Positions 1 through 32,327 of a DNA stretch of 32,327 nt are shown here, in pieces (positions within the stretch are counted from its first letter, which is position 1; the number at the start of each line of letters is the position of its first letter). Both the position numbers and the translations under genes were made by a program. Location: the NCBI GenBank assembly GCA_012031265.1, contig JAAUTY010000058.1, forward strand, positions 1-32,327, read 5' to 3'. Source of the DNA: Spirulinaceae cyanobacterium SM2_1_0 (lineage in GTDB: Bacteria; Cyanobacteriota; Cyanobacteriia; Cyanobacteriales; Spirulinaceae). The notes beneath the pieces were generated by a model that ran no database searches, was not told the DNA's origin, and saw only the letters and a list, made by a program, of their open reading frames with translations.

Positions 1-57
1 CAGCTTGGCGGCTTCTTTAAGGTAGTACTTGAGTTTTCTTTCTTTAGCTGAGTCCAT
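1..57 (-). CDS. Partial transposase-like protein, N-terminal 19 residues only
   Basis: The frame starts at the ATG at 57-55 and runs out of the window, giving MDSAKERKLKYYLKEAAKL. The peptide is basic and predicted helical, as is common at the start of transposases. The same 19 residues are encoded at the other end of the window (32270 onward), so this is a multicopy gene and most likely the transposase of the element whose edge lies at base 126. An ISKra4-type family is possible but cannot be shown from so few residues. Confidence 0.5.
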   Translation of the reverse strand, partial: MDSAKERKLKYYLKEAAKL

Positions 58-126
58 TTTTCTTTTCAGTCTCTCACCCCTGTCAACCCCTGAGTATTTA
101 TACTTATGCCAAGGTGGGATGCTCCC
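1..126 (-). repeat. Left copy of 126-bp terminal inverted repeat (insertion sequence end)
   Basis: This block is the exact reverse complement of 32201-32326. Read on the minus strand it starts with GGGAGCATCCC, carries a TTGACA hexamer about 30 bases before an ATG, and then opens a reading frame that runs off the window. Identity stops abruptly at base 126/127, as expected for the outer edge of a mobile element. I infer two copies of one insertion sequence in opposite orientation at the contig ends, where a short-read assembly would break. The family is not certain. Confidence 0.8.
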
Positions 127-466
127 AATTCTTGTACTCACATCAAGTCCTGTCGAAACGGAACGCAACGCCCGCCCTGTTACTGGCTTTAGCGATCTGT
201 TACTAGCATTAGCGATTATCGGCGTGATCGTCGCGGGCGCAAGTGTTTCAGCCTTTATGGACTTTTGTTTCTGGAACCTTAACGCTCTCTATAACCAGAT
301 TACCTCTGAGGAGTTGATGGATGGTCTTCACGACTGCAAGCACATATGTAGTGATCGCGATTATCGACATCTTCTCAAGTACCTGTACCAGGGTAAGCTG
401 ATCGACATTAAGATTTCATCTGGTCACTGCCGGAAGGCAGGCCGTGAGCGGGCACTGGACTACTAA
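119..466 (+). CDS. Doubtful hypothetical protein
   Basis: An open frame from the ATG at 119 encodes about 115 residues: a hydrophobic segment (LLLALAIIGVIVAGASVSAF) followed by a polar, charged C-terminus with several Cys and His residues. I recognise no family. The start lies inside the IS end repeat, no convincing ribosome site is visible, and the hydrophobic segment partly reflects a 20-bp tandem repeat at 179-218. It may be a host gene fused to the repeat or chance. Apart from this frame I see nothing in 127-518. Confidence 0.2.
   Translation: MLPILVLTSSPVETERNARPVTGFSDLLLALAIIGVIVAGASVSAFMDFCFWNLNALYNQITSEELMDGLHDCKHICSDRDYRHLLKYLYQGKLIDIKISSGHCRKAGRERALDY
179..218 (+). repeat. Two tandem 20-bp units
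   Basis: TGTTACTGGCTTTAGCGATC at 179-198 is followed directly by TGTTACTAGCATTAGCGATT at 199-218. The units match at 17 of 20 positions. The array is short and its role is unknown. It accounts for part of the hydrophobic stretch of the overlapping doubtful ORF. Confidence 0.6.
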
Positions 467-518
467 CGGGTGATGGAGGCTGTAAGCCTTGTGAGGCAAA
501 GGATTCTGGCGATCATCA

Positions 519-551
519 TAAAAACACATCAAAACCCCTGATGGGTCAGGG
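519..551 (-). terminator. Probable intrinsic terminator of the histidine kinase gene
   Basis: Read on the minus strand, CCCTGA-CCCA-TCAGGG forms a 6-bp stem with a 4-base loop, followed by GTTTTGATG and then a run of five T. The hairpin overlaps the last codons of the kinase gene, and its T tract begins at the stop codon. The position fits a Rho-independent terminator, but the T tract is interrupted. Confidence 0.5.
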
Positions 552-3003
552 ATTCAGCACTGTCATCATCTCCTAAGAGTCCAGTGCCCAGCGCAGCCGA
601 GGTGAGGAGCGTGAGAATTGCGCGGTCGTCGAACTCTTGGGCAAGCTGACAGACGCGATCGCAAAACGCCTGGTAACTCGGATCTAGCGCCCGCAATCGT
701 GTTGCCTCCGCTTCAACATCGGCAATATCGCCAATCCGAGCCGCCTGCTGCATAGCAATCAGCTCAGACTCAGGCGGTCGGGTCAATTCGCTGTCGGGGA
801 GGTTGCCTGAGCTAGCAACAGCCTTGAGGTCGGTGTCACCCTCAACGGTCGCATAGCGCCATTCGAGCTGGAGATACTGGGTCAAACACTGTAGCAGTCG
901 CTCGAACTCCACCGGCTTAGTCAGGAACTCACTGCAACCGGCGGCAATACTTTCACCCTGTTCCGCTTCAGTCACACTGGCGCTGCAAGCGATGACTGGC
1001 AGGTCAGGAAACACCGACCGTACTCGCCGCGCTAGCTCGAAGCCATCCAGTTCCGGCATGACCAGATCGGTCAGCAGCAGGTCGGGGGGATTTTCGGTAA
1101 TTTTGGACAAGGCGATCGCGCCATTCTCAGCTTCGCTCAGCTCAAAGTCGAGGGGGGTCAACAGGTCGTGCAACACCTGGCGATTGAGCACATTGTCGTC
1201 CGCCACCAGAATCCGCCGCCGCCGACCGTTGTAGCCGAGGAGACGCCCCCGCTCGGTTGTCGTGACTGCTTGCACCCACTCCGGCGACAGTGGCAGCGTC
1301 ACCGTAAACCAAAATTTACTGCCCTGCCCCAGTGTCGAGCTGACTTGGATCTCGCTCCCCATCAGCCCGACGATCTGGCGGCTGATCGCCAAGCCCAGGC
1401 CGGTGCCTTCAGCGCACTGCGCGGCATTACCCACTTGCTCAAACGGCTGAAAGATTTTCGTCATCTGGGCTTCGGTCATACCGATGCCAGTATCCTGCAC
1501 CGCAAACCGCAGCGTTACGGTCGCGGGTGTCGTCCCCGGCTCACTGATGGCGACAGTGGCGACGTGCAAAATCACGCGCCCACGCTCGGTAAACTTGACC
1601 GCGTTGCCCAGCAGGTTCAGCAGGACTTGCCGCAGGCGTTTTTCGTCGGCACAGATGCCGCTGGGGAGGTCGGGATCAGCCTCGTAGTGGAGGTCAATGC
1701 CTTTTTGCTGGGCACGAATGCGCGCAATCTCGACCACGCTGGACAGGAAGGCGGGGAGCGGAAAATCGCGCGGCAACAATTCCAGCTTGCGGGCTTCGAT
1801 CTTGGCGAGATCCAGGACATCGTTGATCAGGGTCAACAAGTGCGAACCGGACTGCTGAATGACACCGATACCACGTCGGTGTTGGGCAAGATCGTCGCTG
1901 CGCTGTAAGATTTGAGCGTAGCCGAGAATACCGTTGAGCGGCGTGCGTAGCTCGTGGCTCATATTGGCGAGAAATTCGCTTTTAGCCTGGTTGGCGGCAT
2001 CGGCGGCATCCTTAGCAGTCTTCAGGCTCGCTTCCGACTCACGCAATGCCGCCTCGGCGCGCTGGCGTTCGGCGACTTCCTCTACGAGTTGAGCATTGGC
2101 GGACTGAGCGGCGACGATGGCAGCACGCAGGCGCACGGGTTCGCGGACGAGGACAAATGCGCCTGCCGCCCCAAACCCCGCCAGCAAAACGCCGCCGACT
2201 CGCCACCAGACTGCACCGGGGGGAACCAGTGGCCAACCGGATTCGGGCACTGCCGCAAGCTGCCAAGAGCCGCTCGGCAATGAGACCTCCATCAGGGCTG
2301 GGTTTTGTGTGAAGAGATCGGGATCGCCGAAGAAGACCTCGCCCGCCGCGCCGAGGCCGTCGCGGCCGCGTAGCGCGTAGGCCAGCTCGCTGTCGGGATC
2401 GGTGAGGCCGACTTGTTCAAAGAGGATGCGATCGCGAATCAGCAGCGTCACTGATCCCCAAAATTCGCCCCTTTCGATCGCCTGATCGGAAGCGGTGAGG
2501 AAGATTGGTGTGAAGTTAATCAATGCGGTTCCCCCTTCGACTAACTCTACCGGGCCAGCAATTTGCGTTTTGCGCGTTGCCTTCATCCGCTCGATGACTT
2601 CGAGTTGACCGGGAATTTCTCGTAAATCCTTGCCAATAATCGTGCGGCCGGTCTCATCGTCGGGATAGCTATAGCGCAGAACGGTATCTTCGACGCCAGA
2701 GATGCGATAAACCCCTTCCTCTTGGGACAGGAGGATACTGGCGATCGCATTAAAACGCTCACGCGGCACGTCCGGGTTGGTGGAAAAGTAAGCGACCAAG
2801 CCGCGTGTTAGCAGCAGGCGGGCATTGAGGAAGCCTTCGAGGCGGGCGCGGGTCGTGCTTGCCTGCGCGACCACTTGGCTGCGCTGCTCTTGTTGGAAGC
2901 GCTGGCTTTCGGCACGGTCAAACAGCGCGATCGCCCCGATAATCGCGGCAAAGGCGAGCGCTGCTGCACCATAGGGGAGGGCCTTGAACGAACGGGTACT
3001 CAT
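529..3003 (-). CDS. CHASE-domain hybrid sensor histidine kinase with C-terminal receiver
   Basis: 824 residues. A membrane segment at about 11-28 and another at about 264-286 enclose an extracytoplasmic CHASE sensor domain (about 60-210), so a small external ligand is likely. A coiled coil (about 295-340) leads to the HisKA domain with the phosphorylatable His350 in [13 protein letters not shown]. The ATPase domain has the N box (Asn467), DTGIGM (504-509) and GTGLGLAI (533-540). A receiver domain (about 597-715) has the acidic pair in ILVADDN, phospho-acceptor Asp646 and Lys696. The last 100 residues are polar and unassigned. All catalytic residues are present. Autophosphorylation and transfer to the internal receiver are known for the family; the ligand and downstream partner are unknown. 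No response regulator gene is adjacent. The ATG at 3003 overlaps the stop of a small upstream frame as ATGA. Confidence 0.93.
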
Positions 3004-3227
3004 ACTGGCAGGATGGGGAGGAGAATGATCAAGCGGCTCGTCAACTCAGTCACAGGCGAACGCTCGAGCCACGCGCCATCGCCTCGTGATGCCGAAATCA
3101 TCAAATGCTGCCGTCTGGGAATGCAGCGATCGCCAAACCCCTGATGCAGAATGTCAAAGGGTTGCTGACGCCAAGTGTGGGCAGTGATGACCGTGATCGT
3201 TGCCCAAGTCACCAAACGGTAGCCCAC
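3000..3227 (-). CDS. Small putative membrane protein overlapping the kinase start
   Basis: From a GTG at 3227 this frame gives 75 residues, with a hydrophobic stretch near the N-terminus (LVTWATITVITAH) and a hydrophobic C-terminal tail. The open frame extends upstream to about 3286 without a better start. Its stop overlaps the kinase start as ATGA, the usual arrangement for translational coupling, and the kinase has no clear ribosome site of its own. I recognise no family, and chance is a real alternative. Confidence 0.25.
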   Translation of the reverse strand: MGYRLVTWATITVITAHTWRQQPFDILHQGFGDRCIPRRQHLMISASRGDGAWLERSPVTELTSRLIILLPILPV

Positions 3228-3561
3228 AAGGGCAATGCCGACCCAGCAATCGCGACGCCAGACCGCACGAACCTCCCACGACCCTAATCACGGGTCTGTA
3301 GAGGCTGTGAGGGCTGCCCAGGTGTAAAAAATAGTTCCGCCACGAACCAGCATCATGCCCAGCAGGCGACGCAAACCATGTAACTCTTCTGTCCTAGCTG
3401 CTGCTAATCAGTAAATGCCGGACAAGCTGCCCGCCGCTGGTCTGCTCGATGCTGAGCTGCGGTTGCAGGCTTGATGACCCTTGCTTTAACCAGAATTCTA
3501 GTATTAAAGCAAACGAATGGGGCAGCTCCATGTTGGCCAGAACACCTTTTTGGCGATCGCC
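3228..3561. other. Gene-poor gap between the kinase and ATP-grasp genes
   Basis: No recognised gene. On the minus strand there is a 45-residue frame from the ATG at 3531 to a TAG at 3394 (containing LEFWLKQGSSSLQPQL), then a short frame of about 39 codons ending near 3288 that includes GMMLVRGGTIFYTW. Both point the same way as the flanking genes. Neither matches a family I know, and in particular neither resembles the alpha-E protein that often follows ATP-grasp genes of this type. They may be small proteins or decayed remnants. A HIP1 site lies at 3553-3560. Confidence 0.35.
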
Positions 3562-5013
3562 TCAGGCCTCGTCCGACAACACCCAGGTATCTTTACTCCC
3601 GCCCCCCTGCGACGAATTCACCACCAGCGAGCCACGCCGCAACGCCACCCGCGTCAGGCCGCCGGGATGCACATACACTTCGTCGCCACGATGCAAGACA
3701 TAGGGCCGCAAATCTACGTGACGGCCTTCTACTTGCCCGTCGATCCAGGTTGGCACCCGCGAGAGGCAGAGCGTCGGTTGGGCGATGTAGTTGCGAGGAT
3801 TTGCCTGGATTTTCTCGGCAAAGGCCTGCTGTTCTGCGGTCGTTGAGGCGGGACCGACCAGCATCCCGTAGCCACCGGCCTCGTTAGCGGCTTTCACCAC
3901 CAGTTGCGCCAGGTTTTCAAGCACATACTCGCGATCCTTGTCCTGCCAGCAAAGGTAGGTTGGGACGTTGTTGAGTAGCGGCTCCTCGCTCAGGTAGTAG
4001 CGAATCATCTGCGGCACATAAGCGTAGACCACCTTGTCATCGGCGACACCCGTGCCGGGGGCATTGGCCAGAGCCACCCGCCCAGCGCGAAACGTATCGA
4101 GCAAACCCGGTACGCCCAGCAGCGAGTCAGGGCGAAAGGCTTTGGGGTCGAGGAAGTCATCGTCGATGCGGCGGTAAATGACATCAACGCGGCGCAAACC
4201 CTGGGTCGTTCGCATTTGCAGGGAGCCATCGGTGACGACCAGATCGCGCCCCTCGACGAGTTCGACGCCCATCTGCTGCGCCAGGAAAGAGTGCTCGAAG
4301 TAAGCCGAGTTGAAAATGCCGGGGCTGAGCACGGCGACGGTCGGACTGTCGAGCTGCGGCGGAGCAAGGTTGAGCAGGGTTTCGAGCAGATGGCTAGGAT
4401 AGTCATCTACCGGGCGCACCGCCATCGTCTGGAAGATCTGCGGGAAGGTACTCTTCATGACACGGCGATTCTCCAGCACGTAGGAGACGCCGGAGGGCAC
4501 CCGCAGGTTGTCTTCGAGGACATACCACGCGCCGTCGCGATCGCGCACCAGATCTGTCCCGGTGATATGCGCCCAGATCCCCAGTGGCGGCTGCAAACCA
4601 ATGCAGGGTTTGAGAAATCCCGGTGCGGATTGGATGACGGAGGCAGGAATTTTACCGTCTTGGAGAATCCGCTGCTCACCATAAATATCGCTCAGAAACA
4701 GGTTGAGGGCTGTGATCCGCTGTTTTAGACCACGCTCAAGCTGCTGCCATTCCGATGCCGCGACGATGCGGGGAATGATGTCAAAGGGAAACACGCGCTC
4801 GACGCCCTGGTCGTCGCTGTAGACATTGAAGGTGACGCCGAGCTTGAACAAAGCGACTTGGGCGGTATCGTGATACCGCTGTAGGTCAGCGGCGCTCAGA
4901 TGTTTCATGCCGGCGATCAAGGGGGCGGCGGCGGGGCGGGGCTGCCCTGCCGCGACAAATAGCTCGTCAAAAAACTGTGGCGCTTCTGGATCGTAGGTGT
5001 CGAGTTGCACCAT
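3562..5013 (-). CDS. Circularly permuted ATP-grasp type 2 protein (DUF404/DUF407, COG2308)
   Basis: About 483 residues, close to the usual 470-490 for this family. Hallmarks are the N-terminal [15 protein letters not shown] segment, the central [18 protein letters not shown]-like and [11 protein letters not shown] stretches, and the C-terminal ATP-grasp lobe with [17 protein letters not shown] and LRPYVL. Members are soluble and predicted to ligate a carboxylate to an amine using ATP; the natural substrate is not known. They commonly sit with an alpha-E protein and a transglutaminase-like protease, but neither is next to this gene. I place the start at the ATG at 5013 (MVQLDTYDP) rather than seven codons upstream, because AGGGAAAGGA lies immediately before it and would be a ribosome site. 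Confidence 0.93.
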
Positions 5014-5034
5014 TCCTTTCCCTCTTGGAGTCAT

Positions 5035-5346
5035 CGTGCCTTAGCTTTCGCTGAAGTCTAATCGGGAGGCTGTAACCGTCGCTACGCTTTCCGAGGGAAT
5101 TTCGGAGGGTCATCAGTACCATCAACCGCTGTGACTGCGCCCAATTGCGGCGGTCGAGGAGAATTTGAAGGCTTGGGGATGCCCTCGCTAGGCACGACCG
5201 GCCCCTCGAATTTTCGGCGATCGCCGCTCTCGGTCAAGCCTGGCGAGTGCGCGATCGCCCCTTAGAAAAATTTTGCTAGAGCGATCGCCCCCACCTGCTA
5301 AGCTGGCTGGCAACTAGCGGGATTGGCTGACGGGAGGGGACGAGCC
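5035..5346. other. Divergent intergenic region
   Basis: This 310-bp region separates the minus-strand ATP-grasp gene from the plus-strand chitosanase gene, so it should hold promoters for both. HIP1-type sites occur in its second half. I could not pick a convincing -35/-10 pair for either gene. GGGAGGGG at about 5331-5338 is the ribosome site of the chitosanase gene. No ORF here is credible. Confidence 0.5.
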
Positions 5347-6831
5347 ATGTTGTCCGAATTGCAGAAGCAAGCGGCAAAAGCGATTGTCAATAGCTTTGAG
5401 ACTGGGAGTTTGCGCGGTGATTATAGCAATGTCACCTCCATTCCCAGCGATCCCGGTGGCCTGACCTACGGGCGATCGCAGACCACCCTCAACAGCGGCA
5501 ACCTCTACCTACTGATCGCCGCCTACGCCGACGCCGCTGGCGAATTTTCTGAGGAATTGCGCCCTTATTTACCCCGCCTAGAACGTCAAGATAGTCGTTT
5601 GAACCGCGATCGCCGCTTGCGTCGCCTACTCGAGGAGGCAGGTGAAGATCCAGTGATGCAGGACACCCAAGATCGCTTCTTCGACAGCGTTTACTGGCAG
5701 CCGACGCAGAAAAGCGCGGACTACATCGGCGCGCAGACCGCCCTGGGACTGGCGATCATCTACGACAGCCGCATCCACGGCTCTTGGCACATGTTGCGCG
5801 ATCGCATCAACCGCAACCACGGCCCCCTCAACCGCATCAGCGAAGCCACCTGGATGCGCCGCTACGTCGAGACGCGCCGCAGTTGGCTCGCCAACCACCG
5901 CATCCGCATCTTGAATAAGACCGTCTACCGGATGGATGCGTTCAATAAATTAATCAACGAAGGCAACTGGGAACTCGAGCTGCCCTTCACCGTTCGCGGT
6001 CTGCGCGTGGACACAGATGTCCTCGCTCCCACCGTGCGTAGCTCCGCTGAAATCGCCCCGACGCGCGTCCTGCGCCTGCATATACCCTACCTGAGCGGGG
6101 CGGACGTGCGCGCGGTACAGGCAGCCCTACAACAGGCGGGCGTGCAAGTCGATCTCGACGGCATCTACGGTCAGGACACGGCGAAAGCGGTGGAAGAATT
6201 TCAGCGTCAGCAAGGGATGTACCCCGATGGCATCGTCGGGCCAGCGACGCGCGCCGCCCTTGGCATTGATGAAGCGGGCAAGGAAGAGACGAGCACATCC
6301 ACATCTCCCCTGATGGCTGAATCCCCGACGACCGCGCCGGAATCGCCAACCGCCCCATCCCCAGAGCCAGCCGCTGCCGCCGTCTTGAAACTGACGGAGC
6401 CGCCGCAGCGCGGCGACGCGGTGCGGCTGATTCAGGAAGCCTTGCAGCAAGCCGGATTTCCGGTTGAAGCGGACGGCGTCTTCGGCGCGGGCACGGCGGA
6501 GGCGGTGCGGCTGTTTCAACAAAAGCGCGGCTTGACCGCTGATGGCATCGTCGGCAGCACGACCCGCGCCGCCCTCGCGGCGATGCGTTCATCTCCTGCC
6601 ACCCCCAAAACCAGCCAGTCGCCTCGTGCCCTGCGCCTGACCAATCCGCCGCAGCGTGGCAATGACGTGCGCCTGCTCCAAGCAGCGCTCCGTACCGCTG
6701 GCGAGCGCCTCGGCACGGATGGGGTCTTCGGGGCGGCGACGGATCGCGCGGTCAAGGAGTTTCAGCAGCGTCAGGGTCTGCTGCCTGATGGGGTGGTGGG
6801 AGCCTCGACGCGAGCGGCGTTGGGGTTATGA
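5347..6831 (+). CDS. GH46-like chitosanase with three peptidoglycan-binding modules
   Basis: 494 residues from the ATG at 5347, which follows GGGAGGGG by about 8 bases; a TTG at 5323 is in frame but less likely. Residues 1-225 resemble family GH46: FETGS provides Glu18, SDPGGLTYGR provides Asp35, and ALGLAIIYDSRIHG matches the family core. In known GH46 enzymes a Glu/Asp pair about 18 residues apart is catalytic, so hydrolysis of beta-1,4 glucosamine polymers or a related glycan is the likely reaction. Three PG_binding_1 modules follow (about 245-306, 350-412, 432-494), each with DGxxGxxTxxAVxxFQ and GxVGxxTRAAL, joined by Pro/Ala/Ser/Thr linkers. I see no signal peptide. Cell-wall remodelling or attack on other microbes is inference. 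Confidence 0.85.
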   Translation: MLSELQKQAAKAIVNSFETGSLRGDYSNVTSIPSDPGGLTYGRSQTTLNSGNLYLLIAAYADAAGEFSEELRPYLPRLERQDSRLNRDRRLRRLLEEAGEDPVMQDTQDRFFDSVYWQPTQKSADYIGAQTALGLAIIYDSRIHGSWHMLRDRINRNHGPLNRISEATWMRRYVETRRSWLANHRIRILNKTVYRMDAFNKLINEGNWELELPFTVRGLRVDTDVLAPTVRSSAEIAPTRVLRLHIPYLSGADVRAVQAALQQAGVQVDLDGIYGQDTAKAVEEFQRQQGMYPDGIVGPATRAALGIDEAGKEETSTSTSPLMAESPTTAPESPTAPSPEPAAAAVLKLTEPPQRGDAVRLIQEALQQAGFPVEADGVFGAGTAEAVRLFQQKRGLTADGIVGSTTRAALAAMRSSPATPKTSQSPRALRLTNPPQRGNDVRLLQAALRTAGERLGTDGVFGAATDRAVKEFQQRQGLLPDGVVGASTRAALGL

Positions 6832-6842
6832 GTTGGGTTTCA

Positions 6843-7064
6843 TCAAGGCTCAGTTTGGGGCGATCGCACCACCAGCACCCAAAAGAAAGTCAGGGCCGGT
6901 AACCAAGCGCTGATATACAGCCCCCACTGATACGAGTCAAAGACCGCTTCAAAACTCGCCAGCAGCGACGGGCCGAGGGCACTGGCGACAACCATACTCA
7001 TCATCTGCACACCGGCAATCGCCCCCAGATGGCGACGACCAAAATACAGAGCGAGCAACAGCCC
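6843..7064 (-). pseudogene. C-terminal remnant of a major facilitator transporter
   Basis: The open frame encodes LYFGRRHLGAIAGVQMMSMV and continues with ALGPSLLASFE and a final hydrophobic helix, ending at a proper stop. This is the end of an MFS permease, where GRRHLG lies in a cytoplasmic loop before the last two helices. Only about 73 residues remain of an expected 400, and an in-frame TGA at 7067-7065 sits directly upstream. The rest is absent because the SRPBCC gene begins 30 bp away. I call it a 5'-truncated fragment that is not functional. Confidence 0.75.
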
Positions 7065-7096
7065 TCAGCCTAACCAATTTGCTCGCCAGCGCGATC

Positions 7097-7576
7097 CTAG
7101 GCTAAGGCCCGTTCGGCAGCGCTGGCCAACTCGGTCGCCACTCGCGCCACATAGGGTCGGATCAACCACCAGAGTACCGGCGAGAGCCAGCCGCGGAGGG
7201 TGACTGCATAGGAGACGTAGGTGCCACAGACTGTAGACTCGACCTGGTAGGTGATGCGATTTTCAATGCCGGGAATCGCGAGGAAGCGCACGCTGAGCAG
7301 CTCGCGCGGTGACACTTGCTCGACAAAAATCCGAATCGGGATTGGTGTGAGGCGCGTCACAACTTGATAAATGATGCCGGGCTTCGCCACCAGACCACGC
7401 GGCGCGTTCGTCCAATCAATCAACGGATGCCAGGAGACATCGGCGAGATTGATGATCTTCTGCCACAGGACGTCAACTGGGGCATTGCAGAGCACCCGGT
7501 AGCGACGATCGAGGCAAAAATAAAATAAGGTCTTGCCGCGACCAGATACCAACTTGAAGGAAAAATTAAGAATCAT
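7097..7576 (-). CDS. SRPBCC-family (START/polyketide-cyclase-like) protein
   Basis: 159 residues. The pattern of an early beta strand, APVDVLWQKIINLADVSWHP, then alternating strands (ITYQVES, VSYAVTLRG) and a long C-terminal helix (VARVATELASAAERALA) is that of the SRPBCC helix-grip fold, which encloses a hydrophobic ligand cavity. Such proteins bind lipids or act as cyclases or aromatase-like enzymes; the ligand here is unknown. GGGAG lies about 8 bases before the ATG at 7576, supporting the start. The gene is transcribed away from hemF, with 191 bp between them. It is followed by the MFS fragment. Confidence 0.75.
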   Translation of the reverse strand: MILNFSFKLVSGRGKTLFYFCLDRRYRVLCNAPVDVLWQKIINLADVSWHPLIDWTNAPRGLVAKPGIIYQVVTRLTPIPIRIFVEQVSPRELLSVRFLAIPGIENRITYQVESTVCGTYVSYAVTLRGWLSPVLWWLIRPYVARVATELASAAERALA

Positions 7577-7767
7577 AACACCACTCCCATCGCGGCGCTC
7601 AGGCAGTCTTTTATTGTAAGAAAATTGGGGGATATTGCATTTTCATCGATACGAAGCTTTGCATTCCGAATGCGATCGCCCGCCCACGGCTGAGCCAGCC
7701 GTCAGCGCTAAGGATGGCGATCGCCCCCCCGATTTACCGATCTGTATTGAAAGCGACAAAAAGTTTT

Positions 7768-8802
7768 ATGACCGTTTCCCCAACCAATCGTCCGTCCGCC
7801 CCGACCATTGCAACTCCGCCTGCTGATTCCAAAACACAAGTCAGCCAATTCATGCAGGCGCTCCAGGATGAGATTTGCACGGGCTTGACCACACTCGACG
7901 GCCAGGAGCAGTTTCGCGAAGATAGCTGGCAGCGCCCCGAAGGCGGGGGTGGCCGCTCGCGCGTCCTGCGGGAGGGCGGTGTTTTTGAGCAGGGCGGCGT
8001 CAATTTTTCCGAAGTTTGGGGGGAGACCCTGCCGCCCTCCATCTTACGGCAACGTCCGGAAGCTGACGGACATGGCTTCTATGCCACGGGCACTTCGATG
8101 GTACTGCACCCCCGCAACCCCTACGTGCCCACGGTTCACCTCAACTACCGCTACTTCGAGGCCGGGCCGGTCTGGTGGTTCGGCGGCGGGGCTGACCTCA
8201 CCCCCTACTACCCGTTTGCAGCGGATGCGGCCCATTTTCATCAGACCTACAAACAGGTGTGCGATCGCTTCAACCCCCACTACTACTCCGTCTTCAAGCA
8301 CTGGTGCGACGAATACTTTTATCTCAAACACCGTCAAGAAGCACGCGGCATCGGCGGCCTCTTCTTTGATTACCAAGACGGTCAGGGTGAACTGTATCGC
8401 GGCCCCCAGGCCGATAGCGAGGCAGCAAACTACAGTCAGCAGATAGGAACAGTCCCCGCACGTGATTGGGAAGCGTTGTTCGGCTTTGTGCAAGCCTGCG
8501 GCCGCGCCTTTCTACCCGCGTATCAACCGATTGTTGAGCGCCGCCAAGAGACGGAGTATGGCGATCGCGAGCGGCAATTCCAACTCTACCGCCGAGGGCG
8601 CTACGTCGAGTTCAACCTCGTCTACGACCGCGGCACGATCTTCGGGCTACAAACCAACGGCCGCACCGAATCGATCCTGATGTCGCTGCCGCCCTTGGTA
8701 CGTTGGGAGTATAACTACCAGCCGGAACCGAATACCCTGGAAGCACAACTCTATGAAACATTCCTAAAGCCACAAAATTGGGCAAGCTGGACTGACGCAT
8801 GA
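7768..8802 (+). CDS. hemF: Oxygen-dependent coproporphyrinogen III oxidase
   Basis: 344 residues from the ATG at 7768, the usual length. The enzyme oxidatively decarboxylates coproporphyrinogen III to protoporphyrinogen IX with O2, in the haem and chlorophyll pathway; it is soluble and dimeric. Signatures are clear: [20 protein letters not shown] (66-85), [10 protein letters not shown] (124-133), [15 protein letters not shown] (136-150), and later [12 protein letters not shown]. The first 20 residues are a Pro/Ser/Thr-rich extension before the conserved domain. In-frame codons upstream of 7768 look non-coding and lack conserved sequence, so this start is preferred, although the ribosome site is weak. 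It is monocistronic here. Confidence 0.97.
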
Positions 8803-8995
8803 GCGCAGGTTCTGAGTTAGAATGCCTAGCAGACGCGGCTACGCGCTCGACTGAGTCGGCGTATCGCTAGAGGTGCTTAGAGGGATTCAGGTTAGCTTGC
8901 CGACAAGCACCGTGCCTGCGGAGGTCTGCGATTTTGAGGCTCATCTAAGCCAACTCCTCAACCAGGACTGCACTCGTGACGTGCCGGTTAGCCGC

Positions 8996-9001
8996 TATAA
9001 T
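8996..9001 (+). promoter_or_regulatory. Candidate -10 element for the STAS gene
   Basis: A perfect TATAAT lies 66 bases before the GTG start of the STAS gene. The -35 region is weak (about 8973-8978, CTCGTG). A transcript starting near 9008 would leave a short leader. The rest of 8803-9066 shows no credible gene. Confidence 0.4.
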
Positions 9002-9066
9002 AGAGGCGCTTTTGGCACAAGCACTGGCAGCAATTACTGCTCGAAATTTTTGAGGCAGATTGACGC

Positions 9067-9435
9067 GTGATTCACATTGACCAAAGAACCCACACAACCC
9101 CTGACAGCACCGAGGTCATTGTCCTGGCACCGAGCGGGCGTTTGGACATTACTACGGCCTGGCAGTTTCGCCTGAAGCTGCAAGAGTGCATTTCGAAGCA
9201 CAGTCCTCATGTCGTCGTGAATCTCAGCCAAGTCAATTTCATCGACAGCTCGGGCTTGACTTCGCTGGTCGCAGGTATGCGCGACGCTGATAAAGTCAAG
9301 GGTAGCTTCCGCATCTGTAGTGTTCACCCCGAGGCGAAACTGGTCTTCGAGGTGACGATGATGGATTCGGTCTTTGAAATTTTCGAGACTGAAGAGGAAG
9401 CGCTGGATGGCACGCCGCGCACCGCAGCGACCTAA
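9067..9435 (+). CDS. STAS-domain anti-sigma-factor antagonist-like protein
   Basis: 122 residues from a GTG start; a GAGG lies about 13 bases upstream. The single domain matches STAS proteins: a beta strand VIVLAPSGRLDI, helix 1, VVVNLSQVNFIDSSGLTSLV with the phosphorylatable serine (Ser61 or Ser62), and a C-terminal FRICSVHPEAKLVFEVTMMD segment. In characterised homologues (SpoIIAA, RsbV) the serine is phosphorylated by a kinase and dephosphorylated by a PP2C phosphatase to switch partner binding. No cognate kinase or phosphatase gene is present here. The 15 or so C-terminal residues are an acidic tail. Confidence 0.9.
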   Translation: MIHIDQRTHTTPDSTEVIVLAPSGRLDITTAWQFRLKLQECISKHSPHVVVNLSQVNFIDSSGLTSLVAGMRDADKVKGSFRICSVHPEAKLVFEVTMMDSVFEIFETEEEALDGTPRTAAT

Positions 9436-9457
9436 ATCTGCGCCCATCTAGACATTC

Positions 9458-9953
9458 GGGTAGTGCCCAAGACGTAATGATAGACTGAGCGAAATAGCGC
9501 CCAGTAAAAGCATCAGCCCTATGCCGACCTGTCCAGCGTGTGAGTCCTCGCGAACCGTCAAGAATGGTCATATTCACGACAGTAAACAAAGATTCAAATG
9601 TCAAGACTGCGATCGCCAATTTGTCGAACAGCCGACCAAAAAGGTGATCACAGCAACTCAGCGGGAGTTGATTGACCGTTTGCTGTGTGCATGGATTTCC
9701 TGAGCTGACATCGCTCGTGCGGTACAAGTCTCTGAGACCTGGCTACAAAGCTACGTCAACGAGAAATACGCCCAAGTATCCCGTCAAGTCCAGGTCAAAT
9801 CAAAAAAAAAGGACGACTAACGATTCAGTGCGATGAACTCTGGTCGTTGGTGAACCGTAAGGGCAACCAGCAATGGGTGTGGTTAGCGCTCGCCGTAGCG
9901 CTCTGGTATTTCGTTCACCACTACAACTCATCATTACTTGTGTAGCACCACCC
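9458..9953 (+). mobile_element. Decayed IS1-family insertion sequence with internal deletion
   Basis: Imperfect inverted repeats at 9458-9480 and 9931-9953 (17 of 23 bases match; both have the ACCC/GGGT outer tip) bound a transposase whose two ends are recognisable. At about 496 bp it is shorter than an intact IS1-type element because most of the catalytic domain is missing. I find no target-site duplication at the edges. The element cannot move itself but might be mobilised in trans. Confidence 0.75.
9521..9945 (+). pseudogene. IS1-type transposase remnant (InsA-InsB')
   Basis: The N-terminus MPTCPACESSRTVKNG with Cys pairs CPAC and CQDC is the zinc finger of IS1 transposases. A TGA at 9701-9703 interrupts the frame after AWIS; it resumes with ADIARAVQVSETWLQSYVNE. 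A run of nine A at 9802-9810 then needs a -1 shift, the position where IS1 elements make a programmed frameshift, to continue as KKKGRLTIQCDELWS and GNQQWVWLALA. The frame then jumps straight to ALWYFVHHYNSSLLV, the conserved C-terminal end. The DDE core between these is deleted. It is therefore inactive by both a stop codon and a deletion. Confidence 0.85.
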
Positions 9954-10099
9954 GGGCGTTTTGTCGGTCAGTCAGCCCTAAGACTCTTGGTTGTCATACC
10001 GTGGTCATACCGTTTGTTGATGTGTGAAGCTGCAAGATTGCTGTAGACTGCCATGGCTTGGTTTTAGCGATCATTTATTTGTCTGCAATCCTGCCGTCT

Positions 10100-12282
10100 G
10101 TGAATTTCTTTCCTCAGCTTGCCCCCTTCATCCAAGATTACATTTATGCGCAGGGCTGGACCGATCTGCGACCAGCGCAACAGGTGGCTTGTGAGGTTAT
10201 CTTTAGCACCGACGCCCATTTGCTCCTGGCAGCGGGCACGGCGGCCGGGAAAACTGAGGCCGCCTTTTTGCCGCTGCTCAGTGTCCTGCACCAGCAGCCC
10301 GCACGCTCCGTCGGCGCGCTCTATATCAGCCCGCTGAAAGCTCTGATCGATGACCAGTTTGAACGGCTCAGTGATCTTTTGCAGCAGAGCCATCTGCCGG
10401 TCGTGGCTTGGCATGGTGACAGCGCTGCCAGCGGCAAGCAGCGCCTGCTCGCGGCTCCCGCTGGTATTTTGCAAACGACGCCGGAGTCGCTGGAAAGCTT
10501 GCTGATCAATCATGCGCCGACGCTCCCTGCCCTATTCGGTGAGTTGCAGTTTGTCGTCATTGATGAATTGCACGCTTTCATGGACTCGGCGCGTGGCCAA
10601 CAGCTTCTTTGCCAGTTGGTGCGGCTAGCGTGGCAAGCCGGTTGTCAGCCGCGCCGGATTGGGTTGTCGGCGACACTGGGCGATCGCCCCTCGCTTGCAA
10701 TTGGCTCGCCGCTGGCACCCAGCGAACCGCCCTGGCTCCTGAAATTCCTACCCCACCCCGCCCGATCCGTCTGGGGATCGCCCACTTTCAGCGCGACAGC
10801 GGGGACTACTACCAGTACCTCTTCCAGCAAACCTTGGGGCGTAAGAGTCTGATCTTTGCCAACAATCGCACCGAGACTGAAGTGGTTATTGCCAACTTGC
10901 GACAACTTGCCGCCGACGCTGGGCAACCCAATTATTATCACGTCCACCATGGCAGTGTTGCAGCCGACTTGCGATCGCGCGCCGAGCGAGCGATGCAGGG
11001 CGAGTCTCCGGCAGTCACTGCCGCCACCTTGACCCTGGAAATGGGCATCGATCTTGGTCGCCTCGAACGGGTGCTTCAGATCGACGCGCCCACCTCGGTC
11101 GCCAGTTGGCTACAGCGGCTAGGACGCACCGGACGGCGGGGCACCCCGGCGGAGATGCGCTTTGCCTGCACTGAGCCAGAGTTGCTGGGCGAAGAACCGT
11201 TGCCCGCCCATTTGCCTTGGCAACTGTTGCAGGCGATCGCCGCAATCCAGCTCTACCTCGAAGACCGCTGGGTCGAGCCATTTCCACAGCCGCGTTACCC
11301 TTTCAGCCTGCTCTACCAGCAGACGCTGAGCATCCTGGCTGCGCAGGGCGAACACTCGCCTGCCGACTTGGCCCGTGCCGTGCTGAACCTGCCTAGCTTC
11401 AGCGCCATCACTGCCGACGACTTTCGGCAACTGCTGCATCACTGGCTAGCCCTCGACCATCTGCAACAAACCGAGCGTGGCAACCTGATCCTCGGCCTGA
11501 CTGGTGAAAAGATTGTTCGTCACTACCACTTCTACGCCGTCTTCGCCAACCGCAGCGACTACACCGTTTGGTATGGCCATCAAGAACTGGGTTGCATTGC
11601 CATTCCGCCAACAGTCGGTCTCCAATTTGCGCTGTCGGGTCGCTATTGGCGGGTGGCTGAGGTCGATCGCGGACGGCAACGCCTATTTGTGCAGCCGGCA
11701 ACCACTAGCGGTCACATTGCTTGGCGCGGCAGCGGCGGCTCTGCGATCCACGACCGCATCCTGGCTCGTTTGCGACAGGTCTTGCAGGAACAAACCCGCT
11801 ATCCCTACCTGACCCAAACGGCACAAAAACGCTTACAGGCGGCGCGGCAATTCGCGCAGCGCTGGTCATTGACTCAGGAACCATTGTTCGACCTAGAGCG
11901 CCCGCAGACCTATGCGCTGTTGCCCTGGCTAGGAACGCCAGCCTTTGACACGCTGACACAGGTGCTCGCCACCTGGGGCAAGGATCTGCTGGCTGTGCGC
12001 AGCGTGCGGGCGGTGTCCCCCTACTATCTCATCCTCCGCACCGCGAAACGTACTGATGGCGAGGCGTTGCGGGCGGGCTTGCGTGAGCTGGGTCAGCAGG
12101 AGCTGAGCAATGATGACTTGGCGGCGGCGCTCCCCGAGATCCCGCTGCTGGAAAAGTATGACGAGTTTATCCCCGAGTCGCTGCGACGGCGCGCCTATGC
12201 GGGCGATCGCCTCGCCCTGCCCTCGGTTCTCGCCACGCTCCGCCAGTGGCGTGCTGCTGCCCTCGATCCCCCCTCATCCTGA
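10100..12282 (+). pseudogene. Lhr-like superfamily 2 DEAD/DEAH helicase, one apparent frameshift
   Basis: Restoring one base gives about 727 residues. The first part has the Q-like motif LRPAQQ, Walker A AAGTAAGKTEAAF, PLKALIDDQ, QTTPESLE, DELH and SATLG. After the shift near 10699 the second helicase lobe follows: SLIFANNRTETE, VHHGS, ATLTLEMGIDLG and QRLGRTGRRG, then an Lhr-type C-terminal region of about 400 residues. These enzymes unwind nucleic acid with ATP and are linked to DNA repair. The joint reads LGDRPSLA then NWLAAGTQ if one A is added to GCAA at 10697-10700. I start at the GTG at 10100, the last start before the conserved region. Sequencing error and true mutation are both possible. 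Confidence 0.85.
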
Positions 12283-12332
12283 ACTACTCAAGCGCAGGTC
12301 GAGCACGGGTTGCGGACACACTGCAAGCTGAT

Positions 12333-13610
12333 TCACTCCTGAGAGACGGGCGGCGCAAAGACGATCAGACTCTGAGGAAAACACTCAATCTCAACCGGCG
12401 TCGTGCCAATCACCTCACCATCAATCGCCACCTTCTGAGGCGGATCGGTGCTGATTCGGAGCTTTCGTGTCCGGCCGTGTCGCACATTGGGATTGGTCAC
12501 TTCACCCTTGACCAGCGCTGCGCCCAGCATATCCGCCATCGCCGACACCGCCTGGATGCGGCTCTGCACGGTCGCGACGGTGACATCGAGCAAGCCATCG
12601 TCAGCGACTACCTCACCGACCCCCTGCGCCAAAACGGACGTGGGCGGGGCCGCGTTAGCAATGGCGATCGCCCCGGCACTGACTTGATAGGTCTGATCCG
12701 CTGCCTCAATCTCAGCCTCAAATAATTTTTGCTCGTTGAGTTGCTGCCAACCCGCCACCAGATACGCAAAGACCCCCCATTGCTCTTTGCGTTCGCGGGT
12801 CGCCTTCTCGACCACCTCCGCTTCGTAGCCAATGCCCGCAAGCAAAATCATTGGCTGACCATTGCAGCGGGCGGCATCGACCACGCGCGTCTTGCCCTGC
12901 AAGATCAACTGGCAGGCACTGCGAATCGGGTTGATCTGCGGATAGCGCAGGGCGGAGCAAAAAGCATTCGCGGTGCCGCGCGGGATGATGCCCAGCGGAA
13001 TGCCTGTCTCCATCAATGCGCCTGCAACTGCTGAGACCGTACCATCCCCCCCGGCGGCGATCACGAGATCGGCTCCGGCTTCGCGTGCCTCACGGGCGAG
13101 TACGCCGCCGTCACGCTCGGGTGTTGTTTCCCAGACCTTGAGGTTGAAATGGGGGGTGAGCTGGTCGCGGATGAGCTGCAGATCCTGTTCGGCGCGATTG
13201 CGGTTGGCGACTGGGTTGAAGATGAGGATGCCGAGTCGCAGGCGGGCGAGATGGCTGAGCAGGATTTCGGCGGTTGCCAGGTTGGTCGCGATCGCCACAT
13301 CATGCACTTCGCAGACCCGCAACAGCGCCTGAATATCGGGTTCGTGGGGCTGCGAGTAGAGCGGATCGATGAGGAAGATCACGGCGCGCACCTCACCGAC
13401 GGCGACTCGAGCCGCGATCTGAGCATCTCCCCCCAATGGCCCCGAGAGCAGGCGCTCTACCTCCAGCGCCGCCTGCTCTTGTAGACGCTGACCCGTAGTG
13501 CCGGTGGCGATCAGGTGATAGTGCGAGAGCACCGGGATGTGACGCTTGGCCAAGTCAACAATGTCGGGCTTCTTGGAGTCATGCGCGATCAGAGCAATCG
13601 TGGAGGGCAT
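12333..13610 (-). CDS. Methylglyoxal synthase fused to a diacylglycerol-kinase-family lipid kinase
   Basis: 425 residues, two domains. Residues 1-120 are methylglyoxal synthase: ALIAHDSKK (His10), ATGTTG, SGPLGGD (Asp62), [12 protein letters not shown] (Asp82, His89). These keep the spacing of E. coli MgsA His19, Asp71, Asp91 and His98, so conversion of dihydroxyacetone phosphate to methylglyoxal is likely. Residues 125-420 are a YegS/DAGK-type kinase: [12 protein letters not shown], then GGDGT (187-191) in the nucleotide loop and PRGTANAF. Its lipid or sphingoid substrate is not known. Both active sites look intact. The fusion reads continuously with no sign of error. It is convergent with the helicase and divergent from the CDF gene. 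Whether the domains cooperate is unknown. Confidence 0.92.
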
Positions 13611-13739
13611 GGCGCGAGCATCAAAACGATTACTCTAGTCTAAGGCGGAAGCTGAAGTCAGCGAATCGTTGCGGGCGCGATCGCCCAGTCGTAAGTCAGG
13701 CGGAGTCTGCTAGGGTGAAGGCAAAATCGCGCTGCTGCG

Positions 13740-14666
13740 TTGAACCCTGTTGTGCCTGCTGACCACCGCCGCCAAGTCCACAAAGTCTTACTGGTGACCC
13801 TCGCGCTCAACCTCGTCGTCCTCGTGCTCAAAGCGACCCTCGGCTGGCTCACGGGTTCGCTGAGCCTGCAAGCCGACGCGCTGCACAGCGTCACCGACAG
13901 CGCCAACAACATCCTCGGTCTAGTCGCCAATCGCTTCTCGCAACCCGAACCGGATCGCCAACATCCCTACGGCCATCAAAAATTTGAGGCGCTCGGCGCG
14001 CTGGGCATCGCCGCCTTCCTTGCCATTGCCTGCTTCGAGATTCTCCAACACGCACTTGAGCGCCTGCTGACAGAAACCACCCCCGTCACGATTGCCCTGC
14101 CGGAGTTGGCGCTGCTGCTAGTCGTCTTGGCGATCAATATCTTCGTCGCTGTCTATGAGCGCCGGGTTGGCGAGCGCGTACAGAGTCCGATCCTGCTCGC
14201 GGATGCCCGCCATACTCTCAGCGACATCTGGGTGACGACCACAGTGCTCGGCGGCTTAGCCGGGATTTGGCTCGGCAACCAACTGGCTTGGCCACAACTG
14301 CAATGGCTGGATGTGGTGCTAGCCTTGCCGGTTAGTGCGCTAGTGTTCTATAGTGGCTGGGAGGTGCTGCGCGAGAATGTCCCTTGGCTAGTGGATGAAG
14401 TGGCGATCGCCCCCGAACGCATCCATACAATCGTGATCGCTGTCCCCGGCGTCCTCAACTGTCACAATATTGCCTCGCGCGGTGTCGTCGGTCGCCAGGT
14501 GTTCATCGAAATGCACCTCATCGTGGCAGCGCGGGATGTAGAGTCCGCCCACGATGTGACCGAAGCCGTCGAGCAGCGGCTGGAGGAGAAGTTTGGTCCC
14601 GCTCGCATCTCGATCCACGTTGAGCCGCCCGACTACCAATCCGACCATATCAGCGTCGGTGAGTGA
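13740..14666 (+). CDS. Cation diffusion facilitator metal exporter, probably zinc type
   Basis: 308 residues from a TTG start; a GTG four codons later is possible. About six membrane helices are followed by a cytoplasmic ferredoxin-like domain (about 210-300) with VPGVLNCHNIASR and HVEP. The intramembrane metal site is formed by HSVTD in helix 2 (His49, Asp53) and HTLSD in helix 5 (His158, Asp162). This HD/HD arrangement is known in zinc-selective members, whereas manganese exporters have Asp-rich sites, so Zn2+/H+ antiport out of the cytoplasm is my inference. It is divergent from the MGS-lipid kinase gene, with 129 bp between them, and no metal-responsive regulator is nearby. Confidence 0.9.
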   Translation: MNPVVPADHRRQVHKVLLVTLALNLVVLVLKATLGWLTGSLSLQADALHSVTDSANNILGLVANRFSQPEPDRQHPYGHQKFEALGALGIAAFLAIACFEILQHALERLLTETTPVTIALPELALLLVVLAINIFVAVYERRVGERVQSPILLADARHTLSDIWVTTTVLGGLAGIWLGNQLAWPQLQWLDVVLALPVSALVFYSGWEVLRENVPWLVDEVAIAPERIHTIVIAVPGVLNCHNIASRGVVGRQVFIEMHLIVAARDVESAHDVTEAVEQRLEEKFGPARISIHVEPPDYQSDHISVGE

Positions 14667-14746
14667 GGGGCAGCAACCAACTGGGGGCAACAAACGTCAG
14701 GTAACAATGATTCTCTGAAATTGAACCGCAATGGAGGTCAATGTCA

Positions 14747-15169
14747 ATGTCAAAACGCTGGTTTTGGGCCGCGCTTTTAGTGATCGTGCCGTTGGCGATC
14801 GCCCGCCCCAACTGGGCGCAAGCCGATGCCCGCAACGATTATCGGTTGATTGAGCCAGACGAGTTCAGGCAGATCTTCGGTGCAGCGTCCATTGAGCCGC
14901 GTGCGCTCGCCCATGATCTTTTCTCGGCCTTTGCTGGAGACTCGGAGGGACGCCGCTCAGAGAGCTTGGAGATTACCTACCCTGAGCCGGGTCAAGCCGT
15001 GGTCACCGTCGAGATTATCGGCCTGAGCGACGACTCCATTGCTGGCAGCCGCTACCGGGTCGAATTGCAGTACAACGACGGTAGCTGGCAGGTAGTCTGG
15101 GTAGGCACACAGACTCAGTGCTGGCCGGGGCGGGGTCATCAGAACTGGTCGAGCGCGCTCTGTAGTTAG
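14747..15169 (+). CDS. Secreted hypothetical protein with signal peptide
   Basis: 140 residues from the second ATG (14747). GGAGG at 14733-14737 is 9 bases from it but only 3 from the first ATG at 14741. The N-terminus MSKRWFWAALLVIVPLAIA is a signal peptide, with likely cleavage after AQA (about residue 26). The mature part is mixed alpha/beta with a C-terminus WPGRGHQNWSSALC. I recognise the look of a conserved cyanobacterial unknown but no function. It should act in the periplasm or thylakoid lumen or outside the cell. It follows the CDF gene by 80 bp and may be cotranscribed. Confidence 0.75.
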   Translation: MSKRWFWAALLVIVPLAIARPNWAQADARNDYRLIEPDEFRQIFGAASIEPRALAHDLFSAFAGDSEGRRSESLEITYPEPGQAVVTVEIIGLSDDSIAGSRYRVELQYNDGSWQVVWVGTQTQCWPGRGHQNWSSALCS

Positions 15170-15170
15170 T

Positions 15171-15281
15171 CTAGTACCGCTACGCGGAATTTTGAGTTCT
15201 GAGTTTTGAGTGATGAGTGCAGACAATACAGGCATCCTACGGATCCTGAATGGGGATCTCATTTCCGCCGCCTTGTACTAG
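15171..15281 (+). repeat. 111-bp dispersed repeat, copy A
   Basis: The element begins CTAGTACCGCTACGCGGAA and ends with TTCCGCCGCCTTGTACTAG, so its tips are inverted copies of CTAGTAC and GCGGAA. The inside carries TTTTGAG heptads, then a unique core. Copy B (19641-19751, inverted) is identical at 109 of 111 positions, and copy C (26346-26456) has the same length. It begins just after the stop of the secreted protein gene and ends 55 bp before the ABC ATPase start. No ORF fits, so it is a candidate non-autonomous mobile element. Confidence 0.85.
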
Positions 15282-15336
15282 ACTTCGGGAGCGGATCGTC
15301 TACGATGACAGAGATACCGCCCGTTCATTGCCCCTC

Positions 15337-16320
15337 ATGCCGATCGTTGCTGTTGACCATTTGAGCAAGATCTACCCCGTCGCGGTCAAGGAGCCGGGTC
15401 TGCGCGGCACACTCAATCACTTCTTTCGCCGTCAGTATCGCTCGATTCGCGCCGTGGAGTCGATCTCGTTCGACATTGCAGCCGGCGAAATCGTCGGCTT
15501 CCTCGGCCCCAACGGCGCAGGCAAAACGACGACTCTGAAAATGTTGTCGGGACTCATCTATCCCTCCAGCGGCACGGTGCGCGTCGCGGGTCAGATTCCT
15601 TTCGATCGTAAGACGGCGTTTCTGAAATCCATGAGTCTGGTCATGGGGCAAAAACAGCAATTGCTCTGGGACTTGCCCGCGCTGGATTCGCTACGAATTA
15701 ACGCCGCTGTCTACGAGCTGTCCGATATCGAATTCAAGCAGCGGGTCGGCGAACTCAGCGAGATGTTGGCGCTCCAGGATCAGCTCCGGCAACCGATTCG
15801 TAAGCTCTCCCTCGGCGAACGGATGAAAGCCGAGTTGCTGGCGGCGCTGCTACACCATCCCAAAGTCCTCTTCCTAGACGAGCCGACGCTGGGGCTGGAT
15901 GTCAATGCTCAGGCGGCGGTGCGTGACTTTTTACGCACTTACAATCAGCGCTACCAGGCGACGATCCTGCTCACCAGCCACTACATGGCGGACATCGCCG
16001 CTCTCTGTCAGCGTGTCTTGCTGATTTACCAGGGCCGATTAATTTATGATGGCAGCCTCGATGGCTTGGTGGAGCGCTTCTCGCCCTACCGCGAGGTGCA
16101 GGTGGAGCTGGCGACCCCGGTTCCGGAAGCAAAGCTGCGGCAGTTTGCTGAGATTGAGAGCTGCGATCGCTGTCGCGTCCGTTTTCTCGTCCAGCGCCCC
16201 GAGCTGACGCAGGTAGTCGGTCAGATTCTCGCCCAGTTGCCGGTCAGTGATCTCAGCGTCACCGAGCCGCCGCTGGAGGAAGTGATCGCTCGACTCTTTA
16301 CAACCGGCACTGTCGCATGA
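15337..16320 (+). CDS. ABC-2 type transporter ATP-binding protein (COG4586-like)
   Basis: 327 residues from the ATG at 15337. A longer frame from 15250 reads into repeat copy A and is rejected. The protein has Walker A GPNGAGKT (57-64), Q-loop region MGQKQQLLWDLP, signature LSLGE (157-161), Walker B VLFLDE (177-182) and the switch His215. The N-terminal insert LNHFFRRQYRSIRAV is typical of the COG4586 subgroup that drives ABC-2 exporters. A C-terminal extension of about 80 residues follows the nucleotide domain. It overlaps the next gene by ATGA, so the two proteins form one transporter. The substrate is unknown. Confidence 0.92.
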   Translation: MPIVAVDHLSKIYPVAVKEPGLRGTLNHFFRRQYRSIRAVESISFDIAAGEIVGFLGPNGAGKTTTLKMLSGLIYPSSGTVRVAGQIPFDRKTAFLKSMSLVMGQKQQLLWDLPALDSLRINAAVYELSDIEFKQRVGELSEMLALQDQLRQPIRKLSLGERMKAELLAALLHHPKVLFLDEPTLGLDVNAQAAVRDFLRTYNQRYQATILLTSHYMADIAALCQRVLLIYQGRLIYDGSLDGLVERFSPYREVQVELATPVPEAKLRQFAEIESCDRCRVRFLVQRPELTQVVGQILAQLPVSDLSVTEPPLEEVIARLFTTGTVA

Positions 16321-17105
16321 ACAAGATTTGGCGCGGGTGGTGGACGCTGTTAGTGGTCTACTACGCCCATATGGTCGAGTATCGGGCGGAGTTGCTGTTT
16401 TGGATTCTCTCTGGGTCGCTACCGATTATTCTCATGGGTGCTTGGGTTGAGGCGGCTCAGGGCGATCGCTTCTCCCTCGACGCGATTCAGTTCGCCCGCT
16501 ATTTCATCAGCGTTTTCATCGTGCGCCAGTTCACGCTGGTCTGGGTGGTCTGGGAATTTGAAAAGGAGGTCGTGCAGGGCAAGCTCTCGCTGCGGCTTCT
16601 CCAACCCCTCGATCCCGGCTGGCATCACTTCATCAGTCATATCTCCGAGCGCTTTGCCCGTCTGCCGTTGGTCGTGGTGTTGCTGGCGCTCTTTTTCGCC
16701 CTGTATCCTCAGGCGTGGTGGCTGCCGAGTTTCGAGCAGGCGGCGTTGGGGGGACTGGCGATCGCCCTCGCCTTCCTGCTCCGCTTTCTCTTCCAATACA
16801 CCACCGCGATGCTGTCGTTTTGGACCGAGCGAGCCAGTGCGATCGAAGAGATGTTTTTTCTCTTCTACCTCTTCCTCTCCGGCTTCATCGCGCCGCTAGA
16901 CGTCTTTCCGCCCGTCGTGAGCCAGATCGCATCCTGGACGCCCTTCCCCTATATGCTTTATTTCCCGGCCGCGCTGCTGATTGGTTTGCCGGTTGACTGG
17001 GGGCGCGGGCTAGCGGTCATCGGCCTCTGGGCACTACTGCTGGGGATCGTGAACCGCTGGGCTTGGCGGCGGGGCCTGCGCCAGTACTCGGGGATGGGGG
17101 CCTAG
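16317..17105 (+). CDS. ABC-2 type transporter permease (COG4587-like)
   Basis: 262 residues with about six hydrophobic helices. The start ATGA overlaps the stop of the ATPase gene, indicating translational coupling. Features of the COG4587/ABC-2 group are the N-terminal YRAELLFWILSGSLPIILMG, a cytoplasmic segment with GKLSLRLLQPLDPGW, and late helices with SGFIAPLDVFPP followed by TPFPYMLYFPA. In many bacteria two different permeases (COG4587 and COG3694) lie beside the ATPase; only this one is here, so it either homodimerises or pairs with a product encoded elsewhere. The protein sits in the cytoplasmic membrane. The gene converges on the minus-strand cluster at 17206. Confidence 0.88.
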   Translation: MNKIWRGWWTLLVVYYAHMVEYRAELLFWILSGSLPIILMGAWVEAAQGDRFSLDAIQFARYFISVFIVRQFTLVWVVWEFEKEVVQGKLSLRLLQPLDPGWHHFISHISERFARLPLVVVLLALFFALYPQAWWLPSFEQAALGGLAIALAFLLRFLFQYTTAMLSFWTERASAIEEMFFLFYLFLSGFIAPLDVFPPVVSQIASWTPFPYMLYFPAALLIGLPVDWGRGLAVIGLWALLLGIVNRWAWRRGLRQYSGMGA

Positions 17106-17205
17106 GAGGCATCAGCCTGATCTAGCAAAGGCTCCCAGCAGCTTTGCCCGGCTCACGGTTTTCGCTCGGAATCGCCTCACCAAGAATTGCGCCAGGAAGC
17201 GGTGA

Positions 17206-17475
17206 TCACCTTGCAGTCTCCCGAATAATCGGTGCAAGGGCTTGGTTAATGGCAGCAGTGGCCGCATCTAATGTCAACTGAGGCCGAGACCAGACAATCG
17301 TCCAGGTGTCATCGCTGCCGAGGATTTCTAGGTCACTGTGGACGGGGGGTTTGCCCAGCACATCTATGAGTTGCCGAGCCAAAATGCAGTGGCTGGTCAC
17401 GTTGGTGACGATCGCGATCGTGAGCACATCGTCAGAATCCGCGATCGCTTCCTGAGCAATACTTTGAATCCGCAT
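17206..17475 (-). CDS. Conserved-looking hypothetical protein, last gene of the NifX-like cluster
   Basis: 89 residues from the ATG at 17475, chosen over a start 18 codons upstream because AAGGGA lies 4-9 bases before it. The sequence MRIQSIAQEAIADSDDVLTI has no signal peptide, and no catalytic motif is visible. The mix of strands (ILGSDDTWTIVWSRP) and a C-terminal helix suggests a small alpha/beta protein. I recognise no family. It lies 81 bp downstream of the NifO/ArsC-like gene on the same strand, so cotranscription is plausible. Confidence 0.55.
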   Translation of the reverse strand: MRIQSIAQEAIADSDDVLTIAIVTNVTSHCILARQLIDVLGKPPVHSDLEILGSDDTWTIVWSRPQLTLDAATAAINQALAPIIRETAR

Positions 17476-17556
17476 GGTATCCCTTGCTTTGCTTGCTAAC
17501 CGATGGCGTGAGATTGACTGAATAGGCAATGGCTTGTGACCCTTTGACTGATTAGC

Positions 17557-17961
17557 TTACGACGCAGTGTGTGGGCAGGTTTGCACATCCTGACTCAAAT
17601 CGCTGTCGGCTGCCAGGCCGACCCAGCGATTGATCACCGCTAAGTCGAAGCCAGCCATACGGCGATCGCCCACCTGCAACAAGGGTCGCCGAATCAAGAT
17701 CGGCTCTGCCACCATCGCCGCCAGAGCCGCATCCGCATCGAGCTGCTGCGGGCAGATTTCCCCGCGAGTGATCGGTGGGGCGGTGGGATTGAACCAGTCG
17801 GCGATGGGGCGATCGCCAAAAAACGGACGCAGAGTTGCCGGTGTCCAAGCTTCTGTCAGTAGATTATGCACATTCAAGATATGGCCTGCATCCCAGAGCA
17901 ATTTTTTTTGCTTGGTATTGCCGACACAACCCGGTTTTTCGTAAAAATCAATGCTTGCCAT
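17557..17961 (-). CDS. ArsC/Spx-superfamily, nitrogenase-associated (NifO-like) protein
   Basis: 134 residues from the ATG at 17961, with GAGGA about 8 bases upstream; a longer start adds 20 unlikely residues. FYEKPGCVGNTKQKKLL has a single Cys12 where ArsC reductases carry their active cysteine, and ILIRRPLLQVGDRRMAGFD is the conserved second half of the thioredoxin-like ArsC fold. The family named nitrogenase-associated protein (NifO) has this layout. With the NifX-like gene directly upstream (84 bp) a role near nitrogenase cofactor or redox chemistry is more likely than arsenate reduction, although the ACR3 arsenite exporter at 26460 leaves that open. Confidence 0.75.
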   Translation of the reverse strand: MASIDFYEKPGCVGNTKQKKLLWDAGHILNVHNLLTEAWTPATLRPFFGDRPIADWFNPTAPPITRGEICPQQLDADAALAAMVAEPILIRRPLLQVGDRRMAGFDLAVINRWVGLAADSDLSQDVQTCPHTAS

Positions 17962-18045
17962 GAGTTCAGTCCTCGTCGTCGTGGGGAGAATTGAGAAGGC
18001 CGAAAAATACCTCGGCTCCAAATTCTTGAGCCAGGCGTGGCATTC

Positions 18046-18420
18046 TTACTGAGAATTGCAGGCTTTTTCGTGGGGCAATCCCGCCGGTAAATTCCCACTG
18101 CGATAAGCGGCGATCGCCTTTTCTGGATCGGTCTCACTGGTGGTCAGGAGCGCGGTCTCTCGCTCCTGGAGTCGGCGGCGCACGCCCTCACCCGCAGACG
18201 CCGCGATCGCAAGGTCAACAAAATGCAGCGGATGGCGATCGCCGTCACCGCGCACATGCCATTCGTGTAGGCAGCCGAAGTGGGTTAAATCCAATGTCCA
18301 GGCTAGGCACGGGTCTGCGCCATCAGCAACGAGATAGACCTGCCACTGCAAGGCTCTGCCGGCATGAGCGGCGATCGTTCCCTGGTCGGTTACCGCGACT
18401 GCGATCAGTTGTTCTGCCAT
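18046..18420 (-). CDS. NifX/NafY-like dinitrogenase FeMo-cofactor-binding domain protein
   Basis: 124 residues from the ATG at 18420; the longer reading uses a TTG eight codons upstream. LIAVAVTDQGTIAAHAGRAL is the first strand and loop of the FeMo-co-binding fold shared by NifX, NifY, NafY and the NifB C-terminus. GDRHPLHFVDLAIAASAGEG and ALLTTSETDPEKAIAAY are the conserved later segments. Such proteins bind or carry nitrogenase cofactor precursors. No nitrogenase structural gene is in the window. It heads a minus-strand cluster with the ArsC-like gene. GGAG lies 11 bases before the start. Confidence 0.75.
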   Translation of the reverse strand: MAEQLIAVAVTDQGTIAAHAGRALQWQVYLVADGADPCLAWTLDLTHFGCLHEWHVRGDGDRHPLHFVDLAIAASAGEGVRRRLQERETALLTTSETDPEKAIAAYRSGNLPAGLPHEKACNSQ

Positions 18421-18444
18421 GTGATCAAAATCTCCAAATACCAA

Positions 18445-18716
18445 ATCATTGCCGCCTTTTAAGCGATTGCTTGAACCCTTACCGCTATGGGGAGTTTATT
18501 GGGTGCATCCCACTTTGGCACTTTCCAGGCCTTTTAAATTCGCGATCCTCCCCAGTCCTCATTAAAAGGCGATCCTTTACCCAAAAGTCGGGCAAACGCA
18601 GTGCATGTCTGGCACTTAGCGTTTAGCGATCGCCCCAGCATTGAGCTGAGGCCCTGGTGGGGTCGTTACAGTTCGCTGTCCATTGCGGATTTTTTGAGAT
18701 GCCCCGAAGCTGGCGC
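18445..18716. other. Intergenic region with IS-end-like motif and hairpin
   Basis: GGGTGCATCCCACTTTGGCA at 18501-18520 matches the outer edge of the window-end element (GGGAGCATCCCACCTTGGCA, 32201-32220) at 18 of 20 positions. Eight bases later GCCTTTTAA (18529-18537) and TTAAAAGGC (18562-18570) form a perfect 9-bp inverted repeat with a 24-base spacer. No gene is credible here. It looks like the footprint of an insertion-sequence relative. Confidence 0.5.
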
Positions 18717-19283
18717 TCAGTTACTCTCAGCAGCCGGTGTCACACTCAGGGCGTCAAATTCGCCATCATCAAATTCGCCCGTGACCGTGAGGCGATCGCC
18801 CACTTCAATCTGAGCCGGCGTATTGTCTCCGTATAGATCCCAGCTATCGACGGTCAGGGTGCGATCGCCCGTATCAAGCCGGAAGCCATCTTCCCAAACC
18901 CGTTCAACGCGGCCGGTGTAGGTCGTTGGTGATTGTAGTTGCTGAACAGGCGCGGTTACGGGTGCTGGGTCGGGAGTCGCAGCAGTCGCCTCAGTCGGTG
19001 CAAAGAGTGTCACACTCAGGGCGTCAAATTCGCCGTCGTCAAATTCGCCCGTGACCGTGAGGCGATCGCCCACTTCAATCTGATCTGGCGTATTGTCCCC
19101 GTATAGATCCCAGCTATCGACGGTCAGGGTGCGATCGCCCGTATCAAGCCGGAAACCATCTTCCCAAACCCGCTCAACGCGGCCGGTGTAAGTTTGCGTT
19201 TGCGCTTGGCTGGGCGCGCAGGCTGAAACGACAAACACCGTAGTAGCGATGGTCAAACCCAAGCCGAGCAGCCCTTGTCTCAT
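18717..19283 (-). CDS. Exported OB-like protein with two near-identical domains
   Basis: 188 residues from the ATG at 19283, which has AAAGG about 8 bases upstream; a longer frame adds 31 unlikely residues. The N-terminus MRQGLLGLGLTIATTVFVV runs into VSAC, a possible lipobox, and then AQA, so the protein is either a lipoprotein or cleaved by signal peptidase I. Two 62-residue beta-rich domains follow, each YTGRVERVWEDGFRLDTG through VGDRLTVTGEFDDGEFDALS, separated by a Pro/Ala/Thr linker. They differ at one residue (Ala for Asp). The strand pattern resembles small OB-fold domains that bind cations or nucleic acids, but ligand and role are unknown. Confidence 0.8.
   Translation of the reverse strand: MRQGLLGLGLTIATTVFVVSACAPSQAQTQTYTGRVERVWEDGFRLDTGDRTLTVDSWDLYGDNTPDQIEVGDRLTVTGEFDDGEFDALSVTLFAPTEATAATPDPAPVTAPVQQLQSPTTYTGRVERVWEDGFRLDTGDRTLTVDSWDLYGDNTPAQIEVGDRLTVTGEFDDGEFDALSVTPAAESN
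18737..19193 (-). repeat. Two direct 187-bp copies inside the OB-like gene
   Basis: Copies begin at 18737 and 19007, 270 bp apart, and differ at about eight positions over 187 bp. Most differences are silent, so the duplication is recent or kept alike by conversion, with selection on the protein. Confidence 0.85.
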
Positions 19284-19428
19284 TCCTTTTAACCTTTCTC
19301 TAATGATTACAGCAGTTCTAATCATAATTACCAAGTTATAGCAATCCGGCGTGAATTTTGAAAACGAAGTAAACACTCCACCTGCGAAGGCAAGGCATTG
19401 CTTGAGTTTCAGTAAGCAGCCGAGATTG

Positions 19429-19494
19429 CTAGTACTGCTACACGGAGGTTTGGGGTTTGGGGTTTGAGGTTTGGGGGGTGCATCCCGCTTTGGC
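19429..19494 (+). repeat. Divergent partial copy of the 111-bp repeat joined to an IS-end-like motif
   Basis: CTAGTACTGCTACACGGA matches the left tip of the 111-bp repeat with two changes. It continues as a TTTGGGG/TTTGAGG heptad run where the full copies have TTTTGAG heptads. It then reads GGTGCATCCCGCTTTGGC, which matches the edge of the window-end element. This is either a chimeric remnant or an older subfamily. Confidence 0.6.
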
Positions 19495-19553
19495 GTTTGG
19501 CGTTACGGTTCCCCACTCTGCGAGCAGCCACTGCGCGTCTACATCCCCCAACG

Positions 19554-19611
19554 CCTTCTCCCAAGCTGGGCGAAGGTGATCTAGAAGTCCCTCTCCCAGC
19601 TTGGGTGAGGG
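19554..19611. repeat. Pair of related hairpins
   Basis: 19554-19576 folds as CCTTC-T-CCCA-AGC-TGGG-C-GAAGG, and 19589-19611 as CCCTC-T-CCCA-GCT-TGGG-T-GAGGG. Both have a 5-bp stem, one mismatch, a 4-bp stem and a 3-base loop. One stem pair differs as T-A versus C-G on both arms. The spacer is 12 bases. Confidence 0.7.
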
Positions 19612-19640
19612 CTACGAAACCGGCTGATGTCTCCGACACA

Positions 19641-19751
19641 CTAGTACAAGGCGGCGGCAATGAGATCCCCATTCAGGAGCCGTAGGATGCCTGTATTGTC
19701 TGCACTCATCACTCAAAACTCAGAACTCAAAATTCCGCGTAGCGGTACTAG
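19641..19751 (-). repeat. 111-bp dispersed repeat, copy B
   Basis: In inverted orientation this is identical to copy A (15171-15281) at 109 of 111 positions. Both CTAGTAC tips are intact. The near identity over 4 kb distance implies recent transposition or conversion. Confidence 0.85.
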
Positions 19752-19816
19752 CGCGATCGCCAACATCTTAAATCCTCGCTCAAGTAGAATGCGCCATTTC
19801 ATGGTGTGCTCGCGGC

Positions 19817-20413
19817 CTACGATGAAGCTGATCGCTCGTGGCTGAACTCCGCCGTGAGGCGATCGAGATCCTGGCTGACTTCGCGATGCAGGGCGCGGTT
19901 GTGGGGATCGGTGCGGAGGGCTTTTTGAAAATAGAGTTGGGCTTTGTCCCAGCGTCGTTGTGCCCAGAGTTGGCGTGCCCAAGCCTGGTAGGCGATCGCC
20001 TGCCACTGTCGCACTTCTGGATCACCGGGCAAACGGAGGGCAAGACCCTCGACCACGGCGATCGCCCGCGCAAAGCGGGCCTGTTGCAAGAGGCGCTGCA
20101 ACCGTTGGTAGGTTTCCAGCTTGATCTGGTAGTTCTGGGGGTCGGGTGGTGGCGGCGGCGGTGGTGGTGATGGGGCCGTTTCAGCAGCAGCCGTGGCGTA
20201 GGCGAGTTGCAAGGCGCGGCGGGCGAGGTCACTGGCCTGCATCAGCGTTTGGTAGGCCTCGCTGAGGCTGACAAACTGCGCCTGGGCAGCCGGATCGCTG
20301 GGATTGACATCGGGATGGTAGCACCGGGCCAGCCGCCGATAAGCGGTTTTAACTTGCGCGAGGTCAGCGCCGGGGTCGAGTTCGAGCAGGCGGTAACAGG
20401 CCGCTAAGTCCAT
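19817..20413 (-). CDS. J-domain (DnaJ-like) protein with C-terminal TPR-like helices
   Basis: 198 residues. Residues 1-70 are a J domain, with CYRLLELDPGADLAQVKTAY and the catalytic HPD at 33-35, so it should stimulate the ATPase of a DnaK partner. A proline run (about 82-90) separates this from a helical part (about 95-190), with alternating Ala/Leu/Tyr patterns such as ARFARAIAVVEGLALRLPGD and WDKAQLYFQKALRTDPHN that look like TPR repeats for protein binding. The zinc-finger and client-binding domains of true DnaJ are absent, so it is a type III J protein with a specialised client. It is soluble and has no operon partner. Confidence 0.85.
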   Translation of the reverse strand: MDLAACYRLLELDPGADLAQVKTAYRRLARCYHPDVNPSDPAAQAQFVSLSEAYQTLMQASDLARRALQLAYATAAAETAPSPPPPPPPPDPQNYQIKLETYQRLQRLLQQARFARAIAVVEGLALRLPGDPEVRQWQAIAYQAWARQLWAQRRWDKAQLYFQKALRTDPHNRALHREVSQDLDRLTAEFSHERSASS

Positions 20414-20601
20414 CGCGGTTGATTGCTTTAAATGCTGGACGCCAGATTAGGTCAACCCCAAGCATAGCGCAATCTTCGCGGCGATCGCCCCCGCACCGAC
20501 ACAAGATTAAGACACCGATCACCTCACCTTAACCACCAGAGCAGTAGCGGCTTGGTATTCTCTTGACCGCGTTGCAAGTGATCAACCTGGTGTGAGAGAG
20601 A

Positions 20602-22959
20602 ATGCAGAATCTTCAAGCTTGGGGAGCCGTGATCGCGCTGGCCGGAGTGGCATTGGCGAGTGGCAGCGAGGGGGCGATCGCCCAAACAGAAGCGCCCAGC
20701 ACAGCGACCGGCAGCGCTGCTGACTTGCAGCTTGCGCCCCGCCTCGGTGGCAGCTACAACTCATCGGGCGGCGGCTACGACGGTTTCGGACAAATCGAGG
20801 CTTTCTTACCCCTCTGGCAAACGCCCGGTCAGGCGGTCGGGTTCAATGAAACCAGCCTGCGGCTGGACAATGGCGCGCGTTTTGCCGCTAGCACCCTTTT
20901 CGGGTACCGCTTCTACGACGAGACGCTGGATCGCACCTGGGGCGGCTACATCGGCTACGACTACCGCCGCACCGAGCTTAAGGATTTTCATCAACTCGGC
21001 TTGGGGCTGGAAAGCCTGGGCGTGGTCGATGTGCGCCTCAATGGCTACCTGCCCTTTGCCTCCGGGTCAGATGAGTTTCAGCCATTTTTCGGCGGCAACT
21101 CCCTCTTCATTGACCAAGTAGCGCTGGCTGGTGCTGATCTCGAAATCGGCGGTCGCCTGCTGGCATTTGGCAATGGCGGCGACCTCCGCAGCTATCTGCG
21201 CGGCTACTACTACCGCGCCGAGAGCAATGACGGCTGGACGGGGTTGGAATTTCGTGTCGAAGCCCGCCCCAACGACATTATTGAACTGACGGCTGGTGTA
21301 CAGCACGATGCCGAGTTTGGCACAAATCTGCTGTTTCGGGTGGGGGCAAGCTGGGGCGGCGGGCGATCGCGCGACACGGCGACGACGATCAGCCCGGTTC
21401 TCGCGCGCCTCGATGAATCCGTCGGCCGCGCGGTGACGATCGCCGTGGATGATGTCGAAGCGATCAACCCGGCGACCGGCGAACCCTATTTCTTCTATCA
21501 CGTCACGCTCGGCGGTGGCGGTGGCGACGGCACAGTCGATGAGCCGCTGGGCTCGCTGGCGGCGGCCCTGTCGCGCGTGAGTTCCGATGGCAACGAGATC
21601 ATCTATGTCGATGCGGGCAGCAATCCGGGGCTGGGCGCGTTTACTCTCCCGAGCAATGTGCAGCTTCTGTCCAAGGGGCCGATTCAGTTGTTGAATGTGC
21701 GATCGCAACATTCCTCCCGCTCCGGTCTCGTCCAACTCCCTGGCTCCGGAACCGGCGTATTTCCTACGGTCGCGGCGGCGGTCGGTGCCGGCAATGGCGT
21801 GGTAACACTGAACAGCAACAGCACGCTGTCGGGCTTCAACATTCAAGTCCTGGATGGGAGCACAACCGGCGACGGCATTCGCGGCATCCTGGGTCGGAAT
21901 GTCAGCAACGTGACGATCAGCAACAACACCGTGAGCAATGCGATCGGTGAGGGAATTTACCTGAACGATGTCACGGGCACCGTTAATATTGCCGGGAATA
22001 CCGTTAACAATACCCGCAACAATGCCAATGCCAACTTCAACGAACTCAACGGCGCGATTTTGGTGAATAACAGCGTTGGCGACTTAGATCTAACGATTAC
22101 CAATAATACGGTACTCACGGATTTTGCCATTGACGCGGTTTACAACGTGGATGGCATCGAAGTTAGCCTCTGCCGCACTGGTTTTGCGGCCATCTATCCA
22201 GGCTGTACTAGCACAGCCGCCGCAACAGTCAATATCGCCAACAATACCGTGATCAACAGTGGGCCGGTCGTCGTCGGGGAAGCCGACGGGATTGATATTA
22301 ATTTGAATACCAATTCTCAGATGACGATCACCATTGCCAACAATAATGTTCAAGCGATGCCGGATAAGGGGATCAGTTTTGGCTCTGAGGGGAGCGGACG
22401 CCTAATCGCTGGCACAATCACGAATAATGCGATCAGCAATACTTTTGGCGAGGGAATCAATGTTGGCGTCGAGGGTAGTTCTCGCTTCGACTTGCTAACG
22501 ATCTCCGGCAATCAAATCACGAATGTTCGTGATAACCGGGGCATCGATATTCAGCTTGCCAACAGTGCTGTTGTGAATTTAGTCCTGACCAACAATACGA
22601 TCTCAAATCCATTCGATGATGGGGTTCGTTTGGAGGTTGAGGATGATGCGAGCCTATTCGCTACTGTTCTCAACAATACGGTGACGAACTCCCAGGATGA
22701 CGATGGCTTCGATGTTGCAACAAATAGTTCTGGGCGGCTTTGTCTGCGGTTTGAGGGCAACAGTGCAACGGGCAGTAATGACGAGGATTTCGAGTTCGAT
22801 AATGATGGCTCGACCTTTGAGATATTTGGCATCACGACCGCCATCGGCAATAATGCCGCTTTGCAAACGGCGTTGACGAGCTTGGGCAATACTGGTGCTA
22901 TCTTCAATAACCAAACTGACCCCATAGCGGTTGCTACCGCCAACTGCACTTTTCCTTAA
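20602..22959 (+). CDS. Inverse-autotransporter-like beta-barrel with right-handed beta-helix passenger
   Basis: 785 residues. The start is fixed by an in-frame TGA two codons upstream. The N-terminus has a hydrophobic core with possible cleavage after AIA (residue 27), although its n-region lacks positive charge. Residues about 45-255 alternate strands rich in Gly and aromatics (LFGYRFYDE, GYIGYDYRRTEL), like the outer-membrane barrel of inverse autotransporters (intimin/invasin, type Ve). After a Gly-rich link the C-terminal 360 residues contain at least nine coils with xITNNTVxN-like cores (VTISNNTVSN, VNIANNTVIN), typical of a right-handed parallel beta-helix. I infer a surface-displayed adhesin or glycan-binding protein. 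No pectate-lyase type active site is obvious. Confidence 0.8.
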   Translation: MQNLQAWGAVIALAGVALASGSEGAIAQTEAPSTATGSAADLQLAPRLGGSYNSSGGGYDGFGQIEAFLPLWQTPGQAVGFNETSLRLDNGARFAASTLFGYRFYDETLDRTWGGYIGYDYRRTELKDFHQLGLGLESLGVVDVRLNGYLPFASGSDEFQPFFGGNSLFIDQVALAGADLEIGGRLLAFGNGGDLRSYLRGYYYRAESNDGWTGLEFRVEARPNDIIELTAGVQHDAEFGTNLLFRVGASWGGGRSRDTATTISPVLARLDESVGRAVTIAVDDVEAINPATGEPYFFYHVTLGGGGGDGTVDEPLGSLAAALSRVSSDGNEIIYVDAGSNPGLGAFTLPSNVQLLSKGPIQLLNVRSQHSSRSGLVQLPGSGTGVFPTVAAAVGAGNGVVTLNSNSTLSGFNIQVLDGSTTGDGIRGILGRNVSNVTISNNTVSNAIGEGIYLNDVTGTVNIAGNTVNNTRNNANANFNELNGAILVNNSVGDLDLTITNNTVLTDFAIDAVYNVDGIEVSLCRTGFAAIYPGCTSTAAATVNIANNTVINSGPVVVGEADGIDINLNTNSQMTITIANNNVQAMPDKGISFGSEGSGRLIAGTITNNAISNTFGEGINVGVEGSSRFDLLTISGNQITNVRDNRGIDIQLANSAVVNLVLTNNTISNPFDDGVRLEVEDDASLFATVLNNTVTNSQDDDGFDVATNSSGRLCLRFEGNSATGSNDEDFEFDNDGSTFEIFGITTAIGNNAALQTALTSLGNTGAIFNNQTDPIAVATANCTFP

Positions 22960-23013
22960 ACCACAACCCCAGGCAGCGTTATCATCGAGAGCGATCGCTA
23001 TGAGATACCCTCA

Positions 23014-23829
23014 ATGGACATTCGCCTCGTAGTTCTCGATATCGACGGCACGATCGCGGGCGAGTCCAACGACATCTCCCCCGCTGTGCGTGAAGCCGTG
23101 CGTGATGTGCTGGCGCGGGGCATCCCGGTGGCGATCGCCACCGGCCGGATGTACCGCTCCGCCCTGCGGTTTTATCAAGCACTGGAATTGCAGACACCGC
23201 TGATCGCCTACAACGGCGCTTGGACACAAGCACCCGGCCAAGCCGAGCGGATGCACCATCAGCCGCTAGCGCCCGAGTTGGTGGCGTCGTTGTTGGATAT
23301 TTTGGAGATGGCGGAATGGCGATCGCAGATCGGTGTCCACTGCTATATCGACGATCGGCTGCACGTCCGCGAAGTCACTGACGAGACCCGTGCCTACGCC
23401 GGTCGCTCTGGCATTGAACCAATCGCGGTGGGCGATCTGCGCCAATTGCTCAATCAAGAAATCACCAAAGTGTTGACCCTCTGCGAAGACCGGCAGCTGA
23501 TCGGGGCGATCTTGGCAAAGTTGCGATCGCACTACAGCACCCACGACGTTTACCTGACCCAATCCACGCCCACCTTCCTCGAAGCCACCCACCCGCAAGT
23601 CAACAAAGGAACTGCCGTGCGCCGCCTTGCAGAAGACGTTCTCGGTCTGCAAGCCGAGCAGGTGCTGGCGATCGGCGACAACTGGAATGACGCCGAGATG
23701 CTCGATTATGCCGGGATCGGCGTGGCGATGGGCAGCGCGCCTACTGGAGTTAAGGACATCGCGCAGTGGGTCGCCCCCGATGTCGAGGCGGATGGCGTCG
23801 TGGCCGCCCTAGCGAAGTTCTTGCCCTGA
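23014..23829 (+). CDS. Cof-type HAD-IIB family hydrolase
   Basis: 271 residues. Motif I is DIDGT (Asp9 nucleophile, Asp11), motif II is the Thr in IATGR (41-45), motif III is the Lys in NKGTAVRRL, and motif IV is GDNWNDAEML. A large cap domain of type C2B (about 80-195) lies between motifs II and III. The family dephosphorylates sugar phosphates, nucleotides or cofactors such as FMN and pyridoxal phosphate; the substrate cannot be predicted here. It is soluble. The gene stands alone, 54 bp after the surface protein gene. Confidence 0.93.
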   Translation: MDIRLVVLDIDGTIAGESNDISPAVREAVRDVLARGIPVAIATGRMYRSALRFYQALELQTPLIAYNGAWTQAPGQAERMHHQPLAPELVASLLDILEMAEWRSQIGVHCYIDDRLHVREVTDETRAYAGRSGIEPIAVGDLRQLLNQEITKVLTLCEDRQLIGAILAKLRSHYSTHDVYLTQSTPTFLEATHPQVNKGTAVRRLAEDVLGLQAEQVLAIGDNWNDAEMLDYAGIGVAMGSAPTGVKDIAQWVAPDVEADGVVAALAKFLP

Positions 23830-23911
23830 TTCAGTCCAATGCAGTTCATGTCTGGTTTCTGCATCCAGTTGCCGCCCGCGCCAAACATTTAGATGCTTGA
23901 CACAAAGCTGA

Positions 23912-23969
23912 AGCCTGCTCAAGCAGGCTCGGAACAGAGCAAATCCGTCGAACCTGCTTGAGCGGATTT
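23912..23969. repeat. Nested hairpin element
   Basis: AGCCTGCTCAAGCAGGCT (23912-23929) is an interrupted palindrome with 8-bp arms. AAATCCG (23941-23947) pairs with CGGATTT (23963-23969). In addition GCTCAAGCAGG (23917-23927) is the exact reverse complement of CCTGCTTGAGC (23953-23963), so two mutually exclusive folds exist. Confidence 0.7.
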
Positions 23970-24002
23970 TCACTCTTAGGAATGGACGAGTTTTAAGTTC
24001 TT

Positions 24003-24046
24003 AGTTTTGAATTTTGAGTGGCAGAGCTGACTCAAAATTCAAAACT
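24003..24046. repeat. Perfect 17-bp inverted repeat of TTTTGA heptads
   Basis: AGTTTTGAATTTTGAGT at 24003-24019 and its exact complement at 24030-24046 enclose a 10-base loop. The arms are built from the same TTTTGAG heptad found in the 111-bp repeats, so this may be a fold-back of heptad repeats. Confidence 0.75.
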
Positions 24047-24153
24047 CAAAATTTGGAACTTAATTAAGTCTCACTCCTTAGCCTGGAGTTTGAACCCCAG
24101 GTTCTGCTCAGCTCGCCAGGGTAGGATAGCGGCAATGTTTGCTCACATTTGCC

Positions 24154-24684
24154 ATGACCCCGGCTCCGCCGCAACTCAGTCAGCTTGAATTTTTGCCCTA
24201 TCTCGAGGACGGTCTGATCCCAGCCGCCCTACACGGCAAAATCGGCCTCTACGCCATTTTCGCGGCCGACAAAACGCTGCAACTGGTGGACTACTCGCGT
24301 GACATCGCCCTCAGCTTGCGCCAGCATCTCGTGCGCCAACCCCAGCACTGCTACTGGCTGAAAGCTCACATCATTGAACGCCCGAGTCGGGCCGTTCTGC
24401 AAGACCTGCAAGCGGCTTGGCTGGCTGAAAATGGGGCAACGCCCCCCGGTAATGGCGAGCAACAGGCCGCTTGGCACGAGCCAATCGATGTGAAGCCTTT
24501 ACTCACTGATGCGGAGCAGGCCGCCTACGCCACCAGCGATGAGCTAGGGCAAAGCAAGCTGCTCAAGCAAGTCGCCCGGCGGATCGAAGCGGAGCGCGTG
24601 GAACTGCTGCGATCGCGCGGTGCGAAACTGGAGTTGCGCTTCAATCCCAAGCTGAAAGAGCAAGGTTTGCTGGATTTGAAATAG
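24154..24684 (+). CDS. GIY-YIG-like domain protein, probably catalytically degenerate
   Basis: 176 residues from the ATG at 24154; a TTG five codons upstream is in frame. KIGLYAIFAADKTLQLVDYS resembles the two strands of a GIY-YIG nuclease (GLY for GIY, LVDYS for the YIG position), followed by SRDIALSLRQHL with the conserved Arg. The YIG motif is not intact, so nuclease activity is doubtful. The C-terminal half (DELGQSKLLKQVARRIEAER, ending FNPKLKEQGLLDLK) is helical and conserved in cyanobacterial relatives as I remember them. It is soluble and its function unknown. The aldehyde dehydrogenase gene follows after 75 bp. Confidence 0.75.
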   Translation: MTPAPPQLSQLEFLPYLEDGLIPAALHGKIGLYAIFAADKTLQLVDYSRDIALSLRQHLVRQPQHCYWLKAHIIERPSRAVLQDLQAAWLAENGATPPGNGEQQAAWHEPIDVKPLLTDAEQAAYATSDELGQSKLLKQVARRIEAERVELLRSRGAKLELRFNPKLKEQGLLDLK

Positions 24685-24759
24685 GCACGCTCTAGACAAC
24701 AACACCGCGATCGCCCACCCGGCCCTCTAGACTGAGAGCAGCACCTACCGGTCAAGCCC

Positions 24760-26127
24760 ATGCTCACGATTGTCAATCCTGCGACGGAAGCGATCCTTGC
24801 GCAAATCTCTGAGGACAATGCTGGGGCGATCGCTAGCAAAGCGGCCTATGCTCGCGCGGCTCAGCGGCAATGGGCACAAACCAGTCTCGCTGAACGCTGT
24901 CAAATCATTGGGCGGTTTCAAGAATTGCTCGCGATTCACCGCGAAGCTCATGCTCAGACATTGACAGCGGAAGTGGGTAAACCGATTACTCAAGCCCGTG
25001 CCGAAATTCGCGCCACGGGCGATCGCCTTGACTTTTTTCTCAAGCACACCGCCGCCGCCCTCACCCCCGCAATCGTCTGGACTGAGCCAACACTAACCGA
25101 AGAAATTACCTGGGAACCTTTGGGATTAGTTGCCAATATTTCGGCTTGGAACTATCCCTATTTTGTCGGCAGCAATGTCTTCATTCCAGCTTTGTTAGCG
25201 GGCAATGCTGTCCTTTACAAACCCTCAGAATTTGCAACCTTGACTGGACAGGCGATCGCCCAACGCCTCCAGGAGGCCGGTCTACCCGACGGACTGTTCC
25301 AACTGATCGTAGGCGATGGAGCAACCGGTGCGGCCCTGCTGGAGCAACCTGTAGACGGCATCTTTTTCACTGGCTCCCATGCCACCGGTCGCCGGATCGC
25401 GGCCGCCGCCGCCAAACAACTGACGAAAGTGCAACTCGAACTCGGTGGCAAAGACCCCGCCTACGTCTGCGAGGATGTTGATCTTGCCACCGCTGCCGCC
25501 AGCTTGGCGGAGGGAGCGTTCTACAACAATGGTCAGAGTTGCTGCGCCGTGGAGCGCATCTATGTCCAGCAACAGATCTATGAACCCTTCGTTGCTGCCT
25601 TTCTCGAAACGGTGCACGGTTTCAAGCTCGGGGATCCAACGCTGGACAATACTGATCTCGGCCCCCTGACCCGAGTCGTTCAGCAGGCGGTTCTGACACA
25701 ACAAATCCAGGATGCTGTAGAGCGGGGTGCCAAGCTGTTGTGTGGAGGTCAGCCAATTTTGGGGGCGGGATACTTTTTTGAGCCGACGGTGCTGAGCGAG
25801 GTCAACCACAGCATGACTGTGATGCAGGCGGAGAGCTTCGGCCCCGTCATTGGGATTCAAAGGGTGGCCGATGATGTTGAGGCCGTGAGGCTGATGGCGG
25901 ATACTCCCTACGGACTGACGGCGGGTGTTTACACACGCGATCGCCAACGGGCGATCGCCATCCTGAAACAACTGCCTGTTGGCAGCGCCTACTGGAACTG
26001 CTGTGACCGGGTTTCACCCCGCTTGCCCTGGTCAGGACGGGGGCACTCGGGTTTAGGATTGACACTTTCTACCCATGGCATTCGTGCCTTTGCACAACCA
26101 AAAGCTTGGCATTTGCGCTCTGCTTGA
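24760..26127 (+). CDS. NAD(P)-dependent aldehyde dehydrogenase
   Basis: 455 residues, the length of a compact ALDH. It oxidises an aldehyde to the acid. The catalytic Cys261 lies in NNGQSCCAVERIYV, the general base Glu227 in LELGGKDP, and the oxyanion Asn131 in SAWNYP. The cofactor site includes KPSEFA and FFTGSHATGRRI, and ESFGPVIGI is the C-terminal family motif. The GQSCCAVERIYV form differs from the usual cyanobacterial succinate-semialdehyde dehydrogenase pattern as I recall it, so I leave the substrate open. No pathway partner is adjacent; the GIY-YIG-like gene lies 75 bp upstream. Confidence 0.93.
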   Translation: MLTIVNPATEAILAQISEDNAGAIASKAAYARAAQRQWAQTSLAERCQIIGRFQELLAIHREAHAQTLTAEVGKPITQARAEIRATGDRLDFFLKHTAAALTPAIVWTEPTLTEEITWEPLGLVANISAWNYPYFVGSNVFIPALLAGNAVLYKPSEFATLTGQAIAQRLQEAGLPDGLFQLIVGDGATGAALLEQPVDGIFFTGSHATGRRIAAAAAKQLTKVQLELGGKDPAYVCEDVDLATAAASLAEGAFYNNGQSCCAVERIYVQQQIYEPFVAAFLETVHGFKLGDPTLDNTDLGPLTRVVQQAVLTQQIQDAVERGAKLLCGGQPILGAGYFFEPTVLSEVNHSMTVMQAESFGPVIGIQRVADDVEAVRLMADTPYGLTAGVYTRDRQRAIAILKQLPVGSAYWNCCDRVSPRLPWSGRGHSGLGLTLSTHGIRAFAQPKAWHLRSA

Positions 26128-26345
26128 GACTGCGATCGCCAGTCGTAAGAGATCACGATTAACCAGTTACTTTGCCCAAAGTGAGCGATCGCTATCTGTG
26201 ATTGCTCCCAAATCCTGTGCTTGGCACCCAAGCCTCGCCCCCCTCAGTGCATGACCTAAAAAGGGATAGCTTGCAAAGGGGGATTGAGGGTATTGGCGAC
26301 GTCTGTTCTGTAGAAATACGCGACTCCAATCCCGGATACTCCTGC
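26128..26345. other. Intergenic region between the ALDH gene and repeat copy C
   Basis: HIP1 sites near 26133 and 26186 but no ORF, promoter or terminator that I can support. Together with copy C the distance to the ACR3 stop is 332 bp. Confidence 0.5.
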
Positions 26346-26456
26346 CTAGTACGAGACGGCGTAAATGAGATGCCCATTCAAAATCCCCAGGATTCCCGGA
26401 TTGCAGGCACTCAGAACTCAAAACTCGGAACTCAAAATTCCGCGTAGCGTCACCAG
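26346..26456 (-). repeat. 111-bp dispersed repeat, copy C (divergent)
   Basis: It has the same length and orientation as copy B. The CTAGTAC left tip, the TGAGAT-CCCATTC stretch, the TTTTGAG heptads and CCGCGTAGCG are recognisable, but the inner core differs and the other tip is eroded (CACCAG for TACTAG). It stops 3 bp before the ACR3 stop codon. Confidence 0.75.
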
Positions 26457-26459
26457 CTT

Positions 26460-27614
26460 CTACTTGTAAGCGCTCACACAGCGCGGGTCGAGCAGGGTCG
26501 CTTTGTCCGGCTCGCGCGGAAACCAAAAGGCAGTGCGCTTGCAAATTTCGACCAGCATCAGCATCACGGGCACCTCGATCAGCACCCCAACGACCGTAGC
26601 TAAGGCAGCCCCGGAATTGAGACCGAAGAGGGTGACGGCTGTGGCGATCGCTACCTCAAAGTGATTGCTCGAGCCGATCAAGGCTGCTGGTGCGGCATCC
26701 TCGTAGCTGAGCTTGAGCTTCAGCGCCGCGACATAGCCGATGAGAAAAATCAAGTTGGTCTGGATGAACAGCGGCACCGCGATCAGGACAATATGCAGAG
26801 GGTTACTGACGATCAGATCGCCTTTGAACGCAAACAATAAAACGAGTGTGACCAGCATCGCCGCGATCGCAATCGGGCCCAAGTAATGGAGAAATTTCGC
26901 CTCGAACCACTCCAGCCCCTTGTGTTTCAAAATCCAGTGGCGGGTGTAAATTCCTGCTGCCAGCGGTAGCCCGACATAGATCAACACGGATAAGACAATC
27001 GTTTGCCAGGGCACGATCAAATTATTTGCCGAGAGCAGCCATTTTCCCAGCGGTGCGTAGAGGAAAAGCATCGCCAGTGAATTGACCGCCACCATCACCA
27101 AGGTGTGTCCCTGGTTGCTGTAGGACAGGTAGCCCCACATCAGCACCATCGCTGTGCAGGGAGCAATTCCCAGGAGAATCGTACCCGCAATGTAGGAGTC
27201 GGCGATCGCTACCTCCGTGCCGCGAATCATCTCAGTCCCCGAGAGCCAGGGTAGAAAAAGCTGACCAAGAAAGAACTGGGCGATCGCCACCATCGTAAAC
27301 GGCTTGATCAACCAGTTGACAACCAGTGTGAGCATGACCGGCTTCGGGGCACGCACCGCCTGCATGGCTTGCGAGAAGTCGATCTTGACCATGATCGGAT
27401 ACATCATGAAGAACAAGCAGATCGCGATCGGCAGCGAGATATTGTAGACGCTGAGCCGATCGAGGGTTTGGGCAACGCCAGGAAATAAGCGGCCGAGGCC
27501 GATACCCAGGATGATGCAGATCAACACCCAAACGGTGAGATATTTCTCGAAAAAGCTTAGCTGCCCGCCCGCTTGTACAGCAGGTGGAGACATCGAGGTC
27601 GGGCGTTGGCTCAT
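26460..27614 (-). CDS. ACR3-family arsenite efflux transporter
   Basis: 384 residues with about ten membrane helices, the typical size. Family marks are [36 protein letters not shown] with the conserved Cys153 needed for arsenite transport in characterised members, and the late helix segment [17 protein letters not shown]. It should export As(III) or Sb(III) across the cytoplasmic membrane using the proton gradient. No arsR or arsenate reductase gene adjoins it; the ArsC-superfamily gene at 17557 is 9 kb away and looks NifO-like. The 3' end is immediately followed by repeat copy C, which could affect transcript ends. Confidence 0.95.
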
Positions 27615-27956
27615 GATCGTGACTCAGAGTAGCAATGGGTGAGTGGGATGGCTGACAGCTGCCAATGCCCAATCTTAGGAGATTCTGTGATGTATTCGCT
27701 AGCGCACGAGCTACGATGCATCAATCCAAGGGTTGAGATTGGGGTCGGTAGCACCACCTCCTGCCGATCGGGTGATTGGGCTGCTGACGGTTGCCCTCGG
27801 TAGATGAAGTAGGTCGGGAGTACGATCCAGTCTGGATGATGTGTTCTAGGCAACATCATGCCGAAGATTTTTTGTGGCTGCCTCGCCGTCTCAGTGAGTG
27901 AAGGTTACATTCAAGAGTGTGAAATTATTACCCTTGGCATAGAGCGCCGTCACATT
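27615..27956. other. Divergent region between the ACR3 and haem-sensor genes
   Basis: It should carry both promoters. ATGATGT (27836-27842) and ACATCAT (27853-27859) form a 7-bp inverted repeat with a 10-base spacer, a possible operator. I could not find a convincing ArsR site or a clear -35/-10 pair. No ORF is credible. Confidence 0.4.
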
Positions 27957-28832
27957 ATGAAGCTGCAAATCCGGATTGAACTGATTCTTTTAGCGATATT
28001 TCTGGCGGGCTGGCTGAGTGTGGTCGGCACTACCTACGTGATGGAGCAGCAGCAGGGGGTAGAGAATACGGTGAATAAGGCCGAAGTGCTCATGAGTGCG
28101 GCGATCGCTGCCCGTACCTACACATCTGACGAGATTGCCGACCCGCTCAGTGAGGTCGAGACACAGGAGTTTTTGCCGCAGCGGGTTCCGTCCTACGCAG
28201 CCCAACAGCTCTTTGCCCGGCTTGATGATGAATTCTCCGGCTACACCTATGCTGAGCGCGTCCTCAACCCGACGAATCCCAAAGATCTGGCCGAGGGCTG
28301 GCAGGTTGAGCTGATTCAAGCATTCATCGACGACCCGGATCGCGAGGCGATCGTGGAAACCCGTGCTGATAAATCGGGTCGCCAGACGCTCTATGTGGCG
28401 CAGCCGATCGCAGTGAACGCGCCCAGTTGCCTGGAGTGTCACAGTACTCCGGAAGTGGCTCCCGCCTCGTTGATCAGAACTTACGGCAGTTCTGGTGGTT
28501 TTGGCTGGCAGCTTGATGAAATTATCGGCACGCGCATTGTCTCTGTGCCGATCGCCCTGGCACACCGACAAGTGCGGGAGTCGATCGTCTCCTATTCACT
28601 GCTGATCGCCAGCATTTTCCTCATGGCTTATACCGCCGTGAACTTGCTGGTGCGCCGCTGGATCATCAAGCCGCTCGACAGCATCGCGCACCTCGTCGAG
28701 CAAATCAGTCTGCGGAAACTCGACAGTTCGCCGCTGCCCGAGGATCGCTCCGACGAACTCGGCAAACTGAGCAAATCGATCAACCGCTTGTTGGCGAGCT
28801 TGCAGCGATCGCTCTCTAGTTCGCTGAAGTAG
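27957..28832 (+). CDS. Tll0287-like (DUF3365) c-type haem sensor protein with HAMP domain
   Basis: 291 residues from the ATG at 27957. A membrane segment (about 8-28) and a second (about 211-233) enclose a periplasmic or lumenal domain with YTSDEI near its start and CLECH (Cys158, Cys161, His162), a covalent haem-c attachment motif. This is the layout of the DUF3365/Tll0287-like domain, which binds haem in the characterised cyanobacterial protein. A HAMP linker (about 233-285, RRWIIKPLDSIAHL) follows, but no kinase, cyclase or chemotaxis output domain is attached. It probably senses redox state or a gas. The MscS gene begins 11 bp after its stop, suggesting that the signal goes to that channel, which is my inference. 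Confidence 0.85.
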   Translation: MKLQIRIELILLAIFLAGWLSVVGTTYVMEQQQGVENTVNKAEVLMSAAIAARTYTSDEIADPLSEVETQEFLPQRVPSYAAQQLFARLDDEFSGYTYAERVLNPTNPKDLAEGWQVELIQAFIDDPDREAIVETRADKSGRQTLYVAQPIAVNAPSCLECHSTPEVAPASLIRTYGSSGGFGWQLDEIIGTRIVSVPIALAHRQVRESIVSYSLLIASIFLMAYTAVNLLVRRWIIKPLDSIAHLVEQISLRKLDSSPLPEDRSDELGKLSKSINRLLASLQRSLSSSLK

Positions 28833-28843
28833 GAGTAGATGTT

Positions 28844-30471
28844 GTGAGTTCCAATAACCTGATTGTTATCGCGCTGACAGGCTTGCTCCTGTTTGCCTAC
28901 ACCTTTTTCAGCAACAATCCTGACCTCCTGGCGGCTGAGGTGCTGGAGTATCTGCGAATTGCCGTGTTCATATCGGGGGGTCTGGCGATTGTCAGCTTGA
29001 TCTCGTTTGCGATTGTTGACATCTGGTTTGCGCGCGCCCAGGGCAAGTCGCCGTCGTCGCTGCTAAAGCTGGTCATCTCTCTCTTCCTCTATACCCTCTG
29101 CGGTCTGTTCATTGGTCAGATGCTGGGTTGGGATGTCACCGCGCTGTTTGCCACCTCCGCCTTGGTCACCGTGGTGGCTGGTCTGGCGCTGCGCTCGACT
29201 CTGAGCGATTTTCTCTCTGGCATTGCGCTGCGGATCGATCAGCCGTTTCAGATTGGCGATCGCATCAGTGTCCGCAACGACGGTGATGATTTGCCGGCAA
29301 AGTCGTGTCGATCACCTGGCGCGCCATCGGCCTGCGCGGCAATACGGGCATCATTACCTATGTGCCCAACTCGATCGTGGCCGAGCGTCTAGTCGCCGTG
29401 ATTCCCCTCGACGGCCGTACCTATCGGTTTGTCCCCTTTCTCGCCCCCGCCGCCGCGCCGCCCAACCAGATTTCTGAGGTCGTGTATCAGGCACTGACCA
29501 ACCAGTTGATCCCCAACATCAATCCGGATCGGCCGATCCTCGTCTGGCTCTGGGAGCACGGTCGCGAAGACCGTGAGCCGCTGCATTCGCTGCTCTATCA
29601 GGCGATGTATTGCCCACTCGACTATCACGCGGCCCGCCGCACCGACAGCGAAATCCTGCGCCGCATCTGGTATGCGCTGCAACGCGCGCAACTGAGTCCC
29701 CATTATGTCGCCCCGAAGCGCGAGTCCTATCTGGAATTTGTGGGTGCGCTGGAGTTTTGGCGCGATCTCAATCCGGCGTTTCACAAGATCCTGGTGCAAC
29801 GGGCGACGCGCCTGCTTTTCGATGCGGGCGAGCGACTGAGCCACGAAAATTTGCCCGAGCACTGTCTGTTCCTCGTCGTCAAGGGCACGTTGGAAGTCGA
29901 GCAGCAACTGAGCGATACTGCGACTGGACTGAAGGCGATCGCCTTCACCCGTCGCCCTGACCACCATGTCCCAGTGCCGCTCGAGAACGCCACAGTGGAG
30001 AAGGTCGCGCAACGGCTTGCCTACTACCTCGGCCCCGCTGCTTTTGACCTTGCCCCTCAGGCTGCCCAGGGAATTAGTTCGCTGTACTGGCTCTACCACA
30101 AGCTCGCGCCCGAGATCCTCATTGAGACCGACCGTGCTGAGTTTCTCCAAGCCAGTCCGCCGTGCCCCAGTGAGCAGTTGCATATCGGCGATTGTTTTGG
30201 GGAACTGTCGCTGTTGCTCGGTGAACCGCTAGCGGCGGTGAAAATCACGGCGCGGGTGGAGACGGAGTTGCTGGCGATCGCGCCGTCAGCCCTAGCGGCA
30301 GCGCTGGAATGCAGCCCTGATAGCCTGACCTTGCTGGCCGAGCAATTCACGCGCTATCAGGAGCAGTATCTAGCCGGCACTCTGCAACGACCCGCAATGC
30401 CGCTGGCAACCGAGTTCGTCAGCGATCGCCTGCGCGCACTGTCTGAGCGTGCCCGCACCGAGAGAGTTTAG
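28844..30471 (+). pseudogene. MscS mechanosensitive channel with cyclic-nucleotide-binding domain, one apparent frameshift
   Basis: Restoring one base gives about 542 residues. The GTG start follows AGGAG by 7 bases. Three membrane segments (about 5-22, 37-62, 73-94) precede the pore helix and beta domain, with ALVTVVAGLALRSTLSDFLS and QPFQIGDRIS. Adding one G to CCGG near 29296 turns DDLPA into DDLPGKVVSITWRAIGLRG, the expected MscS sequence, after which the frame is open to the end. The C-terminus is a CNB domain (FDAGERL, LFLVVKGTLEVEQ, IGDCFGELSLLLGEP) split by an insert of about 90 residues. Cyclic nucleotide gating is likely. It is coupled to the haem-sensor gene, and its stop overlaps the glucokinase stop by 4 bp. 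Confidence 0.85.
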
Positions 30472-31481
30472 CTCAACTGTCGCGCCCGCAGTCCGGCGCC
30501 GATCAGACCGACCTTGGGGTTGAGGATGACATAGATCGGCACACGGTCGAGCAGCGGACTGACCCGCCCCTTCTGGCGATAGGCGGGGAGAAAGGAGCCG
30601 CTCTGCAAGCGATCGAGGTTTTTTGCCGCGATGCCGCCCGCGATGTAGAGACCGCCGAAGGGGAGGAATTTCAGCGCGATATTCCCGGCCTCCGCTCCGT
30701 AAGCGCCGATGAAAAGTTCGAGGGTTGCTTCGCTGAGGCGATCGCTGGCGGCGGCGGCTTGGGCGATCAGGGCGGCGCGATCGCTATCAGCCGCCGCCAT
30801 CGCTGTCGCTAAGGCGGCGCTCTCGGGAATTTCGCCGCGATCGCGCAAAAATTGATAAATTGCTACGATGCCTTGGCCTGAAACAATCCGCTCTGTCGAA
30901 ACACGCTCAAGCTGATAACGCGCCCGCACGTCTTCGAGCAGATCAAACTCCAGCAATGTCCGGGGGGCAAAATCGACGTGCCCACCCTCGGCCGGAAAGA
31001 CGCGATAGTCATCGCCTTGCGGAATCAGGAAGCCTTCGCCCAAACCCGTCCCTGCACCTAAAATCGCAATCGGGGCAGTGGGGTCAGGCTCAGCCGCTTG
31101 GAGGACGTAGATATCGGCGTCCTTGAGACCAAAGATGCCGTAGCCGATGGCGGCGAAATCATTGATCAACTGGACGTGCTCGATTTGCAGTTCTTGCGCT
31201 AAGCGATCGCCCGTCAGTTCCCAGTCGAGATTGGTCAAAACACAGGTGTTGTCCTTGACAGGGCCAGCGATCGCGAAACAAGCCGCCCGAGGTTGACAGG
31301 CTTTGCCGACCTGTGCCTGGGCCGCTTGCAGGTACTCGCGGACAATGGGAGTGAGGTCAGGATAGTTTTGGCTTGCAAAGCTTTGTTCAGCCACCACGGG
31401 CACGAGGCCGTCGGAACTGGCTAAGAGCAGGTGCAAAATCGTCTTAGTGCCGCCAATATCGCCAGCCAGTAGCAGAGTCAT
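30468..31481 (-). CDS. glk: Glucokinase
   Basis: 337 residues, the usual length for the bacterial glucokinase family PF02685. LLAGDIGGTKTIL is the N-terminal phosphate-binding loop, NLDWELTG, LINDFAAIGYG and GAGTGLGEGFL shape the glucose and ATP sites, and AEGGHVDFAPR is the family signature. GGLYIAGGIAAKN closes the ATP site. It phosphorylates glucose to glucose 6-phosphate in the cytoplasm. GGAGAGA lies about 11 bases before the ATG. It is convergent with the MscS gene (stop codons overlap) and divergent from the PII gene. Confidence 0.95.
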   Translation of the reverse strand: MTLLLAGDIGGTKTILHLLLASSDGLVPVVAEQSFASQNYPDLTPIVREYLQAAQAQVGKACQPRAACFAIAGPVKDNTCVLTNLDWELTGDRLAQELQIEHVQLINDFAAIGYGIFGLKDADIYVLQAAEPDPTAPIAILGAGTGLGEGFLIPQGDDYRVFPAEGGHVDFAPRTLLEFDLLEDVRARYQLERVSTERIVSGQGIVAIYQFLRDRGEIPESAALATAMAAADSDRAALIAQAAAASDRLSEATLELFIGAYGAEAGNIALKFLPFGGLYIAGGIAAKNLDRLQSGSFLPAYRQKGRVSPLLDRVPIYVILNPKVGLIGAGLRARQLS

Positions 31482-31567
31482 GATGTCAGTGTCTCTCCGG
31501 AGCGCCGCCTACCGACAATTTAACCAGAAGCCTGCCCGCTGCCAATGGGCAATCTCGCCGATGTGCT

Positions 31568-31581
31568 GTAACCAAGGCTAC
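31568..31581 (+). promoter_or_regulatory. Probable NtcA binding site upstream of the PII gene
   Basis: GTAACCAAGGCTAC is a perfect GTA-N8-TAC NtcA box, 82 bases before the PII start. A possible -10, TATGCT, lies at 31610-31615, 28 bases after the box; activated promoters usually have about 22, so the spacing is long. glnB genes are known NtcA targets in cyanobacteria. A role at the divergent glk gene is also possible. Confidence 0.55.
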
Positions 31582-31584
31582 TGA

Positions 31585-32001
<417 letters not shown>

Positions 32002-32200
32002 TACCAAGTCCGAATTTTTTGCCCCAAAAATGAAATACACAGTAGAGTGAGGTTCAAACCCTCCTAATAGGAACCTCGATTAATAGAGAACGAATTCAGA
32101 AAATAAAGGCTCTACGAGAGGCAGGGATTGCATCCCTTTAAATTCACTGCACTGGGGATACTCTTATCTGATTTTACTGTCCTTACAAACTCTCAATTTG
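32002..32200. other. Region between the PII gene and the right IS end
   Basis: GAGGTTC (32049-32055) and GAACCTC (32071-32077) form a 7-bp hairpin 47 bases after the PII stop; no T run follows, so terminator function is unsure. The rest is AT-rich, with TTGCATCCCTTTAAATTC near 32148, a weak echo of the GCATCCC motif of the IS edge. No gene is visible. Confidence 0.45.
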
Positions 32201-32326
32201 GGGAGCATCCCACCTTGGCATAAGTATAAATACTCAGGGGTTGACAGGGGTGAGAGACTGAAAAGAAAAATGGACTCAGCTAAAGAAAGAAAACTCAAGT
32301 ACTACCTTAAAGAAGCCGCCAAGCTG
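32201..32326 (+). repeat. Right copy of 126-bp terminal inverted repeat (insertion sequence end)
   Basis: Exact reverse complement of bases 1-126. The edge GGGAGCATCCC is preceded by unrelated sequence compared with the left copy (GAGAGTTTG here against GAGTACAAG there when aligned), which marks the element boundary. TTGACA at 32241-32246 could serve as a -35 for the gene starting at 32270. Confidence 0.8.
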
Positions 32327-32327
32327 C
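32270..32327 (+). CDS. Partial transposase-like protein, N-terminal 19 residues only
   Basis: The ATG at 32270 opens a frame identical to the one at the left end and runs off the window. AAAAGAAAA precedes it, without a strong ribosome site. It is most likely the transposase gene of the element bounded at 32201, family undetermined. Confidence 0.5.
   Translation, partial: MDSAKERKLKYYLKEAAKL

Follow-up and report, generated by a model that had tools for sequence, protein, structure and literature searches.

A 111-bp cyanobacterial repeat that targets CTAG is very probably a gene-less MITE moved by an IS630-type transposase

Copies of the repeat in the window and across the genome

What kind of element is the 111-bp repeat that recurs in a 32,327-nucleotide stretch of Spirulinaceae cyanobacterium SM2_1_0 (contig JAAUTY010000058.1; the whole stretch is called the window below)? 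A reading made from the letters alone had listed three full copies of equal length and one partial copy and had taken them for an undescribed mobile element. The three full copies were re-found exactly. Copy A lies at 15171..15281 on the plus strand and is identical to nine other copies in the genome stretches that were fetched. Copy B (19641..19751, minus strand) carries 2 differences, in agreement with the 109/111 identity and opposite orientation reported earlier, and stands at the CTAG of another dispersed repeat, empty copies of which occur elsewhere in the genome. Copy C (26346..26456, minus strand) carries 20 differences, and one of its tips has decayed to CTGG; it is an older copy. The partial copy was located at 19429..19476 on the plus strand; it consists of the left tip CTAGTACTGCTACACGGAG and, next to it, heptads that have diverged (GGTTTGG x4.3), and a right end was not seen for it.

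Both ends of the repeat share the frame CTAGTAC-N6-GCGGAA and are thus terminal inverted repeats, as had been claimed. In copy A, N6 is CGCTAC on the left and AAGGCG on the right. The left tip (15171..15189, plus strand) reads CTAGTA-CCGC-TAC-GCGG-AA, that is, the target CTAG followed by a possible 4-bp stem with a 3-nt loop, and is continued by four heptads (TTTTGAG/TTCTGAG/TTTTGAG/TGATGAG; 15190..15217, plus strand). The right tip (15263..15281) reads CTAGTACAAGGCGGCGGAA on the minus strand, or CTAGTAC-AAGGCG-GCGGAA inward, and scores as the end of an IS630-type insertion sequence (IS; see below). Two listed ORFs with starts inside copies A and B run out of the element. The repeat is short, present in many copies and devoid of a transposase gene, as a MITE is. 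Copy A lies a few bases from the stop codon of a neighbouring 142-aa ORF without a Pfam match (15169-15171), and copy C is equally close to that of an SBF-family transporter gene (26456-26460). The window also holds 79 GCGATCGC sites; this is HIP1, a cyanobacterial mark, and fits a cyanobacterial host.

The search of the genome and of other cyanobacteria that the sequence-only reading had proposed was carried out. In the genome (5.03 Mb in 149 contigs), the 111-mer gave at least 43 matches (40 of 330 candidates scored), and a script counted 40 full-length copies with 0 to 3 differences in the window and 38 fetched stretches. These young copies show no difference in 10 cases, one in 11, two in 14 and three in 5; their flanks differ while their ends stay sharp. 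The exact tip occurs 143 times forward and 133 times in reverse (276 in all), and the backwards-pattern control gave 0 and 0; with up to one mismatch the counts were 249 and 237 (486 in all), against 5 and 1 (6 in all) for the control, which excludes a chance origin of the tips. At two tips per element, some 240 elements can be estimated, so that the copy number in the genome is probably a few hundred. Some contigs end no more than about 100-200 bases from a tip.

The equality of lengths held for the three window copies and proved not to be strict across the genome. In a 252-kb sample, composed of the window and eleven 20-kb stretches picked for carrying tips, 16 of 29 paired elements were 111 bp long, four were 104 bp and two 97 bp, with single instances of 90, 105, 112, 113, 114, 143 and 146 bp. 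The commonest lengths differ by steps of 7 bp, the size of the heptad unit, as expected if heptads are gained and lost. Ten identical copies among the 40 young ones, copy A included, suggest a recent burst of near-identical copies, in addition to older decayed ones like copy C. At variable sites 56, 60, 73, 85 and 94 of the young copies, all four combinations were found in 7 of 10 site pairs, a pattern that could be due to gene conversion or recombination, to several master copies or to recurrent change. Viewed from copy A (15171-15281) against the other young copies, this pattern looks as if copies exchange sequence. Left of the copy at L035 (G000:C22:7759-7792), two tips facing away from a common CTAG both bear the rare variant CTAGTACCCCTACGCGGAA and look as if one had been copied onto the other.

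A codon score devised for the purpose, whose cut-off we set ourselves, placed 1 of the 40 young copies in a probable coding frame. It did so for 151 of 397 CTAG sites without a tip and for 333 of 600 random positions. The simplest reading of this avoidance is selection against insertions in genes. Folding of the 111-mer was modestly better than that of shuffled sequences (z of -1.76 and -2.00), which makes RNA structure a weak candidate for its function; among four relatives, the signal was stronger in three (-3.93, -3.60 and -4.76) and absent in the fourth (-0.71). A secondary role of the element, regulatory or terminator-like, is possible.

Empty sites and the duplicated target

Had the copies moved as units with sharp ends, as was first proposed, sites without them should read through. 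The two flanks of copy B, which belong to its host repeat (19612..19640 on the left and 19752..19781 on the right, both plus strand, part of each used as query), were joined around one CTAG. At least 41 matches at 12 loci were obtained, two of which (L119 and L120) are the window itself; the other ten (L121-L130) were inspected. The host repeat is filled at three places, by copy B in minus orientation in contig C66 and by plus-oriented copies in C104 and C39, and is uninterrupted at six, with a single CTAG in C147, C92, C130, C99 and C25 and with CTCG in C94. Among the inspected loci, L125 and L128 are filled; two others were left out of the count, L129, whose sequence departs at the CTAG, and L130, with similarity on one side.

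With the element in place, a site reads CTAG-TAC...GTA-CTAG, a gain of 107 bp over an empty site. Each insertion duplicates TA or CTAG, and both fit equally because the palindrome hides the difference between 2 and 4 bases. The element measures 105 bp if TA is duplicated and 103 bp if CTAG is. Insertion in both orientations at one site, with one CTAG becoming two, is the outcome expected of a TA- or CTAG-duplicating transposon; TA rather than CTAG may be the duplicated unit.

Adjacent copies are consistent with the same rule. Five young copies (L016, L025, L030, L035 and L038) have one CTAG in common with a neighbouring tip, with 0 or 1 mismatches, and a sixth (L013) has its CTAG in common with an older copy found by BLAST. 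In all, 6 of the 40 young copies thus adjoin another tip or copy, from which no preference for insertion into older copies is claimed. In the tip-rich sample, 88 of 520 CTAGs carry a tip (up to 4 mismatches) on either side. Together with the tips of the same type on IS of relatives described below, the filled and empty sites and the adjacent copies support the proposal of a transposing unit. The repeat that hosts copy B in its interior (window positions ~19476-19790; L121-L128 and L130) is a second dispersed family, with ends like GGGAGCATCCC and GGGATGCACCC.

The class of the partner transposase

The sequence-only reading had also suggested looking for an autonomous element with the same tips. 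Such elements were found in other genomes, as IS of the IS630 family, and none in this assembly. The loci examined for ends were of the DDE_3 type, plus one of the DDE_Tnp_1 type. A first set of 40 transposase loci (39 DDE_3 and one DDE_Tnp_1) comprised four DDE_3 loci and the DDE_Tnp_1 locus of the genome itself, five DDE_3 loci of relative G001 and 30 from ten other genomes; it was scanned for inverted pairs starting at TA, CTAG not being favoured. Four of the 40 loci, in G098 and G172, were bounded by CTAGTAC-type tips. A two-sequence profile of these tip-bounded transposases (A1) then found similar proteins in 29 of 195 genomes at a threshold of E 1e-20. Among 30 A1-like loci from these 29 genomes, 16 lie between paired CTAG-type ends spaced 1.29-1.61 kb, in a scan that gave CTAG a bonus; four of the 16 (L131, L137, L150 and L160) are at places already covered by the first set. 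No paired ends were seen at the other 14, some of which are cut by contig ends.

The elements at L087 and L092, which have tips of the same type as the 111-mer, encode an IS630-type DDE transposase. At L087 two overlapping frames encode it, one for the HTH part and one for the DDE part; at L092 the reading is interrupted further, and the gene may be decayed. The L087 and L092 proteins match PF13358 (DDE_3) and PF13565 (HTH_32) over the cut-off, and also the IS630 transposase model NF033545, whose cut-off one of four reading frames passes. Of 760 records matching the partner transposase, the seven best named ones are all cyanobacterial. Five plasmid records among 15 listed were examined for ends. 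Such ends were present at four loci, in Calothrix sp. PCC 7716, Brasilonema octagenarum (annotated as an IS630 family transposase), Nostoc sp. C052 and Oscillatoria nigro-viridis; the Nostoc edaphicum locus had no paired ends.

How closely each tip of the 111-mer resembles IS ends was scored with a weight matrix built from 28 ends of 14 IS from other genomes, with CTAG ignored. On their own matrix, these training ends score 6.0-26.8. The right end of copy A reaches 20.0, and the top value among 976 non-tip CTAG sites is 6.6; for the left end the value is 0.9, which three of the 976 sites surpass. Across the 64 tip-like sites of the sample, scores go down to -16.6, with 4.9 as the median. By these scores, the right end qualifies as IS630-type, the left only loosely so. 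The ends shared with an autonomous element are thus found for the right end, in other genomes, and weakly for the left (0.9). A simple deletion derivative of these IS does not explain the left end, with its CCGC-NNN-GCGG hairpin and genome-specific heptads.

Within this assembly, no A1-like transposase was found at E 1e-20, and none of the four DDE_3 matches is bounded by the tips. Nor is any of the five DDE_3 loci of G001, which has 103 exact tips, and G012 has no DDE_3 match. The single weak DDE_Tnp_1 match in the genome lies below its cut-off and was rejected as a partner. So was the IS630-type element at L041 (1219-2039, 819-821 bp): it has CTAG ends, but its subterminal TGCTCAGTCAAG is unlike that of the MITE. 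Its subterminal repeats are CTAGTGCTCAGTCAAG, and an old MITE copy lies in the same locus. Tips and transposase show only a weak tendency to be found in the same genomes. Nine genomes, this one included, have at least 10 exact tips, and the transposase is present in only two of them (G134 and G172); by hand count in 195 genomes, the 45 with tips and the 29 with the transposase overlap in 10, where about 6.7 are expected. The missing partner may have been lost, may lie in collapsed contigs or may have a transposase that has diverged.

Taken together, these data make it very probable that the 111-bp repeat is a gene-less, nonautonomous MITE of the IS630/Tc1-mariner class that targets CTAG. Going by the tips and the IS of relatives, its mover would most likely be an IS630-family transposase. 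Such an enzyme, encoded elsewhere and belonging to an IS630 subgroup of DDE transposases that is read in two frames, would bind the CTAGTAC...GCGGAA tips, excise or copy the element and insert it at the TA within CTAG. The duplicated bases would be TA, with an element of 105 bp, or all of CTAG, with one of 103 bp. In a recent burst, this process would have left at least 40 near-identical copies over the older decayed ones, 39 of the 40 outside probable coding frames. The left hairpin and heptads may play a part as well.

Other origins were weighed against this one. Single-stranded transposition by a hairpin-recognising tyrosine (HUH) transposase would make the repeat a REPIN/REP-like or IS200/IS605-type element, with the CCGC-NNN-GCGG hairpin of the left tip as recognition structure. 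The length, near 110 bp, resembles that of REPINs, and in 19 of 23 paired elements (see below) the left tip could form a short hairpin whose loop varies. REPIN and IS200/IS605 elements, however, have hairpins at both ends and do not duplicate their target. Here the motif is present at the left tip and absent from the right one, the ends are terminal inverted repeats in common with DDE_3 IS elements, and insertions lie in both orientations at a CTAG that is duplicated, all of which renders this origin very unlikely. A DDE-type MITE of another family, IS5 or IS701, was considered too: these types also target CTAG or YTAR, and a 4-bp duplication of CTAG fits as well as one of TA. Since IS630-family elements of several genomes have matching tips, and DDE_Tnp_1 yields only one subthreshold match in this one, we give such a family very little chance.

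Finally, a non-mobile repeat, perhaps regulatory or terminator-like, might have been spread by recombination or gene conversion. The four-combination pattern at variable sites could be read in this way, recurrent change or several masters fitting it also, and so could the position of copies outside probable coding frames. Sharp ends at different flanks, and host-repeat copies both filled, in either orientation, and empty, speak against such an origin, and the 111-mer folds only modestly better than shuffles. Such an origin is very improbable.

Known systems and the recurring left module

Insertion of IS630 is reportedly preferred at the TA in 5'-CTAG-3' (title of Tenzen and Ohtsubo, 1991), and Nezha is said to be an active cyanobacterial MITE (title of Zhou et al., 2008). 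Nezha may be of the same family as the 111-mer. ISY100, of the IS630 family, has a TA target that is duplicated on insertion, according to an excerpt (PMC2170065). IS630, ISY100 and their MITEs resemble the 111-mer in a duplicated target that contains TA, the inverted repeats and, for IS630, the preference for CTAG; IS630/Tc1-mariner elements have a DDE_3 transposase, and the cyanobacterial IS ends match the right tip. The 111-mer differs from IS630 and ISY100 in having no transposase, one atypical end with heptads and no partner found in the assembly. According to another paper, an IS630 group is one of the two recently active IS groups with the widest deployment in cyanobacteria and archaea (PMC2246112).

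MITEs are known from cyanobacteria (excerpts, PMC10969869 and PMC3542288). Those of Anabaena sp. 90 measure 77-541 bp and number 147 complete or partial copies, 132 of them intergenic; their ends are shared by no IS of the genome, for which reason the authors class them as type II (PMC3542288). By this description they, too, are short, have inverted repeats and lack a partner IS in the same genome; they are unlike the IS ends of their own genome, whereas the ends of the 111-mer match IS630-type IS of other genomes. An abundant repeat tied to a transposase class and a target thus offers a testable partner for cyanobacterial MITEs listed without one. The first description as "undescribed" can be upheld for the tip only as far as the open-licence literature searched goes, where no description of it was found, and not for the kind, which is well known. 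What would be new is this MITE family, with an unusual lopsided build that recurs in related genomes. A family of such high copy number may contribute to assembly breaks.

The heptads have likenesses of their own. Mazel (1990) and Elhai (2008) reportedly treat cyanobacterial heptameric repeats (STRR) and small dispersed repeats; STRR repeats are tandem 7-bp units, as are those beside the left tip of the 111-mer. Porphyromonas gingivalis belongs to a different phylum. Its MITE reportedly contains a minisatellite (PMC4596501) and so has a tandem repeat inside, like the 111-mer, a likeness by description only. Excerpts further report MITEs in Thiomargarita (PMC4853749) and, in cyanobacteria and Beggiatoaceae, heptad repeats of another sequence with no known origin (PMC4679880). 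No link between an IS630 MITE and cyanobacterial heptads was found in the open-licence literature searched.

At E 0.001, the 111-mer matched 16 of 59 relatives (own genome counted). Full-length matches outside the genome were confined to G001 (two, 70-71%), and other relatives match mainly the heptads. The relative element in G001 is 112 bp long and has the same tip frame with a different N6. Exact tips occur in 3 of 13 genomes of the family (276 in this one, 103 in G001 and 2 in G012) and in 45 of an even sample of 195 from the order, many of the 45 with one or two tips only; the backwards control gave one match each in G032, G045, G051, G078, G102 and G127. Searches in the contigs of named genomes gave no match to the exact left tip with its first heptad and no relative of the window protein used as query.

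Left ends were compared in 23 paired elements, copy A and 22 from other genomes; unpaired tips, L046, one subfamily repeat and nested or alternative pairings were not taken. The left end reads CTAG(T/C)AC-CGC-NNN-GCG(G/T) in 19 of the 23 and is a CCAC variant in one, and three (L100, L116 and L166) are without a hairpin-type left end. The loop and heptads vary by genome (heptads AATTAAG, AATTCAA, AGTCAAA, ATTTAGA, AATTAAA and others). Arrays resembling TTTTGAG were also seen in a Nostoc plasmid and elsewhere in the order, and no CTAGTAC tip is present in the sequence shown for the heptad arrays at L048, L050, L051, L052 and L186. The heptads are therefore not exclusive to the element, and their use as proof of MITE identity was ruled out.

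A recurring one-sided module with changing heptads raises the question of what MITE mobility requires and bears on where some cyanobacterial heptad repeats originate. We tentatively consider it possible, if doubtful, that an ancient, asymmetric superfamily of IS630-type MITEs spans the order, its left hairpin/heptad module selected for mobility and some STRR arrays being remains of left ends. In such a superfamily, the right end would copy the IS end and the left heptad sequence would differ per genome, and the left module would provide, e.g., extra contact sites for the transposase or a structure that promotes cleavage. At L049 (G029), CCGCTTCGCGGAG and TTTTGAG-like heptads occur with no CTAGTAC tip; the left module may exist alone.
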